Source: Fimbriimonas ginsengisoli (GTDB taxonomy: Bacteria > Armatimonadota > Fimbriimonadia > Fimbriimonadales > Fimbriimonadaceae). From it: a stretch of 64,000 nucleotides of DNA. Below the pieces are notes generated by a model that had not been told where the DNA came from, ran no database searches, and was given only the letters and a program-made list of their open reading frames with translations. The stretch spans positions 1 to 64,000 of the forward strand of contig JACOSL010000037.1 in NCBI GenBank assembly GCA_016179045.1, given 5' to 3'. Positions 1-64,000 of this stretch are shown piece after piece (position 1 is the first letter of the stretch; the number at the start of each line of letters is the position of its first letter). The position numbers and the translations under genes are program-made.

Positions 1-1
1 G

Positions 2-172
2 AACCGCCCCCGCCTCGTCGGAACTCGGCACCCCCTCCTCCCCCGACCAGTCGGGGCAAGAGGGGGAGGCGGACCGCCATCTCGAAACGGCAGGACGTAC
101 CCCAAGGCGCGTCACTCCGCATCCCCCGCCTGAGACCAGGCGGGGGTGGCCCCGAAGGGGACGGGGGCGGTT
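2..172. repeat. Inverted-repeat element with internal hairpins
   Basis: The 11-bp arm AACCGCCCCCG at 2-12 is matched exactly by its complement at 162-172. Inside lies a 9-bp perfect hairpin (CCCCCGCCT at 122-130 pairing with AGGCGGGGG at 137-145), a CCCCGAAGGGG hairpin near 150-160, and a G/C-rich hairpin around 35-70. No gene is visible in 1-325; this element and the palindromic repeat after it fill the stretch. It could be a small mobile element, a structured RNA or a terminator cluster of the gene upstream of the window. Confidence 0.5.
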
Positions 173-192
173 GATCGTCAGCGACGGCGCCC

Positions 193-309
193 ATGCCTCA
201 GCATCGCTGCGGGATGGCTCGTGCCCCCCCGATGTTCAGGCTATCCCATCGCACCGCCCGGAAAGCCTCAGCATTCGCGGCACAACCCATCCGAGGAATG
301 CTGAGGCAT
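193..309. repeat. Family C compound palindromic repeat (REP/BIME-like), copy 1
   Basis: Two imperfect palindromic units lie head to head, and the whole begins ATGCCTCAGCAT and ends ATGCTGAGGCAT. The full element is close to the reverse complement of the copy at 18590-18703, including the internal order of units. Both copies sit directly at the 3' side of minus-strand genes or between genes, as repetitive extragenic palindromes usually do. Confidence 0.75.
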
Positions 310-325
310 CGCGTTCGGTCTTTGC

Positions 326-1672
326 CTACCCGCCTTCCGGCACGCTCAGGTCGAGTCGGGCGGCCAGGTCCCCGTACGGCAACTCCCGCGCGCCGACCCC
401 CCGGGCGGCGCAGAGCGCCGCCGCGATGCCCGCCGCCTCGCCGGTGGCCCGGCACACGGGCTGAATCCGCACCGCGCTCTGGGCGACGAAGTCCGCGCTC
501 AGGCACCGGCCCGCGACCCACAGATTGTCAAGGCCCCGAACCACCAGCGAGCGATACGGGATGTCGTGCCACTCGCCTGGCGGGAACTTGCGATAGTCGG
601 CGCCCTCCTTCAGGTGGATATCGACCGGGTAGCGGTTGCGCGCCACCGCATCGTCGAACTTGCGGCACGACTGGTGGTCGTCCTCGGTCAGCACGTAATC
701 GCCCACCACCCGCCGCGACTCTCGAATCCCCATCAAAGGCGCGATCGCGCTTATATAGCCCTGCGCGCACCCGGGCAGCTTGGCGCGAACGAAGTTGGCG
801 ATCCGAAATATCTTCGCCCGCCCAACCTGATAGGCCCGGCTCATCTGGAACGGATCGAGCGGATCGAGCCCAGCAATGCGGGGCGCGTTGAAAGCCAACT
901 CGCCGGGGCGGCCGTTCACGCTGAAGAACTGGAAATAGCCGAGGTCGTCGGGGGCGAGGATGCCTTCTTCGATCGCCTCGTTCACTCGCGGCCCCAGCAC
1001 CCCCTCCTTGGCCTCGAAAACCCCCGCCTCGACGTAGTCCGCCGTATTGACGCGAAGGATCTCCGCCGCACCTTCGCGAAGCGCCTCCAGGTCCAGATTG
1101 CCCATCGCGAATCGGAGCGTCATGGGTTGATGTTCGCCAGCCGCGTTGCCGCTCATGAGTTCCGCCCCCGCCAACGCGGAAAGTTCGCCGTCGCCGGTGG
1201 CGTCGATAAAGCACTTCCCTTCGATCCAGCGGCGACCCCCGCGGGCCGCGATCTCGACGGCATCCAGGATTTCATGCCTCGGCCTACCCCTGGTGCCGAG
1301 GCTAATTCCTCCGGAAGTCCGCACTTCGATCAGCGTCGCATTGAACAGGCAGGTGACCCCCGCCTGGATGGCAAGCCGATCCAGCACGAGCGCCAGCGCC
1401 ACCGGGTCGTACCAATCGTCCCCATGTTCCAGATCGCCCGCCGGTTGGAGCGCGGTCTGCTCACGCAAAATCTCCAGGTTGAGCCCCCGCGAAAGCTTAT
1501 GGGCGCCGAGGTAGTTCGGCATCAGCGGGGTCACCCAGCCGCCGGTCTGGGTTCCGCCGAGCATTCCAAGCTGTTCGATCACGAGGGTCGAAGCGCCCAC
1601 GCGGGCGGAGGCGATCGCCGCCGCCGCGCCCGCCGTGCCTCCGCCGCACACCACCACATCGAAGGCGTCCAT
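326..1672 (-). CDS. FAD-dependent oxidoreductase
   Basis: A 448-residue flavoprotein of the FAD_oxidored type (PF12831-like). The N-terminus carries a Rossmann dinucleotide-binding motif, VVCGGGTAGAAAA at about residues 7-19, followed by the acidic/hydrophobic ALVIEQ-like strand end. A second FAD-contacting FIDATGDGELS segment lies in the middle, and AGRCLSADFVAQSAVRIQP lies near the C-terminus; these segments are typical of the family. Substrate cannot be told from sequence. The ATG at 1672 is preceded by a TAGACT hexamer eight bases upstream and no Shine-Dalgarno, so the message may be leaderless. The gene stands alone between two repeat-filled gaps. Confidence 0.85.
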   Translation of the reverse strand: MDAFDVVVCGGGTAGAAAAIASARVGASTLVIEQLGMLGGTQTGGWVTPLMPNYLGAHKLSRGLNLEILREQTALQPAGDLEHGDDWYDPVALALVLDRLAIQAGVTCLFNATLIEVRTSGGISLGTRGRPRHEILDAVEIAARGGRRWIEGKCFIDATGDGELSALAGAELMSGNAAGEHQPMTLRFAMGNLDLEALREGAAEILRVNTADYVEAGVFEAKEGVLGPRVNEAIEEGILAPDDLGYFQFFSVNGRPGELAFNAPRIAGLDPLDPFQMSRAYQVGRAKIFRIANFVRAKLPGCAQGYISAIAPLMGIRESRRVVGDYVLTEDDHQSCRKFDDAVARNRYPVDIHLKEGADYRKFPPGEWHDIPYRSLVVRGLDNLWVAGRCLSADFVAQSAVRIQPVCRATGEAAGIAAALCAARGVGARELPYGDLAARLDLSVPEGG

Positions 1673-1680
1673 GCAAGCCT

Positions 1681-1686
1681 AGTCTA
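1681..1686 (-). promoter_or_regulatory. Putative -10 of leaderless FAD oxidoreductase gene
   Basis: TAGACT on the minus strand ends eight bases before the ATG at 1672, which would place the transcription start at or next to the start codon. Confidence 0.4.
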
Positions 1687-1743
1687 GTCTCTTGACGCCG
1701 CTGCAAGTCGGTCGAGCTCTCTAACTTTGGTGGTCCGAGACCC

Positions 1744-1787
1744 ATGCCTCAGCATTCCTCGGATGGTTGTGCCGCGAATGCTGAGGC
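1744..1787. repeat. Family C palindromic repeat, single unit
   Basis: One unit of the family C palindrome, with arms GCCTCAGCATTC and GAATGCTGAGGC around a CCTCGGATG core. The same core occurs in the copies at 193-309 and 18590-18703. It lies upstream of the FAD oxidoreductase gene in a gene-free stretch (1673-2148). Confidence 0.75.
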
Positions 1788-1827
1788 TTTCCCTGCCAGG
1801 TCGCTCTTGCGTGGCACAAGTTGTCTC

Positions 1828-1976
1828 CTCCGCCTTACGGCGGAGGACCACCCCCCGCGCGGCACGCCGCGCGACCCCCGCCGTGAGGCAGGGGTTTTCG
1901 ATTTTCCTTGGCTCGCTCGTCCCGATTTCATCGGGACTCGCTCACCTTGTGTTTCAGGACGCCATCCATGGCGTCC
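1828..1976 (+). repeat. Family A intergenic repeat, copy 1
   Basis: About 150 bp, starting with a CTCCGCC...GGCGGAG hairpin, continuing through a CCCCGCC-type segment and a GGCTCGCTCG...CGGGACTCGCTCACC segment, and ending with a GGACGCCATCC...TGGCGTCC hairpin. The same ordered blocks occur at 30681-30831 (minus), 43192-43371, 43676-43829 and partly at 51036-51078 (minus). The remaining 1977-2136 shows no gene or clear signal. Confidence 0.75.
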
Positions 1977-2136
1977 AAGTGCAATGCCTGCGGGTGGCAT
2001 GGTCTTTAGCCCGTGCGACACGCGACCGCGCAAAGCGGAGCCTGGAGTGCATGACGCTCCCCGGGAATACGCATTAAGCGCGTCAAGGCGCCGAGCAAAG
2101 AGCGCAGGTGTGCCGCCTAAACCTCCTTCGCGCGGC

Positions 2137-2142
2137 TAGAAT
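2137..2142 (+). promoter_or_regulatory. Putative -10 of leaderless dienelactone hydrolase gene
   Basis: TAGAAT is followed by six bases and the ATG at 2149. There is no Shine-Dalgarno in between, so transcription would begin at the start codon. Confidence 0.5.
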
Positions 2143-2148
2143 GCGCAC

Positions 2149-2826
2149 ATGAAAGGCACGCGGATCAAGATCAACGGCGAATCGAACTACGAGGGCTATC
2201 TGGCCGTGCCTGACTCCGGCCGCGGCACGGGCGTCATCGTGATCCAGGAGTGGTGGGGCCTGGTCGGCCACATCATGAACGTCGCCGACCGCTTTGCCGA
2301 GGAAGGTTTCGTGGCCCTCGCGCCCGATCTCTTCCTCGGCAAGACCGCGGAGGAGCCGGAAGAGGCGGGCAAGCTGATGATGGCGCTCAACATCGCGGAG
2401 ACTGAGAAGATCCTCGCCCGCGCGGTCAAGTTCCTGCTCGCCCAACCCGCCACCGAGGGCGAGAAGGTGGGGGTGGTCGGCTATTGCATGGGCGGGCAGC
2501 TCAGCCTGTTCGCGGCCGCGACCAACCCCCAGGTCGGCGCGTGCGCCGACTTCTACGGCATCCACCCGAACGTGCATCCTCCGTTCGCCAATCTGCAGGC
2601 TCCGGTGCTGGGCTTCTTTGCCGAACACGACGACTACGCGAACGCGGCCGCCGTCGCCGCGCTGGATGCGGAGCTCACCCGCGCGGGCAAAGCGCACGAA
2701 TTCCACACCTTCCCCGGCGTCCACCACGCGTTTTGCAACGACGACCGGCCAGTTTACGACGGGGTCGCGGCGGGCCGGGCGTGGAGCCGAATGTTGGAGT
2801 TCTTCCGTCAGAACCTGAAAGCGTGA
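2149..2826 (+). CDS. Dienelactone hydrolase family protein
   Basis: A 225-residue alpha/beta hydrolase of the dienelactone hydrolase family, matching the usual length. The triad is visible: nucleophile Cys113 in GYCMGG, Asp161 in AEHDDY, His193 in VHHAF. The conserved QEWWG segment (33-37) supplies the family's activating Glu. Classical members open dienelactones in chloroaromatic breakdown, but many are general cytosolic esterases, so the substrate is open. It is translationally coupled to the MFS transporter, whose GTG start overlaps its stop codon, suggesting that the transporter imports the hydrolase substrate or exports its product. Confidence 0.92.
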   Translation: MKGTRIKINGESNYEGYLAVPDSGRGTGVIVIQEWWGLVGHIMNVADRFAEEGFVALAPDLFLGKTAEEPEEAGKLMMALNIAETEKILARAVKFLLAQPATEGEKVGVVGYCMGGQLSLFAAATNPQVGACADFYGIHPNVHPPFANLQAPVLGFFAEHDDYANAAAVAALDAELTRAGKAHEFHTFPGVHHAFCNDDRPVYDGVAAGRAWSRMLEFFRQNLKA

Positions 2827-4112
2827 CCAAGCAAGGCGACGCCGCGATCACCAGGGTCCAGACGAGGGCGTTTATCGCCGCCTGGCTGGGCTGGGCGTTC
2901 GACGGCCTAGACGGCTTCTTGTATTCGCTCGTCGCCGTCCCGTTCGTCAAGGAGCTTCTCGGCGGGGCGAGCGCTGGCATGCCGGAGGTGGCGAAGAAAG
3001 CGGCGCTCATCCAGGCCGTGTTTCTCTTCGGCTGGGCGCTGGGCGGCGCGTTCTTCGGCCGCATCGGCGACAAGATCGGGCGAACCCACACCCTCACCCT
3101 CACGATCCTCACCTACGCGCTCTTCACCGGGCTGTCGTTCTTCTCGCAAGCCTGGTGGCACCTGATGATCTTCCGCTTCGTCGCCGCGCTCGGCATCGGC
3201 GGCGAATGGGCGGCGGGCTCCTCGCTCGTGAGCGAAACCCTCCACCCCAAGCACAAGGCATGGGCGAGCGCCACCCTGCAAACCGGCTACATGGCAGGCA
3301 TGATCCTCGCTTCGCTCACCGTTTCGGGCCTTGTGGGCAGCGGGGCATTTCCGCACCGGGCGGTGTTTCTCGTCGGCGTGCTGCCCGCGCTCGCGACGGT
3401 GTGGATCAGGCGGGCGGTGCCCGAGCCGGAAGAGTGGAAAGGCGCGCGCGAGCACGAAAAGATGCCGAGCGTGGCGGCCTTGTTCTCGCCCGCGGTCCGC
3501 AAGGTAACCCTGCTCACCCTCTCGATGACCTCGATCTGCCTCACCACCGTTTGGGCGTTCCTGTTCTTCACCAATCAGGTTCTGCGCGCGCTGCCGGAGG
3601 TCAAGGCGCTCGCCGTGCCCGAGCAGGAGCGCCTCATCACCGGCATCACGATCGTGTGGGTGCTCTGGAACATCGCGGGCAACTACGCGGCGACGTATCT
3701 GGCCAAGTTCACCGGCTATCGCCGCGCGATGGCGGTGATGCTGGTGTTCTCGTTCGTCTCGTACTATCTGGGCTTCCGCGAGCCGCTCTCGCTGGAGGCG
3801 ACGCGCTGGTGGTTCAACATCGCCGCGTTCTTCTCGCTCGGCATCTTCGCCCTGTTTCCGCTCTACATCCCGCCCCTGTTCCCCACTCTCCTGCGCACGA
3901 CCGGCGCGGGGTTTTGCTACAACTTCGGGCGGATCGTGGCGGCGGGCGGGGCGTTGGTTGGAGGGCAGATCATCGCGGGCCACTTCCCCGGGCTCGGGAT
4001 TTGGTGGCTCGGCTTCCTCTACATTCCCGGCATTCTGCTCGCGCTCGTGATGCCGGAGCACGGACCGGGCATGCACGGCGAGCCTGAACTCGCTACTGCG
4101 CCTGCGGTCTAG
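2823..4112 (+). CDS. MFS transporter
   Basis: A 429-residue major facilitator superfamily permease with about 12 membrane segments. The loop motif GRIGDKIGR after the second helix is the MFS signature, and RFVAALGIGGEWAAGSSL resembles metabolite:H+ symporters (sugar/organic acid type). The frame stays open far upstream, but the GTG at 2823 overlaps the hydrolase stop codon (GTGA) and puts the first membrane helix (AFIAAWLGWAFDGLD) at residue 13, the normal position. Substrate is unknown. The pairing suggests uptake of an organic acid or ester handled by the adjacent hydrolase. Confidence 0.9.
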   Translation: MTKQGDAAITRVQTRAFIAAWLGWAFDGLDGFLYSLVAVPFVKELLGGASAGMPEVAKKAALIQAVFLFGWALGGAFFGRIGDKIGRTHTLTLTILTYALFTGLSFFSQAWWHLMIFRFVAALGIGGEWAAGSSLVSETLHPKHKAWASATLQTGYMAGMILASLTVSGLVGSGAFPHRAVFLVGVLPALATVWIRRAVPEPEEWKGAREHEKMPSVAALFSPAVRKVTLLTLSMTSICLTTVWAFLFFTNQVLRALPEVKALAVPEQERLITGITIVWVLWNIAGNYAATYLAKFTGYRRAMAVMLVFSFVSYYLGFREPLSLEATRWWFNIAAFFSLGIFALFPLYIPPLFPTLLRTTGAGFCYNFGRIVAAGGALVGGQIIAGHFPGLGIWWLGFLYIPGILLALVMPEHGPGMHGEPELATAPAV

Positions 4113-4170
4113 CCGCCGTCCTCATTGCCTAACTTGGGTTTAGAATGGTGAGGGAGTTACCTGCGAAGCC

Positions 4171-5007
4171 ATGACACCACGGGACAAGGTCATCCTCAGA
4201 AGGAGCCTCATCGCATTTGTGGCTCTGGCGTACCTTGTCGTCCGGGTGTTCTTCCTTATGGCCTTAGGGCTTCGATCAGACCTCGTGCTCCAAAGAGATG
4301 TCGCGTGGGCACGCTTCGCCAAGCTCGTTCCGGATCACGATTTGCAGAGCCTTGCCAACCGGCTTGCTGGGCTGTCGGAGCGGCGGGCGACCGTCGCCAA
4401 GCCACTGCACACGCCTCGGTGGATGGTTGTTGCTCCCGTATCGGAAGCTGAATGCTCAGCTGAAATCTGGTCCGATGCCGTTGCCCCGAAAATCGCCAGA
4501 GCCTATTGGCTGCCGGCCTTTCGAACCCGCGGCGACGCCTCCTACTGCGTCGAGTTTTCTGGTACACCCGTGACTAGCGAACGGGTCGGTGAGAAGCTTG
4601 TCCACCTGGGCAACCACTCGTTTCCGCTCGTACCACGATCCGATGATCCTGACAGCTTCATCGGTCCTTTGACTCGGCGCAGCGCCCAAGCCCGTAATCC
4701 CTACCTACTCTCCCCCCATAACCGAGAAGTCTTGGAGATCTACACCAGGGCGCCCGATGGCGGGCTACCCGGGCGTTGGGCGCATTTCTCCGAGCACCCG
4801 CTGTACGAGTCGCACTGGTTTTACGACGGGCGTTGGCTGAGCAGCTATGGCCTTTGGGAGCCTGGGACGGCGCGCGACCGGGTGAAACTGACGCTCTGGG
4901 ACCACGGCTACAGCCGGACGCTTTCCTTCGGGCCGCCGACACTGAGGCTGTTTTCGCTCGACAAACCCCGTCCAAGGCGAGCGAACCCGGGAACGCCCAC
5001 GCCATGA
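4171..5007 (+). CDS. Hypothetical protein, one N-terminal membrane helix
   Basis: 278 residues, not recognised. A single hydrophobic segment at about residues 13-33 follows a basic N-terminus, so it is probably anchored with the rest exported. No catalytic motif was found. The C-terminal half is rich in aromatic residues (Trp/Tyr in HWFYDGRW). TAGAAT at 4141-4146 is a plausible -10 and GAGGG at 4150-4154 a possible ribosome site. The stop overlaps the next start as ATGA, so the two are co-translated. Base composition is less GC-rich than the flanking genes, as in several other hypotheticals here. Confidence 0.6.
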   Translation: MTPRDKVILRRSLIAFVALAYLVVRVFFLMALGLRSDLVLQRDVAWARFAKLVPDHDLQSLANRLAGLSERRATVAKPLHTPRWMVVAPVSEAECSAEIWSDAVAPKIARAYWLPAFRTRGDASYCVEFSGTPVTSERVGEKLVHLGNHSFPLVPRSDDPDSFIGPLTRRSAQARNPYLLSPHNREVLEIYTRAPDGGLPGRWAHFSEHPLYESHWFYDGRWLSSYGLWEPGTARDRVKLTLWDHGYSRTLSFGPPTLRLFSLDKPRPRRANPGTPTP

Positions 5008-5444
5008 CCGGTGCACTGCAGCCCAACGAGCCCGCGTGTTGCCCCCGCTGCGGCGCCCATATCACCTTTTGGCGGCTCTTCTTGGTCGGCGGGCCCGATT
5101 ACGTCCTCTGCCCCGCCTGCGAATCTCCCATTCGATTTGGGATAGGATGGCGGGCCAGGTTGGTCCCCCTCGCGGTTTGCACGGGCGGCGTCTTGCTTTC
5201 GATTTGGCACCTCGATTTGCCGTCGTTCTTCGACGTCGGCAGAGTAACTTCTGGCGGCGCTATGTCTGCGATAGCCGCCAGGCTCGTTCAGACCAGACTG
5301 GTGCTTGGTGGTTCGCCGCCTCGTCTGGCTGGTCGAAGCGCGCTCAAAGCACTATGCACCGAATACTGGCTACTCCTGATAACGTGCATCTTGGTGCTAG
5401 GCATCGCTACCATGGTGTTTGCCTCTTGGTTCCAGCTACCTTAA
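5004..5444 (+). CDS. Zinc-ribbon membrane protein, hypothetical
   Basis: 146 residues. The N-terminus holds two Cys pairs (CPRCGAH and LCPACES at about residues 13-45) spaced like a zinc ribbon, followed by two hydrophobic segments, one after the ribbon and one at the C-terminus (ITCILVLGIATMVFASW). The start is the ATG inside the ATGA overlap with the upstream hypothetical gene. Ribbon-plus-membrane proteins of this sort are common and unassigned. No function is proposed. Confidence 0.6.
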   Translation: MTGALQPNEPACCPRCGAHITFWRLFLVGGPDYVLCPACESPIRFGIGWRARLVPLAVCTGGVLLSIWHLDLPSFFDVGRVTSGGAMSAIAARLVQTRLVLGGSPPRLAGRSALKALCTEYWLLLITCILVLGIATMVFASWFQLP

Positions 5445-5465
5445 GTCAAGCGCGAGCCCTGTGGT

Positions 5466-7610
5466 CTAGCCCCCGAACAGCCGCCCAACCTGCTGGATCG
5501 CGACCGCTGCGATGTAGGCGAGCACCGTCATATATGTGAACACGAACACCGGCCATTTCACGCTGTTCGTCTCCCGCTTGATCGTGGCCAGCGTCGACAT
5601 GCACTGGCAGCACAGCGCGAAGAACACCATCAACCCCACCGATGACCAAGGCGTGATGAGCTTCCGCCCGTCGGGCCAAGTCGCGTCGTTGAGCGCCTTC
5701 TGCAGGTCCTGCCGGTGGCTCTTGGCGTCCGAGCCGAGGCTAAAAATGATGCCGAGCGAGGGCACCACCGTCTCCCGTGCCGGGAAGGCGGATAGGATCG
5801 CGGTGGTGATCCGCCAGTCGAAGCCGGCGGGGGCGAACGCGGGCTCCAGGCTCTGCCCGAAACGCCCGAGGAACGAGTTGGCAAGCTGCTGCTGCGTCGA
5901 ATAGCGATCCGCGCCCTGAGAATCCGGCGCCTGCTGGGTTCGCGCGGCGTATTCCGTCCGATACCGCACCTCGGCGTCGGAAGGCCGAGGGAAATAGGAG
6001 AGCCCCCAGATGAGGAACGACATCGCCACGATCACGGTGCCGGCGGTGGTCACGAACACCTTGCCCCTGAAGTACATCGTCAGCCATACGTCGCGCCATT
6101 TCGGCATCTGATACGGCGGCAGCTCGAGCACGAAAGGCAGCCGCCTGCCCCGAAGCATGCGCCGGTTGATGAACCAAACGATGGGGATAGCCACCACCAA
6201 CCCAAGCAGGTGCATTCCGAACAGGCAAACGCCCGCCCAAAACGCGCCGAATTTGGGCTCGACGAACGCTCCGATCATGAGCAGGTACACCGGCAGCCTT
6301 GCACTGCAGCTCATCAAGGGCGCGACGAGGATGGTGGCGAGCCGGCTCTTGGGATCGGGCATGACCCGCGCCGACATGATGCCGGGAATCGCGCACGCAA
6401 AGCTCGACAGCAGCGGAATAAACGCCCGTCCGTTCAGTCCGCACCAGCCTAGAAGCCGATCCATGAGGAACGCGGCGCGCGCCAGATAGCCGGTGCCTTC
6501 GAGCATCCCGATGAAGAAGAACAGGATGAGGATTTGGGGCAGAAACACGAGCATCGCCCCCACCCCGTTGATCAGCCCGTCCACGATCATCGACTGCGCG
6601 ACGGGCGAAAAGGCAAGCATCGGCCTCACCAGATCGCCGAGGCCGTTGATGAGCCACTGAATCCCATCCATCGCGGGCCGCGCGAACGAGTAGATCGACT
6701 CGAACACGAGCAGCATGATCAACCCGAAGGCGGCAAGGCCAAAAACGCGGTGGGTCAGCAGCCTATCGATGTGGTCGGTGCGAGAGCGGCGCGGACCCGA
6801 CTCCGGCTTGCTAAGCACAAGCCGCTCGACGATCCCTGCCCATTCATAGCGAGACGATACGCCCGCCACCGGCCCCTTCTCGCCCGGCGAGCGCAATTCG
6901 GGGCGCACTTCGTCGAACGCCTCGCGCATTTCGGGAGCGTCGCGCAGATAGCTCTGAAACTGTTCGTCCGGCTCCAGCAAGGCGCGCCGAACGTCGGCCC
7001 GCGAGTAGTCGATCCCGCTTCGAGCGAGCCGCTCGCGCAGCTTGCCCACCTTCTCTTCCACCGCATCCGGCAACTCTGCCTCAAACCGCGGCACCCTCGG
7101 GGATTCGAGGTTTCGTGCGATCGCCTCGCGGAGTTCGGCGATCCCTTTCCCCTTGTGCCCCACGACGGGCACGACGTCCGCGCCGAGCAGCTCGGTGAGC
7201 CGCGCCAGGTCCAGCTTCCATTTCCGGCTCGCGACCCTGTCAACCATGGTCAGCGCAACCACTACCGGCAAGCCCGCTTCGCACAGCTGGTGGTAGAAGA
7301 ACAGATTGCGTTCGAGGTTCGAGGCGTCGACCACGCAGACAAGCAGGTCGGGCCGCCTCGAAACGGCCTCGTCGCCCTTGATCGCGCTCACTGCGACCCG
7401 TTCGTCCTCGGAAAGGGGCGCAAGGCTATACAGGCCGGGCACGTCGAGACATTCGACATCCCCAGACGGGAACTTGAGGACTCCCGAAATCCTCTCGACG
7501 GTGACGCCCGGATAGTTGCCGACCCGCTGCCTAGAGCCGGTCAGCGCGTTGAAAAGCGTGGTCTTGCCCGCGTTGGGATTGCCCACGACCGCCACCAACG
7601 GAGTCCCCAC
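5466..7610 (-). CDS. feoB: Ferrous iron transporter FeoB
   Basis: 714 residues. An N-terminal G domain (G1 GNPNAGKTT from residue 10, G3 LDVPGLYSL) is followed by a helical GDI-like spacer and a membrane domain with two Gate-type halves and the CCQCMSTLATIKRET segment common in FeoB. It moves Fe2+ across the inner membrane with GTP hydrolysis. The G4 motif reads TMVD instead of NxxD. The frame is open back into feoA, but GTG at 7610 is the first start after the feoA stop and sets the G1 loop at the usual distance from the N-terminus. It lies 38 bases after feoA in one operon. Confidence 0.95.
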   Translation of the reverse strand: MGTPLVAVVGNPNAGKTTLFNALTGSRQRVGNYPGVTVERISGVLKFPSGDVECLDVPGLYSLAPLSEDERVAVSAIKGDEAVSRRPDLLVCVVDASNLERNLFFYHQLCEAGLPVVVALTMVDRVASRKWKLDLARLTELLGADVVPVVGHKGKGIAELREAIARNLESPRVPRFEAELPDAVEEKVGKLRERLARSGIDYSRADVRRALLEPDEQFQSYLRDAPEMREAFDEVRPELRSPGEKGPVAGVSSRYEWAGIVERLVLSKPESGPRRSRTDHIDRLLTHRVFGLAAFGLIMLLVFESIYSFARPAMDGIQWLINGLGDLVRPMLAFSPVAQSMIVDGLINGVGAMLVFLPQILILFFFIGMLEGTGYLARAAFLMDRLLGWCGLNGRAFIPLLSSFACAIPGIMSARVMPDPKSRLATILVAPLMSCSARLPVYLLMIGAFVEPKFGAFWAGVCLFGMHLLGLVVAIPIVWFINRRMLRGRRLPFVLELPPYQMPKWRDVWLTMYFRGKVFVTTAGTVIVAMSFLIWGLSYFPRPSDAEVRYRTEYAARTQQAPDSQGADRYSTQQQLANSFLGRFGQSLEPAFAPAGFDWRITTAILSAFPARETVVPSLGIIFSLGSDAKSHRQDLQKALNDATWPDGRKLITPWSSVGLMVFFALCCQCMSTLATIKRETNSVKWPVFVFTYMTVLAYIAAVAIQQVGRLFGG

Positions 7611-7647
7611 CTGGAAGTTGGCGTCGAGGACTTCCCCGTGGCAGGTG

Positions 7648-7893
7648 CTACTTGACGATTTCGATCTCAAAGCAGCTTGTCTCGCTCTTGCGGAGGCAAA
7701 GCCGATAGCCGCGCAGATCGATCTCGATGGGATCGCCAAGCGGCGCCACTTTCACGACCGCGAACTCGACGCCCTCGGTCAAACCCATCTCCATGAGGCG
7801 CTCGCACTCGGGGCAGTCGGGATGTGCCGCCAGAATACGGACACGCATGCCCGACTTCAACTGGGCAAAGCTGGTTTTGGCAAGGGCCGGCAT
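7648..7893 (-). CDS. feoA: FeoA family protein
   Basis: 81 residues with the SH3-like FeoA fold pattern: a GMRVRI strand, a two-Cys segment (PDCPEC), RLMEMGLTEG, and a closing GYRLCLRKSETSCFEI strand pair. FeoA works at the cytoplasmic face with FeoB in iron uptake. The chosen ATG follows a TATAGT hexamer by seven bases; a GTG at 7923 would add ten residues but lies upstream of that -10. Upstream 7907-8008 shows no other gene. Confidence 0.88.
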   Translation of the reverse strand: MPALAKTSFAQLKSGMRVRILAAHPDCPECERLMEMGLTEGVEFAVVKVAPLGDPIEIDLRGYRLCLRKSETSCFEIEIVK

Positions 7894-7900
7894 CGCTTTG

Positions 7901-7906
7901 ACTATA
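7901..7906 (-). promoter_or_regulatory. Putative -10 of leaderless feoA
   Basis: TATAGT on the minus strand lies seven bases before the feoA ATG at 7893, with no ribosome site between. No convincing -35 was found. Confidence 0.45.
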
Positions 7907-8008
7907 CCTGAGCGCAAGTTCACGGGTACTCAATCCTATGGACGCCTGGCCACGCCCAATGATCACCGATCATCCACAAGCCCGCGGTGGCGAACACAAG
8001 GGCCCGCC

Positions 8009-8743
8009 TTAGAGCTTGAACAAGCTGTCGTCGGTCTCGGCGTTGGGGTGAAGGTCCACCTCCCAAGTGCTAGTCACGAGCAGCGGAACGAGAATGCCAC
8101 GCGCCGGATCCCCCACCGCCTCGCGGCCCGCGAGTTCGTACAGCACGAGATCGCTGTCCTTCGAGATAAGCATGCGGTATGTGCCGCTAGCGGGAGCTCT
8201 TCCATATTCTCGCCAGTCACCCCCGATCGCGTCCACCGTGCGGTCGCGATAGCTCTGCTGCCCGAGCCAGCGGAGCGTTACCCATTGATTGCGCAGAAAG
8301 CGTAGGTCGGTGAGCCGGCCAAACGCGATGTCGAGAGGCGCGCTCCTATCCTTCAGGCTCGCGGAAGATGCCGCGTAGATGTCCTGGCACGTGTTCACGA
8401 CGCCGTTCTGGGTGACCGCCTCGACCAGACGCTCTTCGGCGGTCAACGGAAGATTGGGAGGCACCGGATAGGAAAAGCGCCTCCCATCGCTGACCACAAG
8501 CCAACTGCGGCCTTCGCCACTGTCGTATGCCTGCCGAATGAAAACAAGGCTCGGTTTCTTAAATTGGACCGTCGTTACGAGCACTTGCTCGGACGAGGCC
8601 ACACGTGTCGTGAGCCGGATCGTGCCGGTCAGGCTCTTCAGCCCTGAGTAGTGCGCCAACATCTTCGAGATCAGTGCGGCGGCACTGGGGGCCTCCGGCT
8701 CCTGGGCGCCAAAAGCAAGGCAGGCGACGAGAGCGGCGATCAT
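8009..8743 (-). CDS. LolA-like / DUF2092-type periplasmic protein
   Basis: 244 residues with a short hydrophobic export signal ending near AFGAQEPEA. The body (MLAHYSGLKSLTGTIRLTT, then KKPSLVFIR and VSDGRRFSY) has the repeated beta-strand layout of LolA-fold proteins, which carry or sense lipids in the periplasm. It is probably not the canonical LolA, since it is an accessory gene in an operon with an adenosyltransferase and glycosyltransferase. Its ATG overlaps the stop of the upstream gene by four bases. Confidence 0.7.
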   Translation of the reverse strand: MIAALVACLAFGAQEPEAPSAAALISKMLAHYSGLKSLTGTIRLTTRVASSEQVLVTTVQFKKPSLVFIRQAYDSGEGRSWLVVSDGRRFSYPVPPNLPLTAEERLVEAVTQNGVVNTCQDIYAASSASLKDRSAPLDIAFGRLTDLRFLRNQWVTLRWLGQQSYRDRTVDAIGGDWREYGRAPASGTYRMLISKDSDLVLYELAGREAVGDPARGILVPLLVTSTWEVDLHPNAETDDSLFKL

Positions 8744-9279
8744 TTGCGGTGGCTTCCCTTCCAGATGGTGTCGGGGACGCCAGCCTCAGCATTTGCGACG
8801 CGAGCAACCACGAACAGCCAATCCGAAAGACGATTGAGGAACGCGAGCACGTCGGCCCTCTGCGGGTTGCGGTCGTGAAGCGCGAAAACGGCGCGCTCGG
8901 CTCGGCGGCATACGGCCCGGGCCACATGGAGGTCGGCGGCGAGGGCCGTTCCCCCGGGCAGGATGAAGTTCTTGAGTTGGGGCAAGCCTTGCTCGGCTGC
9001 ATCGATCCAACTTTCCAGGGTTCGGGCCTTGCCGCTCCCCTCAGCCAATCCCGCCAGTTCCGGCGACGCAAGTTGCGCTCCAAGCTCGAACAGCTGGCAT
9101 TGGACTTCCTCGATCTGAGCGGCTAGCGTTTCCCCGGCGTGGGTCCGAACCAGCCCCATCGCCGCGTTCAGTTCGTCCACCTCGCCGATCGCAACGATCC
9201 GAGGGTCGGTTTTAAGCGTTACGGCACCGCCAAACAGGCTGGTCCGGCCCGCATCGCCTTTGCGAGTGTAGATCTTCAT
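8740..9279 (-). CDS. Cob(I)yrinic acid a,c-diamide adenosyltransferase, PduO type
   Basis: 179 residues, the usual length of PduO-type ATP:cob(I)alamin adenosyltransferases. The ATP-binding N-terminus KIYTRKGDAGRTSLFGG and the VDELNAAMGL segment are diagnostic, as is the helical core ending with RAVCRRAERAVFAL and LNRLSDWLFVVAR. It transfers the 5'-deoxyadenosyl group to cob(I)alamin to make coenzyme B12. It is the middle gene of a three-gene minus-strand operon joined by ATGA overlaps on both sides. Confidence 0.95.
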   Translation of the reverse strand: MKIYTRKGDAGRTSLFGGAVTLKTDPRIVAIGEVDELNAAMGLVRTHAGETLAAQIEEVQCQLFELGAQLASPELAGLAEGSGKARTLESWIDAAEQGLPQLKNFILPGGTALAADLHVARAVCRRAERAVFALHDRNPQRADVLAFLNRLSDWLFVVARVANAEAGVPDTIWKGSHRK

Positions 9280-10022
9280 TTGGGAGAGACCAGGACCCTC
9301 CAGGCGAACACGGGCAGGTGCTTGGCCTTATGCCAGCGCTTAGGGTTCGCAACCCGCCAAAGCCACTCCAAGCGAACCCTCTGCACCCAAAGCGGTGCGC
9401 GCTTGGCCTTGCCCGCGAACACGTCGAGCGAACCTCCGACTCCCATCGCGAGCCGCGCTCCGACGATCGCCTTGGCGGCGTGGATGAATTTTTCCTGCCG
9501 GGGGATGCCCATCGCCACGAAAATCATGTCCGGCTTGGCCGCCGCGATCTCGCGGGCCACGATCTCGTCGCTATCGGGCGGGAAATAGCCGTGGCGCGCC
9601 CCGACGATGTTGCACCCCGGGTGGCGCAGCCGCAGTCGCTCGGCAGCCTGCTCCGCCACTCCCGGAGCGGCGCCAAGTAGGAAAATTCGATAGCCCTTGT
9701 CGGCGCTGAAACCGCAAAGCCGGTCCAGTAACTCGACGCCGCTAACGCGCCCCCCGACCGGCTTGCCCTGCCGCTTTGCCGCCCACACTACGCCTTCACT
9801 GTCCGGCGTGACCAAGCTCGCCTCTTCCACGATGCGCCGGTAAACCAGGTCGCGCTGCGCTTGCACGATGCCGCTGGAATCGACGGTGACAACCACATGG
9901 GGGCGGTCTTCCTTCATCATCGCCTCGATGCGGGCGAGCGATTCCTCCATCGAAACGCGGTCGACGGGAACGCCCAGGATTCGAACCCGATGACGGGCCT
10001 TGGTCGATGAGGCGGTGGTCAT
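9276..10022 (-). CDS. WecG/TagA/CpsF family glycosyltransferase
   Basis: 248 residues matching the GT26 family: the opening RILGVPVDRVSMEESLARI, the acceptor/donor region SLVTPDSEGVVWAAK, the Rossmann-like FLLGAAPGVAEQAAERL, then IFVAMGIPRQEKFI and the C-terminal RLEWLWRVANPKRW. Members add N-acetylmannosaminuronic acid or ManNAc to lipid-linked GlcNAc in surface polysaccharide synthesis at the inner membrane. The ATG at 10022 is preceded by GGTTAGAG; the open frame extends further back but lacks support. First gene of the operon, divergent from sdhB. Confidence 0.9.
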   Translation of the reverse strand: MTTASSTKARHRVRILGVPVDRVSMEESLARIEAMMKEDRPHVVVTVDSSGIVQAQRDLVYRRIVEEASLVTPDSEGVVWAAKRQGKPVGGRVSGVELLDRLCGFSADKGYRIFLLGAAPGVAEQAAERLRLRHPGCNIVGARHGYFPPDSDEIVAREIAAAKPDMIFVAMGIPRQEKFIHAAKAIVGARLAMGVGGSLDVFAGKAKRAPLWVQRVRLEWLWRVANPKRWHKAKHLPVFAWRVLVSPK

Positions 10023-10100
10023 CTCTAACCGATGGACGGATTCTACCGGCGGGTGCGTCGCCCAAGGCACGGAAACTCGCGAGAGACGGCGTCCAAAGCG

Positions 10101-10106
10101 TATCAT
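10101..10106 (+). promoter_or_regulatory. Putative -10 upstream of sdhB
   Basis: TATCAT lies eight bases before the ATG at 10115. A GGGAG stretch also falls between them, only three bases from the ATG, so leaderless or SD-led initiation are both possible. Confidence 0.35.
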
Positions 10107-10114
10107 GGGAGTCG

Positions 10115-10885
10115 ATGCCCTCCCTCGTCCGCCTCAAAGTCAGGCGAAAGTCCCACGCCGCTGAGGCCGGACATTGGGAGACCTTCGAGATCCCCTACCA
10201 GGAGAACATGAACGTCATATCGACGCTCATGGAAGTTCGAAAGGCGCCCACGACCGTTGAAGGCAAGACGGTCGCGCCGCCCGCTTGGGAAGCGGCCTGC
10301 CTCGAGGAAGTGTGCGGCTCTTGTACCATGGTGATCAACGGCCATGTGCGGCAGGCGTGCACAGCGCTCGTGGAAGATGTGGCCAGGGCCAAGGGCGACG
10401 CACTGGAAATCAGCCTCGAGCCGATGAGCAAGTTCCCGCTCGTGCGGGACCTGATCGTCGATCGCTCGCGCATGTTCCAGAGCCTTGCCCAGGTTCAGGC
10501 GTGGGTTCCGATCGACGGGTCCTACGATCTCGGCGCGGCCACCGCCCAAGACGATGCCGTTCGGCAGTTTCGATATTCTCTCTCGCGCTGCATGACTTGC
10601 GGCTGCTGCCTGGAGGCCTGCCCCCAATTCAACGACCATTCGCCCTTCATCGGCCCCGCCGCGATCGGCCAGGCGTTACTTTTCAACCGCCACCCGGTCG
10701 GCAAGACCCTCGAGGGCGAGCGTCTGGACGTGCTCAGTTCGGAGCAAGGAGTCACTGGCTGCGGCAACGCCCAGAACTGCGTCAAGGTTTGTCCTAAGGG
10801 CGTGCCCCTCACCCGCGCGATCGCAGAGATCAACCGTGACACCACCCGCCATCGGCTTCGGAAGTGGATTGGCCTGCCCAGCTAG
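10115..10885 (+). CDS. sdhB: Succinate dehydrogenase/fumarate reductase iron-sulfur subunit
   Basis: 256 residues. The N-terminal ferredoxin domain holds the [2Fe-2S] cysteines (C62, C67, C70, C82) and the C-terminal domain holds CMTCGCCLEACP and CGNAQNCVKVCPKG for the other two clusters. It passes electrons from the flavoprotein subunit to quinone. No sdhA or sdhC/D gene lies beside it, so either the complex is encoded at split loci or this belongs to a related enzyme. The ATG at 10115 gives the family N-terminus; upstream codons of the frame lie in the divergent promoter region. Confidence 0.93.
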   Translation: MPSLVRLKVRRKSHAAEAGHWETFEIPYQENMNVISTLMEVRKAPTTVEGKTVAPPAWEAACLEEVCGSCTMVINGHVRQACTALVEDVARAKGDALEISLEPMSKFPLVRDLIVDRSRMFQSLAQVQAWVPIDGSYDLGAATAQDDAVRQFRYSLSRCMTCGCCLEACPQFNDHSPFIGPAAIGQALLFNRHPVGKTLEGERLDVLSSEQGVTGCGNAQNCVKVCPKGVPLTRAIAEINRDTTRHRLRKWIGLPS

Positions 10886-10925
10886 GCCCGGGAACCCGCG
10901 AGGGGCTCTCCTGCATTGCTTGGTG

Positions 10926-12866
10926 ATGATGCTCCGCGCTTCGCGATGCGTTCTGCCGATCCTCGGCGCCCTTGTCGGCGCGCTTGGTTGGGCGCAACCC
11001 CAGAACGTACCGCCGAAGGTGAGCGTCGCCTTGGCGACAACCAAGGTAAAGCCCCGCGCCGTTGCCACAGGAGTGGCGAAGATTACGTTCGCCCCCGGTT
11101 TGCACGGCTACCAGAACCCGCCGAGCGAGTCCTATCTGATACCGGTCGGGCTAAAGATCGATCCGCCGTTTACGTTGGCTGGGGTCAAGTATCCGGCCGG
11201 GGTCGATGCCACGGTGGGAGGCGCGGATAAACCGGTGAAGACCTACTCGGGCACGATCGCTATCCCCTTCTCATTCCGAGCCCCGCAGTCGGGTGGCAAA
11301 CAGCCGCTTAGACTCCGCGTCACCTACCAACAGTGCGACGAGACGACTTGCTACCCACCTTCAGAGGTTTCGGCGGTCACCATCGTCGAAGTGGCGGCCG
11401 GCGTTTTAACCGCGCCAGTCCCGAACCAACCGCCGCTGCTAGTGAAACCGGTCCGGGTTCCAGCGAAGCTACAAGGGCCGCCAACACCAGCCAAGGGCTC
11501 GTCCAAGCAGAGCCAGACGGCGCCGTCACCCTCAGTCGTTAACCCCAGCCCGACGACCTACGCAGCTGTGGCAGCCACCACGACGCCCACACAACCTGCA
11601 CCGGAACGCGAGGGACTCGCAGGCTGGATCAAGCACGCATTCGGCAGCGGCAACTTCTGGCTGATCGTGCCGCTGCTGTTCCTCGCCGGTCTCGCGATCA
11701 ACCTCACTCCTTGCGTGTATCCGATGGTGCCGATCACGCTCAGCTTCTTCGCCAATCAGGCCCACGGAAGCCGGGCGACGCGACTCGGCCTTGGCTTCAT
11801 GTACCTGCTGGGTATCGCCCTGATGTACGGCACGCTCGGCGGGGTTGCCGCCAGCCTGGGGGCCACGTTCGGCAACCTGTTCGAGAGCCGCTGGTTCTCG
11901 ATCGGCCTTGGGGCGCTCATGATCGGCCTCGCCCTGTCCATGTTCGACCTCTATCAGATCGGCATCCCCGCGCCTCTTGCGAGGCAACTTAAGGGCAGGA
12001 GCGGAGCGGTCGGCGCGCTGATCATGGGGCTGCTCGTAGGGGTGGCCGCCGCCCCGTGTGCGGGGCCGCTCATAGTAGCGATCCTCGCCGAGATCGCGCG
12101 CCTGCGCAGCGCCGCGCTCGGCACCGCCCTCTTCGTCGCGGTCGGGCTCGGGCTCGGATTGCCGTACATGCTGCTCGGGGCGCTCTCTTCCGGCGCGAAG
12201 TCGCTTCCCAAGGCGGGCGGATGGATGAAGACCCTCAAGGCCCTTCTCGGGCTCGTCGTCATCGGAGTCGGCCTGAACTACCTGCTCCTTGCGTTCCAGC
12301 GCAACCTGGGCGATGCAGCCATTTCCTGGGTCTGGGTTGGCTTCTATGCAGTTTGCGGGCTATACCTCTTGGTCGAGCATGGCGCGGAAGGCCGCGCGGC
12401 GTGGGCTCTCAAAGGGGTGGCTCTTCTCGCTTTGGGAGGCTTGATCGGCGGCTCGTACCAATCGATACAGCAGAGACAAGCGGATACCCTGATCGGCCCG
12501 GGGGCGCGCCAGATCGCCTGGCAGCCCTTCACACCCGAGAGCTTCGAGGCGGCCAAGAAGAGCGGCAAGCCCATCGTCGTCGACGGCTCCGCCAACTGGT
12601 GCGTGCAGTGCAGGGAGCTTGACGAGCGGGTCTTCCTGCGGCCCGAAGCGGTTGCGGCGATGCAGAATGTGGTCACCCTGCGCATCGACTGGAGCACGGG
12701 CGTCGATCCCGCCTACGAAGTCTGGACTGCTAAGCTATTCGGCATCAAGGGCCTGCCCCACGTCGAAATCCTGAAACCGGGCGGCGAGCGCAGCGAGGCG
12801 CGCGATACGCTCGACAGCCCCGACGATCTCATCGCCGCCTTGCGGCGGGCGGGGGCGGCGCTTTGA
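10926..12866 (+). CDS. dsbD: DsbD-like thiol:disulfide interchange protein
   Basis: 646 residues in the three-domain DsbD order: signal peptide and N-terminal periplasmic domain with a redox Cys pair (CDETTC, about residues 135-140), a Pro/Thr-rich linker, an eight-helix CcdA-like membrane domain with the paired cysteines of NLTPCVYPM and AAPCAGPL, and a C-terminal thioredoxin domain with WCVQC. It carries reducing power from cytoplasmic thioredoxin to the periplasm. GTG at 10923, ATG at 10926 or ATG at 10929 could each start it. It is coupled to kdsA by a TTGA overlap. Confidence 0.93.
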   Translation: MMLRASRCVLPILGALVGALGWAQPQNVPPKVSVALATTKVKPRAVATGVAKITFAPGLHGYQNPPSESYLIPVGLKIDPPFTLAGVKYPAGVDATVGGADKPVKTYSGTIAIPFSFRAPQSGGKQPLRLRVTYQQCDETTCYPPSEVSAVTIVEVAAGVLTAPVPNQPPLLVKPVRVPAKLQGPPTPAKGSSKQSQTAPSPSVVNPSPTTYAAVAATTTPTQPAPEREGLAGWIKHAFGSGNFWLIVPLLFLAGLAINLTPCVYPMVPITLSFFANQAHGSRATRLGLGFMYLLGIALMYGTLGGVAASLGATFGNLFESRWFSIGLGALMIGLALSMFDLYQIGIPAPLARQLKGRSGAVGALIMGLLVGVAAAPCAGPLIVAILAEIARLRSAALGTALFVAVGLGLGLPYMLLGALSSGAKSLPKAGGWMKTLKALLGLVVIGVGLNYLLLAFQRNLGDAAISWVWVGFYAVCGLYLLVEHGAEGRAAWALKGVALLALGGLIGGSYQSIQQRQADTLIGPGARQIAWQPFTPESFEAAKKSGKPIVVDGSANWCVQCRELDERVFLRPEAVAAMQNVVTLRIDWSTGVDPAYEVWTAKLFGIKGLPHVEILKPGGERSEARDTLDSPDDLIAALRRAGAAL

Positions 12867-13675
12867 CCCCATTTGACGTCGGCGGCGTGCGCATAGGCGA
12901 TGGGCGACTATGCGTCATCGCGGGCCCCTGCCTAGCCGAATCCACCGAACTGTGCTTAGAGGTCGCAGGCGCGTTGAAAGCCCTATGCGCCGAGCTCGGT
13001 CTCGGCTACATCTTCAAGGCTTCGTTCGACAAGGCGAACAGGACGTCGGCTGCGAGCGTGCGCGGTGCCGGGCTCGACGCCGGCGTCGCCGCGCTGAAGG
13101 CGGTGCGCGATTCGATCGGCGTTCCTGTCACCACCGATATCCACACCGCCGATCAAGCCTCGGTGGTGGCTGAGACTGTGGACCTCCTGCAGATTCCCGC
13201 ATTCCTCTGCCGCCAGACCGATCTGCTCGAGGCCGCCGCCCGCACCGGCCGGCCGGTGAACGTCAAGAAGGGCCAATTCCTCGCCCCCCACGACACGAAG
13301 AACATCGTGGACAAGTTGCGCGGGTTCGGCGCTGCGGGCATCATGCTCACCGAGCGCGGCACCACCTTTGGCTACAACGCGCTCGTGGTCGATATGCCCG
13401 GGCTCGAGATCATGCGCTCGTTCGGCGTGCCCGTTTGCTTCGACGCAACCCATTCCGCCCAGCGGCCCGGCGGCGCGGGCACGGCTAGCGGCGTTCGCGA
13501 ATCGATCCCCGCGATGGCGCGGGCAGCGACGGCCGTTGGGATCGACGCCCTGTTCCTCGAAGTTCATCCCCAACCGGAGAAGGCTGCCTCCGATGCCGCC
13601 ACCCAGTGGCCTCTCGCGCGGGCTCGGGAGCTGCTCGAACAGATTCGCGCGATCGACCAAGCGCGGCGTCGTTAG
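12863..13675 (+). CDS. kdsA: 3-deoxy-8-phosphooctulonate synthase
   Basis: 270 residues with the KdsA landmarks [53 protein letters not shown] and [12 protein letters not shown]. It condenses phosphoenolpyruvate and arabinose-5-phosphate to KDO-8-phosphate for lipopolysaccharide, so an outer membrane with KDO is expected. Start is TTG at 12863, inside the stop of the dsbD-like gene, which is translational coupling. No other LPS gene is adjacent. Confidence 0.96.
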
Positions 13676-13787
13676 AAATCGCCTCAACTCTGCCCCGGTG
13701 GACGTAGCGGACTGCCCAGATCGTGAATGTATACTAAACTGTCAAGATTCGACTCGCGCCTCTGAGCGGGCCTCGAACGGAACTCCT

Positions 13788-14477
13788 ATGAAGAAGGGCT
13801 TCACCCTCATCGAACTCCTCGTCGTCATCGCGATCATCGCGATTCTCGCCGCGATCCTCTTCCCTGTATTCGCCCGTGCCAAGAGCGCGGGCAAACGCGT
13901 TTCCTGCTTCAACGGCCTCCGTCAGATCGGCCTTGCCGCCCAACTTTACGGCGCCGACTACGACGATCAAGTCGTGCCCACCGAGCTGGGGAGCGCTCCG
14001 GAGGTGTTTTGGGGCGATACGCTTTCTAATTACACGGGCGGCCCATTGAGCCTTCGATGCTCGGAAGAGGGCATTGCGCCTTCCATATCCGGCCCCCAGC
14101 AAGGTTTCCCGGCGGGGATCATCCAGGAGTGGTCGTACCAGTACGCGATCAACGACGTGAAAGATGCAACCGGGAACCACGCGGGCGCCTCGTTCAACCG
14201 ATTCGCCCAAATGACCTCGACGTCGGACACGATCCTGATCGTCGACGGCTGGCCGCTAGGCGCCGCGCCTCTTAGCGGCGAGGAGCGACACGAGATGGGG
14301 TGGCTCGTCGGCTCGCGCGATTCGGCCCACATCGACACCGACGATGGCAAGCCGCGCCATCTGGGAACCTTCAACATCGTGTTTTGCGATTCGCACGTCG
14401 GCAACAGGAGACGTGAGCTTCGTGCGGGCGTGTGGGCTGGCGGCACCGCCGATGCGGCGTGGCTTGCCAATCCTTAG
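13788..14477 (+). CDS. Prepilin-type secreted protein with H-X9-D-type tail
   Basis: 229 residues. The N-terminus [19 protein letters not shown] is a type IV prepilin/pseudopilin leader, cut after Gly with a hydrophobic helix behind. The C-terminus [14 protein letters not shown] resembles the H-x9-D-G motif of DUF1559-type proteins that are expanded in Planctomycetes and Armatimonadetes. Such proteins are exported and their roles are unknown. ATG at 13788 is set by the leader. TATACT at 13730-13735 is a possible -10. Its last codons overlap the convergent lipoate ligase gene by four bases. Confidence 0.9.
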
Positions 14478-15310
14478 GCGTCGCGCCGGTCAAGGGCACC
14501 GTGCAGCTCGGTCGCGAAGTTGCACGAATCCCAAGCAATCCAGGCCACGCTAGCGCTAGCCCCGCGGATGATCGTCTTCGGATCCACCAGCGGCGGCCGG
14601 GCCGGGATGCTCGCCTGGACGAGCACCGCGCGCTGGGTCAAGCGCAAGGCGCAGCCGCACACCTTGAGGCCGGTGCGCTCGTCCACGATGTCGTTTGGCG
14701 AGGTGTGGGCGAAGCAGTCGGCGGTCCTTGCCGTCTTTCCAGTCCCGAGTCCCCGCTGCTCCGCAAGAACGGCGGGCAAGCCGCACGCGCGGAGTGCCTC
14801 CACGATCGGGCGCGCCACCGCCGCGTAAGCGAGGCGCAAAGCCCTCGGCGCGCCCTGCAGGCCGAGCGTAGCGAGCGGGACGGCGAGGCCGACGGTCACG
14901 TCGTGGCCGTGGAGCACCGCCTTGCCCCCGGTCGGGCGCATGACCCAATTCGTTTCGGAGGGGTTGAGGAGGTCGCGTTCGGCGGACTGAAATCGCCCGA
15001 GCGACACCCAAACCCCATCCCAGCCGTACACGCGGCAACCCGGCTGGCCCGCCTCGGCTTGGACAAGCAACTCGGCGTCGCGCGCCATATTGGTCGGGCC
15101 ATCGAACGCCCGGTCAGAGGCGAAGGACCACGCTTTGCCCTCCCCTTGCCCGAGGGGGAGGGTCTGTGAGCGGAGCGAACAGGGGTGGAGGTCAAGGTTC
15201 CCCCTCAATGTCACAAGCACCTCCATCCGCCCCGACTCGTCGGGGCGCCTTCCCCCTGCGCGGCAAGGGGAAGGCTCTCGAAAAGGGGACCGCTCACGCT
15301 TCCACGGCAT
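14474..15310 (-). CDS. Lipoate-protein ligase family protein, repeat-derived N-terminus
   Basis: The core from about 15125 downward is a biotin/lipoate ligase fold: [27 protein letters not shown], and the [21 protein letters not shown] pocket. It attaches lipoate or octanoate to a lysine, very likely on the adjacent H protein. No usable start exists just ahead of the conserved block; the frame stays open through a family B repeat (15138-15274) to ATG 15310, giving 278 residues with about 60 unusual ones first. The alternative ATG at 15088 (204 residues) would cut into the conserved block. Terminal gene of the glycine cleavage operon. Confidence 0.75.
15138..15274 (-). repeat. Family B intergenic repeat, copy inside lipoate ligase frame
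   Basis: Blocks GGTGGAGG, CACCTCCATCCG and CTTCCCCCTGC...GCAAGGGGAAG match the second half of the family B copies at 42952-43140 and elsewhere. It covers the region where the lipoate ligase gene should start. Confidence 0.6.
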
Positions 15311-16793
15311 GCCGGGCAGGAGGCCGCCAGCGCACGTCCAGGTTCTTCACCGCCGCCGTCTCGTCAAGCCTCCCCACGATCTGGGTCGTGGGCGCATTTC
15401 GAAGCAACTCCGGATTCGACCGAGCCTCCGCGCAAATGGCGATCATCGCATCGCAAAACGCATCGAGCGTCTCCTTCGTCTCTGTCTCGGTGGGCTCGAT
15501 CATGATTGCCTCGTGCACGATCAGCGGGAAGTAGTTGGTGGGCGGGTGGAAGCCGTAGTCGATCAGCCGCTTGCTGATATCGAGCGCGCGCAGCCCGGTT
15601 TCCTTCTTGATCGGCTCCGCCGTCAGCACGCACTCGTGCATGCAGGGCCGGTCGTAGGCTGGAGGCAGCACCGCCCGCAGACGCTCCATCACATAGTTGG
15701 CGTTCAGCACCGCATGGCGGGCGATGTCGGCCATCTTCTCGCGCCCAAAAGCGCGCAGGTAGGTGTACGCGCGGACCTCCATCAGGAACTGACCGTAGTA
15801 AGCCGACACCCGCCCGATCGACAGGGGCCGGTGCGCATCCAACTCCACGCTGCCATCCGCGCGTCGCCGAACGACCGGGGTGGGCACGAACGCCTCCAAA
15901 TGCTTCTGCAAACCTATCGCCCCGCAGCCTGGGCCGCCGCCGCCGTGGGGAGTGCTGAACGTCTTATGCAAGTTCAGGTGCATGCAGTCGAAGCCGTGGT
16001 CGGCCGGGCGAGTCATGCCCACCATTGCATTCATGTTCGCGCCATCGCAAAACACCTGGCCGCCCGCCTCGTGCACCATCCGGCACACCTCGACGATGTT
16101 CGCCTCGAAGAGGCCCAGCGTCGATGGGTTTGTGAGCATGAGGGCGGCGACGGTGTCGTCGAGCGCCTCGCGCAGCGCGGCAAGGTCGGTGTTTCCGTCC
16201 GGATCGGTGGGCACCGAGCGGACGGAGTAGCCACAGCGCGCCGCCGATGCCGGATTGGTGCCGTGGGCCGAATCGGGCACAAGCACGACCTTGCGCTTAC
16301 CACCCTCCCCGCGCGAGTCGTGGTACGCCTTGATCAGCATGAGGCAGGCCATCTCACCGTGCGCGCCCGCGAGCGGTTGCAGCGTGATGTGGTCGAAGCC
16401 GGTGATGGCGCAGAGCATATCCTGCACTCCGGCGAGGATTTCGAGCGCGCCCGGAATCGTGGCGGGCGGCTGCATCGGGTGCAGCCGCGCGAATCCAGGG
16501 TGTGAGGCGGTGCGCTCGTTCACCCTCGGGTTGTATTTCATCGAGCACGACCCGAGGGGATAGAAGCCGGTGTCGATCCCGTAGTTGACGTGGCTGAGAT
16601 TGGTGAAATGCCGCACCACTTCGAGTTCGCCCACCTCGGGCAGGTGCAATTCGGCGCGAAGCGAGCCCATCGCCGCTTTCAGGTCCACCTCAGGGGTGTC
16701 GGCGACCGGCGCGTTGCAGCCCATCCGGCCCTCGCGCGACTTCTCGAAGATCAGCCGGGGCACGGGAACCGTCTTGCGACGCCCAGGGGTCAT
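15294..16793 (-). CDS. gcvPB: Glycine dehydrogenase (decarboxylating) subunit 2
   Basis: 499 residues. The PLP lysine is K277 in LNLHKTFSTPHGGGGPG, and the conserved HFTNLSHVNYGIDTGFYPLG and GSCSMKYNPR blocks lie ahead of it. With subunit 1 it forms the P protein, which decarboxylates glycine and loads the aminomethyl group on lipoyl-GcvH. ATG 16793 overlaps the gcvPA stop by four bases (ATGA). The frame reads further back but only inside gcvPA. Confidence 0.97.
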   Translation of the reverse strand: MTPGRRKTVPVPRLIFEKSREGRMGCNAPVADTPEVDLKAAMGSLRAELHLPEVGELEVVRHFTNLSHVNYGIDTGFYPLGSCSMKYNPRVNERTASHPGFARLHPMQPPATIPGALEILAGVQDMLCAITGFDHITLQPLAGAHGEMACLMLIKAYHDSRGEGGKRKVVLVPDSAHGTNPASAARCGYSVRSVPTDPDGNTDLAALREALDDTVAALMLTNPSTLGLFEANIVEVCRMVHEAGGQVFCDGANMNAMVGMTRPADHGFDCMHLNLHKTFSTPHGGGGPGCGAIGLQKHLEAFVPTPVVRRRADGSVELDAHRPLSIGRVSAYYGQFLMEVRAYTYLRAFGREKMADIARHAVLNANYVMERLRAVLPPAYDRPCMHECVLTAEPIKKETGLRALDISKRLIDYGFHPPTNYFPLIVHEAIMIEPTETETKETLDAFCDAMIAICAEARSNPELLRNAPTTQIVGRLDETAAVKNLDVRWRPPARHAVEA

Positions 16794-18127
16794 GCCAGCA
16801 CCTCCTTCAGCGCCGCCGCGTAGTGATCGATCTGGGCCTTCGTCCGCACCTCCGTGACCGCCACGAGCAGGCAGTTGGCGAGTCGAGCGTCGTAGGCGCC
16901 CAGAGGAAGCCCGGCGAGGATGTCGCGCTCGAGCAGCCGGTCGCGCACTGCTTCGGCATCCTTCGGCAACTCGAGTACAAACTCGCAAAACACCTTCCCG
17001 CCTGGGAAGCGCAGCTTCCCGCCAGCCTCGGCGAGCGCCTTGATCGCGTACTGCGTGTTGCGGACGCTCCCCTCCGCAACCTGACGCAGGCCGTTCTTAC
17101 CCAGTGCGCAAAGCGCGATCGTGGTCGCGAGCGCCATCAGCGCCTCGTTCGTGCAGATGTTCGAGGTCGCCTTCTCGCGGCGGATGTCCTGCTCACGCGT
17201 GCGCAGGGTCATAACATAGCCCGGGTTGCCGTCGTGGTCGCTCGTTCGCCCCACGATCCGGCCCGGAATGCGCCTCACGTGCTCTTGGCGACATGTGAAG
17301 AGCCCAACGAGCGGCCCGCCCAGGCCCATCGGCACTCCGATCGGCTGCCCTTCGCCCACCACGATGTCGGCTCCATATTCGCCGGGAGGCTTCACCAGCG
17401 CCATAGCGACCGGATCGGCGCTCACCACCATGAGCGAGCCCGCCCGGTCGGCCGCGCTGCGCACCGCGGCCAAGTCTTCGAGGACGCCGTAGAAATTGGG
17501 GTGCTGAACCAGAATCGCGGCCGCGTCTTCCCCGACTCCCGACCAGCCCTCGGTTACGCCATCCGGCGCGGGCAGGGTTTCCACCTGCAGGTCCATCGCC
17601 CAGCAGTAGGTTTCCAGCACTTGGCGGTAGTGGGGATGGATCGCCGCGCTGGCGTAGATCTTATGGCGGCCCTTGACCCCGCTCGCGAGGATCGCCGCCT
17701 CCGCGAGCGCGGTGGCCCCGTCGTACATCGAGGCGTTCGCCACGTCCATCCCGTACAGCTCGGCGATCATCGATTGGAATTCGTAGATCGTCTGCAGGAA
17801 GCCCTGCGACAGCTCCGGCTGGTATGGCGTGTAGGCGGTGAGGAATTCGCCCCGCGAGATCAGCGCCCCCACGAGCGCGGGCGTGTAGCGATCATAAATC
17901 CCCGCGCCGAGGAAGCAATCGAGCACCCCCATGTGGCGGTTGGAACGCGCCAGGTCGGCCAGATGATCGATCAGCCGCGCCTCGTCGAGCGCGGGGGGCA
18001 GGTCGAGCGAGCCGGGCGCGACGCGCAGCCCGGCGGGAATCTCGCGAAACAGATGATCGATGGAGGGAGCGCCGATGGTCGCCAGCATCTCGCGGCGGTC
18101 AGCGTCGGTGTGCGGAATGTAGGGCAT
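16790..18127 (-). CDS. gcvPA: Glycine dehydrogenase (decarboxylating) subunit 1
   Basis: 445 residues, normal for the split-type subunit. It opens with YIPHTDADRREMLATIG, as family members do, and contains FLGAGIYDRYTPALV, TAYTPYQPELSQG and NASMYDGATALAEA. It pairs with GcvPB as a heterotetramer. It begins seven bases after the gcvH stop on the same strand. Confidence 0.97.
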   Translation of the reverse strand: MPYIPHTDADRREMLATIGAPSIDHLFREIPAGLRVAPGSLDLPPALDEARLIDHLADLARSNRHMGVLDCFLGAGIYDRYTPALVGALISRGEFLTAYTPYQPELSQGFLQTIYEFQSMIAELYGMDVANASMYDGATALAEAAILASGVKGRHKIYASAAIHPHYRQVLETYCWAMDLQVETLPAPDGVTEGWSGVGEDAAAILVQHPNFYGVLEDLAAVRSAADRAGSLMVVSADPVAMALVKPPGEYGADIVVGEGQPIGVPMGLGGPLVGLFTCRQEHVRRIPGRIVGRTSDHDGNPGYVMTLRTREQDIRREKATSNICTNEALMALATTIALCALGKNGLRQVAEGSVRNTQYAIKALAEAGGKLRFPGGKVFCEFVLELPKDAEAVRDRLLERDILAGLPLGAYDARLANCLLVAVTEVRTKAQIDHYAAALKEVLA

Positions 18128-18134
18128 CGAAGGG

Positions 18135-18512
18135 TTAGGCCAGGAGCGCCGCGTAGGCGGCGGAATCGAGCAACGCGGATACGGCGGCAGGGTCGCTGAG
18201 CCGAATCTTCACCAGATAGCCCTTGCCGTAGGGGTCGGTGTTGAGCAGCTCGGACTGCGCCCCAAGCGCCCCATTCACGTCCACCACCTCCCCGCTCACC
18301 GGGGCGTACACGTCGGAGACCGTCTTCACCGATTCCACGCTGCCGAAGCTATCGCCTTCACGAACAGCCCGCCCCGGGGTGGGGAGTTCCACGTAGACGA
18401 TGTCGCCCAGCTCGGACTGGGCGTAGTCGGTGATGCCGACGGTGGCGGTGTCGCCGTCCAGGCGCACCCATTCGTGGGTCTTGGTGTATTTGAGGTCGTG
18501 GGGGACGTTCAC
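18135..18512 (-). CDS. gcvH: Glycine cleavage system H protein
   Basis: 125 residues with the lipoyl domain; the lipoylated lysine is K63 in SVESVKTVSDVYAPVSG. It shuttles the aminomethyl intermediate between the P and T proteins. First gene of gcvH-gcvPA-gcvPB-lipoate ligase. The T protein gene is not in the window. Start is GTG at 18512, with CAGGAG about 15 bases upstream. Confidence 0.97.
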   Translation of the reverse strand: MNVPHDLKYTKTHEWVRLDGDTATVGITDYAQSELGDIVYVELPTPGRAVREGDSFGSVESVKTVSDVYAPVSGEVVDVNGALGAQSELLNTDPYGKGYLVKIRLSDPAAVSALLDSAAYAALLA

Positions 18513-18589
18513 GCTGTCGAATTTCTCCTGCTTGAAGGGGATTTGGGACAGGCAGAGGATACCTTCGGGGAGGCGGACGGCCCGTTGCT

Positions 18590-18703
18590 ATGCCTCAGCA
18601 TTCCTCGGATGTGCTTGTGCCGCGAATGCTGAGGCTCTTGTCTGCAAACCGGCCAGCCTCAACATCGGGCGGGCACGGTCATCCCGCGGCGATGCTGAGG
18701 CAT
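18590..18703. repeat. Family C compound palindromic repeat, copy 3
   Basis: Near-exact reverse complement of 193-309: ATGCCTCAGCAT at the left end, ATGCTGAGGCAT at the right end, two palindromic units within. It lies between the lipoprotein gene and the gcvH start, so it may sit in the 5' region of the gcv operon. Confidence 0.75.
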
Positions 18704-18717
18704 GGCGAAATGCTCCA

Positions 18718-19914
18718 CTAATGGAAGCGGATGCCTTTGGCCGCGTCCAACACCGCGGGCAGCTGATCGTAATCCGACGCGTAGAACGTCACGTCAGCAA
18801 ATGCTGATTGGGCGCTCACCAGGACGTGCCCACACACCGGCCACTTACTTTCCTTCGGCTGCATCCCCAGTTGCTCGTCAGCATTCGCCATATATGGGAA
18901 GGCGACGGCGCCGACAATCGCAAAGAACGGAAGCCAGTGCGGTAGTTTCCCGTGGCGACCCCACGACGTAAGAGTCGGTTGACGAAGAGCCCCATCGGAA
19001 TCCGCTCGAGTTTGGACGAGTAATATCACCGCGTTGCCGCGAGAAAATACTGCCTGGCCACCAAGAACTACTTCATTCAGCGCCCGCTCGGTCTCCTTAG
19101 AGGGGAATCCAGGTTGCCACGAAGTGCCTAGCCAAACGCTGAACGGAACCTTGATGCGCTCTACGGCAATGGGCTTGAACTCGGTCTTCGCGCCTTCCCC
19201 TCCAACTAGCATTGCCGCTGTTAGCACGATGCACTGGTCGCGTTCGTTCTGCGGCGGGCCCGTCCCATGTGCTTCGAGTTGCGCCAGGCGTTTCCTGATC
19301 GCTCGCGCACAATCGGCGTCATCCGACCAGGCCACAACTTCCACTGCCGCCATGACCAATGAAACTCTTAACGTCTTTGCTATTCGAGCCACCTCGCGTG
19401 GAACGGCCGGCGAGTTCCAACCGGCAAGCAAACTCGTAAGTTCGTACGTAGGCTTTCCGTAATCGGAAGGCAGTGCCCACCTGACAATAAAGGGAATCGC
19501 TTCAACGCAGTTTAGATCGCGCAAAGCCGGAGCAACGTATAGCGTGTCCAGCATCGTCTGGTCTTTCTTCACCATTTCGAGAAACAGTGCTTGCGCATAC
19601 TCTGGAAACCAATCCGCCAGGAGACGCACAGAGTAGCTACGAGGGCCTTCACGTCTTCCTTTAGCAATTTCGGTGATTAAGGGTAGTGCCGCCGCCTTTC
19701 GCTCCACCAATGCAGTCTTCAGCTCTCTCAGACCCTCGGCATTCTGCGGATCCTCATGGAACAGCCGGTACCTAAACAGGACCTCGTGAACAAAGGCGTC
19801 ATTTGGCATGTGGCGGTATTCATCGGCTTTGGATGGCCCACCGCAACCCGCTAACATGCCACTCGTTATGGCACCTGTCACAACGAGTATCGCAGCCTTC
19901 ATGTATAGTGACAC
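18718..19914 (-). CDS. Lipoprotein, hypothetical, HEAT-like helical
   Basis: 398 residues (394 from the ATG at 19902). A signal peptide ends in the lipobox LAGC at about residues 22-25, so the mature protein is lipid-anchored. The mature part is largely alpha-helical with repeated Leu/Ala-rich helices (LKTALVERKAAALPLITEIAKGRR, then VRLLADWFPEYAQALFLEMV), which recalls HEAT-type repeats but no exact repeat unit was found. Base composition is less GC-rich than its neighbours. Function unknown. Confidence 0.7.
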   Translation of the reverse strand: MSLYMKAAILVVTGAITSGMLAGCGGPSKADEYRHMPNDAFVHEVLFRYRLFHEDPQNAEGLRELKTALVERKAAALPLITEIAKGRREGPRSYSVRLLADWFPEYAQALFLEMVKKDQTMLDTLYVAPALRDLNCVEAIPFIVRWALPSDYGKPTYELTSLLAGWNSPAVPREVARIAKTLRVSLVMAAVEVVAWSDDADCARAIRKRLAQLEAHGTGPPQNERDQCIVLTAAMLVGGEGAKTEFKPIAVERIKVPFSVWLGTSWQPGFPSKETERALNEVVLGGQAVFSRGNAVILLVQTRADSDGALRQPTLTSWGRHGKLPHWLPFFAIVGAVAFPYMANADEQLGMQPKESKWPVCGHVLVSAQSAFADVTFYASDYDQLPAVLDAAKGIRFH

Positions 19915-20091
19915 TCTAGGACAGCTACACCGTCTAGCATTCGGCAGAGTTCTGATTTTCGAAGGTTACCCATCCCCGGCGGAGCCGGAAAGAGTTTGGA
20001 TGGCTGCTCGAGCGGGAAGATGACCAGATGCCTTGCCAGGGCTAACGCAAAGCCACGCCGAGCCCCGGCAAAACCACGCAAAGCTTCCCCC

Positions 20092-21561
20092 TCAGCACAG
20101 GTGATATTCAGGCGCGGCGAAAGCCAGCTGAGTCAGGTTGCGAAGCAGGGTGTTAGCGGTTGCCGCCTTCGCCAGCGCCTTGGCGCCCCCCGCCTTCGTG
20201 CAGGCGCTCACCAAAATCGCCTTCTTCTCGGACGAAAGGGGGGTGGCCAACGCGGTCAACAGCCGGTCGACGATCTGGTCCGGGCTCGCGCCCGTCGCCT
20301 CCTTCATGAGCCGGTCACGCAGGGCCACCGCGGGCGGCCCGCCCTTGCGGTTCGAGAACAGGTAATCGGCAAATCGGATGCGGTCGATCGCGCCCGCCGC
20401 GGTCGCCCAGGCCGGCCCCCACTTCCAACCCGATACGTCGGGAGGAAACAGCAGGCTCAGGCCCTGGTCAGCCATGTTCCGCCGCACCGCATACGCGTCG
20501 TTGTTCAGCGTGCCCTCGATCGGCGTGTCGTAGCTCGCGTACAAAATCCGCAACCGAAGCATCCGCGCGGACGCCTCGACCTGGCGCATCGCCCCCACCG
20601 CGAAATCCACCGGGCTTTTCACCATCGTGCCCACGCACTGCTCGCCCCAGAACTCCCGGGAATCGGCGATCGCCTGCAGCACCGGCTTGATCTGCAAGTC
20701 GTTCTTCTTGAACACCTTGGCGAGCCGCTCCACCACCGCCGGTTCTGGATTCTGGTAGGCGAAGAACTCCCACAGCTTTCGGCAGGTGCGGGCTGCAGTC
20801 GCTGGATGTCGCGCGGCCATCTCGAGAATTTCCTCGGCGGTGAAGGCGCCTTTTTGGCCAAGGTAAGTCTTTTCCCCGTTATCGTGCAGCTCGGGGCTGT
20901 CCTGAAACACCACGAGCGGCATTTCGTGCTGCACGCCGAAGCGCACGCGATCGGTCTCCTTCACCTTGCCCAACTCGTAGTAGGGGTAGCGGATGCTCCA
21001 GCCCGAGAAGGCGCGAGCCGCCTCTTGAACATCCTTCTCGGTGTAGTTGCCGATTCCCATCGTGAACAGTTCCATCAGTTCGCGCGCGAAGTTTTCGTTG
21101 GGCCGGCCCTTAAGCGAGCGGTCGCAGTCGAGCCAGTGCACCATCGCGGGCGACTTGCTCACTTCGTTCAGCAGGGAAAGGAAGCTGCCTCCGGCATGGG
21201 CGCGGAGGGTGTTGAGGTAGGCGAACATCATCGGCCCGAACTCGGACTTCGAGCCGCTCACCGCAAAATGGCTGTGCCAAAAAAGGGTGAGCTTCTCTTC
21301 GAGCGGGCGCGGCGTCGCGATCATGCGCAAGACCCACCACTGGGCCACGCGGCCCACATCCATCGCCACCTTGTCGTCGCCGTAAAATACGAATTCCCAC
21401 ACCGACACGGGAAATTCAAACGGCGTCTTCTCGTAGTTGAGGAGCCGGTCGAGCGTGCCGTCGACGCCAACGCCCATTCCCTCCTCGATCTCGGCCTCGC
21501 TCGCCCCCAGGCCGAACCGGTTGTAGAGATGGATGATCTTCTCGCGCTTGCCGAGCTTCAC
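20092..21561 (-). CDS. DUF1800 domain-containing protein
   Basis: 489 residues typical of DUF1800: HLYNRFGLGASEAEIEEG at the N-terminus, WWVLRMIATPRPLEEKLTLFWHSHF, LDCDRSLKGRPNENFARELMELF, and VSGWKWGPAW near the C-terminus. The family is common in Planctomycetes, Armatimonadetes and Verrucomicrobia, usually beside a DUF1501 gene, which is absent here. Function is not established. Start is GTG at 21561. It lies 53 bases after the amidohydrolase on the same strand and may be its operon partner. Confidence 0.92.
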   Translation of the reverse strand: MKLGKREKIIHLYNRFGLGASEAEIEEGMGVGVDGTLDRLLNYEKTPFEFPVSVWEFVFYGDDKVAMDVGRVAQWWVLRMIATPRPLEEKLTLFWHSHFAVSGSKSEFGPMMFAYLNTLRAHAGGSFLSLLNEVSKSPAMVHWLDCDRSLKGRPNENFARELMELFTMGIGNYTEKDVQEAARAFSGWSIRYPYYELGKVKETDRVRFGVQHEMPLVVFQDSPELHDNGEKTYLGQKGAFTAEEILEMAARHPATAARTCRKLWEFFAYQNPEPAVVERLAKVFKKNDLQIKPVLQAIADSREFWGEQCVGTMVKSPVDFAVGAMRQVEASARMLRLRILYASYDTPIEGTLNNDAYAVRRNMADQGLSLLFPPDVSGWKWGPAWATAAGAIDRIRFADYLFSNRKGGPPAVALRDRLMKEATGASPDQIVDRLLTALATPLSSEKKAILVSACTKAGGAKALAKAATANTLLRNLTQLAFAAPEYHLC

Positions 21562-21614
21562 GAAAACGCCCCCTTTTGCGGATGTCCCTCTCTATTGTCC
21601 ACCAACCGAACGGC

Positions 21615-22817
21615 TTACTGGATCGGAACGGGCTGGCGCGCCCACGTCACTCGATCGGGCGAGGCCTGGCGGATGACATCCTCGGTAGTAAGGACGCCCT
21701 CGACATGGACTTGTATCAGTGGCGGCGTCGGGCCGAGCTGGTCCAATTCCCGCCATACAAATCCCTCTCCGAAGGCGGGCTCGAGGCTCGCCGCCCCGTC
21801 GCAGGTCGCCATTCGCCACACCTGTTCGCCGGTTAGCGGCCGGCCTCGCCGCTGGGCGACGTCCAGGGCGCATCGCATCTCGGCAAAGAAATCAACCGGC
21901 CCACTGCTCGCGGGGGAATCGAGCCCGAGGCCGACTTTGATCCCCGCCTCGATCATTTCTCGCACCGGTGGGGGGGGGCAGCCCAGCCGCTCGTTGGAGC
22001 GCGGACAATGAGCGACGCTCACCCCAGCCTGGGCAATCCGTTCGATTTCGTCATGCTGTACCTCACAACAATGTACAAATTGAACGCCTTGGCGGAGCAG
22101 GCCGAGATCGTCGAGTGACGCCACCAAGCCCCGACCCGTCGCCTCAAAGGGCGCGCCGACCTCTCGGTAGAAATCGGCGATGGACCCCGCTCCGAGGGCG
22201 GTGAACTCTGACTCCAGCGGCGTCTCCGCGACGTGGATGCTAAGCGGCATGCCCGATGCGCCCATCGCCGCCAAAGTCTTTCGGTCCACCGTATGGTAGG
22301 CGTGTGCGTTGAGATACACCGGCCCGCCGAACGCGTGTCGATTGATTTCCGCCTTCGCGCGCACTGCGGCAAGCTTCTCATCGGGCGTTTCGCGCTCGAA
22401 GAAGGTGATCACTTCTTGGAAGATGGCCCCCCGAACCCCAGCCGACGCCAGCGCTCCTCCCGCGTAAGGCCGGTCCGAGTGCTCCCCTATCCAAGCTACC
22501 CCGGTTGCGCGGTTCTCACGCGCCGCAAGCAAGCAGGCTGCGCGCACCGCCTCGGGACTCTCGAGTTTCTTGAGCCGCGTGATCTCCCGAATCCAGGGCC
22601 AGTATTCGCGCTCGCCGATTGCATCCTGCATCCCTCTATATTCAAGGTGCGAATGGGCGTTCACGAACGCTGGACTCAGCACGTAAGGATCGGGCAGGCC
22701 TGTGTGGGCCCGAATCGCAACGATCTGGCCTTCTTCGATTTCAAACTCGAGCCCAAACTCAAGTTCGCCGCGAATGATCGACGCCGCCGGCCGGAGGATC
22801 ACAGCGGGTTTCGCCAA
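21615..22817 (-). CDS. Amidohydrolase / deaminase of the TRZ/ATZ-cytosine deaminase group
   Basis: 400 residues. Metal ligands are visible as HSH in FVNAHSHLEYRG, His in SIHVAETPLESE, His in VHCCEV, and Asp in LGLDSPASSG. Members hydrolyse amino groups from purines, triazines or aminofutalosine; the exact substrate cannot be called, though aminodeoxyfutalosine deaminase is one reasonable option. The start codon lies 19 bases inside the prepilin gene; a GTG at 22802 overlapping its stop is an alternative. Confidence 0.85.
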   Translation of the reverse strand: MAKPAVILRPAASIIRGELEFGLEFEIEEGQIVAIRAHTGLPDPYVLSPAFVNAHSHLEYRGMQDAIGEREYWPWIREITRLKKLESPEAVRAACLLAARENRATGVAWIGEHSDRPYAGGALASAGVRGAIFQEVITFFERETPDEKLAAVRAKAEINRHAFGGPVYLNAHAYHTVDRKTLAAMGASGMPLSIHVAETPLESEFTALGAGSIADFYREVGAPFEATGRGLVASLDDLGLLRQGVQFVHCCEVQHDEIERIAQAGVSVAHCPRSNERLGCPPPPVREMIEAGIKVGLGLDSPASSGPVDFFAEMRCALDVAQRRGRPLTGEQVWRMATCDGAASLEPAFGEGFVWRELDQLGPTPPLIQVHVEGVLTTEDVIRQASPDRVTWARQPVPIQ

Positions 22818-23473
22818 AGCCGGTCGAGTTGCCCCTTGTCCGCCGACTTGACGTGCATGTCGCCAAACAGCACGTTGTAGCGATACTGGGCGAACAGAGC
22901 TTGCGCCGTGTTGGAATCATCGCCCAGTTCCACCTGGCGCGCCGCGCCGTGCCAATGCCCCGCCCCATCGAACATCACGTTCACGTCGGCGGGGGACTGA
23001 AACGCAGTGCCGCTGAGCGAGCGAAAGGCGATCTCAGTCCGGAAGAAGTAGCTCATCCCGTAGGTGGCGAATAGGCTCGGCGAAGTAAAGAACGGGATCC
23101 CCACGCTCGTGTCGATCGACCGTGTGCCGGTGTCGGATGGGCAGTGGAAGGTCTCCTTGTTCTTCGTGTAGAGCTCGAGCGCCTCCTGCATCATCGGCAA
23201 AGAAGCGATCAGCGCCTGCCACTCCGGCTTGCTCGACCAGATGACGGGAGCGTACTTGTCCGAGGCGTCCACCGCGAGCGGGAACACGTCGTTGTAGTCC
23301 GCCATGTACAGGGTCATCGCATGCCCGATTTGCGATAGATTCACTATGCACTGGGTCTGACGAGCTTTCGCCTTCGCCCGGGAAATAACGGGAAACAGGA
23401 TGCCGGCAAGGATCGCGATGATGGCGATCACCACCAAGATCTCGATCATCGTGAAGGCTCGACGCATAACCAT
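22799..23473 (-). CDS. Prepilin-type N-terminal cleavage/methylation protein
   Basis: 224 residues (222 from ATG 23467). The leader [20 protein letters not shown] is a pseudopilin class III signal with Glu at +5. The mature part ends in a NVLFGDMHVKSADKG motif of the kind found in DUF1559-like proteins. Secreted through a type II/IV pilus-like path. First gene of a probable operon with the amidohydrolase and DUF1800 genes. Confidence 0.88.
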   Translation of the reverse strand: MVMRRAFTMIEILVVIAIIAILAGILFPVISRAKAKARQTQCIVNLSQIGHAMTLYMADYNDVFPLAVDASDKYAPVIWSSKPEWQALIASLPMMQEALELYTKNKETFHCPSDTGTRSIDTSVGIPFFTSPSLFATYGMSYFFRTEIAFRSLSGTAFQSPADVNVMFDGAGHWHGAARQVELGDDSNTAQALFAQYRYNVLFGDMHVKSADKGQLDRLWRNPL

Positions 23474-23585
23474 TGGTACGACGCTCGCGAGCGTTCAGGT
23501 TACTCGGGCCCCCTGGCGTCTGGGACCCTGAATAGGCCATAATTCGAATCTGCGCCGGAGCGATTCCGCGCGCCGGAGACCCCCA

Positions 23586-25406
23586 TTGGCCAAGACCATC
23601 ACCGTTAAGCCTGAAGAACATGTCGCCCGGTCCTACGTGGACCGCCTCATCCTCGAGCAACTCGCCGACATGGACGCCGCGGTAAAGCTCGGCGACCTCG
23701 CCGACCGGCTTTCGAAGAGCGGCATCGGCGTCGCAACTATCCGCTCACTTCTCGCCTCCAATCCGGATCGCTTTGCCTACTCCGAGCGTCGCTGGGTGCC
23801 TGCCGCGCGGCTGAACGGCCAGGGCAGGCCGCTCATCAAGGCGATCGAGGGTCTGCTCGATGCATTTGGCGCGCCGATGGCGATCTCGGCTCTGGTGAAG
23901 GAACTAGAGCGAGTTCACAAGTCGAGCGAGGAAGCCGGCCACGAGGAGACCGTTAGGCGCCTGCTTCGCACCGACAACGCATTCGTCGTGGACACCGAGG
24001 ACCGAGCGTCTCTGACCGCCTGGGGCTTCCAGGCGACCGACGAACGGTTCGACCGCGGGCTGGGGCTCAACCAGGTGACGCTGGAAGAGTTCGAGGCGGC
24101 CAAGACCAAGCTGGCCGGCATCGATTGGCGCGGAGAGGATGCCATTGCCAAGGCGCTCAAGGCGAGCGCCCCCATCCGGCTGAAGACGCTCGGCGCGGTT
24201 GCCTGGTCGCATCTGAATCCGCAAGATGCGCGCGCGGTGCTGCTCTTTGAGCCCCACGTGTTTCAAGCCAACGCGCTGAGCGTGCCGGGTTATGTCTATG
24301 TGGCCGACGGCACCCTCCATCCAGAGGCCGACACCTCGAAATGGATCTCCACCGCAGTCAAGTTTGCCGAGCGGATCGCGCCTACGGTCGACGTGGAGGA
24401 CGCCGCCCCGATCGAACTCGTGGCGAAAGATATTGCCAAGCTGGTTGCCTTGGTGGTCGGCTCTGAGCAGACGGCCACCGCCACTAAGCTGCTTGAAGAC
24501 AACTACGAAATCACGCCGAGCAACAAGACGTTCCCCGACGACATGACGAACATGATGGCGGCTCTCAAATCGGCGCCGTCGATAGTCTGGGTGGGCGCCG
24601 ACCGCTTCCGCAAGGCAGGCTCGATCCCCGACTACATCCAAATCGTGCCGGAGCCGTTCCAGTTCACCGCAGGCGAGATGCGCGATGAAGAAGGAGAACT
24701 CATCGACGTCGAGCTTACCGATGAGGGCTTGAGCTCTTCCCTCCGCAAGCTGCTTGGCCACCCTCTCGCGACCGACGTTCTCGACGAGGACCTCCAGCCC
24801 GCGCCGAAGACCATGCCCGAATCGTTGCGATTGGTGTTGAAGGCGATCCACCGGGAACTCGGCACCTTCCCGCTCTGCCAGGTCCCGACGAGTTGGATCG
24901 AGCTGGAGCCGAACATCCAAGAGCTCGTTTTCGTTGACCCCACTGGACGCGAGCTTCAGGTGTGGCTCAACCAAGAGAACCGGCTTCTCTACAATCTGAT
25001 CGACTGGTGGTTCGAGCAGGCGATCGAGAGCGGCGCCGTGTTCACCATCACCAAGACGCCCAAGCCCAACGTGTTCGACTTCGCTTGGCTGGATCAGCCC
25101 GACCCAGTCGTCTACATCAGCTCCCAAAGGATGGAAGAATTGCGGAACCTGGGCGAGGAGGCAGAAGGGCGCAGCACCCTCGATCTGCTCATCGACGTGA
25201 TGACGCATTGGCCCAAGGGCGCCGACTATCTCACCCTTCTTGCCGAAGTGAACGTTATCCGACGCTCTTCACGCCGGCTGATCGCCTCGCTGCTGAGCAG
25301 CTACCACAGCTTTTATCAGCGGTCCGGTTCGCCGGTTTGGCACTTCGACCCCAAGAAGGTCGAGCAGGGCTTCGACAAGACCAAGCGCAAGTTCGTCCGC
25401 AAGTAG
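23586..25406 (+). CDS. Large hypothetical protein with N-terminal winged-helix-like region
   Basis: 606 residues, no family recognised. The first 80 residues (DRLILEQLADMDAAVKLGDLADRLSKSGI and VATIRSLLASNPDRFAYSERRWVPA) look like a winged helix of the HARE/RNA polymerase delta-subunit kind, and a second similar block follows at about 85-140. The rest is mixed alpha/beta without membrane segments or signal peptide, so it should be cytosolic. TTG at 23586 is supported by GGAG at 23575-23578 and by a CATAAT -10 at 23537-23542. It sits alone, divergent from the prepilin gene. Confidence 0.75.
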   Translation: MAKTITVKPEEHVARSYVDRLILEQLADMDAAVKLGDLADRLSKSGIGVATIRSLLASNPDRFAYSERRWVPAARLNGQGRPLIKAIEGLLDAFGAPMAISALVKELERVHKSSEEAGHEETVRRLLRTDNAFVVDTEDRASLTAWGFQATDERFDRGLGLNQVTLEEFEAAKTKLAGIDWRGEDAIAKALKASAPIRLKTLGAVAWSHLNPQDARAVLLFEPHVFQANALSVPGYVYVADGTLHPEADTSKWISTAVKFAERIAPTVDVEDAAPIELVAKDIAKLVALVVGSEQTATATKLLEDNYEITPSNKTFPDDMTNMMAALKSAPSIVWVGADRFRKAGSIPDYIQIVPEPFQFTAGEMRDEEGELIDVELTDEGLSSSLRKLLGHPLATDVLDEDLQPAPKTMPESLRLVLKAIHRELGTFPLCQVPTSWIELEPNIQELVFVDPTGRELQVWLNQENRLLYNLIDWWFEQAIESGAVFTITKTPKPNVFDFAWLDQPDPVVYISSQRMEELRNLGEEAEGRSTLDLLIDVMTHWPKGADYLTLLAEVNVIRRSSRRLIASLLSSYHSFYQRSGSPVWHFDPKKVEQGFDKTKRKFVRK

Positions 25407-25409
25407 CGC

Positions 25410-25415
25410 TAGAAT
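25410..25415 (+). promoter_or_regulatory. Putative -10 of pyrC
   Basis: TAGAAT lies 13 bases before the dihydroorotase ATG at 25429, leaving a 5' leader of only a few bases. Confidence 0.35.
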
Positions 25416-25428
25416 CGGCCCGATAGCA

Positions 25429-26784
25429 ATGGCATTCGACCTGCTGATCCAAGGCGGCGAGATCGTGTCCTCCGAGGGCGTGCACCCCGGAGACGTGGGC
25501 ATTTTGGCGGGGCGTATCGAGGCGGTCGGGGCCTTGGCCGGCCAGCCCGCCGCCGAAACCCTCGACGCGTCGGGGCTTCTAGTCTTTCCCGGCCTCATCG
25601 ATACCCAGGTGCACTTCCGCGAGCCCGGGATCGAGGCGAAGGAGGACCTGGAATCGGGGAGCCGGGCCGCTATCTGCGGCGGTGTCACCTCGGTGCTCGA
25701 AATGCCGAACACGCATCCGCCCACCACCAACCTGGTGGCGCTCGACGACAAGTTGCGTAGGGCTCGGGGCCGTGTTTGGTGCGACATCGGCTTTTTCGTC
25801 GGCGCCACCAGCGACAACGCCCACGACCTCGAGGACCTTGAGCAACGGCCCGGCACGCCGGGCATGAAGATCTTCATGGGCGCCTCGACCGGGAGCCTCC
25901 TCGTATCGGAGGAGGACGACCTGCGGCGCGTGCTCAAGGCGGGAAAGCGCCGGGTGGCGGTCCACGCCGAGGACGAGGCGCGGAACCAAGAACGCAAGAC
26001 GCTACTGAGCGCAAACCCCCACGCCCGCGAGCATCCTTACCTGCGCGACGCAGAGAGCGCCCGGATCGCCACCGAGCGTATTTTGAGGCTCTCCCGGGAA
26101 ACCGGGCGGCCCGTTCACATTTTGCATGTTTCGAGCGCGGACGAGCCTCACCTGATCGAAGCCGCCAAGCGTGATGGTCTGGACGTCTCCGCCGAGGTCA
26201 CGCCCCAGCATCTGTTCTTCGCCGCGCCCGACTGCTACGAACGGCTCGGCACGCGCGCCCAAATGAACCCGCCCATCCGATCGGAAGAGCACCGCGCGGC
26301 CCTTTGGAAAGCGCTCGCGGCCGGGCTCTTCGACATGTTCGGCAGCGACCATGCCCCGCACACTTTAGCCGAAAAGGCCCACGCATATCCGCACAGCCCG
26401 AGCGGCATGCCGGGAGTGCAGACGATGCTGCCGGTGCTGCTCACATTTGCTTCACGAGGGCTGTTGGGCTACAACGACATCGTCCGGATGGCATGCGAGA
26501 GCCCGGCGTCGCTCTATGGCGTGGCGCTAAAGGGCCGCATCGCGCCGGGATTCGACGCCGACTTGACTCTCGTCGACCCAAAGGCGTCGCGCGTCTTCGA
26601 GCGAGGCATGGTGCAAAGCAAATGCGGCTGGAGCCCGTATGAAGGAGAAACGCTCACCGGTTGGCCCGTGCACGTGTTGCTGCACGGGGGATTTGCCGTG
26701 AGGGACGGAACGCTGGTCGGCATGCCGTCCGGGCGTATCCTTGATTTCGATTGGAAACGCGCGGGGGTGGCTCATGGACGTTGA
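25429..26784 (+). CDS. pyrC: Dihydroorotase
   Basis: 451 residues of the amidohydrolase superfamily. The metal site begins with DTQVHFREPG, the bridging carboxylated lysine is in GMKIFMGAST, further ligands are in AVHAED and ILHVSS, and the catalytic Asp is in FGSDHAPH. It closes carbamoyl aspartate to dihydroorotate in pyrimidine synthesis. Allantoinase is the nearest alternative, but HFREPG favours dihydroorotase. No other pyr gene is adjacent. It overlaps the DinB start by 11 bases. Confidence 0.9.
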   Translation: MAFDLLIQGGEIVSSEGVHPGDVGILAGRIEAVGALAGQPAAETLDASGLLVFPGLIDTQVHFREPGIEAKEDLESGSRAAICGGVTSVLEMPNTHPPTTNLVALDDKLRRARGRVWCDIGFFVGATSDNAHDLEDLEQRPGTPGMKIFMGASTGSLLVSEEDDLRRVLKAGKRRVAVHAEDEARNQERKTLLSANPHAREHPYLRDAESARIATERILRLSRETGRPVHILHVSSADEPHLIEAAKRDGLDVSAEVTPQHLFFAAPDCYERLGTRAQMNPPIRSEEHRAALWKALAAGLFDMFGSDHAPHTLAEKAHAYPHSPSGMPGVQTMLPVLLTFASRGLLGYNDIVRMACESPASLYGVALKGRIAPGFDADLTLVDPKASRVFERGMVQSKCGWSPYEGETLTGWPVHVLLHGGFAVRDGTLVGMPSGRILDFDWKRAGVAHGR

Positions 26785-27199
26785 TGCGCTGATCGAAGGT
26801 TTCGAATACGACCTTTGGGCGAATCTGCTTTGGGTCGAGCCGGCCCGGCGTTCGGGCCAAGAAGACCTCTTTCGTCATATCCTTGCTGCACAGGCAGTCT
26901 GGCTTGCCCGATGCCGCGACGTTCCGATAGGCGCCGCCACGGAGGGCGACTTGGAAGAAATCGCCCGCGACCAGAGCGGGGCTTGGATAAGCTACCTGCG
27001 AGCGGCCGACCCCGGCTCGCCAATTCGCTACCGCCGCGAGGAAAAGGACTTCGTTAACCCGATCCATGAAATCGCAAGGCATGTGGTCAATCACGGCACC
27101 TACCATAGGGGCCAGATGCGGGGCGTGTGCGGCGAACGCGGCATCGAGTTTCCGGAGACGGACTTCATCCGCTTCTGCCGCGAGCGCGAACAGGGCTGA
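26774..27199 (+). CDS. DinB family protein
   Basis: 141 residues with the four-helix DinB/YfiT layout. The metal-binding HVVNHGTYHRGQMRG motif carries two of the three usual histidines, and HILAAQ supplies the first. DinB-fold proteins include thiol-dependent transferases; most bacterial ones are unassigned. ATG 26774 begins inside pyrC. One of four DinB-type genes in the window. Confidence 0.88.
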   Translation: MDVDALIEGFEYDLWANLLWVEPARRSGQEDLFRHILAAQAVWLARCRDVPIGAATEGDLEEIARDQSGAWISYLRAADPGSPIRYRREEKDFVNPIHEIARHVVNHGTYHRGQMRGVCGERGIEFPETDFIRFCREREQG

Positions 27200-27214
27200 G
27201 TCGGCCAGCGGCGG

Positions 27215-27220
27215 TATCCT
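27215..27220 (+). promoter_or_regulatory. Putative -10 of gpmA
   Basis: TATCCT lies ten bases before the gpmA ATG at 27231, with no Shine-Dalgarno between. Confidence 0.35.
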
Positions 27221-27230
27221 CTAGCCTCCG

Positions 27231-27836
27231 ATGCCCAAGCTCGTGCTCGTTCGCCACGGCCAGTCGATCTGGAATCTCGAGAATCGCTTTACCGGCTGGG
27301 TGGACGTGCCCCTATCGCCTTTGGGCGAGGAGGAAGCCCGACAGGCGGGCCTACGCCTGACCGGAATGGAGTTTCAGGTCGCTTACACTAGTGCGTTGAG
27401 CCGTGCCCAGCGAACGCTCGACATCATGCTCGAGACAATGGGAGTGAGCCTGCCGATCATTCGTGACCAGGCTTTGAACGAGCGCCATTATGGCGATCTC
27501 CAAGGCCTCAACAAGGACGAACTGCGGCGTCAGTATGGGAACGATCAGGTGAAGATCTGGCGACGCAGCTACGAGACCCCGCCCCCGGGGGGCGAGGCTC
27601 TCAAGGACACGGCCGCGCGCACCCTGCCCTTCTTCGAGCGGTGCATCATGGGCGACATAAGGCAAGGCAAGAACGTGCTCGTCGTAGCCCACGGCAACTC
27701 CAATCGCGCCATCGTAATGAAGCTCGACAACCTGTCGAAGGACGAGGTTCTTGAGCTCAACCTCGACACCGGCGTGCCCGTTGTGTATGACATGGCTTGC
27801 GAGGGCAAAGTGCTCGCCAAGTCGGTGCTCGCCTAG
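27231..27836 (+). CDS. gpmA: 2,3-bisphosphoglycerate-dependent phosphoglycerate mutase
   Basis: 201 residues. The phosphoacceptor His lies in VRHGQSIWN, followed by RFTGWVDVPLSPLGEEEA, the catalytic Glu in NERHYGDLQGLNK, and the second His in VVAHGNSNRAI. It interconverts 3- and 2-phosphoglycerate in glycolysis. It is shorter than the E. coli enzyme (about 250), missing part of the central insertion, as in many bacterial short forms. Confidence 0.94.
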   Translation: MPKLVLVRHGQSIWNLENRFTGWVDVPLSPLGEEEARQAGLRLTGMEFQVAYTSALSRAQRTLDIMLETMGVSLPIIRDQALNERHYGDLQGLNKDELRRQYGNDQVKIWRRSYETPPPGGEALKDTAARTLPFFERCIMGDIRQGKNVLVVAHGNSNRAIVMKLDNLSKDEVLELNLDTGVPVVYDMACEGKVLAKSVLA

Positions 27837-27854
27837 AGATGCGGCAGACGGCGA

Positions 27855-28427
27855 CTACCGCCGGATGAACGGAGGAATCAGCAGGCCTGGACGCTGTTGT
27901 AGTTGGGACCGGAGCGGCGGGTTGAACACGGCGGTCGTAAACGCAAACTCGACTTGCTCGACAAAGCGACCATCCAGGACGAACCACCGCATGGATCGCA
28001 CGGCTGCGTTCGTCAGGCGAAGGATGGGCGAACCCGGCCCGCCTTCCCACGGACGGCCCTCGCCGAACTGAACTTCCGACAGCGGCTCCGCGGTCATGAA
28101 GGCGCGCAGGAGCTGGTCGGAGGCGGGACCCCACAGCTTCGTGACGACGACGGGTCGATCGTTGGGAAGCGCGGACATTCCACGGCCAAACCGGAACGGC
28201 GAGTTGCCCTGGATAGGCGAGGTCTCCAACGCGAAATTTTCGATCTGGATGAAGTTGCTGCTCCGGTCTCGATCCAGGCGGTCGGCGTGGAACAGGCGTT
28301 GGGCGTTGCCGTTGATGGTCATGTAGAACGAGGCGCCGTACGGGTTCGGCTCGCCAAATCGGGGGCCTTGCGACCATCCATTGCCGGCGAAGGTCGCGGC
28401 AAACAACAACGCGGGTAGAAGCTTCAT
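27855..28427 (-). CDS. Secreted Hcp-like (type VI tube fold) protein
   Basis: 190 residues. A signal peptide (KLLPALLFAATFAGNGWSQ) is followed by a body with the Hcp strand pattern: FYMTINGNAQRLF, FIQIENFALET, VVVTKLWGPASDQLLRAFM, LSEVQFGEG and QVEFAFTTAVFNPP. Hcp family proteins (PF05638) build type VI tubes, but forms with a Sec signal and no type VI genes nearby are known and unassigned. ATG 28427 is set by GGAGGGA just upstream. Convergent with gpmA. Confidence 0.7.
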   Translation of the reverse strand: MKLLPALLFAATFAGNGWSQGPRFGEPNPYGASFYMTINGNAQRLFHADRLDRDRSSNFIQIENFALETSPIQGNSPFRFGRGMSALPNDRPVVVTKLWGPASDQLLRAFMTAEPLSEVQFGEGRPWEGGPGSPILRLTNAAVRSMRWFVLDGRFVEQVEFAFTTAVFNPPLRSQLQQRPGLLIPPFIRR

Positions 28428-28588
28428 CGAAAATCCCTCCAACGAGTGCCCGGGCGGGTCGCCTCGCTGAATGGACGCGCGACCAGCCCCCGCCGTTCCT
28501 CAAAATCGGAGACTTCCCCTCCGCATCCGAGCCAGGTTGCGTAAGATAGAGGGCGGGGCGCAGCCCTTTCGGACCCGGAGGTTTTCAG

Positions 28589-30715
28589 GTGAAGCAATAC
28601 GCCGCAGACAAGATACGTAACGTCGCCGTGGTTGGACACGGCGGCTCGGGCAAGTCGATGCTCGTCGAGCACATGCTTTACACGGCAGGAGCGACCGAGC
28701 GCGTCGGCTCGATCGAGGCCGGCACGACGCAAAGCGACTTCGACCCGCTCGAGATCCGCCGCAAGATTTCACTGAACATGACCGTACTGCCGCTGGAGTG
28801 GCACGGCTTCAAGATCAACTTGATCGATGTGCCCGGCTATCCAGACTTCATTGGCGATTTGTACGCCGTTGCACCCGTGGTCGAATCGATGATCCTCGTT
28901 ACCGAAGCCAAAGCCGATCTCGACGTGGGCTTTGAGCTGGCTTGGGACATCGCCGAGCGATACAACCTGGCCAAGTGCATCTTTGTCAACAAGCTCGAGC
29001 GCGATAACGCCGACTACCCGGGCCTGCTCACGACTCTGACCCAGCGCTACGGCAACAAGGTGGTGGGAGTGCAAATCCCGATCGGCCATCAAGCCGCCTT
29101 CTCCGGGGTTCTCGATCTGCTCAACATGAAGGTTTACAAAGGCAAGGACAGGGGTGCGGAGATCGAAGACGTGCCCACCGGCTACCAAACCGAGGCCGAC
29201 GTGCTCCGCGAGAAGATGATGGATGCCGCCGCCGAGGGCGACGACGAGCTCATGATGAAGTACCTCGACGGGAAGGCGCTAACCGAAGATGAGATCGAGC
29301 ACGGCCTCCTCGTCGGCGTCGAGCGAGGGCGCGTAGTGCCCATTCTGCTCGGCTCGGCAGCAAGCGGAATCGGGGTTGCCACGCTGCTCGACCGCATAGT
29401 CCACGAGATGCCCTCGCCCGCCGATGTGCCCAAGACCTTTGGCGACAAGACCCTAGCCCCCAAAGAAGATGGCCCACTCGCCGCCTTTTGCTTCCGGTCC
29501 ACCGCCGACCCCTATGTGGGCAAGATCAACTTCATGCGCGTCTACAGCGGATCGCTCAAGGCCGATCAGCACGTCTTCAACGTCACTCGCGACCGCGAAG
29601 AGCGTCTGCACAACCTCTTCATGCCCCATGGCAAGGGCCAGGAGCCGACGACCGCGGTTTCGGCTGGCGATATCTGCGCCATCGCCAAGCTAACCGACAC
29701 CCACACTGGCGACACGCTCACCACTACCAAAGACAAGATCGTGATCCCGCCAACCGAGTTCCCCGAGCCGATCTACCGCGTGGCGGTCGTGCCCAACACC
29801 AAGGCGGACGAAGACAAGCTCGGCACAGCGATCCAACGCCTGCTGGAAGAGGACCCGACTTTCCGCCACTCCCGCGATGCGACGGCCCACCAGGAAATTC
29901 TTGAGGGGATGGGCGACATCCACATCGAGACCATTATCGAGAAGCTCAAGGCCAAGTTCGGAGTCAACGTGTCGACCCAAGACGCCCGCGTTCCCTACCG
30001 CGAAACGGTGAAGTCGGCCGCCAAGGCCCAAGGGAGACACAAGCGCCAAACCGGGGGCAAGGGTCAGTTCGGAGATTGCTGGATCGAACTGGAGCCCCTC
30101 GGCAGGGGCACCGGGTTCGTGTTCGACAACAAGGTCGTGGGCGGCTCCATTCCCCGCAACTTCATCCCCGCCGTCGAGAAGGGCATCCGCGAAGCGATGG
30201 ACCACGGCCTCGTCGCCGGATACCCGGTGGTAGATATTCGGGCGACCGTGTATGACGGGAGCTATCACGATGTGGACTCGAACGAGCAGGCCTTCAAGAT
30301 GGCGGGCGCGATCGCGCTACGCGCGGCGGCCGAAAAGGCGGGCACCGTTATCCTCGAGCCGATGCTCAACGTCGAGGTCGAGGTGCCGGACGAGTGCGTG
30401 GGCGACGTGGTCGGCGACCTCAACGGGCGGCGCGGGCGCTTGCAAGGAATGGACCCTTCCGCGCCGGGCAAGACGAGCATCCGGGCGACGGTGCCGATGG
30501 CGACGATGATGCGCTACGCCCTCGATCTGCGCTCAATCACCAAAGGGCGCGGCTGGTTTCGGCAGACGGTGTCCCACTACGACGAGTTGCCGCATCTCGA
30601 GCAGCAGGCCCAATCTTGCCGCTCACCTCACGGCACCGGGCGAGCCTACGACAACGCTTTGCAGGAAGCGTATCTCTACCGGACGCCAAGGATGGTGTCC
30701 CCAAGGGAAGGGTGA
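28589..30715 (+). CDS. fusA: Elongation factor G-like GTPase
   Basis: 708 residues with EF-G domain order: G domain (G1 GHGGSGKS at 16-23, G3 DVPGYPDF at 80-87), domain II, then III-V ending in GRGWFRQTVSHYDELP. It resembles the EF-G-like paralog group rather than the main translocase, since the switch regions and N-terminus differ. The G4 motif is NKLE at 134-137 where NKxD is normal. Start GTG with CGGAGG upstream. The last codons and stop come from a family A repeat at 30681, so the C-terminal tail is atypical. Confidence 0.88.
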   Translation: MKQYAADKIRNVAVVGHGGSGKSMLVEHMLYTAGATERVGSIEAGTTQSDFDPLEIRRKISLNMTVLPLEWHGFKINLIDVPGYPDFIGDLYAVAPVVESMILVTEAKADLDVGFELAWDIAERYNLAKCIFVNKLERDNADYPGLLTTLTQRYGNKVVGVQIPIGHQAAFSGVLDLLNMKVYKGKDRGAEIEDVPTGYQTEADVLREKMMDAAAEGDDELMMKYLDGKALTEDEIEHGLLVGVERGRVVPILLGSAASGIGVATLLDRIVHEMPSPADVPKTFGDKTLAPKEDGPLAAFCFRSTADPYVGKINFMRVYSGSLKADQHVFNVTRDREERLHNLFMPHGKGQEPTTAVSAGDICAIAKLTDTHTGDTLTTTKDKIVIPPTEFPEPIYRVAVVPNTKADEDKLGTAIQRLLEEDPTFRHSRDATAHQEILEGMGDIHIETIIEKLKAKFGVNVSTQDARVPYRETVKSAAKAQGRHKRQTGGKGQFGDCWIELEPLGRGTGFVFDNKVVGGSIPRNFIPAVEKGIREAMDHGLVAGYPVVDIRATVYDGSYHDVDSNEQAFKMAGAIALRAAAEKAGTVILEPMLNVEVEVPDECVGDVVGDLNGRRGRLQGMDPSAPGKTSIRATVPMATMMRYALDLRSITKGRGWFRQTVSHYDELPHLEQQAQSCRSPHGTGRAYDNALQEAYLYRTPRMVSPREG

Positions 30716-30831
30716 GCGAGTCCCGATGAAATCGGGGCGAGCGAGCCAAGGAAAATGGGGCAACCCCTGCCTCACGGCGGGGGTCGCTGAGGTTGCCGAA
30801 GCGGGGGGTGGCGCTCCGCCGTCAGGCGGAG
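30681..30831 (-). repeat. Family A intergenic repeat, copy 2
   Basis: Reverse orientation relative to 1828-1976, with the same blocks: GGACGCCAAGGATGGTGTCC hairpin, GGTGAGCGAGTCCCG, GAAATCGGGGCGAGCGAGCC, and CTCCGCC...GGCGGAG. It begins inside the EF-G-like reading frame and supplies its TGA at 30713-30715. Confidence 0.75.
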
Positions 30832-30946
30832 ATTTGGTTGATTTCCGACCAAGACTGCACGGAAAGCAACACGATTCACGCGGCCCTATGCCCCGACACG
30901 GACGTGACTCCAGGCATCAAAACGACAAACGGCGTCTCGGGCGAAG

Positions 30947-31159
30947 CTACGCCTTAACCGCCCGACCGTTGTGGGCGTGCCTGCGATCGTGCTTTTGCTT
31001 TTCTTCGGTCGGAGGAGGAGCGGTTTCGCTCGGTTCCTCTCGAACTTCTTCGCTCGCCGATGGGGCCTGTCGCCGCTTCGCCCAAAAGGCGATCGCGACG
31101 ATGCTCGCCAGCACGGCGACGCTCCCTCCAACGGCAAGTAGCGGTCGACTGTTGATCAT
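30947..31159 (-). CDS. Small single-pass membrane protein
   Basis: 70 residues. One hydrophobic helix near the N-terminus (LLAVGGSVAVLASIVAIAFWA) is followed by a charged, Glu/Pro-rich then basic cytoplasmic-looking tail ending in KHDRRHAHNGR. ATG 31159 is chosen because GGAGG sits nine bases upstream. Not recognised. It lies between a repeat and nadE on the nadE strand. Confidence 0.6.
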   Translation of the reverse strand: MINSRPLLAVGGSVAVLASIVAIAFWAKRRQAPSASEEVREEPSETAPPPTEEKQKHDRRHAHNGRAVKA

Positions 31160-31214
31160 CTGCCATACCTCCGGGGTATCGGACGTCCCCATTGTACGAC
31201 GGGTCGAAGGAGGC

Positions 31215-32066
31215 TCAGTAGTCCACGGGGCGCAGATAATACTCGTTGATCGCGCTCGCGCTCAGCATCGCGACGGTGGGCAGGTGGCGCTTCCAATGGG
31301 TCGAATCGACCTTGTCAAACACCAAGGCGACCTCCGACTTCGGAAAACCAAGAGCTTCCAGTTGGCTCCGCGAATGGCCTTGAGCCAAGTAATGGAGAAT
31401 CCGATCCGCCTTGGCGTACGAGATGCCGAAGTCGGATTCGTCGGTCTGGCCTTTGATCAGGTCGGCCGAAGCCGGCTTGTCGACGATCTCCTTGGGCACG
31501 CCGAGCTCCCTCGCCAGCGCCCACACCTGGGTCTTGAAAAGGTCGCCGAGCGGATTGATCGGCGGCGAATCGTCGGCGTGCCACGTGAAGTAGCCGAAGA
31601 GCCGCTCGCTCTTGTTGCTAGTGCCGATCGGCAGCGCCGTCAGCTTCGCGGATCGGTCGAACAGCACGATCATTCGGGCGCGGGCGCACACATTGCCCAG
31701 CCTTGCTGGCGTGATCTCCGGCTCAGCCGCCGCATAGGCGTCCACTATCGGTGTGATGTCGATGGTGCGCGCCCCGATTCCGAGCCAGTCGATTACCGTC
31801 TGTGCGTGCACCAGGCTGTCGGGCGAAGAACTCTTGTAGGGCATCCGGATCGCGGTCACGTGCTCCGCCCCGAAAGCGCGCGCGCTGAGCGCGGCCGCGA
31901 CCGCCGAATCGACTCCGCCCGAAAGACCCACCACCGCATGGCGGATGCCCCGCCTCTTGACCACCTCGTCGCGAAGAAACTTCTCCAGCCACTTGGCCAC
32001 AAGCGGCGCGTTGATCGCGAGCGGATCGTGCTCGTCGGGCTTCGCCCGATACACTGGCAGAGCCAT
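31215..32066 (-). CDS. nadE: NAD+ synthase
   Basis: 283 residues. The ATP-pyrophosphatase loop is VVGLSGGVDSAV, followed by NVCARARMIVLF, GTSNKSERLFGYFTWHADD and the KPASADLIKGQTDE segment of the active site. It amidates nicotinic acid adenine dinucleotide. There is no glutaminase domain, so it uses ammonia. ATG 32066 follows TATCCT by seven bases; the upstream extension of the frame has no support. Confidence 0.94.
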   Translation of the reverse strand: MALPVYRAKPDEHDPLAINAPLVAKWLEKFLRDEVVKRRGIRHAVVGLSGGVDSAVAAALSARAFGAEHVTAIRMPYKSSSPDSLVHAQTVIDWLGIGARTIDITPIVDAYAAAEPEITPARLGNVCARARMIVLFDRSAKLTALPIGTSNKSERLFGYFTWHADDSPPINPLGDLFKTQVWALARELGVPKEIVDKPASADLIKGQTDESDFGISYAKADRILHYLAQGHSRSQLEALGFPKSEVALVFDKVDSTHWKRHLPTVAMLSASAINEYYLRPVDY

Positions 32067-32073
32067 CGGCTCA

Positions 32074-32079
32074 AGGATA
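32074..32079 (-). promoter_or_regulatory. Putative -10 of leaderless nadE
   Basis: TATCCT on the minus strand lies seven bases before the nadE ATG at 32066. Confidence 0.4.
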
Positions 32080-32197
32080 CTTGGGCCGACACGCCAAAGG
32101 GCCCAGCCAACGTGCAACGAAAGGGGCCCCGCAAGCGTGAGACAGGTATAAGCTCGCGCGAAGACGAGGGTCTTTGCGAGAGCCGGAGGAACAACGC

Positions 32198-32386
32198 ATG
32201 TCGGACAGTTTGCGCTTAGGGCTGATGGTGATCGTCGGAGTCATCGTGCTCAGCATCGTCATCAAGATTCTCGTCGGCGCCCTTGCTTTCATCTACCCGT
32301 TTGCGATCCTCGCCGGCATCGGGCTCGTGGTCTACGGCCTGTTCTCGCGCCGATCGCTCGGCGGCGGACGCCGATATCTGCCTTGA
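32198..32386 (+). CDS. Small two-helix membrane protein
   Basis: 62 residues with two hydrophobic segments (LGLMVIVGVIVLSIVIKIL and ALAFIYPFAILAGIGLVVYGL) and a basic C-terminus RRSLGGGRRYLP. ATG 32198 has GGAGGA about eight bases upstream. Function unknown. Confidence 0.65.
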   Translation: MSDSLRLGLMVIVGVIVLSIVIKILVGALAFIYPFAILAGIGLVVYGLFSRRSLGGGRRYLP

Positions 32387-32402
32387 GCGTGCGCGGCGGG
32401 TC

Positions 32403-32408
32403 TAGAAT
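32403..32408 (+). promoter_or_regulatory. Putative -10 of leaderless penicillin acylase gene
   Basis: TAGAAT, then six bases, then the ATG at 32415: the same spacing as at 2137-2149. Confidence 0.5.
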
Positions 32409-32414
32409 GGCAGC

Positions 32415-34679
32415 ATGATCGCCTGCCTTGTTGCCCTCGCTCTTGCGCCCGATGCGCCCCCGATCAACCGGGACCCATTCGGCGTGCCCCGCGTCCACGC
32501 CCCCACCATCGGCGAGACCTACTACTGGGCGGGCTACGCCGTGGCCCAAGACCGCCTCTGGCAGATGGAGAACAGCCGCCGGATGGCGCGCGGGCGGATG
32601 GCGGAGGCCTTCGGCCCCAGGTTCGTAAACGCAGACGCGGAGACGCTGCACTTTGCCTACACAGACGCCGAGCTTCAAACGCAGGTCGATTCCCTCTCGC
32701 CGGGCGCACGAGAAGCCTTCGACCGATACGCCGACGGCGTGAACGCGTGGATCAAGCAGGCGACCGATTCCGGCAAGCTGCCGCCTGGCTACAAGGCTAA
32801 CGACCTTACGCCCCAGCCCTGGACGACTAGCGACTCCGCCGCGATCGGCATCAAGCTCTTCCAGCTCTTCGGGCGCATGGCAAGCGGGCAGATGAGGAAC
32901 CTGGCGTTGCTTGAATACCTAAAGGGCCGCCCCGAATCGAAGGACAAAGCGCTCGACATCCTCGACGACCTGCTTTGGCAGAACGACTCCGCCTCTCCCA
33001 CCACCGTCGCCCCAGAGGACGATCCCAACGCCAAGAACCATCCCGAATTCCCCAATCCCAAGCGGGCGATCACCGAAAAGCAACTGGCGGAGATGCCCAA
33101 GACGAACATCATGGAGCTCCTGCCCGGGGTCCAGCTTGCCGCCCGAGAGGAAACGCGCCGCTTGGCCCAGCTTCGCGCCACCCCCTTCACGACCGGCAGC
33201 TATGCGGTCGCAGTGTCCCCTTCAAGGAGCGCCACCGGCCGCGCGATGCTGGTCAGCGGCCCCCAAATGGGTTTTTCCACCCCGTCGATCGTGCATGAAA
33301 TGAGCCTGGAGGCGCCCGGCTTCGCGGTGACCGGCATGGACGTGCCGGGGATCCCCGGCGTTGCGATCGGCTATACGCCCAACGTGGCCTGGGGCCTCAC
33401 CACGGGCGCGGCCGACGTCGAGGACATCGTTTACGTGAAGGATTCGGGCACGGACGGCTATGAACTAAACGGCGCGAAGCAGCAGCTCGAGCACGACGCC
33501 TTCGCTATGCCGGTCAAGGGCGGCCAAGCGAAGACGGTGGACCAAGTTCGCACTTCGGTCGGGCCGGTGGTGGCGCACACCGCAAGCGGCTACCTCTTCT
33601 GCCGCCGCTCGCCCACCTGGATGCGCGAGATCAAGTCGATCGAGGCGATCTACGGCCTCTACCAAGCCAAGGGGCCGGACGATATCGATAAGGCAGCCCA
33701 CTCCGCGAGCGTGAACTTCAACCTGTTCTATGCGACATCGTCCGGCGATATCGGCTGGCGATTCCTGGGCGACATTCCCTTGCGGAGGCTCGATCTCGAC
33801 CCGCGCTTGCCCACGCCTGCCGGACCCGCCGGCGAGTGGCGTGGCCTTTTGCCCTTCGAGCAGATGCCCCACGTCGTCAACCCCCGCTCGGGCCTAATCT
33901 ATAACTGGAACAACAAGCCGGTGAGCTGGTGGGCCAATGGCGCGACCCCAGCCTGGGGACGCATTTTCCACTCAGAGGCGCTCGGCGCGCAGCTTGGCAA
34001 GCCGCGCCTGTCCGCGCAAGACCTCGAGATGGCGATCTGGAACATAGCCCGGGCCGATAGCTCATGGCCCCATTTCAAGGATGTCTTCGAGGACGCCGCC
34101 CACTCGCTGGTGGCGGGCAAGGCGGTGATCCCGCCTCCGGCGACGAACGCGCCAAGTGGTCCCGCCGCGATGGCCGACGCGGGCGAGGCGGCCGAGGCTG
34201 CCGCCTTCGATGGCCAGTTGCTCGACGGCTCGCGGCCAGCGCTTGCCTACCGGCGCTTCATCAACCGCCTGCGCGACCAGATGTTCCTGCCCATCACGGG
34301 CAACTTCATGAACCAGGATACGTTCCGCCTCGCCGTGCAAGAGTCCGTGATCTGGAACGCCCTGCATCGGCGCACGAAGGTGGATTACACGTCGGGCCGA
34401 TCGCCCAGCGCGGTCGCCGAGGCCGCGCTTTCCGCCGCCGCCCATCTCGCGCCTGGCGCGGCCTTTCGCGATCAGGGCTTTCCCGTTGCCGACGAGCCGC
34501 CCGTCCCCTACGGCAACCGGGGAACGTATATCCAGATCGTTGAGGCGACGGGCCACGGCTTCCGCGGTCGGAACGTGCTGCCGCCCGGCGTCTCCGAGTC
34601 CGGGCGGCACAGCCACGACCAGTCGGTCCTGGCGCGGTCTTGGCTGTACAAGCCCATGGTGCCGCTGGGCAGTCCGTAG
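32415..34679 (+). CDS. Penicillin acylase family protein
   Basis: 754 residues of the Ntn-hydrolase S45 family. A signal-like N-terminus precedes the alpha-chain region (DPFGVPRVHAPT, DRLWQMENSRRMARGRMAE). The autocatalytic cut should be before Ser262 in TGSYAVAVSP, where most members have GSN-W; the beta chain follows with GRAMLVSGPQMGF. Members hydrolyse amide bonds, including acyl-homoserine lactones or penicillins, usually in the periplasm. Substrate unknown. Confidence 0.9.
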   Translation: MIACLVALALAPDAPPINRDPFGVPRVHAPTIGETYYWAGYAVAQDRLWQMENSRRMARGRMAEAFGPRFVNADAETLHFAYTDAELQTQVDSLSPGAREAFDRYADGVNAWIKQATDSGKLPPGYKANDLTPQPWTTSDSAAIGIKLFQLFGRMASGQMRNLALLEYLKGRPESKDKALDILDDLLWQNDSASPTTVAPEDDPNAKNHPEFPNPKRAITEKQLAEMPKTNIMELLPGVQLAAREETRRLAQLRATPFTTGSYAVAVSPSRSATGRAMLVSGPQMGFSTPSIVHEMSLEAPGFAVTGMDVPGIPGVAIGYTPNVAWGLTTGAADVEDIVYVKDSGTDGYELNGAKQQLEHDAFAMPVKGGQAKTVDQVRTSVGPVVAHTASGYLFCRRSPTWMREIKSIEAIYGLYQAKGPDDIDKAAHSASVNFNLFYATSSGDIGWRFLGDIPLRRLDLDPRLPTPAGPAGEWRGLLPFEQMPHVVNPRSGLIYNWNNKPVSWWANGATPAWGRIFHSEALGAQLGKPRLSAQDLEMAIWNIARADSSWPHFKDVFEDAAHSLVAGKAVIPPPATNAPSGPAAMADAGEAAEAAAFDGQLLDGSRPALAYRRFINRLRDQMFLPITGNFMNQDTFRLAVQESVIWNALHRRTKVDYTSGRSPSAVAEAALSAAAHLAPGAAFRDQGFPVADEPPVPYGNRGTYIQIVEATGHGFRGRNVLPPGVSESGRHSHDQSVLARSWLYKPMVPLGSP

Positions 34680-34744
34680 GCGGGGTTGCTTCGCTGTGGC
34701 TCTGCGGTGGCTTTGCAGTGGCTCTGCATGGCGTCGATTCGGCA

Positions 34745-34903
34745 TCTTCCCCTTGCCGTGCAGAGGGAAGTCGACTCGACGGCTTGTCGAGAGCGGATGG
34801 AGGTGCTCTCTCCTAACCGCGAAGACGAGTAAGCCTCCACCCTGCTCGCCCCGATGGGAATCGGGACTCGCTGCCCTCCCCCGCACCGCAGGGAAGGGTT
34901 TCC
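34745..34903 (-). repeat. Family B intergenic repeat, copy 2
   Basis: Reverse orientation: CTTCCCC...CAGAGGGAAG block, then GCCTCCACCCTGCTCGCCCC, ATGGGAATCGGGACTCGC, and CCCTCCCCCGCACCGCAGGG. The preceding 34690-34735 carries a short tandem of TGGCTCTGC/TGGCTTTGC units also seen near 44110-44160 in the opposite orientation. Confidence 0.7.
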
Positions 34904-34949
34904 AAAAACGCCGCTACGGCCTCCCTGCCGCCCCCATCCCAGGCTCGGG

Positions 34950-34955
34950 TATATT
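34950..34955 (+). promoter_or_regulatory. Putative -10 of tRNA-Glu
   Basis: TATATT ends 12 bases before the tRNA 5' end, a normal position for a short tRNA leader. Confidence 0.45.
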
Positions 34956-34967
34956 CCCCTGCCGTCT

Positions 34968-35043
34968 GCTCCGGTCGTCTAGCGGTTAGGACATCGCCCT
35001 CTCACGGCGAAGATCGTGGGTTCGAATCCCATCCGGAGTACCA
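34968..35043 (+). tRNA. tRNA-Glu (anticodon CTC), CCA encoded
   Basis: 76 bases with a full cloverleaf: acceptor GCTCCGG pairing with CCGGAGT, D arm with AGCGGTTAGGAC, anticodon loop CTCTCAC reading GAG codons, T arm GTGGG-TTCGAAT-CCCAT, discriminator A and encoded CCA. A hairpin GGCTGA/TCAGCC at 35068-35085 follows. Its 3' 15 bases are repeated at 35169-35183, and 12 of them again at 36268-36279. Confidence 0.96.
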
Positions 35044-35168
35044 CTGAATTCGAGCAGCCGCCGGAGGTGGCTGATTGAGTTCAGCCGACTCTCTAACGGG
35101 ATGAGAACGTTCGAATCTTGAGACGCGTCGAAATCCCGCCAAAGGCAAATGAGCGAAGCGAATCGGGA

Positions 35169-35183
35169 CCATCCGGAGTACCA
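35169..35183 (+). repeat. Duplicate of tRNA-Glu 3' end (attachment-site-like)
   Basis: CCATCCGGAGTACCA is identical to the last 15 bases of tRNA-Glu (35029-35043). This is the usual footprint of site-specific integration at a tRNA 3' end. No integrase gene is present nearby. Confidence 0.55.
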
Positions 35184-35194
35184 AATCTCGAACC

Positions 35195-35725
35195 ATGGCA
35201 AAGCTCGTCTATGGAATGAACCAGTCCTTGGATGGCTACGTCGACCATCTGGAATTCAAGCCAAGCCCAGCGCTCTTTCGTCACTTCATAGAGCAAGTGC
35301 GCGACCTGACGGGCAGTGTGTACGGTCGCCGCACGTACGAGGTAATGCGTTATTGGGACGAAGATTGCCCGGAGTGGGGCGTGGAGGAACGCGACTTTGC
35401 GGCGGCGTGGCGGAGCCAGCCGAAGTGGGTTGTGTCGCGCTCGTTGAAGTCGGTCGGGCCCAACGCCACACTTGTCGAGGATGACATCGAAGCGGTGATA
35501 CGTGGGCTGAAGGCTAAGCTAATTGGGGAGATTGACGTTGCCGGACCAGACTTGGCAGCAAGCCTAACCGCCGTTGGTCTTATTGATGAGTATCGACTCT
35601 ACCTCCACCCCATCGTGCTCGGTCGCGGCAAGCCATTCTTCGCCGGCCCCCGGCCGCCGCTCCGCCTTGTGACCAGCGATCTCGTTGGCGAGGACGTGGT
35701 TAGGTTGACGTATGTTCCCGCTTAA
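35195..35725 (+). CDS. Dihydrofolate reductase family protein (RibD C-terminal type)
   Basis: 176 residues with the RibD-C/DHFR fold: KLVYGMNQSLDGYVD, a GSVYGRRTYEVMRYWDED NADPH-binding segment, WVVSRSL, GEIDVAGPDLAASL and the closing YLHPIVLGRGKPFF. These stand-alone reductases act on unknown pteridine- or pyrimidine-like substrates. ATG 35195 lies 11 bases after the tRNA-end duplicate. The gene is less GC-rich than the chromosome around it, consistent with acquisition. Confidence 0.92.
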   Translation: MAKLVYGMNQSLDGYVDHLEFKPSPALFRHFIEQVRDLTGSVYGRRTYEVMRYWDEDCPEWGVEERDFAAAWRSQPKWVVSRSLKSVGPNATLVEDDIEAVIRGLKAKLIGEIDVAGPDLAASLTAVGLIDEYRLYLHPIVLGRGKPFFAGPRPPLRLVTSDLVGEDVVRLTYVPA

Positions 35726-36186
35726 TCGCGCGAGTAGACGCCTTCCACGGCCCAGATCGGTTCGCCGGCGGGGGGCACGTTTTCCATCTTCACGGTCAGC
35801 GAGTCGGCAGTTGCCAGGAGCTCGATGGTCCAGCCCCAAACTTCTTTGCCGGCGCTCCATAGGCCTCTTGCTTTGACCGAACCGGTTCCCGAGTCCTCTC
35901 CCTTCAAGTGCAGGACGCCGTCATGCTCATGCCACGAATCGACCCATCCTATCTCGACCGCGTTGGACTTGCCTTGCTTGGCAAGGATGATCGTTCCCTC
36001 CTCTCGCTTGCCCTCATAGTGCCAGTCGTAGGTGATCGTCGCGAACGTGTCCAGCGAGTCGGTATCGATGTGCAGCGACGAGTTCGACTCGGAGACGCGC
36101 TTTCCGGGCGGGAGCCACGATTGGTTAAGCTTCGACTTGCCTCGCCATAACCCCTTGGCTGCGTGGATCGACTTTGGCACTGCCAT
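35722..36186 (-). CDS. DUF1579-like protein
   Basis: 154 residues. The strand pattern GLWRGKSKLNQSWLPPGKR, TITYDWHYEGKREEGTI and IGWVDSWHEHDGVLHLKGED fits the DUF1579 beta-barrel family, whose role is unknown. ATG 36186 matches the family start; the frame extends upstream without support. Convergent with the reductase, overlapping its stop by four bases. Both lie between two copies of the tRNA-Glu 3' end. Confidence 0.75.
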   Translation of the reverse strand: MAVPKSIHAAKGLWRGKSKLNQSWLPPGKRVSESNSSLHIDTDSLDTFATITYDWHYEGKREEGTIILAKQGKSNAVEIGWVDSWHEHDGVLHLKGEDSGTGSVKARGLWSAGKEVWGWTIELLATADSLTVKMENVPPAGEPIWAVEGVYSRD

Positions 36187-36267
36187 GGTGTCAAGTTTAA
36201 CAGAATCGACTTTCGGTGACGATAGCCCTTGCACTCCACACTTTGCGGTGAAGGCGAACCTCAGATC

Positions 36268-36279
36268 CCGGAGTACCAA
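36268..36279 (+). repeat. Second, shorter duplicate of tRNA-Glu 3' end
   Basis: CCGGAGTACCAA shares its first 11 bases with the tRNA 3' end, and all 12 with the copy at 35169-35183 and the base after it. With that copy it brackets a 1.1-kb segment carrying two accessory genes. Confidence 0.45.
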
Positions 36280-36379
36280 CGCTTTATCCCCACGACTCGA
36301 TGCGTAACCGTGCTGGCCGGGGCGGTTCTCGCGAATCATCCAGTAGACCTGTGGGCTCAACCTTTGTCACTATACGTCC

Positions 36380-36850
36380 ATGGCAAAACTCGACTTGCTG
36401 ATTGCGGCGTTGGATGCGGCACACTGGGAACTCGGGGAGGCGTTCAAGGGGTTGCCCGATGAAGACGTTTGGAGGCGCGCCCACCCGCGACTTCTGAGCA
36501 TCGGCGAGTTGGCGACCCACGTGGCGTATTGGGAGGACGCCGGCGCGACCGGCGGCACGAGCGACAGTCCGTTCTTGAAGCAGTACGCCCGGTATTACAC
36601 CTCCTCCGTCGAGACGCCACTCGTGCTGGAGTTTGGCGCGGAAGCGCTCTATCGCGAGGTCGAGCGGGTTCACGAGGCGGTGAAAGCGGCCTTGGTCGCG
36701 GCCGGCCCGGACAGTGAAGACAAGAACCCCCATCGAGATGGCTGGACCTGGGGTTATTCCATCGGGTACATGGTGTTTCACGTCGCCTACCACACGGGGC
36801 AGATCTATTCGGTTCGCCACCTGTTGGGACACGAGACCGTCGACAACTAG
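36380..36850 (+). CDS. DinB family protein
   Basis: 156 residues; helical bundle with ELATHVAYWED (first His) and MVFHVAYHTGQIYSVRHL (second and third His), the DinB metal site. Starts at ATG 36380 just after GTCACTATAC, which resembles a -10 region. Followed by another DinB-type gene on the same strand 100 bases downstream. Confidence 0.88.
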   Translation: MAKLDLLIAALDAAHWELGEAFKGLPDEDVWRRAHPRLLSIGELATHVAYWEDAGATGGTSDSPFLKQYARYYTSSVETPLVLEFGAEALYREVERVHEAVKAALVAAGPDSEDKNPHRDGWTWGYSIGYMVFHVAYHTGQIYSVRHLLGHETVDN

Positions 36851-36936
36851 GTTCCGGTCACTGCCGCCCCGAGTCGCCGAGCGTAGCCCATTCCAATCCG
36901 TCGCGACAGGTCACGATCTTGACCCCGGACGCCCGG

Positions 36937-36942
36937 TATGAT
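36937..36942 (+). promoter_or_regulatory. Putative -10 of leaderless DinB gene
   Basis: TATGAT lies eight bases before the ATG at 36951. Confidence 0.45.
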
Positions 36943-36950
36943 GCGTGCCC

Positions 36951-37445
36951 ATGGATGTCACCGAAGCGCTGCTCGAATCGTGGGACCGCCAGTGTCGGAT
37001 CGTTCAGGCCGTCGCCTCCCGAGTTGACGAGTCGAACCGCCATGTGAAGCCCTCGGAAGACGGCTGGCCGCTGTATCACCAACTCGCCCACATTCACAAC
37101 GTCCGACGCTACTGGCTCTCGCAGGTCGCCCCAGAGCGGGCGGCGGCCCTGGGCGATTCCTTTGTGGACGGCTGGAAGACCCCGATCCAAGACCTGGCCG
37201 CGATCAAAGCCATGCTCGAAGCAAGCGGCGTCGCCGTCCGCGAAGCGGTGAGCGAGGCTCTCAAGAAGGGAGTCGGCGCGGTGGGGGGCTACGACCATCC
37301 CGTGCTGTTTCTCCAGCACATGATCTGGCATGAGGGCTGGCACGTTGGGCTGATGTTCCTCGCGCTTCGCCTCGCCGGGCAGGAGCCGCCCGAGGAATGG
37401 GAAGAGTCGCACGTCTGGGGCGAGTGGCGTACCGAAGAGTTTTGA
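36951..37445 (+). CDS. DinB family protein
   Basis: 164 residues; YHQLAHIHNVRRYWLSQ and FLQHMIWHEGWHVGLMFLALR give the His triad of the DinB/YfiT fold. Distinct in sequence from its neighbour at 36380, so the two are old paralogs rather than a recent duplication. ATG 36951 is chosen over GTG 36945 because of the -10-like hexamer spacing. Confidence 0.87.
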   Translation: MDVTEALLESWDRQCRIVQAVASRVDESNRHVKPSEDGWPLYHQLAHIHNVRRYWLSQVAPERAAALGDSFVDGWKTPIQDLAAIKAMLEASGVAVREAVSEALKKGVGAVGGYDHPVLFLQHMIWHEGWHVGLMFLALRLAGQEPPEEWEESHVWGEWRTEEF

Positions 37446-37517
37446 CTTCGGCCCGCTGATTGTCAATTTCAAGAAGTTGCCAACGGTCCGGCACAAGGCT
37501 GCCAGAATCTCCTCCAC

Positions 37518-38054
37518 ATGGCCAGAGTCCGTCGTTTCGCGGTTCTGCTTCTTCTCCTTGTGGCCGGGGTCGGCGCGGTCCTGTTCATTCGACTGCGCAC
37601 CAGGGACCGGACCCTCACCTTCACGCGCGAAGACCTTCAGCGGCGAGTCGCCACCAAGTTCCCATTCGACCAGAAGATGCTGCTCTTCACGATCACGTAC
37701 AGCGACCCCGTCGTCAAGTTGGAAGACGGCAGCGACCGAATCGGGATCGGGCTCGACGCGGCGGCAAAGCTCGCGGGAAGCCAACTCGTCAAGGGGCGGG
37801 TGGAGGGGGATTGGCAGCTCCGCTACGAGCCCACGGAGGGCGCTTTGTATCTCGACGATCCCAAGATAAGCCGATTCGACATCCAGGGCCTCCCGCCGTC
37901 GACCCAAGGCACGATCGCCATGGTGGCGAGGCCGCTCGTCCAGGAGTATCTTCGGCGCGTGCCGGTCTACAAGGTCAAGCCCCGGGAGCGTGGCACGCTC
38001 AGGTCGGTGAAAGTCGAGAAGGGCAGGCTGGTGGTGGTCCTAGGTTCGGGCTGA
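37518..38054 (+). CDS. DUF1439-like exported protein
   Basis: 178 residues. An N-terminal membrane/signal helix (FAVLLLLLVAGVGAVLFI) is followed by TFTREDLQRRVATKFPF and TITYSDPVVKLEDGSDRIGI, the pattern of the YceB/DUF1439 family, which are SYLF/BPI-like periplasmic proteins of unknown role. There is no lipobox Cys, unlike E. coli YceB. A CAGAAT hexamer lies nine bases ahead of the ATG. Confidence 0.7.
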   Translation: MARVRRFAVLLLLLVAGVGAVLFIRLRTRDRTLTFTREDLQRRVATKFPFDQKMLLFTITYSDPVVKLEDGSDRIGIGLDAAAKLAGSQLVKGRVEGDWQLRYEPTEGALYLDDPKISRFDIQGLPPSTQGTIAMVARPLVQEYLRRVPVYKVKPRERGTLRSVKVEKGRLVVVLGSG

Positions 38055-38118
38055 TCCGCTGCCTCAACTTGGCTCCATTCCCGCCGGCATGTGGTTCACT
38101 GTCCGGCAGGCGCCGACT

Positions 38119-38727
38119 ATGGACCAACAAGAAATCCACCAAGTCCTAGACCGCGCCCAGCAGATCGAATCCCAGCAGGGGCTCTCGCTCGAAGGCAACC
38201 CAGAAGTAGACGCCCTGATCCAGGCGGGGGACGAGGTTGGAATCAAGCGGGAATCGGTCTTGCAGGCGCTGCGCGAGCGGATCAGCGTCGTCGATGAGCC
38301 CCTCAAGCTGAAAGACATCGCGTTTGCCCGGCTCCTCGACGGCATCTACCATCTTGGGACCGTGACCGGCCTCGAAGGCGATGTCGTGGAAGTCAAGTTC
38401 AAGAACAGCGCCGCGGCCAGCGTCCAGGCGTCTGCGATCCGCAGGTTCAGAGGTCTTCCCAACGAGCAGGTGTATTGCGAATGGCCCTACCGAGGATGGA
38501 CCCAGTGCGGCATCGAACGCTACGATCCGAAGGACAAAATGGTGGATTTGTCGGGTCCCGGCGGCAAGACCAAGTGGTTCGCTCTCGACGAATTGAGGCT
38601 GTATGACCAACCACCCGTGCACGCTGGTTGGGTGTCGCCGGCGCCATATTGGCACTTGTACGTCGCCGTCAGCATCGGCTCCGCCATCGCTGGCGTCCTA
38701 ATCACCTGGCTCGCGATGCGACGCTAG
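38119..38727 (+). CDS. Tail-anchored protein with Tudor/SH3-like domain, hypothetical
   Basis: 202 residues from ATG 38119, which has AGGCG upstream. The first 70 residues are helical (EIHQVLDRAQQIESQQG; EVGIKRESVLQALRER). The middle holds DGIYHLGTVTGLEGDVVEVKF, a barrel segment like Tudor or SH3 domains. A single C-terminal membrane helix (LYVAVSIGSAIAGVLITWLA) ends the protein, so it is probably anchored with the domains in the cytoplasm. No function proposed. Convergent with the DUF1003 gene, overlapping by four bases. Confidence 0.65.
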   Translation: MDQQEIHQVLDRAQQIESQQGLSLEGNPEVDALIQAGDEVGIKRESVLQALRERISVVDEPLKLKDIAFARLLDGIYHLGTVTGLEGDVVEVKFKNSAAASVQASAIRRFRGLPNEQVYCEWPYRGWTQCGIERYDPKDKMVDLSGPGGKTKWFALDELRLYDQPPVHAGWVSPAPYWHLYVAVSIGSAIAGVLITWLAMRR

Positions 38728-39293
38728 GCGCTGGCATCGGCCGCATCGCCGGTTGGGCTGATACCTTGCTGTATCTGTTCGACCAGCTGCTCCGGGTCGG
38801 TAGCCTCTTGAAGCGCCTCGCTTTCTCTACCCTCGTCCTTGATGCCAAGGTGGTTCATGACCGTCTTCATCATGATCAGCATCTGGCTGCTTTCCTGTTC
38901 GGCGAGCAGATTGATCTGAAGGTCTAGGTGGTTGCGTTGGTCGGCCAGCATCCTCTGCCTGTTCTGGCTGATCAGGATGAAGGTTGAGAGGAAGATGGCC
39001 TCGAGCGAGACCAGCAGCGTCAACCTGTTGAACGGGGGCGGGTCGAAGCGCAGCCCGACGTGGACGACGTTCAGGGCATTCCAGATAAGCCAGGCGCCAA
39101 ACCAGGCGCAATGCACATAGATGAAGAGCGGCCTGCCGCAAAACCCGGCGATCGAGTCCGAAACCCTGTCCGCCCTGGTCCGCGCGTCGTGGGCCGCCCG
39201 TTCGATGCGTCTGATCGCATCGATGTTTCGCTGCATCAGCTCATCCAGTTCGGGGCGAGGGGGGTCGGTCTTCGTGCCCGGTTGCGGGTTCAT
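38724..39293 (-). CDS. DUF1003 domain-containing membrane protein
   Basis: 189 residues. Two membrane helices (FIYVHCAWFGAWLIWNAL and RLTLLVSLEAIFLSTFILI) flank the family's FDPPPFN turn, then SQNRQRMLADQRNHLDLQINLLAE begins a long amphipathic helix. This is the DUF1003 signature; function unknown, membrane location. Confidence 0.9.
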   Translation of the reverse strand: MNPQPGTKTDPPRPELDELMQRNIDAIRRIERAAHDARTRADRVSDSIAGFCGRPLFIYVHCAWFGAWLIWNALNVVHVGLRFDPPPFNRLTLLVSLEAIFLSTFILISQNRQRMLADQRNHLDLQINLLAEQESSQMLIMMKTVMNHLGIKDEGRESEALQEATDPEQLVEQIQQGISPTGDAADASA

Positions 39294-39487
39294 ATGGTGT
39301 CCTTGGGCGGTCTCGGTCCCTTGAATGACGCGATGCGACCTCGACTTTCAGACGTTCTACGGTGAGTCGATCCGGGGCGTTCTTTGGAATCTACCGATCA
39401 CGCGGGCCGCGCGGGCCACAAGTCGACCCCCGTCGACGGTCGCTCGTCACTCTCGCCTCTCTCCACGCTCGCCGCCTTGGTCTGGCA

Positions 39488-39648
39488 TCTTCCACTTGCC
39501 GTGCAGGGGGAAGACGCCGAAGGCTTGCCGAGGCGAGAAGGGGGTGCCTTCTCTCTCGCGCCAAGTTGAGTGGAAGCCTCCACCCTGATCGCCCCGATGG
39601 GAATCGGGACTCGCCGCCCTCCCCCGCACCGCAGGGAAGGGTTCCCGG
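39488..39648 (-). repeat. Family B intergenic repeat, copy 3
   Basis: Same blocks and orientation as 34745-34903: CTTGCCGTGCAGGGGGAAG, GCCTCCACCCTGATCGCCCC, ATGGGAATCGGGACTCGC, CCCTCCCCCGCACCGCAGGG. The gene-free stretch 39294-39746 also holds short ACTAGTCGCT-like repeats at 39684-39750 and no gene that can be supported. Confidence 0.7.
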
Positions 39649-39746
39649 ACTTGCCGAGGACGGCAAGGGCTTAGCCTCATGCCTAGTCACTACCGGCTAG
39701 TCGCTCCCTCCCCCCGTCACTCGTCGCTCGTTACTAGTCGCTGGCG

Positions 39747-40112
39747 CTAGCCTCGCTTCCCCGCCACGTTTTCCGCCACACGCGCCTTGACCATCGCTCT
39801 CACCAGCGATTCCGGCAGGGGCTGGTCGTGAGGAAACTGGACGGTGCTCTTCGAGGTCTTGTACCCCTTCAAGGCATCGACGAAGTCGGCGACCGTGTGC
39901 CCAGGGAAGAACGAGCTGTGGTTCTTGAAGGCGGCGAAGCTGCAGACCATGCCGTGGAACTTGTAGGTCGGGATTCCATAGGCGATGACCTCAGCCGCCT
40001 CGGGCGCCGCGTCGCGAATGATCGCCCGAAGCTTTGCAAGGGACGCGCGGGCGTCGTCGGACGAAACCCGAGCAAGGTATTCATCGACGCTCGCCGGCCG
40101 ATATCTCTCCAC
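39747..40112 (-). CDS. DUF1801 (YdhG/YjbR-like) family protein
   Basis: 121 residues: SVDEYLARVSSDDARASLAKLRAII, PEAAEVIAYGIPTYKFHGMV and SFFPGHTVADFVDALKGYKTSKSTVQF fit the DUF1801/iron-chaperone-like family. Small cytosolic alpha/beta proteins of unsettled role. Confidence 0.9.
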   Translation of the reverse strand: MERYRPASVDEYLARVSSDDARASLAKLRAIIRDAAPEAAEVIAYGIPTYKFHGMVCSFAAFKNHSSFFPGHTVADFVDALKGYKTSKSTVQFPHDQPLPESLVRAMVKARVAENVAGKRG

Positions 40113-40154
40113 AGTCAGAACTTACCAATGGCGGGCTCACGATTTCAACCGCCG

Positions 40155-40160
40155 TATAAT
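40155..40160 (+). promoter_or_regulatory. Consensus -10 ahead of nucleotidyltransferase module 1
   Basis: A perfect TATAAT, 14 bases before the ATG at 40175. No TTGACA-like -35 at the normal distance. Confidence 0.45.
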
Positions 40161-40174
40161 GAGCCGAGTCGGAA

Positions 40175-40369
40175 ATGGCCACCGAGAAGCACCCGTGGGG
40201 CGATCAAGACGAGCAAGGCGTCGACCTTGGGCGCCTGCGCTTCAACCTGCGGCTCACCGACGAGCAAAAGCTTCAGCAGCATCAACGGGCCGCCCGATTT
40301 GTATTGGAGTGCATGATTGCCGCCGACCGTGCCGGAATTCGTAGACCTGCTGAAGGCCCTCAACGCTGA
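40175..40369 (+). CDS. Small helical protein, nucleotidyltransferase partner (module 1)
   Basis: 64 residues. After a polar start comes DLGRLRFNLRLTDEQKLQQ and HQRAARFVLECMIAAD, two amphipathic helices resembling the small proteins that often precede AbiEii/DUF6036-like nucleotidyltransferases. It overlaps the start of the nucleotidyltransferase gene by 53 bases, so the pair is tightly coupled. An antitoxin-like or substrate-selecting role is possible but unproven. Confidence 0.6.
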   Translation: MATEKHPWGDQDEQGVDLGRLRFNLRLTDEQKLQQHQRAARFVLECMIAADRAGIRRPAEGPQR

Positions 40370-40808
40370 AGAAATTCGCTATGTGGTCGTCGGTGGCCTG
40401 GCGATGGTGCTTCACGGCTCAAGCTATGTGACTTTCGATTTCGACTTCGCCGTGTCGTCCGATTCGGCTGATTCGCAAGCCTTGGTCCGCGCCCTTGCCC
40501 CGTTTCGGCCCTTTCCGCCGCAATTCGGATCGGCCAAGCACTTCGTGTGGGACGCGAGGAGCCTCGTCGGGGCGGTGGTCGAACTGTCGACTAGCGCTGG
40601 GCATATCGATATCCTTCGCGTCCAACCTGGGGTGGATTCCTTCGATGGCCTGTGGACGAGGTCGGAACTTCGGTCCATCGGCGACCTGCCGGTTCGGGTC
40701 GCCTCGCTGGACGATTTGATCGCGATGAAGGAGGCTGCTGGAAGACCGAAGGATCTCGATCACCTTCGCCAGCTGCGCGCCCTGAAGGCGATCCGGGATT
40801 CCGCGTAA
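40317..40808 (+). CDS. Nucleotidyltransferase, AbiEii/DUF6036-like (module 1)
   Basis: 163 residues with the pol-beta nucleotidyltransferase core: VVVGGLAMVLHGSS (Gly26-Gly27), FDFDFAV (Asp41 and Asp43 as metal ligands) and a third Asp in GHIDILRV. The C-terminus SLDDLIAMKEAAGRPKDLDHLRQL is the family tail. Start TTG 40317 has GGAG seven bases upstream. Such enzymes act in toxin-antitoxin or abortive infection systems or as RNA/protein AMPylators. All catalytic residues are intact. Confidence 0.85.
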   Translation: MPPTVPEFVDLLKALNAEEIRYVVVGGLAMVLHGSSYVTFDFDFAVSSDSADSQALVRALAPFRPFPPQFGSAKHFVWDARSLVGAVVELSTSAGHIDILRVQPGVDSFDGLWTRSELRSIGDLPVRVASLDDLIAMKEAAGRPKDLDHLRQLRALKAIRDSA

Positions 40809-40834
40809 TGGATGGTTGCTCGACCAGTCGTCGC

Positions 40835-41192
40835 TCAGCGCCTGTCGCTCGGCACCCGCAACTCGTACGCCTCCTTGAGCCACCCGACGACGGCGGCGTC
40901 GATGTCCTGCGCCGAAGCGGATGTCGAGCTCGTTGTGGAACCGGTTCTTGGAGACCTGCTCGGCCTTGACCACCCTCTCGCCGAGCCGCCGCGCCAAGAC
41001 GATCGTGAGGCGAAGGCCATCTTTGCGCGGATGAACGCCCAGGAACGACCCTCCTCCCGCCACAAAGTGCAGCGAGGTCTTCTTCTCCTCGACCTCGTAC
41101 GGGCCGAACGACGCGAGCGCGGCGACGAGGGCTTGATACGCCTCGGCCGCCGCAGCGTTGGCGTTGACGATCTCCGGAGAGTTGATGGTCAT
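40835..41192 (-). pseudogene. DUF5655-type gene, frameshifted
   Basis: The first frame from ATG 41192 reads EVEEKKTSLHFVAGGGSFLGVHPRK and KAEQVSKNRFHNELDIR, typical of DUF5655. At about 40912-40921 the frame is lost, and the proper ending (QDIDAAVVGWLKEAYELR) continues in another frame to the TGA at 40835. One extra base or two missing bases in a GCGCCGAAG stretch explains it. The gene is broken or the assembly has a one-base error. It is convergent with the nucleotidyltransferase gene. Confidence 0.8.
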
Positions 41193-41304
41193 AGGCGATA
41201 TTCTAGCTGGCGTCTCGTGCTAGGATCTTCTGCTGTCTTCGCTAACGTTCAAGCCTGCCAAGCGGAGCCAGGGCAGAGATGCGGAGAGGCGAGCTAAATG
41301 CCGG

Positions 41305-41811
41305 TCACTGCGTTGAAGCCGAGACGGGCCGCAGCGAAGCAACAAGGTCCCGGACACCACTCATCAATACTCCTGCGGCAATAACCGCAAGTATCCACGC
41401 TGGAATGCCATGGTAGCTAGGGCCCCAGCCCATCGGACTCTTGCTCCACAGCCACAAGTCTGGCAGCAAGTACGCCAAGAACGTCCCATACACGATGCCC
41501 ATGATCGCGTGAGTGCAACGCTCGCCCGGCGGGAGCCTGCGAACCTTGTCTTCCTCAACGAAATCCCACAAAGTGATGACTATCTCAGCGGCCAGTATCG
41601 CGAGGAGCAAATACGCGAGCCAACCTCGCCAGGTCACAAAGCCAAGCGATGCAATGATCGCTGCGTAGCAGAAGTCCCTGATGGCATGAAGGCGCAGCTC
41701 CATCTGCGTGTGGTCACCATACGGCAGCTTGAGCTTGTACTCGTGATAGTAAATGGTGTCGAAGGCGCCCAGAGAAGCTTGCACAAGCAATATCCAAATG
41801 GCAATCCTCAT
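41305..41811 (-). CDS. Four-helix membrane protein paired with DUF4166
   Basis: 168 residues with hydrophobic segments at the N-terminus (RIAIWILLVQASLGAFDTIYY), twice in the middle and at the C-terminus (IPAWILAVIAAGVLMSGV). ATG 41811 overlaps the stop of the DUF4166 gene (ATGA). Charged and His residues in HEYKLKLP and HAIRDFCYAA are conserved-looking, but no function is known. Confidence 0.75.
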   Translation of the reverse strand: MRIAIWILLVQASLGAFDTIYYHEYKLKLPYGDHTQMELRLHAIRDFCYAAIIASLGFVTWRGWLAYLLLAILAAEIVITLWDFVEEDKVRRLPPGERCTHAIMGIVYGTFLAYLLPDLWLWSKSPMGWGPSYHGIPAWILAVIAAGVLMSGVRDLVASLRPVSASTQ

Positions 41812-42329
41812 CGGCTCGCAATCCACCCTGAGTATTGGCAAATCGGGCCGCAGCGGGGGCAGCTGACAGTTACATCTAGCTTCCAGCCGCGTTCATCGCC
41901 TTTGGCATTCGCATCGATGATCGGCGAGAACAGAAGGGGCAGCCGGATGCCTAGGAAATAGACGCGCTCTTGATGATAATGAATGCCACCGTCGACGACG
42001 CTAACGCGATGGAGGAAGCGAAATCGCCCTGCCTTCTCGACCAGCATTCCATCGACGATTGAATGGCGACTGCTGAATCGAGATGCCCCAATCCGTCGGT
42101 TCCATTTCTCGCAATCTGACGAGCGCTCGATGACAATGCTTGTCGGCTGTCCGCATCCCTCCTTTGGCAACGCGAGGATCCAAATGAAGAATCGGGCCAT
42201 GCGTCCGGGATGGTGAACGACATCCAGGCTGCCGGCCGCCGCGCATGGCTCGTCGGAGAACTTGCGCAAAGCGCCTTCCACCGAATCCAATGCGGGGCCC
42301 AACAGTTTGCGAAACACTGACTCACCCAT
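41808..42329 (-). CDS. DUF4166 domain-containing protein
   Basis: 173 residues: RKLLGPALDSVEGALRKFSDE, VIERSSDCEKWNRRIGASRFSS, GGIHYHQERVYFLGIRLPLLF and DERGWKLDVTVSCP follow DUF4166. A second DUF4166 gene lies at 52903-53580, also coupled by a four-base overlap to a membrane-protein gene. Function unknown; DUF4166 occurs fused or next to saccharopine-dehydrogenase-like and DoxX-like proteins. Confidence 0.82.
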   Translation of the reverse strand: MGESVFRKLLGPALDSVEGALRKFSDEPCAAAGSLDVVHHPGRMARFFIWILALPKEGCGQPTSIVIERSSDCEKWNRRIGASRFSSRHSIVDGMLVEKAGRFRFLHRVSVVDGGIHYHQERVYFLGIRLPLLFSPIIDANAKGDERGWKLDVTVSCPRCGPICQYSGWIASR

Positions 42330-42446
42330 CAGCTTCCGTAGTCTACTCCTCGAGTTGAGCGGGACATGCCTCCTCTCCTTGACCTACTTGCATAAACGCC
42401 GTCACCCGCACCTCTACGCCGCCTCCAAATCGAGTACGCTGAGCCC

Positions 42447-42596
42447 GTGAAGCGTCCTTCGAAGAAAGACATCGCGGCCGCCGTGGACAAGCTGAAGGAC
42501 AAATCCGCCGGCTCGTTCAGCGCGCGCGAGCCGAACGTGGGCAAGCTCTCGTCCAAGAAGAGTAGCCAGCGAATCCGGAAGAAGCAAGGAGTGTAA
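42447..42596 (+). CDS. Small basic protein (49 residues)
   Basis: Starts GTG, VKRPSKKDIAAAVDKLKDKS, and ends in a run of Lys/Arg/Ser (SSKKSSQRIRKKQG). Very basic, probably nucleic-acid binding or structural. The next small gene begins seven bases later on the same strand. The frame and sharp base-composition change against the repeats that follow suggest it is real. Confidence 0.5.
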   Translation: MKRPSKKDIAAAVDKLKDKSAGSFSAREPNVGKLSSKKSSQRIRKKQGV

Positions 42597-42602
42597 GGCG
42601 TC

Positions 42603-42734
42603 ATGGGCGACAAGAAGCCAAAGAAGAAATCCTCGGGCAGCAGCGACGCGCACAAGGCGAAGCTCATGAAGAGCCAGGCCGAGCGGCCGCCCGCCCCGCC
42701 GAGAGAGCGAGAGAAGGGGCGCGACAAGAGATAA
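42603..42734 (+). CDS. Small basic protein (43 residues)
   Basis: ATG 42603 follows the upstream stop by six bases and has AAGGAG (42586-42591) upstream. The product is Lys/Arg-rich (GDKKPKKKSSGSSDAHKAK, then PPAPPREREKGRDKR) and predicted disordered. Function unknown. It ends at the edge of the repeat island. Confidence 0.5.
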   Translation: MGDKKPKKKSSGSSDAHKAKLMKSQAERPPAPPREREKGRDKR

Positions 42735-42756
42735 CGAGGCGGGAGCCTCCGGATGT

Positions 42757-42926
42757 CCTCCCCTTGAGGCAGGGGGAGGAAGCGTGAGCGGCATGTCCCG
42801 CCGAAGCTCCGGCCTAGGCCGAAGCGAACGCAGGTGGAGGTTCGTCGGCCTGCGCGTTGAACCGAGCACCTCCATCCGGTCTCAGTAAGCCTTCGACCGA
42901 CTTCCCCCTGCACGCAAGGGGAAGAT
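42757..42926 (+). repeat. Family B repeat, variant copy 4
   Basis: Carries CTCCCCTTGAGGCAGGGGGAGG, then GGTGGAGG, CACCTCCATCCGGTCTCAG, AGCCTTCGACCGACTTCCCC and GCAAGGGGAAG. The first half differs from the other B copies. Confidence 0.65.
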
Positions 42927-42951
42927 GCGGATCTGAGCCGCGAGTTCCGCA

Positions 42952-43140
42952 AACCCTTCCCTGCGGTGCGGGGGAGGGCAGTGAGTCCCGATTCCGATCG
43001 GGGCGAACAGGGTGGAGGCCTCCACCCACCTGGGGGGGCGGAACGCCCAAGTTCCGCGTCGCACCCAATCGCACCTCCATCCGGTCTCAGCGAGCCTTCG
43101 ACCGACTTCCCCCTGCAAGCAAGGGGAAGATGCCCGGACC
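42952..43140 (+). repeat. Family B repeat, copy 5
   Basis: CCCTTCCCTGCGGTGCGGGG, GTGAGTCCCGATTCC, TCGGGGCGAACAGGGTGGAG, CACCTCCATCCGGTCTCAG and CTTCCCCCTGCAAGCAAGGG in order. First element of the tandem composite. Confidence 0.78.
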
Positions 43141-43191
43141 AAGTCCGCCAGTTCGACCATCGTTGACGCAATATGTCCACCGGTCAAGCCC

Positions 43192-43371
43192 CTCCGCCTT
43201 GCGGCGGAGTGCCACCCCCCGGTTCGCTCCCACCTTCGCTCCGCTTCGGCGGTCAAGCCGCTCACCAACCCCCGCCTCGTAAGGGCAGGGGGGGTCTTAT
43301 TTTCTGTGGCTCGCTCGCCCCGTCCCGGGTCTCGCTCACCCTTTTTGTTGAGGACGCCATCCGTGGCGTCC
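43192..43371 (+). repeat. Family A repeat, copy 3
   Basis: CTCCGCCTTGCGGCGGAG hairpin, CCCCCGCCTCGTAAGGGCAGG, GGCTCGCTCGCCCCGTCCC, CTCGCTCACCC and GGACGCCATCCGTGGCGTCC. It is joined to the preceding B copy by a TTCGACCATCGTTGACGCA linker. Confidence 0.78.
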
Positions 43372-43458
43372 TTCGGTGACGATGGGGTAACAGAGCGCGA
43401 GACTCGCGAGCCACCGTCCTGAGCTAAAGGGGCCCTTACCGGATCGGCAATTCCGGGA

Positions 43459-43622
43459 ACCCCTTCCCTGCGGTGCGGGGGAGGGCGGTGAAGTTCCGAT
43501 TCCCATCGGGGCGAGCAGGGTGGAGGCTTCCACTCGTCTTGGCCCGTGAGCGAAAGCACCCCCTTCTCGCCTCGGCAAGCCTTCGGCGTCTTCCCCCTGC
43601 AAGCAAGGGGAAGTTGCCCGGG
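43459..43622 (+). repeat. Family B repeat, copy 6
   Basis: Same start as copy 5; the middle differs (GGCTTCCACTCGTCTTGGCC) and matches the copy at 39488-39648 more closely (CCCCTTCTCGCCTCGGCAAG). Second B of the tandem composite. Confidence 0.78.
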
Positions 43623-43675
43623 CTAAAGCCGCCAACTCGACCATCGTTGACGCAGAATGTCCAACGGTCAAGCCC

Positions 43676-43829
43676 CTCCGCCTTGCGGCGGAGTGCCACC
43701 CCCTGCTTCGCTCCGCTCACCGACCCCCGCCCCGGAAGGGCAGGGGTGGGGATAATTCTCTCTGGATCGCTCGCGCCCTCCGGGCGACTCGCTCACCTTT
43801 TCCTTCTCGGGACGCCATCCTTGGCGTCC
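43676..43829 (+). repeat. Family A repeat, copy 4
   Basis: CTCCGCCTTGCGGCGGAG, CCCCCGCCCCGGAAGGGCAGG, CGCTCGCGCCCTCCGGGCG, CTCGCTCACC and GGGACGCCATCCTTGGCGTC. The linker TCGACCATCGTTGACGCAGA precedes it, as before copy 3. Confidence 0.78.
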
Positions 43830-43926
43830 CCTCTGCGAGCAACGGGTTATCACTTGCGGGCGACGCGTGACGAGCCAGTCGTCATGCGGGCCCAACGCGG
43901 CTCATCCCGGCTCGGCATTTTCCGGG

Positions 43927-44090
43927 AACCCTTCCCTGCGGTGCGGGGGAGGGGAGTGAGTCCCGATTCCTATCGGGGCGAGCAGGGTGGAGGCTGGCGA
44001 GAGCGAGCGTCGAAGCGCCGTCACCCCCTTCTCGCCTCGGCATGCCTTCGGCGTCTTCCCCCTGCAAGCAAGGGGAAGGTGCCCGGACCG
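43927..44090 (+). repeat. Family B repeat, copy 7
   Basis: CCCTTCCCTGCGGTGCGGGG through CTTCCCCCTGCAAGCAAGGG, ending in GTGCCCGGACC. It is the third B in the array and is not followed by an A unit. The stretch 42735-44191 has no supportable gene; apparent long frames there are the repeats read in six frames. Confidence 0.78.
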
Positions 44091-44191
44091 GCACCGGAGA
44101 AACACCCATGCCACGTCGCCCAAAGCCATGCAAAGCCATGCACCCCCACCGCAGAGCCATTGCAAAGCGTTGGGTCAAACCTCCGTCGCGG

Positions 44192-45010
44192 TCACTTCCC
44201 CGCCGACTTCCTGATCGAGGGCAGCAGGATGTCGCGCAGATAGTGCCAGTACGGCACCAGCTTCAGCGCACGCATCGCGTAGCCCTCCGCGAGGCGCAGG
44301 TCGGGCTGGTCCCGATTCTGATACGAATAAGCCAGGCTCATATAGAGTTCGGGCTCGCCCCATGTGGGTTCGAGGGGGCCCTTCGGATGGACCTGCTCCC
44401 TACGCCACAGCTCGAGCCCCTTCTCGTAGAGGGCGATCGCCGCGTCCTGCCCGCCGCCGCGCGCGGGCGGCGTATTCCACAGCTGGGGGCCGCGTATCCA
44501 CGCCAGGCGCGGGTTGTCGGGATCGGCCTTCATGCACTCTTGGGTCAGTTGCACAAGCCTTGGGATGGACGGCTTCACCAGGTCCATTTCCGTTCGGTGG
44601 ATATACAGGATGTAACCCTGGCACGAGACGTTGGCGAGCTTGGCGTCGGTGAAGCTCGGGTCCTCGACCAACGCCGCCTCGAATTCGGTTATCGCCAGCT
44701 TCAGGGCCCGCTCCAGCACCTTGGCGTCGATGGAGTCGTTGAACCCGTTGATCCCCTTGCGCCACATCGCAAAGCCCCGCCAATAGCGAACCCGCGAGGC
44801 GATTTCCTTCTTGGCCAGAAACGGCTCCGTCTCGCCGTACAGGCGATCGAGAGCGGGAAGGTCGCCTTCGTAGTCCGCCTTCTTGATGCCGGTGACGACG
44901 TCTTCGATTGACGGCGCGGCCGGCTGGGCGGCCACCGGGAGCGCCAAGACAGCCACGCCCAGAATAACAAACCATTTACTGAACTGAAGCCTCAACTTGA
45001 CCTCCGCCAC
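44192..45010 (-). CDS. Secreted TPR-like protein
   Basis: 272 residues. A signal peptide (WFVILGVAVLALPVAAQPA) precedes helical pairs such as RYWRGFAMWRKGING, ALKLAITEFEAALVEDPSF and ELYMSLAYSYQNRDQPDLR, which fit tetratricopeptide-like repeats. GTG 45010 opens the frame, but GGAGG five bases before a TTG at 44995 makes that a good alternative start. Periplasmic protein-protein scaffold is the likely class; partner unknown. Confidence 0.75.
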   Translation of the reverse strand: MAEVKLRLQFSKWFVILGVAVLALPVAAQPAAPSIEDVVTGIKKADYEGDLPALDRLYGETEPFLAKKEIASRVRYWRGFAMWRKGINGFNDSIDAKVLERALKLAITEFEAALVEDPSFTDAKLANVSCQGYILYIHRTEMDLVKPSIPRLVQLTQECMKADPDNPRLAWIRGPQLWNTPPARGGGQDAAIALYEKGLELWRREQVHPKGPLEPTWGEPELYMSLAYSYQNRDQPDLRLAEGYAMRALKLVPYWHYLRDILLPSIRKSAGK

Positions 45011-45018
45011 GGCCGATT

Positions 45019-45984
45019 ATGGTCTGGCGACCGGCTGACGAGGCGAGACCGGTCCCAGCGGCGCCGAACACGACGGTTGGTCATCCACGAAGCCACAATA
45101 CGTTCGTGACGAAACGCCACCACTGCAGGATCGACGGCATCCTGGCGACGCAGGCGAATCAGGCCGTCATCTTTCGGCGCGGCCCAAACACGCATTACCA
45201 GCTCTCGGTTTGGGACCTGAACGCGGATGCGATTGAGAAAGGCCAATGGCTGTTGGTGGGAAAAATCTACACGAGGCGTTCCGACGTGAGCCCCGACGGC
45301 CGCTACCTCGTCATCGCCGCCACCGACTACCGCCGTGGGAAACGAGCTCGGGACGCGCGCCAGATTCCTCCCGGACATGACGACTATGGTTGGACCGCGG
45401 TGAGTCGTCCACCATATTTCGCCGCTATCGCGCTGTGGTTCACGGGCTGCTCGTGGAACGGTGGAGGAATCTGGCGCGGCAATCGAGAGCTGCGGGTTAA
45501 CAATTCCGAACACTCATGGTACGAGGCGATCGCGCCGCCGCCCTCCATCGCAACCAGTTCCCTAGGGCATCCGTGGACAGAAGATGAACCAATCTTCTCC
45601 CTGCGACTGGGAGATAGGGGCTGGCAGGTCAGACGCAAAGAAGAATGGGAACCGCGTACCGCACGGTCTTCACCCTGGATAACCACGCGGAGCGGCATCA
45701 TGGAAAAGCCGTTCCAACGGGGCTGCCTGAGGCGCGAAACCACGCAAGACTGGGAACGCTGGAGCGTCGTCGACGACTCTGGCGTCGAGCGCCGCTCATG
45801 GAAACCGGAAGAAGGGCATCCTCAGTGGGTCGACGTCAACAAGGCAGGACGCATCGTGTTTGGTGAGAATGGGTGCCTGTGGGCCTGGGACGCCTTTCCG
45901 GACGGCGAACCTGCCTTGATCGCAGACCTCAACGACCAGGCCTTCGAGTGCGTGTCCGCTCCCGATTGGGCCAAAGAGTGGTGA
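45019..45984 (+). CDS. Hypothetical protein, beta-rich
   Basis: 321 residues at most; GTG 45106 would remove an unconvincing N-terminus. Several blocks look like beta-propeller blades (YQLSVWDLNADAI, SDVSPDGRYLVIAATDY, GRIVFGENGCLWAWDAFPDG), reminiscent of TolB/WD40-type repeats. No signal peptide. Divergent from the TPR gene. Composition is less GC-rich than neighbours. Unrecognised. Confidence 0.6.
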   Translation: MVWRPADEARPVPAAPNTTVGHPRSHNTFVTKRHHCRIDGILATQANQAVIFRRGPNTHYQLSVWDLNADAIEKGQWLLVGKIYTRRSDVSPDGRYLVIAATDYRRGKRARDARQIPPGHDDYGWTAVSRPPYFAAIALWFTGCSWNGGGIWRGNRELRVNNSEHSWYEAIAPPPSIATSSLGHPWTEDEPIFSLRLGDRGWQVRRKEEWEPRTARSSPWITTRSGIMEKPFQRGCLRRETTQDWERWSVVDDSGVERRSWKPEEGHPQWVDVNKAGRIVFGENGCLWAWDAFPDGEPALIADLNDQAFECVSAPDWAKEW

Positions 45985-46052
45985 CACCTAGGCCCTAGCC
46001 GACCTCGGGCCTTGGCCTCAATGGAGTGATCGTGTACAGTGGACCCCAAGCC

Positions 46053-46823
46053 ATGCTCTCGGTCAAGCATCTCAGCAAGCGGTTCGGCGCGCAAGTCGCC
46101 GTCGATGACCTCAGCTTCGAGGTGCCGGCCGGGCAGATCGTCGGCTTCCTCGGCCCGAACGGCGCGGGCAAGACCACGACCCTACGAATGCTCACCGGCA
46201 TGACCCAGCCCACGGGCGGCACCGCCACCGTCTGCGGGTTCGACGTGCTCAGCCAGACCATCGAGGTGAAGCAGCGCATCGGGTTCGTGCCCGAGTCGGG
46301 CGCGGTTTACGAGTCTCTCACCGGCCTCGAGTTCCTCGAAATGATCGCGGCGCTCTACGGAATCCCCCAAGAAACCGCCCGCCCCCGAATCGAGCAGTTC
46401 ATCTCGTTCTTCGACCTCAGCATGGATACGCTGAAGAACAAGATGCTGGGCGCGTACTCGAAGGGCATGCGGCGCAAGGTCGTCATCACCTCGGCGCTGT
46501 TGCACAACCCGCCGGTGGTGTTCTTCGATGAGCCGCTCGAAGGGCTGGACGCCAATGCCTCGGTTGGCTTCAAGACGCTCATTCAAACGCTGGCCCACGA
46601 GGGCAAGACGATCATCTACAGCTCGCACATTCTCGACGTCGTGGAGCGCGTCTGCGACCGCGTCATCATCATCGACAAGGGCAAGCTGCTCGTGGATGGC
46701 CCCGCCGACGAGCTCGTGGCCGCCCATAATTCGGGCACTCTGGAGCGGCTGTTCATCCAGCTGACGGGCGGCGAGCAGCTGGAGCGCCGCGCCGAGGACT
46801 TCGCGAAGACCTTCCTGCCATGA
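46053..46823 (+). CDS. ABC transporter ATP-binding protein
   Basis: 256 residues: Walker A GPNGAGKTT, Q-loop region VPESGAVYE, signature YSKGMRRKV, Walker B VVFFDEPLEGLD and H-loop SSH. It is of the ABC-2 exporter (DrrA/CcmA-like) class and powers the permease encoded next. GTG 46026 would add nine residues; ATG 46053 fits the family N-terminus MLSVKHLSKRFG. ATGA overlap with the permease. Confidence 0.94.
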   Translation: MLSVKHLSKRFGAQVAVDDLSFEVPAGQIVGFLGPNGAGKTTTLRMLTGMTQPTGGTATVCGFDVLSQTIEVKQRIGFVPESGAVYESLTGLEFLEMIAALYGIPQETARPRIEQFISFFDLSMDTLKNKMLGAYSKGMRRKVVITSALLHNPPVVFFDEPLEGLDANASVGFKTLIQTLAHEGKTIIYSSHILDVVERVCDRVIIIDKGKLLVDGPADELVAAHNSGTLERLFIQLTGGEQLERRAEDFAKTFLP

Positions 46824-48451
46824 GCGCCATTCCAGCCAAGACGAAGGCCGCGCCCGCCGCAACCACCCTGCGCCGCCTCTTCTTGACCGTGTTCCTGCGC
46901 GGCCACACCTCGCGCGGCCTTTCCAAGGAAACCGTGCCTAGATCGGTGGGGCAAAAGCTCGCGCTCACGCTGCTCTTGTATGCCGCCCTCAGCCTGGTCG
47001 CTCTGATTTTCATCGGGCGTCCAGTCTTCGCCCTCTCCGCATACCTTCACGCGATGACCTTCCTGTTTCTGGGCATGTTCGTCACGGTCAGCGCGGGCGA
47101 AATGCTCTTCAACAAGGAGGAATCGGACGTGCTGATGCACCGACCGGTGACCTCCAAAGACCTCCTGTGGGCCAAGATCGGCGTGCTCACCCAGGTTTCG
47201 CTTTGGATCGCGGGCGCGGCCAACTTGGCCGGCTTCTTCGTTGGGGTCGGCGCGGAAGACGGGGGATGGCTGTTTCCCATCGTCCACGCGCTATCCACCG
47301 GGGTCGAGGCCCTCCTGTGCACGGGTTGCGTCGTGCTCACCTACCAACTTTGCCTGCGTTGGTTCGGTCGGGAGCGGCTAGAGAACCTCATGACCACGAT
47401 GCAGGTGCTCGTGATGGTCGCGATGACGGTGGGCAGCCAATTGATGTCGCGCGAGGTAGCCACGCTCCAAGCCATAGCATCAGCGGACTTGAAGGTGTGG
47501 TGGATGTTCTTGGTGCCTCCCGCGTGGTTCGCGGGCCTCGACGACGCCGTCGCGGGCAGCCACGCTCCATCGTCCGCCGCGATGGGGGCGATCGGGATTC
47601 TCGCCACAGGGCTGGTGCTCTGGTTTGCGTTCACCAAGCTGGCCGAGTCGTATCAAACCGGGCTCCAAGCCATGAGCGAGGCCCCGGCCCCACGGCCCGA
47701 GCGGCCCCGACGGCTGGAGTGGCTCAACCGCCTGGCTGCGGGCGGGCTGGTCCGCAGGGCCCTGAAGAGCCCGGTCGAGCGCGCGGGATTCATCCTTACG
47801 ATCGCGTATTTGCTCCGCGATCGGGATGTGAAGCTGCGGGTGTATCCCGGCATCGCCCCCATATTCGCGATGCCCGCGATCATCATGCTCAACGGCCATG
47901 GGGGCAAAGGCTTGGCCGAATTCGCCGCCTTCGGCATTTGCTTCGCGGGCGTGTTCGTGGCCCTGACCCCCACGCTCATCCTCGATCTCCTCAGCTACAC
48001 GCAGCAATGGAGGGCGGCGGAGGTGTTCCAGATCGCCCCGACGAGGGGGCCGTGGGCATTGCAGCGAGGCGCGCAGCTTGCGGTGATCGCATTCCCGTGC
48101 CTTCCCATGCTCGCCATTTTCGGCGTGTATGTGGGCATCGCGCAAGGTCCGAAGAACCTGCTGCTTCTTCTTCCCGGCGTGCTGTCGATGCCCCCGTATG
48201 CGCTCATGCCCGCCCTCGTGGGAGGTGCGGTGCCGCTATCCAAGCCGAACGAAGAGGCGAAGTCGGCCGGACGCAGTCTGAAGATGATGGGAGCGATGCT
48301 GATGGCGTTCGTTCTCGCCGGGTTCGGCTCCCTGGCTTGGTATACGGGCTGGTTCACCTATTTCCTACTCGCGGAGGCGGCGATGATCGCACTCGCCTGT
48401 TGGTTTGCGGACTCGGTGTTGCGGCAGGTGCGCTGGAAGCCGCTGGATTAG
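46820..48451 (+). CDS. ABC-2 type permease
   Basis: 543 residues, about 12 membrane segments, with a cytosolic N-terminus and a large central loop. The segment EMLFNKEESDVLMHRPVTSKDLL resembles the conserved cytosolic motif of large ABC-2 permeases for which the substrate is unknown. It is the membrane partner of the ATP-binding protein upstream. Its stop is immediately followed by the GTG of the HNH gene. Confidence 0.88.
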   Translation: MSAIPAKTKAAPAATTLRRLFLTVFLRGHTSRGLSKETVPRSVGQKLALTLLLYAALSLVALIFIGRPVFALSAYLHAMTFLFLGMFVTVSAGEMLFNKEESDVLMHRPVTSKDLLWAKIGVLTQVSLWIAGAANLAGFFVGVGAEDGGWLFPIVHALSTGVEALLCTGCVVLTYQLCLRWFGRERLENLMTTMQVLVMVAMTVGSQLMSREVATLQAIASADLKVWWMFLVPPAWFAGLDDAVAGSHAPSSAAMGAIGILATGLVLWFAFTKLAESYQTGLQAMSEAPAPRPERPRRLEWLNRLAAGGLVRRALKSPVERAGFILTIAYLLRDRDVKLRVYPGIAPIFAMPAIIMLNGHGGKGLAEFAAFGICFAGVFVALTPTLILDLLSYTQQWRAAEVFQIAPTRGPWALQRGAQLAVIAFPCLPMLAIFGVYVGIAQGPKNLLLLLPGVLSMPPYALMPALVGGAVPLSKPNEEAKSAGRSLKMMGAMLMAFVLAGFGSLAWYTGWFTYFLLAEAAMIALACWFADSVLRQVRWKPLD

Positions 48452-49177
48452 GTGACTTCTTGGGATAGGCTTATTGGCGTGCACACGCAAGTACACACCC
48501 AGGGTCAGCCTGAGGCATTGGACCGGCTCGCCGCCGAGTTGCCTCGCTTTGCCGATGTCGCGCGCCTCGATGACATCGCAAACCAGGCGCGGGCGACGCT
48601 GTCATGGGCGGTCGCGGGGGCGTTGAAGTTCCCGGCGGACGTGCAGCCAGTTCCGACTGATCCCACCACGTGCCCGAACTGCGGCCTACCCGCGATCTCA
48701 CTCTCCAGCCCCTATTGCTCAGACTGCTGCAGGGACGAGGCGGCGTTCGTGCGACAGGTTCGCACCGGGCTCGCCGAAGGCTCGATTTTCGACCCAGAGA
48801 GGCAGGTGGCGCTCGGGCAGAAGCTGTGGCGGCTGGTCGGCGGGGGCTACCCGCTACGACGGGCGATGGTGCCGGAGAAGACCAAGCTCAAGGTCTTGGA
48901 GCGCGCCGATTGGCGATGCAAGGTCTGCGGCGCGCCCGCCACCACCGTCGACCACATCGGCAGCGGGTGAAACCGCCCGATCAACCTAGGCGCAGTTTGC
49001 GCCGAATGCAGCCAGACCAAACCCTTCGGAGACCCCGCGATCGCCCAGCGAGCGGAGAGCCTCGCGGCGCTCGATCGGCTGGCGGCGCGCATCGGCTCGC
49101 CGGTTCCCATCCGGGCTTGTGACGACGGGGCGACCTGGAACTGGCGCGGTTACGTCGCCCAGCGCCGCGCCCTGTAG
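48452..49177 (+). pseudogene. HNH endonuclease-like gene interrupted by in-frame UGA
   Basis: The frame runs from GTG 48452 to a TGA at 48968-48970 (codon 173), then stays open for 68 more codons to TAG 49175. The two sides join into one domain: a zinc ribbon (CPNCG...YCSDCC), then an HNH core CKVCGAPATTVDHIGSG-stop-NRPINLGAVCAECSQTKPFG. The TGA replaces one residue between the catalytic His and the second Cys pair, probably a Cys. Options are a nonsense mutation, a base error, or recoding, since a 6-bp hairpin with a G in its loop starts 18 bases after the TGA. As a plain stop the product is 172 residues without a complete nuclease site. Confidence 0.75.
48968..49003 (+). other. In-frame UGA with downstream SECIS-like hairpin
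   Basis: TGA at 48968-48970, 18 bases, then GGCGCA (48989-48994), loop GTT, TGCGCC (48998-49003): a perfect 6-bp stem. Bacterial SECIS elements sit at about this distance and have a G among the first loop bases. The bulged U of the E. coli fdhF element is absent, so support is weak. Confidence 0.25.
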
Positions 49178-49231
49178 CCAGTACCTGCACGGGCTGAAGC
49201 CCATGCCACCCATGTCAGAATCGGCCTCGAT

Positions 49232-49882
49232 ATGCGGTGGATGGTAGCAGCAGCGGGCGGCCAGGTCCCGATCCTGGCCGACGACGAGGACGGCAGAACG
49301 GTTGTGATCCTCGCCCACGGCGCCGGCAGCCACATGGAGCAGAAGACGATCGGATGGCTGTCGGGCCTCGTTCGCAAGGCGGGCGCGCGGGTGGTGAGGT
49401 TCAACTTTCTGTACCGGGCCCAGGGGCGCTCGATGCCGGACCGGATGCCGGTGCTGATCGAGACCTATCGAGCCGTGATCGGCTCGGTTCGGGAGCGGCT
49501 GGCGCCGGAGAGCCTTATCATCGGCGGACATTCGATGGGGGGCCGCGTCGCCTCGATGGTCGAGGCCCAGGGGCAGACCGCGGACGGCCTGCTCCTGTTC
49601 GGCTACCCGCTCCACCCGCCCGGCCAGCCGGAGAAGCTGCGCGATGCCCACCTCGGCGCGATCAAGACGCCAACGCTGCAACTCAACGGAACCCAAGACG
49701 CGCTCTGCACGAAGGAGATCATGGACCGCATCGTGTCCACCCTCGACCCCGGGATGTGGCAGCTCTGCTGGATCGCCGGGGCCGACCACAGCTATGCGGT
49801 GAAGAAGAGCTCGGGGCGGCGGCGGGAGGATGTGGAGTCGGATATCAGCGCCGCTCTGCAGGGCTGGCCGCCGTTGCGCTGA
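49232..49882 (+). CDS. Alpha/beta hydrolase, KANL3/Tex30-like
   Basis: 216 residues. VVILAHGAGSHMEQKTIGWL and LIIGGHSMGGRVASMV carry the oxyanion region and Ser nucleophile elbow (GHSMG), with IKTPTLQLNGTQDALC for the Asp and GADHSYAVKK for the His. This fits the dienelactone-hydrolase-like KANL3/Tex30 group of cytosolic hydrolases of unknown substrate. Confidence 0.9.
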   Translation: MRWMVAAAGGQVPILADDEDGRTVVILAHGAGSHMEQKTIGWLSGLVRKAGARVVRFNFLYRAQGRSMPDRMPVLIETYRAVIGSVRERLAPESLIIGGHSMGGRVASMVEAQGQTADGLLLFGYPLHPPGQPEKLRDAHLGAIKTPTLQLNGTQDALCTKEIMDRIVSTLDPGMWQLCWIAGADHSYAVKKSSGRRREDVESDISAALQGWPPLR

Positions 49883-49896
49883 CCAGCACCTAACCG

Positions 49897-50202
49897 CTAG
49901 CTTGCCCTCTTGAGGCCCAACTCCGCTTCGACCGCCGCTAGCGAGACGCCAACGGCCTCCGCGTACCTCAGCATCCGTCCCAACGACACGCGTAGAGGGT
50001 TTCGCTCAATCTCTGCGACACGTGGCCGAGCAACGCCCATGCGGTCGGCCACCTGTTGCTGGGTCAAGTTGCGTAGTTTTCTCAAGCGGGCGAGGGCAAG
50101 ACGCGCTTCCGATTGCTTCCAGGCGTTGGCGAACTCCGGATCCTTGCAACTCTCCTCGATCAGTTCATCGAGGTGATCCTTCTGGCGCGATCCACTTTTC
50201 AT
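49897..50202 (-). CDS. XRE-family antitoxin (HigA-like)
   Basis: 101 residues. The C-terminal half is a helix-turn-helix: LAALRKLRNLTQQQVADRMG-type helices (LRKLRNLTQQQVADRMGVAR) with RPRVAEIERNPLRVSLGRML. It neutralises the toxin and binds the promoter in HigBA/RelBE-type modules. It begins four bases after the toxin stop. Confidence 0.9.
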   Translation of the reverse strand: MKSGSRQKDHLDELIEESCKDPEFANAWKQSEARLALARLRKLRNLTQQQVADRMGVARPRVAEIERNPLRVSLGRMLRYAEAVGVSLAAVEAELGLKRAS

Positions 50203-50206
50203 GGGT

Positions 50207-50539
50207 TCATTCTCCTGTATCGATCATTCTCCGTCTCGCCGTATTCAGAATCCGAGCCGGCGCCTTCCGCGATTCCTTCTTGTAGAAGAGCAGCGCAACC
50301 AGAATCTCAACGCCATCGGCGATTTCAAGTCTCTTGAAGAACACGCACCGACCCTGGCCGCGGCCCGAATCAGTAATCATCCAGAGACCGCTTCCATAGT
50401 TTTCGATTCGATAGCCTGCGCCGAGATCGTTCCGGTAGGCCGCCATCGCTTCGAAGAGGCGTTGCCGGTCACGCGTGGGTATCGCCAGAGCTTCCTTCAC
50501 CGTCGTTGCCGTGTTGAAGCTGGTCCAGCGACGATGCAC
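50207..50539 (-). CDS. Toxin of the RelE/HigB (Gp49-like) family
   Basis: 110 residues. The pattern RDRQRLFEAMAAYRNDLGAGY, ENYGSGLWMITDSGRGQGRCVFF, and VALLFYKKESRKAPARIL matches the HigB/Gp49 mRNA-cleaving toxins, with basic residues in the last helix. The toxin gene comes first, as in HigBA. GTG 50539 lies six bases after TACAAT and has GGAGAG between, so initiation is SD-assisted or leaderless. Confidence 0.85.
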   Translation of the reverse strand: MHRRWTSFNTATTVKEALAIPTRDRQRLFEAMAAYRNDLGAGYRIENYGSGLWMITDSGRGQGRCVFFKRLEIADGVEILVALLFYKKESRKAPARILNTARRRMIDTGE

Positions 50540-50545
50540 CTCTCC

Positions 50546-50567
50546 ATTGTACGCTATATGTTACATA
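50546..50567 (-). promoter_or_regulatory. Toxin-antitoxin promoter with palindromic operator
   Basis: The -10-like TACAAT (50546-50551) is followed upstream by the palindrome TATGT-T-ACATA at 50557-50567, placed in the spacer region where a HigA-type antitoxin would repress the operon. Confidence 0.5.
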
Positions 50568-50619
50568 GGGGGCATGGAATTGCGCGCAAGTTCCGACCTA
50601 TCGCTAGCTGCCCCGGCTG

Positions 50620-50892
50620 TTAGCCAGCGGGATGAACCTGGGGCGCAGCGCGGCGGATCGGGAACCACGCCTCGAACTCCTCGTCGCTGGCGAAGTCGTT
50701 CAGGTACAGCACCTCGCCGACTAGCGCGAAGCGGCGCGTCCACCGATGCCGAAGCCAATTGTGCGGGTTGACTTCCCCACGATCGAGCATCTCGCGCAGT
50801 TCGACCGGGCGATGGCGCCCGCTCTCGACCCCGGCGCGGTCGACCGCCCACTGGCTCCACCAATCCCTCAGGCCGAACATGAACGGCTTCAT
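50620..50892 (-). CDS. Hypothetical small protein
   Basis: 90 residues from ATG 50892: KPFMFGLRDWWSQWAVDR, VELREMLDRGEVNPHNWL and VLYLNDFASDEEFEAWFPI. The acidic/aromatic balance and lack of competing frame suggest a real cytosolic protein. Not recognised. It lies upstream of the toxin operon on the same strand. Confidence 0.5.
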   Translation of the reverse strand: MKPFMFGLRDWWSQWAVDRAGVESGRHRPVELREMLDRGEVNPHNWLRHRWTRRFALVGEVLYLNDFASDEEFEAWFPIRRAAPQVHPAG

Positions 50893-51035
50893 CCAATTGG
50901 TAGGACGCAAGCGGGGCGGGCGGGCGTTTCGCAGTAGGGCTTTGCAAACTGCCTAAAGGCATGGCTGAACGATCGTCTAGCGATTGTCGAACGATGGTCG
51001 AACGATTGCTCCGGAGCGGGCAAAGTCCGCACAAC

Positions 51036-51078
51036 GACGCCAAGTACGGCGTCCCGAAAGACAAATGGTGAGCGAGCC
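51036..51078 (-). repeat. Family A repeat, partial copy 5 with linker
   Basis: GACGCCAAGTACGGCGTCCC and GGTGAGCGAGCCCC match the A family tail in reverse orientation. Just before it (50967-51010) are short CGAACGATTG-type repeats resembling the B-A linker TTCGACCATCGTT. Confidence 0.5.
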
Positions 51079-51091
51079 CCACGACAGGGTC

Positions 51092-51634
51092 TTAGCCCTC
51101 CGAACCTTCCGCGCCCAGTTCGCTCCGCAAAATTGAGAACACGTCGAGATCGCACGGCTCGCCCCGGCTGATAATGGCCTGCCGCATCGTGCCCTCGTAT
51201 CGAAACCCGCATTTCTCCGCCACGCGCCGCGAGGCGACGTTGCTGGGCTCGATCTGCGCCTGGATCCGGTGGATCGGCTTGAGGTCGAAGAGGTAGCGCG
51301 TGAACTGCGCAAGCGCCTCGGTCATAACGCCTTTCCCACGCCGGCCTGGGTCGAACACGATGTAGCCGATCTCGACCGCGTCGTAGTAGTGCACCGGTTT
51401 GAAGTGGACCACGAGGCCGAGGATGGCGTCGGTCTCCGGGTCGACGATTAGCAACGAGCCGGATTCGTCCGACCAAAAGCCGTCCTTCTCGAACCGAGTC
51501 TGGAGCGATGTCTCGGTCGGCAGGTTGAGCGGGAAGTGCGGCCCCCGCGACTGAACCCCCGAGGCGAGCTCGAGGTAGGCCTCGAGGTCCTTGCGTCGCA
51601 CCGTCCTCAGGTTGATCTTCTTGCCCTTCAGCAT
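51092..51634 (-). CDS. GNAT family N-acetyltransferase (RimJ/RimL type)
   Basis: 180 residues: NLRTVRRKDLEAYLEL at the start, the acetyl-CoA loop FDPGRRGKGVMTEALAQF, then HRIQAQIEPSNVASRRVAEKCGF and YEGTMRQAIISRGEPCD. It probably acetylates protein N-termini or small amines. ATG 51634 follows CAAAAT by six bases. Confidence 0.92.
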   Translation of the reverse strand: MLKGKKINLRTVRRKDLEAYLELASGVQSRGPHFPLNLPTETSLQTRFEKDGFWSDESGSLLIVDPETDAILGLVVHFKPVHYYDAVEIGYIVFDPGRRGKGVMTEALAQFTRYLFDLKPIHRIQAQIEPSNVASRRVAEKCGFRYEGTMRQAIISRGEPCDLDVFSILRSELGAEGSEG

Positions 51635-51640
51635 CCGTCC

Positions 51641-51646
51641 ATTTTG
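51641..51646 (-). promoter_or_regulatory. Putative -10 of leaderless GNAT gene
   Basis: CAAAAT on the minus strand lies six bases before the ATG at 51634. Confidence 0.35.
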
Positions 51647-51700
51647 CGCTGATTTCCCCCATGAAGGCGAGACGGGGTTAAATCCGGCGACGGACGCAGC

Positions 51701-52234
51701 ATGCAAACAGTCGATCTTCTCAAACGCCAGGCGGCGTTCGCCTATGACGAACTCCTCAAAGCCCTCGACGGTGTCACCGAGCCGCAAGCCTGGGCGGTCT
51801 TGCCGGCGGCGGGGAGCGAGTATCTGCACACCGACGGCTCTATCCAAGGGCTCGTGCTTCACATCGCCACCGGCAAGCGCCTATACGCAAGCATGGCGTT
51901 CCGAAATCGGGAGGTTCGCTGGCGCGACACCGCCGAGCAGCTCGATCGCTTCGAGCCCTCGTGGCCTGCCGCCCTCGAATACCTGACCGAGAGCCAGCGC
52001 TACTGGCTCGCCAGTTGGGAAGGGCTAACCGACGGCGAACTCGAGAAAGAGATGGGCACAATCTGGGATCGACTTTGGCCAGCGTGGCGCATTATCCATG
52101 AGATGAACCACCACGATTCGTACCACGCGGGGCAGATCGTGATGCTGAGATATGCGTCGGGCGAATCCTCCATCCCGCCGCCGTCCTACGCGAGCGACAT
52201 CCGCGAATCAGCGGCGAGCTATCCCTCCTGGTGA
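51701..52234 (+). CDS. DinB family protein
   Basis: 177 residues with QGLVLHIATGKRLYASMAF and IIHEMNHHDSYHAGQIVML supplying the DinB metal site. The fourth DinB-type gene of the window and the most distant in sequence. It runs directly ahead of the secreted protein gene. Confidence 0.88.
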   Translation: MQTVDLLKRQAAFAYDELLKALDGVTEPQAWAVLPAAGSEYLHTDGSIQGLVLHIATGKRLYASMAFRNREVRWRDTAEQLDRFEPSWPAALEYLTESQRYWLASWEGLTDGELEKEMGTIWDRLWPAWRIIHEMNHHDSYHAGQIVMLRYASGESSIPPPSYASDIRESAASYPSW

Positions 52235-52350
52235 GCGGGCGAGCCACCGACCTAGAAGGCTTCCCCGGCCTCCAAACATTCGCGTATCCGGCACGCCGCG
52301 CCTGCGTATCATTGGAGGGACCGCCCATCGGGTGGGCAGGAGGAGGGCAC

Positions 52351-53334
52351 ATGATGAGAAAGCTTCTGATTTTCGCCGCGGCTGGCGCCGTGATGGTGCT
52401 TACGGTCATCGTGGAGGGATTTCTCGGTGCGAGAACGGCCGAAGCGCAACGTAGCCCAGTGCCGCTGCCCGTCGCTCAGGCCAGGCCGGAGGGGACGAGC
52501 GCGTCCCAGACCGTGTATCCGGTGCAGAAAGCGCAGATCATTGGACTCCCACAGAGCCACATGTCAGTTTCCGCCCCAATGTACACGGTGCCGGATGGCT
52601 TCCGTCTCGCGATCGATTACGTCAGCTTCGCGCTCACCGCGCCGGCCCATGACGACAATGCGGTCGTAAGGTTGCGGATCGGCGCGACCCTCGGGGGAGA
52701 AATCGTATGGCACGACGTCGACACGCTATCCGGCTCGCGGAACTGGACTGGCGCCTCGCAGCTCGTCAAGATCTACGCCGACCCAAAGACGGCGGTATTT
52801 GCGTTGGTCGAGCGTCAGTTCTCGCCTGCCTCAACCGCCCGGGTTTCCTTCGCCGGGCACTTGGAGCCGATGCCGCGCAAGCCAGCGGTCCAGAAGGTCC
52901 GGCTACTCCCTACGCTCTTCGCGCCGCGGTCGAATATGGGCAGGCACCTCGCCGCTCGCCAGGTCTATCCATTCGACGTCGAACAATCCCGAATAGCCGA
53001 ACAGCTTGCCCCATCTCGAATTCGAAACCGACACCTCGATCCCGAACTTGCCTCTCTCGTCGTCGAACCATTCGCAGACGTCGGCTACGCCGGAGAAGAT
53101 CATGGGAAACCGAAAGCCAACGAAGTGTTCGTAGAATCGTTGCTCACCCGAACGAATCCGAAGGCCTCCGTTCGTCGCGATGCCCAGGTGCAGATCGACC
53201 GCGAGATGCTGATGCGTCCCCAGATAGTCCACGATGCAGTTTCGCGGGGCGCTGTGGATCATGTAGGCGTCGAAGCGGCGGGTGCGCTTTGCCTTGAATG
53301 TGCGAATCCACGTCACCGTTTCGCGACCGAATGA
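52351..53334 (+). CDS. Secreted protein with uncertain 3' end
   Basis: ATG 52351 has AGGAGG upstream and opens a signal peptide (KLLIFAAAGAVMVLTVIVEG). The first 185 mature residues (MYTVPDGFRLAIDYVSFALT, VRLRIGATLGG) look like a normal exported beta-rich protein up to about VSFAGHLEP at 52870. Beyond 52903 the frame runs on for 432 bases antisense to the DUF4166 gene with Arg-rich, low-complexity sequence. The natural end may have been lost, so the last part (52903-53334) should be treated as unproven. Confidence 0.6.
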   Translation: MMRKLLIFAAAGAVMVLTVIVEGFLGARTAEAQRSPVPLPVAQARPEGTSASQTVYPVQKAQIIGLPQSHMSVSAPMYTVPDGFRLAIDYVSFALTAPAHDDNAVVRLRIGATLGGEIVWHDVDTLSGSRNWTGASQLVKIYADPKTAVFALVERQFSPASTARVSFAGHLEPMPRKPAVQKVRLLPTLFAPRSNMGRHLAARQVYPFDVEQSRIAEQLAPSRIRNRHLDPELASLVVEPFADVGYAGEDHGKPKANEVFVESLLTRTNPKASVRRDAQVQIDREMLMRPQIVHDAVSRGAVDHVGVEAAGALCLECANPRHRFATE

Positions 53335-53580
53335 GTCCAGGTAGGCGTAATTTTCGATCGTGAATGGGACGTTCTCGCCCTGTTCGGGGAACATGATTCG
53401 GCGGAATGAGCCAAGGCATAAGAACGGATAGGTGAAGAAGGGGCCGTGCCACACCTTTTCCATCACCCCTTTGCCGATGGCCGCGATCCCATGCTTGCTG
53501 CTGAACCCGAACCGCTCTTGGATCCTGGGGTGGAGATTCTCGAACTCCTTCCCGAGCATCTCCTCGTAGATCGACCTCAA
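52903..53580 (-). CDS. DUF4166 domain-containing protein
   Basis: 225 residues: IYEEMLGKEFENLHPRIQERF, FTIENYAYLDSFGRETVTWIR, FDAYMIHSAP and HLGIATNGGLRIRSGEQRFYE follow DUF4166. GTG or ATG near 53580 starts within the stop of the DoxX-like gene. Its 3' end overlaps the open frame of the convergent secreted-protein gene. Confidence 0.82.
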   Translation of the reverse strand: MRSIYEEMLGKEFENLHPRIQERFGFSSKHGIAAIGKGVMEKVWHGPFFTYPFLCLGSFRRIMFPEQGENVPFTIENYAYLDSFGRETVTWIRTFKAKRTRRFDAYMIHSAPRNCIVDYLGTHQHLAVDLHLGIATNGGLRIRSGEQRFYEHFVGFRFPMIFSGVADVCEWFDDERGKFGIEVSVSNSRWGKLFGYSGLFDVEWIDLASGEVPAHIRPRREERRE

Positions 53581-54479
53581 TTTTCTGAGGTACTCCGCTT
53601 GCGAAAGCAGTTGCGCGCGGTCGGCAGGTCATGGTCGGCAAGGAGGGCCGCCGCCGCCAACCCGATCAAGGCGACGTTGAGCGTCACGAGGTTGAACGGC
53701 TCGATGAAAAGTCGGGGCGAGTTGAGCAGGGCCCCGACCGTCAAGAGTGCCAGCACGGCTATCTGAAGCGTCAAGAGCCCCCGGGCACGCCAAAGGACCA
53801 GGAACAGAAGCCCATAGATAATCTCCGACCATCCGACGACCCCTACCCAGGCGGCAGCCGTGAGCCAAGGGAGGTGCGCCCGGTTGAGAGTGTCTAGCTC
53901 GCCCGTCCCTGGAAACAGCAGCTTAGGCACAATGCCCTGGTACACCCAGACAAAGGCAAGCGCCAAACGGCTGATCATGTGGATCGCTGCGCGCTGCCGA
54001 GCAACCTCTGGCGGAAGGTCCTTCTCCACCCACAACCGCATAGTGTCAAAGCTCCAAGCGGTCGCCCAGCCGATCAGCGGGCGGAAGGCGACTCGGTCGA
54101 ATAGGCGACCCAGAATCCCGAAACGAGTCTGGTAGTCGTAGCCCGTGGCGAATCGAACGCGACCTGGAAGCTGCTTGTACTGCCAGTAGCCGGAACCCTC
54201 GAGGATCAACGACCTCGGGTCGTCCGACCAAAACTTGAGCGCCGAGGTCGAAATCCCTAGCTTGTCTCGCTGGGCGACGCTCTCGCCCTTGCCCTTAACC
54301 TCCAGTCCGAACCCAAGGCGGGTGGAATACAGGAACTGCTGCGGCTCGCCATCGGTTCTGGGGAGATATTCGATGCGGTTGAATCGCAAGTCCCAACGCT
54401 CGTGCAACGCTGGCGTTTGCGTCACCTCCCAGACCCTATCGACGTCAGCCGCGACATCGATCTCCACGTAGATCGACAA
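53577..54479 (-). CDS. SRPBCC domain plus DoxX-like membrane protein
   Basis: 300 residues. The first 160 (IYVEIDVAADVDRVWEVTQTP, FNRIEYLPRTDGEPQQFLY) form a polyketide-cyclase/SRPBCC-type lipid-binding domain. The rest has four membrane helices (LTAAAWVGVVGWSEIIYGLLF, LLTLQIAVLALLTVGALL) of the DoxX_3 type. Paired with DUF4166 by a four-base overlap, a recurrent partnership. Function unknown. Confidence 0.82.
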   Translation of the reverse strand: MSIYVEIDVAADVDRVWEVTQTPALHERWDLRFNRIEYLPRTDGEPQQFLYSTRLGFGLEVKGKGESVAQRDKLGISTSALKFWSDDPRSLILEGSGYWQYKQLPGRVRFATGYDYQTRFGILGRLFDRVAFRPLIGWATAWSFDTMRLWVEKDLPPEVARQRAAIHMISRLALAFVWVYQGIVPKLLFPGTGELDTLNRAHLPWLTAAAWVGVVGWSEIIYGLLFLVLWRARGLLTLQIAVLALLTVGALLNSPRLFIEPFNLVTLNVALIGLAAAALLADHDLPTARNCFRKRSTSEN

Positions 54480-54551
54480 GCTACGGCCACATCTTATCCC
54501 GATTCGTTCGCGGCTTTAGGGGGCCACCAGCGGCGGCGGGGCGCAACGCCC

Positions 54552-54557
54552 TAAAAT
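54552..54557 (+). promoter_or_regulatory. Putative -10 of leaderless cysK
   Basis: TAAAAT lies eight bases before the GTG at 54566. Confidence 0.4.
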
Positions 54558-54565
54558 GGATCGCG

Positions 54566-55486
54566 GTGATCTACAAAGACGCGCCTGCAACCATCGGACG
54601 GACGCCCCTCGTCGAGCTGGGACGGTTGGCGAAGGGCCTGCCAGGCCGAGTCGTGGCGAAGCTGGAGATGCGCAACCCGTGCGGCAGTGTTAAAGACCGT
54701 CTGGGACTCGCCCTGATCGAGGACGCCGAACGATCTGGGCGGCTACGGCCTGGAATGACTCTGATCGAGCCCACGGGCGGCAATACCGGCGTCGGGCTAG
54801 CCTTCGTCGCTGCCGTCCGCGGATACCGGCTGATCCTGACCATGCCGGAGACGATGTCGCGCGAGCGCATCGCCCTGCTTCGCCATCTTGGGGCCGAAGT
54901 GGTGCTAACGCCGGGCATTCTCATGGTCGACGCGGTGGCAAAGGCCAAGCAGCTCGTGGCGGAAACCCCGGGCGCGCTGATGCTCGACCAATTCGAGAAC
55001 CCCGCCAACCCCGAGCTTCATCGCCGCACCACCGCGCTCGAGATTTGGGAGGATAGCGAAGGAGCGGTCGACGTGTTCGTCGCCGGCGTGGGCACCGGGG
55101 GCACGATCACGGGAGTGGGCGAGGTTCTCAAGCAGCGCAAACCGGGGGTTCGGATCGTGGCGGTCGAGCCTTCGGGGGCGGCGGTTCTGTCGGGCGGGCA
55201 AGCGGGAAGCCACAAGATGCCCGGGATCGGCGCCGGCTTCGTCCCGAAGGTTCTCAACCGGGCGATCATCGACGAAGTGATCGCGGTGAGCGATGAAGAG
55301 GCCTTCGATTGCGCAAGGCGGCTGGCGCGAACGGAGGGCATCGTGGCGGGCGTTTCGTCGGGAGCGGCGCTCCATGCCGCGCTTGCCATCGCGGCGCGGC
55401 CGGAATCAGCGGGCAAGCTCATCGTAGTCCTGCTTGCCGATACGGGCGAGCGCTACATCACGACGGAGCTGTTCGCGTGCGCCTGA
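54566..55486 (+). CDS. cysK: Cysteine synthase
   Basis: 306 residues of the fold-II PLP family. PLP lysine K43 in CGSVKDR; the phosphate loop GTGGTITG and the substrate loop EPTGGNTGVGLAF are intact, and GIGAGFVPKVLNRAIIDEV fits O-acetylserine sulfhydrylase. It makes cysteine from O-acetylserine and sulfide. Start is GTG 54566. Confidence 0.96.
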   Translation: MIYKDAPATIGRTPLVELGRLAKGLPGRVVAKLEMRNPCGSVKDRLGLALIEDAERSGRLRPGMTLIEPTGGNTGVGLAFVAAVRGYRLILTMPETMSRERIALLRHLGAEVVLTPGILMVDAVAKAKQLVAETPGALMLDQFENPANPELHRRTTALEIWEDSEGAVDVFVAGVGTGGTITGVGEVLKQRKPGVRIVAVEPSGAAVLSGGQAGSHKMPGIGAGFVPKVLNRAIIDEVIAVSDEEAFDCARRLARTEGIVAGVSSGAALHAALAIAARPESAGKLIVVLLADTGERYITTELFACA

Positions 55487-55539
55487 GCCTAGGCATTCGG
55501 CCCCACCGCCCTCGGCGCTTCTGCCGTAACCTGGCAGGC

Positions 55540-56009
55540 ATGACTAGGCTCCTTGCTCTCCCAATCCTGGCTCTTGTCCTCAGTTCAGCCGTCCTTGCTC
55601 AAAGCCAGGTATCCGACGCGGACGCGGCAGCGATCAAGGCAACCGCGTTGGACTACATCGAAGGCTATTATGACGGCGAGGCCCCCGCATGGAGCGGGCG
55701 CTGCACCCCGACCTGGCCAAGCGCATCGTGGTGGTAAACCCAGCCAACGGCCGCAATCGCCTGGATCACATGAGCGCGATGGCGCTCGTGCAGGGCACTC
55801 GCCGCATGAGCGCCCATCCCGTTCCCAAGGACAAGCAGCAGAAGGACGTCATCATCCTCGATGTGTTCGGCAACGCGGCTTGCGTCAAGATCGTCGCGAA
55901 CACGTGGATCGACTACCTGCATGAGGCCAAGTTCGAGGGCCACTGGGTGATCGTGAACGTGCTTTGGGAACTCAAGCCGTCTCCGCCCAAGCCAGCGGCA
56001 ACGCATTGA
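55540..56009 (+). pseudogene. NTF2-like secreted protein, frameshifted at a C-run
   Basis: ATG 55540 opens a signal peptide (RLLALPILALVLSSAVLAQ) and ATALDYIEGYYDGEA. The rest of the SnoaL/NTF2-like fold (MERALHPDLAKRIVVVN, MSAMALVQGTRR, VIILDVFGNAACVKIVANTW) continues in another frame from 55689 to the stop at 56009. The switch is at CCCCC (55682-55686); one more C would restore a single reading frame. Either a sequencing slip or a real homopolymer mutation. Confidence 0.8.
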
Positions 56010-56025
56010 CATGCTAGAGTGAGGT

Positions 56026-56256
56026 GTGGATGCGAAGCTCGTGCGTCAGTGGAAGGCCGGGTTCGAGGAAGTCAATCGGTTTACATTGGAAGAAGCGCGG
56101 GCTAGAACTCCCGCCGAGCGGCTCGCCCTGCTTCAAAGCCATCTTCGCCAGCTGGGCGAGCTTGGCCTCTTGCGTACAAAGGGGGAAGACTTGGAGTTCC
56201 ATATAAGGTGGCAGTCGGTCCGTGAGCGGTTCCTCTCAAAAAATCCCGCAGCTTGA
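56026..56256 (+). CDS. Small helical protein, nucleotidyltransferase partner (module 2)
   Basis: 76 residues: LVRQWKAGFEEVNRFTLEEARARTPAERLALLQ, all helical and charged, then HIRWQSVRERFLSK. Similar in size and position, though not clearly homologous, to the partner at 40175. It overlaps the nucleotidyltransferase gene by 35 bases. Start GTG 56026. Confidence 0.65.
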   Translation: MDAKLVRQWKAGFEEVNRFTLEEARARTPAERLALLQSHLRQLGELGLLRTKGEDLEFHIRWQSVRERFLSKNPAA

Positions 56257-56830
56257 AGGGACGCTCGCGCGGCTGCACGCTTCACTCACCGGTCTGGGCC
56301 TCCCCTATGCGGTGATCGGCGGGATCGCAGTGATACTGCGAGGATACGACCGGTCCACGCAGGACCTCGATGCGGTGGTCTGGGGCGCCGATGGTCGCCT
56401 GCCCGAACTCGTCGCCGAACTGGGCAAAAACGGATTGCACCTGCGACGGGACGACGGGGTCGAGTTCGCCAAGCGGAATCGAATCCTGCTTTTGAAGAGT
56501 CCGGACGGGACGCAAGCCGACCTTTCGCTCGGGGCGCTTCCCTTTGAACATGAGTTGATCCGGCGGGCGACCTTGGAGTTGCTCGGCAAGTCGTTGTCGG
56601 TGCCGATAGCCACCGTTGAGGACTTGCTCATCATGAAGTTCATCGCCTCCCGCGATCGGGACCTGGACGACATACGCCGGCTCATGGACCTTCACCCGGA
56701 GCTCGATCGAAAACGAATCGCCCGTATCGTGCGGGAGTACGCCAAAGCGCTGAACCAGCCTGAATTGATCGGCAACGTGCGCGCCCTGCTTGGCACAAAG
56801 CGCCAGCGGTCTCACCCGGTCGCCACGTAG
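56222..56830 (+). CDS. Nucleotidyltransferase, AbiEii/DUF6036-like (module 2)
   Basis: 202 residues with the catalytic set AVIGGIAVILRGYDRSTQDLD (Gly33-Gly34, Asp48, Asp50) and the third Asp in TQADLSLGAL. The tail TVEDLLIMKFIASRDRDLDDI is the same element as in module 1. Nucleotide-transfer chemistry is intact; target unknown. Confidence 0.87.
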   Translation: MSGSSQKIPQLEGTLARLHASLTGLGLPYAVIGGIAVILRGYDRSTQDLDAVVWGADGRLPELVAELGKNGLHLRRDDGVEFAKRNRILLLKSPDGTQADLSLGALPFEHELIRRATLELLGKSLSVPIATVEDLLIMKFIASRDRDLDDIRRLMDLHPELDRKRIARIVREYAKALNQPELIGNVRALLGTKRQRSHPVAT

Positions 56831-56838
56831 AACTTGAT

Positions 56839-57789
56839 GTGAGGATCGTCATCCCCGGCGGGACGGGGCATGTGGGCCGGATGCTCCGACCGCAATTCGC
56901 GGCCGCTCGCCACGACGTGGTCGTGCTCTCCCGCAACCCGCAGGGCTCGGACGAAATCCAATGGGACGGCAAGACCGTCGGCCCCTGGGCAGATGCCTTC
57001 GAGGGCGTGGACGCGGTGATCAACCTAGCAGGCCGGTCGGTCAACTGTCGCTACACCGAGGCGAACTTGCGCGAGATGATGGATTCACGAGTCGTGTCGA
57101 CCCGGGTCGTCGGGCAGGCGATCTCCGGCTGCAAGCGTCCGCCGCGGGTATGGCTTCAGGCGAGCACGGCCACGATCTACGCGCACCGGTTCGATGCGGC
57201 CAACGATGAGGCGACCGGCATCCTCGGCGGAAATGAAACCGGTTCCGCCCAAAAGTGGAACCACAGCACGGATATCGCGAAGGCATGGGAACGCGAGCAG
57301 GATCGGGCCGACACCCCCAATACCCGCAAGGTGGCGATGCGCACCGCTATCGCGATGGGGGTCGTGCGAGGTAGCGCGTTCGACCTCATGGCGGGGCTCG
57401 CCCAGCGCGGCCTCGGCGGCGCGGTCGCGGGAGGCAAGCAGTTCGTGTCCTGGGTACATGAAACCGACCTAGCCCGGGCAATTCTGTTCCTGATCGACCA
57501 CAGCGCTCTCGCCGGCCATGTGAATATCGCCTCGCCCAACCCACTGCCCAACCGGGAGTTCGCCCGCGCCTTGCGCCAAGCGGTCGGGGCGAAGGCTGGC
57601 CTGCCCGCCACCCGATGGATGCTCGAACTCGCGGCCGTTTTCATGAAGACCGAGGGGGAACTCATGCTCAAGAGCAGGCGGGTGGTGCCCACAAGACTCC
57701 TGACCGCCGGATTCCGGTTCGAATATCCGGAATGGCCTGGTGCATCGGCGGAGCTCGCTTTGCGATGGCGGGCGATGCTTCGCCGCTAG
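56839..57789 (+). CDS. TIGR01777 family NAD-dependent epimerase-like protein
   Basis: 316 residues. RIVIPGGTGHVGRML is the NAD(P)-binding loop, VINLAGRSVNCRYTE and SDIAKAWEREQD the SDR39U1/YfcH signature, VSWVHETDLARAI the C-terminal region, and RVVPTRLLTAGFRFEYP the DUF1731 tail. Role unknown; ATG/GTG 56839 lies eight bases after the nucleotidyltransferase stop. Confidence 0.92.
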   Translation: MRIVIPGGTGHVGRMLRPQFAAARHDVVVLSRNPQGSDEIQWDGKTVGPWADAFEGVDAVINLAGRSVNCRYTEANLREMMDSRVVSTRVVGQAISGCKRPPRVWLQASTATIYAHRFDAANDEATGILGGNETGSAQKWNHSTDIAKAWEREQDRADTPNTRKVAMRTAIAMGVVRGSAFDLMAGLAQRGLGGAVAGGKQFVSWVHETDLARAILFLIDHSALAGHVNIASPNPLPNREFARALRQAVGAKAGLPATRWMLELAAVFMKTEGELMLKSRRVVPTRLLTAGFRFEYPEWPGASAELALRWRAMLRR

Positions 57790-57801
57790 TGCGCGACCGG
57801 C

Positions 57802-58356
57802 TCAGTCCGCCGGTCGATCGAGTTCCGCCTCGATCTGCAGGTGAACCTCCTTGCCGACCGCGACGCCCCCAGTCTCCAAGATCTGGTTCCAGGTCACCCC
57901 GAAATCCTCGCGATTTATAACACCGGTCGCGCTCGCGCCGATCTTGTAGCCGCCCCAGGGGCTCGCCACCTCGTCGGTCAGCTCGGCGTTCAACACCACT
58001 TCGCGGGTCGCGCCGCGAATCGTTAGATCGCCTATCAATTCGTATTCCCCTGTGCCGGTCTGATTGATCTGCTTTGAGTGGAAGGCAATCGTCGGAAACC
58101 GCTCGACATCGAGAAAGTCCGGCGACTTCAGGTGGGCGTCGCGTTGCTCTTGGCCGGTTGCCAGCGTCGACGCGTCGAGCTCCACCGCGACCGACGCGGC
58201 CTCGGGCCGATCGACGTCCATCGAAACGGTCCCTGAAATCCCGGAGATCACGCCGTGAACTTTGGCGATCATCAAGTGCCGGACCCAGAAGCGGGCCGTC
58301 GAGTGCGCGGGGTCGAGGGTGTACGTTTTCGTCCGGGTGAGAGTCGTCTGAGTCAT
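57802..58356 (-). CDS. YceI family protein
   Basis: 184 residues: YTLDPAHSTARFWVRHLMI, VSMDVDRPEAASVAVELD and GYKIGASATGVINREDFGVTW define YceI, a lipocalin-like barrel that binds polyisoprenoids. No signal peptide is present, so this member stays in the cytoplasm. Divergent from the HxlR regulator, which probably controls it. Confidence 0.93.
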   Translation of the reverse strand: MTQTTLTRTKTYTLDPAHSTARFWVRHLMIAKVHGVISGISGTVSMDVDRPEAASVAVELDASTLATGQEQRDAHLKSPDFLDVERFPTIAFHSKQINQTGTGEYELIGDLTIRGATREVVLNAELTDEVASPWGGYKIGASATGVINREDFGVTWNQILETGGVAVGKEVHLQIEAELDRPAD

Positions 58357-58420
58357 ATCGTTCTCCTTTCGGCGCAGGCAATCCAGCCACGCGCTTTGCT
58401 TTCGTTTCCAGTTTGCTACA

Positions 58421-58430
58421 CTATATATAG
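58421..58430. promoter_or_regulatory. Palindrome in the YceI/HxlR intergenic region
   Basis: A perfect 10-bp palindrome CTATATATAG between the divergent yceI-like and hxlR-like genes, positioned to overlap a -10 element. A plausible HxlR operator. Confidence 0.4.
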
Positions 58431-58505
58431 CGCCACGGGTTCTGTTCTAGGAAACGAGACGACTCGCGGGGGCGTTCCCAGAAATTGGGTGTGAACGAAA
58501 AAAAG

Positions 58506-58856
58506 ATGAGCAGCGACTCGGAATCCGTGCCTGCCCTCGCCCGAGCGGTGGCGCTGTTGCAGGAGAAGTGGGCCCTTCTTGTAGTCGCGAGGCTCATGGA
58601 GGGCCCGAGCGGCTTCAACGAGCTGTCCCGCCGAGTCTGCGGGATATGCCCGACCATGCTATCGCAGCGCCTGAGCTTGCTGGAGGATGCGGGCCTAGTT
58701 TCGAAGACCATCCATTCAACCATGCCTCCGCGGACAAGCTACGAACTCACTGAGGCGGGCAAGGCTCTCAAGCCCGTGCTCGATGCCCTCGAAACCTGGG
58801 CGGCCGGTCATCTAGGTCCGAAGGCGGCCTGCCCAATACTCGACGGAAACAATTAG
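58506..58856 (+). CDS. HxlR family transcriptional regulator
   Basis: 116 residues: winged helix with ALLQEKWALLVVARLMEGP, FNELSRRVCGICPTMLSQRL and SLLEDAGLVSKTIHST, PRTSYELTEAGKALKPVLDAL. HxlR proteins sense redox or carbonyl stress, and Cys residues in the recognition-helix region (CGICP) are candidates. GTG 58491 or TTG 58485 are possible earlier starts. Confidence 0.93.
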   Translation: MSSDSESVPALARAVALLQEKWALLVVARLMEGPSGFNELSRRVCGICPTMLSQRLSLLEDAGLVSKTIHSTMPPRTSYELTEAGKALKPVLDALETWAAGHLGPKAACPILDGNN

Positions 58857-59047
58857 AACGCCCGGCCCTGCGCGGCCGAGACGCCTTCGCGGGGATTCAA
58901 GGTGTGGATAAGTGTTGGAAAAGTATTTCGATTTGTCGGCAATCCAGTCCGGGCTCCCCGAACTGCCGAACAGAGGTAAAAACCCCGCGCGTCTACCAGG
59001 TGTCGGCGGCGGCCACAGCGGCTCGCCGCCAGAGGAGGTCGGAAACC

Positions 59048-59338
59048 ATGATCACGGTTATATCGGAGCTTGACAGCGTCACCTCCAAGCAGTACGACGA
59101 AGTCTGCCGACTGGCCAACTTTTCCGAAAGCAATGTGCCCGATGGGTTGGTCTTCCATTGCGCGTCGCCAACCGACCGCGGGCTGGTGATCGTCGACGTC
59201 TGGGAGAACGAGGACAAGTTCGGCAAGTTCCGCGAAAGGCTGAATCCAGCTATTTCGCAGGCCGGCATGACTCACAAAGAGCCCAAGATCTACCGGACCT
59301 ACAAGACCATCCAAGGCAAGGTCCTGGCCACCCGCTAG
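59048..59338 (+). CDS. Dimeric alpha-beta barrel (ABM-like) protein
   Basis: 96 residues: ITVISELDSVTSKQYDEVCRLA, GLVFHCASPTDRGLVIVDVWE and FGKFRERLNPAISQAG fit the antibiotic-biosynthesis-monooxygenase-like dimeric barrel. ATG 59048 has GAGGAGG ten bases upstream. The preceding 58857-59047 shows no gene. Confidence 0.82.
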   Translation: MITVISELDSVTSKQYDEVCRLANFSESNVPDGLVFHCASPTDRGLVIVDVWENEDKFGKFRERLNPAISQAGMTHKEPKIYRTYKTIQGKVLATR

Positions 59339-59472
59339 CGCTTGCCCCCTTCGCTCCCGGGCTACGTGCCTGGGCAGCCCACACCCCACGGGCCGGTCCA
59401 CCCCAGGGCCGGCCCGCCTTTGTCAGCGCGCACCAAGTCGGCCAAGGCGGTTTTTGTCCGAGCGTTGGCCCA

Positions 59473-60318
59473 CTAGGAGATCGGATGAACGACCGCGCGA
59501 AGCCCCATCACCTCGCGGAGTGGATTTCGAAGTACGCCCCCTCCAAGCCACCATTCGACGGCAAGTGCCAACTGCTCGATCACGACCTCGCGCCCATCGA
59601 TCGTGGCGAGCCCGCGCCCGGAGGCTGAACGCAAGAACTCGGTAGGCACCCGGCGATACACCATGTCCAAGAACGCGGTCTTCGGGCGGACGTAAGCCCA
59701 TAGCAGCGGCGGCTGCTCGCCCGCCTTCTTGCCCAGCGGCGTTGCGTTGGCGACCAGGCGACAACCCGAAGGATCGGGGTTGGGAGACATCTCCACCTTC
59801 CCGAAGCGCTGAAAATAGGAGACCATGGGCCGGGATCTCAGCGCGTTTCTATTCCAGACGCGCACCTGCCAGCCTTGATCGAACAGGGCCATCGTGACCG
59901 AGCGTGCAGCCGGGCCCGACCCGAGCACGAGGGCCAAGCCTGGCTCGATCTTGGAGATCAGGCTGACGATGGCGGGAATCTCCGTGTTTTGAGCGTAGAT
60001 ACCGTCTTGAAACTTCAGGGCGTTCGCCACTCCTTGCGACTGGCGCGCAACCCAGAATCGGGTTGCGAATTTGGCCGCGAATACTTTTAGGGGCCGCTCG
60101 ACGCTCAAGCCGGCGAAGCCGCACTTGGCAAGGTGCTCGATCGCTTCGGGGAACTCGGCGGATGGAATTTCGATAGGCAGGCAATCGCCTTTCATGTCGA
60201 GAGCGATCAGCGCTCGCCGCTGAAGATCGATGGTGGGCGACGGATCGGTTTTGTCAACCAGCACGCCAAGATGCACGCGGTCGTCCTCGAATCTTGTGAC
60301 CTCTTGCCAGGCGGGCAT
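59473..60318 (-). CDS. aroE: Shikimate dehydrogenase-like protein
   Basis: 281 residues. The N-terminal half carries the catalytic-Lys region AGLSVERPLKVFAAKF and NALKFQDG, and the NADP domain begins LVLGSGPAARSVTMALF with VWNRN, then VANATPLGKKAGEQPP. It looks like AroE, but the substrate Asp is Glu (QNTEIPAIV) and the N-terminal GxPxxHSxSP motif is missing. It may be a quinate/shikimate dehydrogenase-like paralog rather than the pathway enzyme. Confidence 0.7.
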   Translation of the reverse strand: MPAWQEVTRFEDDRVHLGVLVDKTDPSPTIDLQRRALIALDMKGDCLPIEIPSAEFPEAIEHLAKCGFAGLSVERPLKVFAAKFATRFWVARQSQGVANALKFQDGIYAQNTEIPAIVSLISKIEPGLALVLGSGPAARSVTMALFDQGWQVRVWNRNALRSRPMVSYFQRFGKVEMSPNPDPSGCRLVANATPLGKKAGEQPPLLWAYVRPKTAFLDMVYRRVPTEFLRSASGRGLATIDGREVVIEQLALAVEWWLGGGVLRNPLREVMGLRAVVHPIS

Positions 60319-60362
60319 GCGCTATTTTGACTGGACGCGCCCACGATTCGAGACGACCGACG

Positions 60363-61322
60363 CTACTTGGTGCTCAGCACGGTGCGACCCTTGATCTTAA
60401 ACTCGTCGATAGGCTCGTTCGAATCGGCGGCAACAAACCCCACCTGGCCCTCGGCGGTCGCGACCGCCCCAAGCGTCTTGCGCGTCGCCAGATCGAGGTT
60501 GAACTCGATTTCGGCGCTCATGGAAATCGGGGCCCGCCTCAAGCCCGTCTGTTCGGGCGTCGCCCGAGCAGCTTGGTTGAGAAAGGCGGCGAGATCGGTG
60601 TTCAGCTGCAACCGGGCCACCACCCGGTGGACCTTCTTGCCGTTCCAATCCACGATGCCCTGATAGACGTAGGCGTAATCCAGCCGCTGGATCGCGAACT
60701 TGCCGCCCTCGCCTTTAAGCAGCTGTGGCTGAAAGCCAACCGTGCGCTTCCAGGAATCGCCTGGCTTCACAGGCCCAAACGGCAGCCGCGGAGCGAGGTC
60801 GAGGGCGCTGTCGAACGAGCCGGTGAACGCGGCAAGACGAAACACATCGTCGACGAATCGTCCAACGAACGCGGCCGCTTGTGGCGAAGCTTCCTGCTCC
60901 TGCCAGCCAGGAAGCAGCGATCCGTCTCCTTCGGGCGGCTTCGGCTTGCTGGGCAGCTTTGGCGCGAGGTCCTTGTGCTCAAGAATCTCGTTTGCCACGG
61001 ACAGGTCCATTTCGTAATCCCAGTTGACCTTTTCGATCTTGGTCACGGGGTCGGCGTCCGCCACCTCGCCCTTGGTGACGGACAGCGTCGGCCTCTTGTA
61101 GCGCACCCGCGCGCCGCCTTGCGGCAGCAACCGAATCACCTGCACCGTGAAGCCGTACCGGGCCTCCTCGTCGGAAGGCAGCCACGTCTCCATCCCCCGA
61201 TGGCGCCACTCCACCTGCAAACGTGATTGGACGTCGAAGCGGTCGGACTCGCCCGCCGCGAACACGCGGTCGAGGGATGTCGCGTCGCTCGCCAGAAACA
61301 ACAGGGCGGCAAGGCCGACCAT
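60363..61322 (-). CDS. Hypothetical exported protein
   Basis: 319 residues. A signal peptide-like start (VGLAALLFLASDATS) precedes a beta-rich body: RLQVEWRHRGMETWLPSDEEARYGF, GARVRYKRPTLSVTKGEVA, KPGDSWKRTVGFQPQLL and DLATRKTLGAVATAEGQVGF. The layout recalls periplasmic DUF proteins of the DUF6263 sort, but no assignment is made. TATCTT six bases before the ATG suggests a leaderless message. Confidence 0.72.
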   Translation of the reverse strand: MVGLAALLFLASDATSLDRVFAAGESDRFDVQSRLQVEWRHRGMETWLPSDEEARYGFTVQVIRLLPQGGARVRYKRPTLSVTKGEVADADPVTKIEKVNWDYEMDLSVANEILEHKDLAPKLPSKPKPPEGDGSLLPGWQEQEASPQAAAFVGRFVDDVFRLAAFTGSFDSALDLAPRLPFGPVKPGDSWKRTVGFQPQLLKGEGGKFAIQRLDYAYVYQGIVDWNGKKVHRVVARLQLNTDLAAFLNQAARATPEQTGLRRAPISMSAEIEFNLDLATRKTLGAVATAEGQVGFVAADSNEPIDEFKIKGRTVLSTK

Positions 61323-61328
61323 GCCCGC

Positions 61329-61334
61329 AAGATA
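61329..61334 (-). promoter_or_regulatory. Putative -10 of leaderless exported-protein gene
   Basis: TATCTT on the minus strand lies six bases before the ATG at 61322. Confidence 0.45.
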
Positions 61335-61346
61335 CCCGATTTGAGC

Positions 61347-62468
61347 CTAGCGGAGAACCTGCTTGGCGATTACGAGCCGCTGAATCTCGCTACAGCCTTC
61401 GCCGATCTCGGTGAGCTTGGCATCGCGCCAGAGCTTCTCGACAAGGTGGTCGGGAGTCATGCCACGGCCCCCGTGAATCTGAATGGCGCGGTTGGTGACG
61501 CGGTTGGCGGTTTCGCTGGCATACAGCTTGGCGAAAGACGCCTCCTTGATGATCGACTTGCCTTGATCGTAGAGCCGGTAGGCGTTCTGTAAAAGGAGGC
61601 GGGCAGCTTCGATCTCCATGGCCGAATCCGCGATCATGTTCTGAACCGATTGCATGTCGCATAGGCGGCGGTTGAACTGCTCGCGCTGCTTGGAATACTC
61701 GACCGCCAGTTCAAACGCCTTCTCGGCGATGCCGAGGGCCATTCCCGCGATGCCGAGCCGACCCCGGTACAGGAGGCCGATCGCCTGCTCGAACGTGCAA
61801 GGCGTATGCCAGCCGACCGCGTCCTTGAGAGCGAATTGAACGGTGTTCGAGGCGGAAACGCCCACCGTGTGAATTCGCCGCTCGAGCTTGAATCCTGGCT
61901 GCGCGCTTTCGAGGAAGAACGCGGACAGCTCGGTCTCGGACGTCCGGGCCACGATGATGATGAGCTCCGCCTTGCCTCCGTTGGTGATGAACATCTTCTG
62001 GCCATTGAGATGGTAGTAACCGTCCCGGCCTTCGATCGGGGTGGCGCGAGTCTTGACTCGGCGCGCATCCGAGCCTGCGTCGGGCTCGGTCAGGCCCCAA
62101 GCCAGTTTGATTTCGCCGCGGACGATTCCAGGCAGATACTTCGCCCGCTGTTCGTCGCTCGCGAAGTTGACAAAGTGGGCAACGCACAGGGCGTTGATCG
62201 CGGCTATGTTCATCGCGAGCGCCGGATCGCCCCTAGCGATCTCGCGGCATGCCTCGCAGTAGGTGCCGCACGAATAGCCCGTTCCACCGAGTTCGGTTGG
62301 GAGCGTCATCGCCAGAACGCCCAGCTGGCCAAGGCGCGGCCAAATCTCGTCGGGAAACGCGCGTGCTTCCTCCCACGTGCGGGTGCAGGGCAGGACTTCT
62401 TCCGCCACGAACCGTCTCAGGTTGTCGAGGAACTCGGCTTCGTCAGGAGTGAAGGTTGGCGCTGCCAT
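61347..62468 (-). CDS. Acyl-CoA dehydrogenase
   Basis: 373 residues from ATG 62468 (387 from 62510, whose extra 14 residues look unlike the family start). The flavin and substrate signatures are present: LAWGLTEPDAGSDARR, FITNGGKAELIIIVAR, GMALGIAEKAFELAVEYSKQR, and the catalytic Glu in IGEGCSEIQRLVIAKQVL. It introduces the double bond in acyl-CoA beta-oxidation. It lies downstream of the rplT operon and faces, across the window edge, a 3-hydroxyacyl-CoA dehydrogenase. Confidence 0.95.
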   Translation of the reverse strand: MAAPTFTPDEAEFLDNLRRFVAEEVLPCTRTWEEARAFPDEIWPRLGQLGVLAMTLPTELGGTGYSCGTYCEACREIARGDPALAMNIAAINALCVAHFVNFASDEQRAKYLPGIVRGEIKLAWGLTEPDAGSDARRVKTRATPIEGRDGYYHLNGQKMFITNGGKAELIIIVARTSETELSAFFLESAQPGFKLERRIHTVGVSASNTVQFALKDAVGWHTPCTFEQAIGLLYRGRLGIAGMALGIAEKAFELAVEYSKQREQFNRRLCDMQSVQNMIADSAMEIEAARLLLQNAYRLYDQGKSIIKEASFAKLYASETANRVTNRAIQIHGGRGMTPDHLVEKLWRDAKLTEIGEGCSEIQRLVIAKQVLR

Positions 62469-62513
62469 GATCGCGGTGGCGTTTCCAGACCGGAGGTTGA
62501 CCTGGGGCATCGC

Positions 62514-62861
62514 TTACGCCGTCGCCTGGGCGACGATCGCCTTGAACGCGTCCATGTCGTGGATCGCCAGTTCGCTGAGCATCTTGCGGTTCACCTGGAT
62601 TCCCTTGTCGTTCAGCGCGTGGATCAGATCGCTGTACTTAACCCCCGCCCCTTGACAGGCGGCGGTGATGCGCACGATCCAGAGGCGTCGGAAATCGCGT
62701 TTGCGCGCCCGCCGATCGCGAAACGCATACTGCCCCGACTTCATGACCTGCTCTTGGGCTCGGCTGAAGACGTTCTTCTTGCGACCCCAATAACCGGCCG
62801 CCTTTTCGATGACCTTCTTGTGGCGCTTGTGGCGCATCAGGCCACGCTTGATTCTTGCCAT
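62514..62861 (-). CDS. rplT: Large ribosomal subunit protein L20
   Basis: 115 residues; ARIKRGLMRHKRHKKVIEKA and AFRDRRARKRDFRRLWIVRI are diagnostic, and it ends LSELAIHDMDAFKAIV. It binds 23S rRNA early in assembly and often represses this operon. GAGGA lies seven bases before the ATG. Confidence 0.98.
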   Translation of the reverse strand: MARIKRGLMRHKRHKKVIEKAAGYWGRKKNVFSRAQEQVMKSGQYAFRDRRARKRDFRRLWIVRITAACQGAGVKYSDLIHALNDKGIQVNRKMLSELAIHDMDAFKAIVAQATA

Positions 62862-62950
62862 TTTGTTTTCCTCGTTTGTTGGACCGGTTCCCTGCCCATT
62901 CGGGCGGTAGCGGTAGGGGATTTGGGCCGCGCCAGGTGCAGCCCTCGACG

Positions 62951-63145
62951 CTAGATCACGAGCAGCCGCTTGACGCGCTTGCGCTCGCCACGGAACAACT
63001 CCGGCTCCTGCTCCAAGCGTCGCTTTTGTGAAGCGCTCTTATGCAGAAACTGGTGATTGTTATGCGACTTCCGGCGGGTGATCTTCCCGCTTCCGGTTAT
63101 CTTGAACCGCTTCGCCGCCGTCTTGTTTGTTTTCAGTTTTGGCAT
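62951..63145 (-). CDS. rpmI: Large ribosomal subunit protein L35
   Basis: 64 residues: [20 protein letters not shown] and [20 protein letters not shown]. Canonical middle gene of infC-rpmI-rplT. Its first 86 bases overlap the end of infC. Confidence 0.98.
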
Positions 63146-63695
63146 GCTTCTTCGCCACCGGCTGCTTGACCGGATTCAGCGTCATAATCATCATCCGGCC
63201 CTCGAGAGCCGGCAAGCGCTCGACGGTAGCCTGAGTCGCGAGCCCCTCGGCAAATCGATCGAGCTTGTTCCTGCCCAGTTCGGGGTGCGTTACCTCCCTT
63301 GCCTTGAACATACAGGTCACGCGAACTTTGTGACCCTCCTCAAGGAACCGGGCAGCCTTCCTCATCTGGAAGTTCAGATCGTGCTCAGCGATCCGCGGAC
63401 TGATTTTTATACCCTTTACGTCCTGCTGTTTGCTCTTGTGGTCCTTCTGGAGCTTCTTCGTCTCGTACCGGTGACGTCCGAAATCGATAATCCTGCAGAC
63501 TGGCGGCACTGCCGTCGCGGACACCATGACGAGATCGAGCCCCTCCTCTCTGGCAAGGGTCAGAGCTTGGCGGCTCTGGAGAATCCCAAGCTGGGCGCCG
63601 TCCGAGCCGATCACGCGCACGTCGCGGTAGCGCAAAACCCGTTCATTGACGGGCGGACCCGCATCCGGCCGCGGGTCTCTTCTATAGGGTCTTAT
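63060..63695 (-). CDS. infC: Translation initiation factor IF-3, AUA start
   Basis: 211 residues from ATA 63695. The protein shows [53 protein letters not shown] and the C-terminal domain ending [10 protein letters not shown], then a 31-residue tail lying in rpmI. The promoter TTGACA-18-TATACT at 63738-63767 lies inside the longer open frame, so the ATG at 63851 is upstream of transcription; ATA with CGAGGTG ahead is the best in-frame start left. Rare infC start codons serve IF-3 autoregulation. Confidence 0.9.
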
Positions 63696-63737
63696 CGGCG
63701 TACACCTCGGGGTTGATCCAGTTTGTTCAGGACTCAG

Positions 63738-63767
63738 AGTATAGCGTCGGTTGGAGCGGGCTGTCAA
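63738..63767 (-). promoter_or_regulatory. Sigma70-type promoter of infC-rpmI-rplT
   Basis: TTGACA (63762-63767), 18-base spacer, TATACT (63738-63743): the best consensus promoter in the window. Transcription should begin near 63731, giving a leader of about 36 bases to the ATA. Confidence 0.75.
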
Positions 63768-63844
63768 ACGAGGGGCGCTCAATGGTCGCAGCCAGGTATC
63801 CTTGCGGGCTGGATTGAGGCTCAGGGAGGCCCCACGACCGTTCC

Positions 63845-64000
63845 ATGGCATATGAAGAGTGGCTTTCGGCGCATAGCGTATGCGTTATTGGAGCGGGCAC
63901 GATGGGGAGCGGCATCGCCGCCCATCTCGCCAATCTCGGTTTCGACGTCACTCTCCTGGACGTGACCAACGAGGCGGTGCAAGACGCCTTCGCGCGTGCC
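63845..64000 (+). CDS. 3-hydroxyacyl-CoA dehydrogenase, 5' part (cut by window end)
   Basis: The 52 visible codons read VCVIGAGTMGSGIAAHLANLGF then TLLDVTNEAV, the NAD-binding Rossmann start of 3-hydroxyacyl-CoA dehydrogenase, after a short leader. It continues beyond 64000. It would carry out the step after the acyl-CoA dehydrogenase encoded at 61347. Confidence 0.88.
   Translation, partial: MAYEEWLSAHSVCVIGAGTMGSGIAAHLANLGFDVTLLDVTNEAVQDAFARA

Follow-up and report, generated by a model that had tools for sequence, protein, structure and literature searches.

A predicted selenoprotein family with an HNH-derived finger in the Fimbriimonadaceae

The window analyzed here, a stretch of 64,000 nucleotides from Fimbriimonas ginsengisoli, contains an open frame interrupted by one TGA, and comparative analysis makes it almost certain that this is a selenoprotein gene whose UGA at codon 173 would be decoded as selenocysteine (Sec). 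The gene likely belongs to a new selenoprotein family of the Fimbriimonadaceae in which Sec and Cys are exchangeable. Three lines of evidence carry this reading: the codons found at the same position in homologous genes, a hairpin downstream of the TGA that covaries among TGA-bearing genes, and the Sec machinery of the genome.

A frame interrupted by a single TGA

The frame consists of 172 codons, the TGA, 68 sense codons and a terminal TAG (Table 1). Translation agrees with an earlier sequence-only reading of this DNA, which had placed the TGA at codon 173 and had noticed that the 68 codons after it complete a Cys pair: C183 and C186, the second CxxC, are encoded 3' of the TGA. The window comes from contig C35 of a genome (G000; 2.27 Mb in 66 contigs, 92.7% complete) that has the gene as one copy. 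The upstream gene ends immediately before the GTG at 48452, and we are unsure of the exact start codon, the alternative being the GTG at 48479; residues 1-11 are predicted with low confidence in the AlphaFold2 model.

Table 1. Positions of the gene and its features in the window
Feature	Position	Strand	Basis
Predicted selenoprotein gene	48452..49177	+	241 codons including Sec; stop TAG at 49175-49177; full-length homologues
TGA codon 173, proposed to be read as selenocysteine	48968..48970	+	Homologue column and Sec machinery
N-terminal four-Cys (treble-clef-like) zinc knuckle, C74, C77, C89, C93	48671..48730	+	Invariant in 40 rows; weak YacG/double-zinc-ribbon profile matches
HNH-derived finger, C156, C159, D167-H168, Sec173, N174, R175, N178, C183, C186	48917..49009	+	PHROG, Foldseek, conservation
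bSECIS hairpin, GGCGCA-GTT-TGCGCC	48989..49003	+	Covariation; within bSECIS constraints; not maintained in Cys genes
C-terminal tail, R213 ... D224-D225 ... W229-x-W231-R232	49088..49147	+	Conserved; translated only upon UGA read-through

Two further features of the window are recorded here. Positions 42866-44086 hold degenerate direct repeats of 63-128 nt, mostly about 465-510 apart, which are GC-rich and contain short palindromes (CTTCCCCCTGCAAGCAAGGGGAAG) and may be an intergenic repeat element. On the minus strand at 49897-50539, a small HTH_3 protein adjoins a 110-aa protein without a Pfam match; judged by their arrangement and sizes, the two may be a toxin-antitoxin pair.

Only TGA and Cys codons occur at position 173

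Homologues, mostly with one TGA, turned up in 18 of 61 genomes searched at the protein level, these being the window genome and 60 relatives. Across 291 genomes of the phylum, a profile search placed full-length members in the Fimbriimonadaceae and one genome of the same order only. A separate motif scan of genome contigs used a Cys-containing motif and was therefore blind to Sec forms in other phyla. Records from Armatimonadota/Fimbriimonadaceae that carry the family include JAHCHO010000009.1 (129,574 bases) and MKRX01000008.1 (77,750), and identity to the window protein ranges from 37 to 52% among members. Among 41 Fimbriimonadaceae homologues, codon 173 is TGA in 22, TGC in 18 and TGT in one, with no other codon observed, and the same TGA is kept across about twenty related species. 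The typical Sec context is GSG-U-NRPINL, and the Cys contexts include GSGC, RTAC, KTAC and KTFC. Between pairs of TGA-bearing genes, dN/dS is 0.15-0.37 before the TGA and 0.19-0.27 after it, which indicates that the tail is translated and constrained. The sequence-only reading had stated that related HNH proteins have Cys at this place; that is correct for relatives within the family, but actinobacterial relatives have Ser, and in generic HNH proteins from this phylum the position is taken by other residues and the loop is longer.

TGA genes occur in 21 genomes, of which 20 are selA-positive (the exception, G035, is 74% complete), whereas only 8 of the 19 genomes with Cys genes have selA (Fisher p = 3.5e-4, in a test that ignores relatedness). 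We count five changes between Sec and Cys on the tree, at least three of them forced by well-supported branches; independent Sec/Cys pairs mostly run in the expected direction, the well-supported ones numbering three, too few for significance in a sign test. A complete 5.2-Mb genome of the family assembled as a single contig (G127) contains both a TGA gene and selA; the cultured strain F. ginsengisoli Gsoil 348 has a genome of 5.23 Mb (PMC4072686).

Some members of the family are unusual in other respects. The TGA-bearing member L076 (G162:C503) has an extra in-frame TAG in its tail where its close sister in G161 is intact, possibly owing to decay or an assembly error. A genome from another family of the same order (G052, 6% contamination) contains two TGA-bearing copies (L028 and L054), one of them with a damaged knuckle and tail; these could reflect contamination or transfer. 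Finally, the record JADZEW010000008.1 (L044 / L070, G011) is titled as a Methanoregulaceae archaeon yet carries a family member, and since G011 is placed in the Fimbriimonadaceae the archaeal title looks wrong.

The hairpin covaries in TGA genes

The sequence-only reading had also described a perfect 6-bp stem with a G-first loop, 18 nt after the TGA and within the range for bacterial SECIS elements, and all of this holds. The loop is GUU (or A-GUU-U) and starts 24 nt past the UGA. Published constraints on bSECIS elements are a loop of 3-9 nt, a stem of 4-16 bp, a G in the first two loop positions, a distance of 16-37 nt from the UGA and an MFE at or below -7.5 (PMC13188914), and the window hairpin falls within every one of them (6 bp, 24 nt, -10.1 kcal/mol). 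In this GC-rich sequence it is no more stable than its own shuffles (MFE -10.1 kcal/mol, z -0.43), so the argument for a real hairpin comes from covariation among relatives and not from the folding energy of a single sequence.

The six-pair stem is found in register in all TGA genes, with 94.7% of cells paired (0/500 shuffles as high), 10 double-changed cells and a covariation of 0.293, compared with 0.104 in shuffles and at most 0.051 in slid controls. Compared with the commoner CGCGC/GCGCG, the window's GGCGC/GCGCC has changed in a compensated way, and the loops across TGA genes are AGUUU, CGUGU, GGUCU and similar. In Cys genes, by contrast, 61.4% of cells in the same columns are paired, a value that 249 of 500 shuffles reach and that is thus at chance level. 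Both arms of the hairpin encode conserved residues, and part of the sequence conservation is therefore at the protein level; it is the contrast between Sec and Cys genes that separates constraint on the hairpin from constraint on the protein. Two Cys genes, those of G026 and G015, retain the five core pairs, and G026, which is still selA-positive, may have changed from Sec to Cys recently.

The genome encodes the Sec machinery

We searched the window genome for the Sec machinery family by family, and selA, selB, selC and selD, whose presence the sequence-only reading had proposed to check, are all there, selB being divided between contig ends. The tRNA-Sec gene scores 75.7 bits against a gathering score of 47, and a second program calls it a tRNA-SeC with a UCA anticodon. 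SelA is full length (497 bits). SelB is split between C30 and C23, at a contig end in each case (L029 and L033; profile positions 2-208 and 205-579), its N-terminal half being over the cut-off at 252 bits and its C-terminal half lying at the other contig end. SelD (347 bits) has an in-frame UGA of its own at the usual place, LASGAG-U-AAK. RF2 is present, over its cut-off, so that UGA is still a general stop in this genome and has not been globally reassigned; formate dehydrogenase is below its cut-off.

Two observations concern these genes themselves. The selB piece on C30 appears to change frame over its final bases, probably through an error at the assembly edge. The selD gene (L037, G000:C7:34373-35287, minus strand) is a predicted selenoprotein gene, and an inverted repeat rich in GC, CTGGGCCCGGCCCAG, follows closely on the UGA of GAG-U-AAK.

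An HNH-derived finger with a shortened loop

The AlphaFold2 model, made with a 40-row family alignment, is well predicted including the tail (pLDDT 92.7, pTM 0.88). Cys 74, 77, 89 and 93 and Cys 156, 159, 183 and 186 are invariant in the 40 rows, and these eight residues probably form two four-Cys zinc-binding sites, the second being the HNH finger. There are matches to PHROG HNH profiles at E 1.6e-8, and the best PDB and viral matches in Foldseek are HNH proteins, with probabilities up to 1.00 and E-values above 0.001. Conventional family assignment gave little: the window protein does not match Pfam HNH (PF01844), for which two family members reach 10-12 bits against a cut-off of 21.4 (best E 0.006); no usable family was found for it in Pfam, NCBIfam or PADLOC, with nothing above the cut-off in NCBIfam; and a PDB sequence search gave marginal matches only. 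The TGA motif was absent from the viral contigs, and a search of the phage collection at E 1e-5 returned nothing similar to the window protein. Neighboring genes show no conservation across family members, so that genomic context is uninformative on function.

Sec173 sits in a shortened finger loop between H168 and N178. The Cys/Sec at 173, N174 and R175 never vary in the family alignment. Position 168 is His in 32 of 40 rows and Asn in 8, and position 178 is Asn in 32; seven of the eight rows with N168 have H178, a swap that we read as a retained, if exchanged, His/Asn pair. Position 187, usually the third HNH residue, varies freely (S/N/A/T/C/R/Q/L), and it is this freedom that makes nuclease activity of the window protein uncertain. 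The designation of the gene as an HNH nuclease in the sequence-only reading is thus upheld by PHROG and Foldseek as far as the fold is concerned; the nuclease activity is putative, the third HNH residue not being retained.

Discussion

The checks proposed in the sequence-only reading that could be computed all favor Sec, both the alignment column, with its UGA and Cys codons only, and the search for the machinery. We propose that the hairpin, which begins 18 nt past UGA 173, would direct SelB and Sec-tRNA-Sec to insert selenocysteine at this codon. Translation would then run on to the full length of about 241 residues, and the protein would derive from an HNH finger and carry two modules of four Cys each that probably bind zinc. 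We infer from these comparisons that Sec is physically inserted at position 173.

What Sec does there is a more tentative matter. Sec173 may act as a redox or metal switch or as a catalytic residue; one idea, which we would put forward with low confidence, is that Sec/Cys makes a nucleic-acid-binding protein of the HNH type responsive to redox state or metal, or that, next to the His/Asn pair, it acts as a nucleophile in catalysis or as a ligand. It is also conceivable, if on the doubtful side, that the protein is an active HNH nuclease whose Sec/Cys residue is structural and incidental, neither redox-active nor catalytic. The HNH fold and the His/Asn pair, kept even where swapped in seven rows, point that way, as do the nearest relatives outside the family, which pass Pfam HNH; however, variation is seen at position 168 and just after the last CxxC but never at residues 173-175, and both Sec, which is costly, and its SECIS have been maintained.

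A second possibility, which we regard as unlikely, is a regulated dual product, with selenium deciding at the UGA whether a short form (the zinc knuckle and half of the HNH finger) or the full protein is made. Termination and Sec insertion do compete in known bacterial selenoprotein genes, by one account (PMC4513850), but the short form would lack the second CxxC and leave the finger incomplete, and the Cys homologues make the long form only.

Reading of the UGA as another amino acid is very improbable, whether through a suppressor tRNA charged with Cys, through Trp read-through or through reassignment across the genome. Suppressor tRNA-Cys with a UCA anticodon exists in some bacteria, and such a tRNA would yield the same alignment, Cys being the exchange partner. 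Yet the UCA tRNA here scores as tRNA-Sec, SelA, SelB and SelD are present, the covarying SECIS occurs in UGA genes only, and Trp never appears in the column; the presence of RF2 rules out reassignment across the genome.

That the TGA is a nonsense mutation, which the sequence-only reading had thought the simplest explanation, or an assembly error or part of a decaying pseudogene, so that only the 172-residue piece is made, deserves almost no credence: in a single genome a lone in-frame TGA would look identical, and the G162 member does carry its extra TAG, but the same TGA in 22 genes, with Cys the sole alternative and purifying selection downstream, refutes it and rules out a sequencing error or a private mutation.

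Recoding of UGA 173 as Sec is by far the best-supported reading. The family is likely to be new. A 2026 inventory, whose table cites Haft and Tolstoy 2025 for its families, comprises 119 prokaryotic selenoprotein families or subfamilies, with no HNH, nuclease or zinc-finger entry among them (PMC13188914). Our full-text literature search, which covered mainly open-access papers, found no report of a selenoprotein with an HNH endonuclease and none of a selenoprotein from Armatimonadota. Automatic annotation probably cuts such genes short at the UGA. The family would add a nucleic-acid-enzyme fold to a selenoprotein list dominated by thiol-redox folds, and Sec, retained over deep divergence and swapped with Cys several times, provides natural Sec/Cys pairs with which to ask what selenium does in a zinc-finger/HNH protein. 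If Sec does work beside the HNH His/Asn pair, the protein would be a nucleic-acid enzyme or sensor using selenium chemistry, through redox- or metal-gated cleavage or a Sec nucleophile, and Sec would have a role apart from those in redox enzymes and selenium pathways, which make up most of the published list.

Several known systems share parts of this design. The N-terminal pattern resembles the CPxCG...YCSxxC-like zinc finger of YacG, a DNA gyrase inhibitor, a likeness restricted to the knuckle (19 bits against a cut-off of 79). Phage HNH endonucleases (PHROG 7785, 333 and 1271) have the HNH finger in common with the window protein, and phrog_1271 partly the N-terminal knuckle as well, at the level of profile similarity only. 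The closest outside relatives are actinobacterial HNH proteins such as WP_043795086.1 from the Pseudarthrobacter plasmid pACHL01 (30% identity over 84%, E 1e-14), which together with homologues from Curtobacterium and Frondihabitans plasmids shares the layout of CxxC...FCSxxC knuckle, GGY region and HNH finger; unlike the window protein, these relatives have Ser at the Sec site, retain the His after the last CxxC and pass the Pfam HNH cut-off. With established bacterial selenoproteins such as formate dehydrogenase and SelD, the gene shares the in-frame UGA, a SECIS just downstream, the SelA/SelB/SelC/SelD machinery and the existence of Cys homologues, but its product has an HNH/zinc-finger fold and is not an oxidoreductase.

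Follow-up and report, generated by a model that had tools for sequence, protein, structure and literature searches.

What is the role of a small open reading frame (ORF) that precedes and overlaps a nucleotidyltransferase (NTase) gene, and does its product select the target of the enzyme, as the original prediction held, or control the enzyme in some other way? We addressed this question for a locus in the genome of Fimbriimonas ginsengisoli, analysing a stretch of 64,000 nucleotides of contig JACOSL010000037.1 that is referred to below as the window. The predicted arrangement, a 76-residue ORF overlapping a transferase by 35 bases, was confirmed in its coordinates, and both ORFs are conserved:

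56026-56256, + strand: small partner ORF, 76 aa, GTG start, proposed antitoxin, partner type A (ORF list)
56222-56830, + strand: DUF6036 NTase ORF, 202 aa, GTG start, MenT1-like, proposed toxin (ORF list, PF19502)
56222-56256, + strand: 35-nt overlap of the 76-aa ORF and the NTase ORF (ORF coordinates)

The 35-nt overlap suggests that translation of the two ORFs is coupled. Upstream, the module is flanked by a putative lumazine-binding gene (PF12893, profile positions 25-115) and downstream by a gene for an NAD-dependent epimerase, which starts 8 nt past the NTase stop codon. The upstream gene (55540-56009) looks frameshifted, with a signal-like N-terminus extending to ~55690 and the lumazine-binding domain in another frame. 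No Rfam match was detected at 54000-59000, and a promoter and terminator scan found nothing. By analogy with the best-matching studied pair, and with a probability of about 70%, we consider the two genes to be a MenA1/MenT1-like toxin-antitoxin module in which the small protein would be the antitoxin.

In order to place the NTase within a family, the 202-aa protein was compared with Pfam profiles and with proteins of known structure. The NTase scored 39.9 bits against PF19502 (DUF6036), above the gathering cut-off of 23.6, and narrowly missed the cut-off for PF08843 (AbiEii; 22.2 against 22.5 bits). Likewise, all 24 members of our NTase profile A3 match DUF6036 at E 0.01 and 20 of the 24 match PF08843 at the same threshold; in 14 control genomes, DUF6036 matches were found in four, above the cut-off in two. 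In a single-sequence search, MenT1 was the only significant PDB match (E 2.7e-10), and a search with the NTase profile returned MenT1 at E 8.7e-23 and the fungal NTase-like protein 5uvd at 2.6e-8. A structure predicted from a three-row alignment (pLDDT 82.3, pTM 0.77) again ranked MenT1 first in Foldseek (E 2.0e-9). VIA-align superimposed this model on MenT1 (8an5_B) with a Z score of 18.6 and an rmsd of 2.6 over 175 aligned residues, and gave 18.5 for 8an4_A and 17.4 for the phosphorylated form 8rr5. Beyond MenT1, the Z scores were 13.2 for ANT(2'')-Ia, 12.4 for MenT3 (TglT) and 10.2 for LnuA.

The alignment with MenT1, in which MenT1 residue numbers equal the chain numbering plus one, locates the NTase motifs as follows:

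56318-56371, + strand: motifs I and II, G33 G34 ... R44-x-T46-x-D48-x-D50 (MenT1 alignment)
56621-56671, + strand: motif III (DLLIMK, residues 134-139, with K139) and motif IV (D147, D150) (MenT1 alignment)

T46, D48, D50, K139, D147 and D150 align with MenT1 T39, D41, D43, K137, D149 and D152, respectively. MenT1 toxicity is abolished by the substitutions D41A, K137A and D152A, and T39A leaves it in place (PMC10435456). The catalytic site of the window NTase is thus intact, with D48, K139 and D150 as well as the phospho-acceptor threonine, T46, all present. Conservation among 71 NTases is nearly complete at most of these positions: G33 and T46 are found in 71/71, D48 in 70/71, R44, D50, K139 and D150 in 69/71, and D147 in 63/71. 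Since the invariant Thr46 is also found in the five NTases that have no partner, its conservation alone is no proof of regulation by a partner. In the clade, two NTases that are full-length and have a partner carry a changed catalytic position (D48 to V in G187 and D100 to A in G046). DLLIMK and its counterpart DLIAMK in a second module of the window had been described as a shared C-terminal tail; the string is in fact internal motif III with the catalytic Lys139 and, because that lysine occurs in 69 of the 71 NTases, it ties no special bond between the two modules.

The lower-ranking fold matches to ANT(2'')-Ia and LnuA would allow an NTase that acts on a small molecule, as those enzymes do, with the partner serving as a stabiliser. 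This explanation is most improbable, because the MenT1 matches exceed these by 4 to 5 Z units, the NTase shares its RxTxDxD, K and D positions with MenT1, and NTases of this clade almost always have a partner.

The resemblance to the MenA1-MenT1 system (Rv0078B-Rv0078A; PDB 8AN5, 8AN4 and 8RR5) extends to the arrangement of the genes, with a small partner encoded upstream of an NTase that is similar to MenT1 in length and fold, and to the alignment of the catalytic residues and the phospho-acceptor Thr. MenA1 is a 68-aa protein consisting of a long and a short helix, with no apparent DNA-binding domain, that neutralises MenT1 (PMC10435456); it spans two MenT1 molecules and blocks both, and it induces phosphorylation of T39 by shifting the T39 loop toward the bound nucleotide (PMC10435456, PMC11375011). 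The same source lists 21 menA1 genes, 15 of which lie upstream of a menT-like ORF (PMC10435456). The window pair is unlike this system in that NTase identity is only 27-29%, the window partner has no detectable sequence similarity to MenA1, the window NTase scores as DUF6036, and a sister clade contains fused forms.

For the partner itself, NCBIfam and PADLOC gave no family match at E 1, and its one Pfam match (E 0.24) is a chance one; neither a helix-turn-helix nor any other recognised domain was found in Pfam, NCBIfam or PADLOC. The predicted model is all-helical and of low confidence (pLDDT 63.8), and a Foldseek search with this weak model returned two matches, the better at E 7.4, with no MenA1 among them. 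Searched against PDB chains up to E 10, the partner profiles gave no sequence match to MenA1. The residues that form the antitoxin pocket of MenT1 (L8, L120 and L123) correspond in the alignment to L15, L121 and L125 of the window NTase; in 24 relatives, position 121 is mostly hydrophobic and positions 15 and 125 are mixed, so that two of the three leucines are loosely conserved. Six close partners (15 pairs) differ by 0.469, 0.364 and 0.684 per codon at the first, second and third positions, mostly at position 3, in a protein-guided alignment that itself favours such an excess. Twenty-two members of the partner profile A1 and 12 members of A8 gave no Pfam match at E 0.01. Comparison of A1 with A8, which represent partner types A and B, gave 87.6% (E 3.5e-6 for one comparison).

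Because the anatomy of the window pair is that of MenA1/MenT1, we propose the same mechanism. The analysis itself establishes a conserved ORF pair, a predicted fold, an intact catalytic site, joint inheritance, NTase decay beside a retained partner and a patchy distribution, and from these we infer the toxicity, the antitoxin role, the binding mode, the RNA target and the autophosphorylation of the window pair. Overlapping translation, partner first, would supply the antitoxin together with the toxin. The small helical antitoxin, which has no recognised DNA-binding domain, would cover the active-site face of the NTase, and its loss would free the pol-beta-fold enzyme. The toxic act may be the addition of nucleotides to tRNA, a target taken from MenT1 for which we rate the chances as about even. 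More tentatively, and with the odds somewhat against it, the partner could push the Thr46 loop toward the bound NTP, so that the NTase phosphorylates itself and shuts off, again as in MenT1.

An NTase gene paired with a gene for a helical protein is also the layout of the type VII HEPN-MNT (HepT-MntA) systems, raising the possibility that the roles are reversed and that the small protein is a toxin which the NTase, as antitoxin, modifies. We regard this as very unlikely. Unlike HEPN proteins, the window partner has no HEPN match at E 1 and no RX4-6H string is common to the partners: differing strings occur in 17 of 26 and none in the remaining nine. Furthermore, partners without an NTase exist (in genomes G079 and G085), and the closest match of the NTase is a MenT-family toxin. 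AbiEi-AbiEii, a type IV system, likewise shares NTase motifs I-IV (PMC3985639), and differs in that the window NTase falls under the PF08843 cut-off and its 76-aa partner is not a winged-HTH AbiEi protein.

In single-protein searches of 201 genomes, including that of the window, 14 genomes had a match to the small ORF and 44 a match to the NTase, and the NTase profile A3 matched in 127 of 291 phylum genomes at E 1e-6. The original prediction would have been refuted by separation of partner and transferase in most genomes, which these searches do not show. Among the best 30 NTase loci of the 291 genomes, 26 have a separate small ORF upstream and four have a partner-like domain fused in front, so that none of these 30 lacks a partner. 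At the 26 unfused loci, the partner stop codon lies at -29 to +13 nt relative to the point where the NTase profile match begins. Viewed from the partner side, with the window partner as sole query, 10 of the 14 matches (own genome included) are directly upstream of an NTase match. The remaining four comprise G079 and G085, with no NTase-like ORF downstream on the same strand, a fragment in G001, and a match in G183 that sits within a 459-aa frame. The partner profile A1 gave 33 matches in 31 of 291 genomes, 26 of them directly upstream of an NTase, a count that is biased because 21 of the 33 are A1's own rows, chosen for NTase adjacency; the single-protein search is free of this bias. Of the 12 matches outside those rows, five adjoin an intact-looking NTase and one (G081:C102) a decayed one; G012 is remnant-like, G079 and G085 stand alone, G001 is the fragment, and two ORFs of G179 are of another kind. 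The latter (L153 and L078) resemble partners, are longer and contain a TPQERW motif, and the one at L153 overlaps a frame resembling a different NTase subfamily.

More distant NTases were represented by 41 loci (40 fetched, largely from among the highest entries of a longer list, plus a module at 40 kb in the window). Here, the upstream ORF fell into a liberal partner cluster (phmmer E below 0.01 in a set of about 100) at 35 loci, a lone candidate was found at one (L138), and five had none. Taken together, the 71 NTase loci comprise 60 clustered partners, two unclustered candidates (L109 and L138), four fusions and five loci without a partner. As a control, other ORFs in equivalent places formed only singletons or three pairs, and one spurious second ORF (L149) joined the cluster. 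A clade of four NTases (L131, L116, L124 and L141; support 98/90), one of them in the window genome (C43), has no small partner upstream and perhaps has another function. The pair is also encoded in a Nitrospirae record (L052).

The fate of damaged loci bears on what the partner does. A partner has survived beside a broken NTase in G026, where the NTase is truncated at 141 aa, and in G081:C102; in G084 and G163, the partner is likewise kept and the N-terminal part of the NTase is missing or out of frame. NTase pieces lie in two frames in G073, and a fused copy in G185 contains a stop; some of these cases could be artefacts of draft-genome assembly. G054 was dropped from the broken NTases, as stops are confined there to the first matched positions and the protein may merely start late. 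Partners that persist beside broken NTases, together with the lack of a partnerless intact NTase in the best 30 loci, fit a toxin-antitoxin pair. The distribution of the module is patchy. The flanking epimerase is present in 84 of 85 family genomes, and at 29 of 29 other epimerase loci neither a partner nor an NTase matched at E 1e-4 within up to 1.5 kb on each side; with the epimerase near-universal and no match at any of these loci, the module seems to be a sporadic guest. No close relatives of the pair were found in plasmids and phages at the limits used.

The two proteins are also inherited together. Distances among partners correlate with those among NTases (Mantel r of 0.825 over 26 pairs, 0.69 over 36 and 0.744 over 62), with none of 2000 permutations reaching the observed value for any pair set. 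A comparison of partner types with transferase clades, which had been proposed as a check, showed that types follow clades: 13 changes on the NTase tree (the least possible is nine) compared with a mean of 41.8 for shuffled types, and 0/200 shuffles did as well. Shared descent alone could explain both the distance correlation and the tree fit, which do not separate contact from descent. This agreement between partner types and clades would also suit a subunit that activates the NTase or gives it specificity by presenting it with a chosen RNA or protein. No support was found for the proposal that the partner selects the target, however, and the closest studied pair, MenA1/MenT1, uses its partner as an inhibitor (PMC10435456, PMC11375011). 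Partners that persist beside broken NTases, or alone, would have little reason to do so as mere subunits.

The fused proteins also speak for such a subunit, since a built-in accessory domain suits them better than a free antitoxin, and they keep that explanation alive. The four fused NTases, L103 (G129), L106 (G171), L108 (G191) and L110 (G153), form one clade (100/100) and carry a helical-looking N-terminal extension of 66-130 residues that resembles the separate 72-aa partner of G149 (L158), with 32-38% identity. A simple toxin-antitoxin pair does not readily accommodate an antitoxin that is permanently fused. Homology between the fused domain and the window partner is, however, not demonstrated: comparison of profile A1 with the fused domain scored only 7%, and the domain may be an analogue in the same place only. 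Moreover, the catalytic Lys is lost in two of the four fused copies (N in G171, E in G191), so part of the clade may be inactive. On balance, a specificity or activating subunit is quite unlikely, and we retain the toxin-antitoxin reading. The lysine losses and the changed catalytic positions in G187 and G046 count against that reading too, as do the missing MenA1 sequence match, the weak partner model, the loosely conserved pocket leucines and the five of 71 NTases without a partner.

The second module of the window has the same layout with a partner of a different type:

40175-40369, + strand: second-module partner, 64 aa, different partner type (ORF list, profile matches)
40317-40808, + strand: second-module NTase, 163 aa, DUF6036/DUF2204 (Pfam, A3 match, NTase comparison)

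The 64-aa partner represents a separate family that is matched in 34 of 291 genomes at E 0.01, and at seven of 11 loci of this type tblastn detected an NTase, or a piece of one, downstream. In the NTase of the 40-kb module, Tyr replaces the motif II Arg and His the motif IV Asp; the clade of this NTase (with L190-L192, L194 and L199) lacks the motif II Arg, which is otherwise nearly invariant. Homology of the two window partners is not demonstrated: they remain apart at 1e-4, join only at E below 0.01, and have a probability of 0.8% in profile comparison. The idea of two modules with a repeated design holds to the extent that both are real and the design recurs widely; the number two is an undercount, as this genome has six NTases with a superfamily match, five preceded by an ORF from the partner cluster and one, the C43 copy, not. 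Near the second module, ORF translations on both strands at ~39390-39700, 42330-43180 and 43440-44180 contain recurring phrases such as 'RPDRNRDSLPSPAPQGRV', suggestive of GC-rich repeats dispersed between the genes.

What is new here are the unnamed partner families and the fused clade. DUF6036 received no mention in the literature searched, with most subscription journals outside its scope, and nothing on the partner families appeared among the matches listed for MenAT, AbiE and HEPN-MNT work, as judged by titles and abstract openings. Autophosphorylation induced by MenA1 is described for the toxins of one pathogen (PMC10435456). A broader reading would make DUF6036 NTases and their fast-diverging helical partners a large, mostly unnamed toxin-antitoxin class with Thr self-phosphorylation as a common off-switch, in which the fused clade would be a self-restrained, single-chain toxin released by an outside trigger such as a phage protein. 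We think this unlikely, and lowered our estimate because two of the four fused copies have no catalytic Lys. A phage protein is the releasing trigger in CapRel. The modules point to a broader class that includes several partner families, with no Pfam match among the scanned members, and in which the generality of the Thr switch can be tested, and the fused clade offers a test case for how a toxin may coexist with an antitoxin-like domain in one chain.
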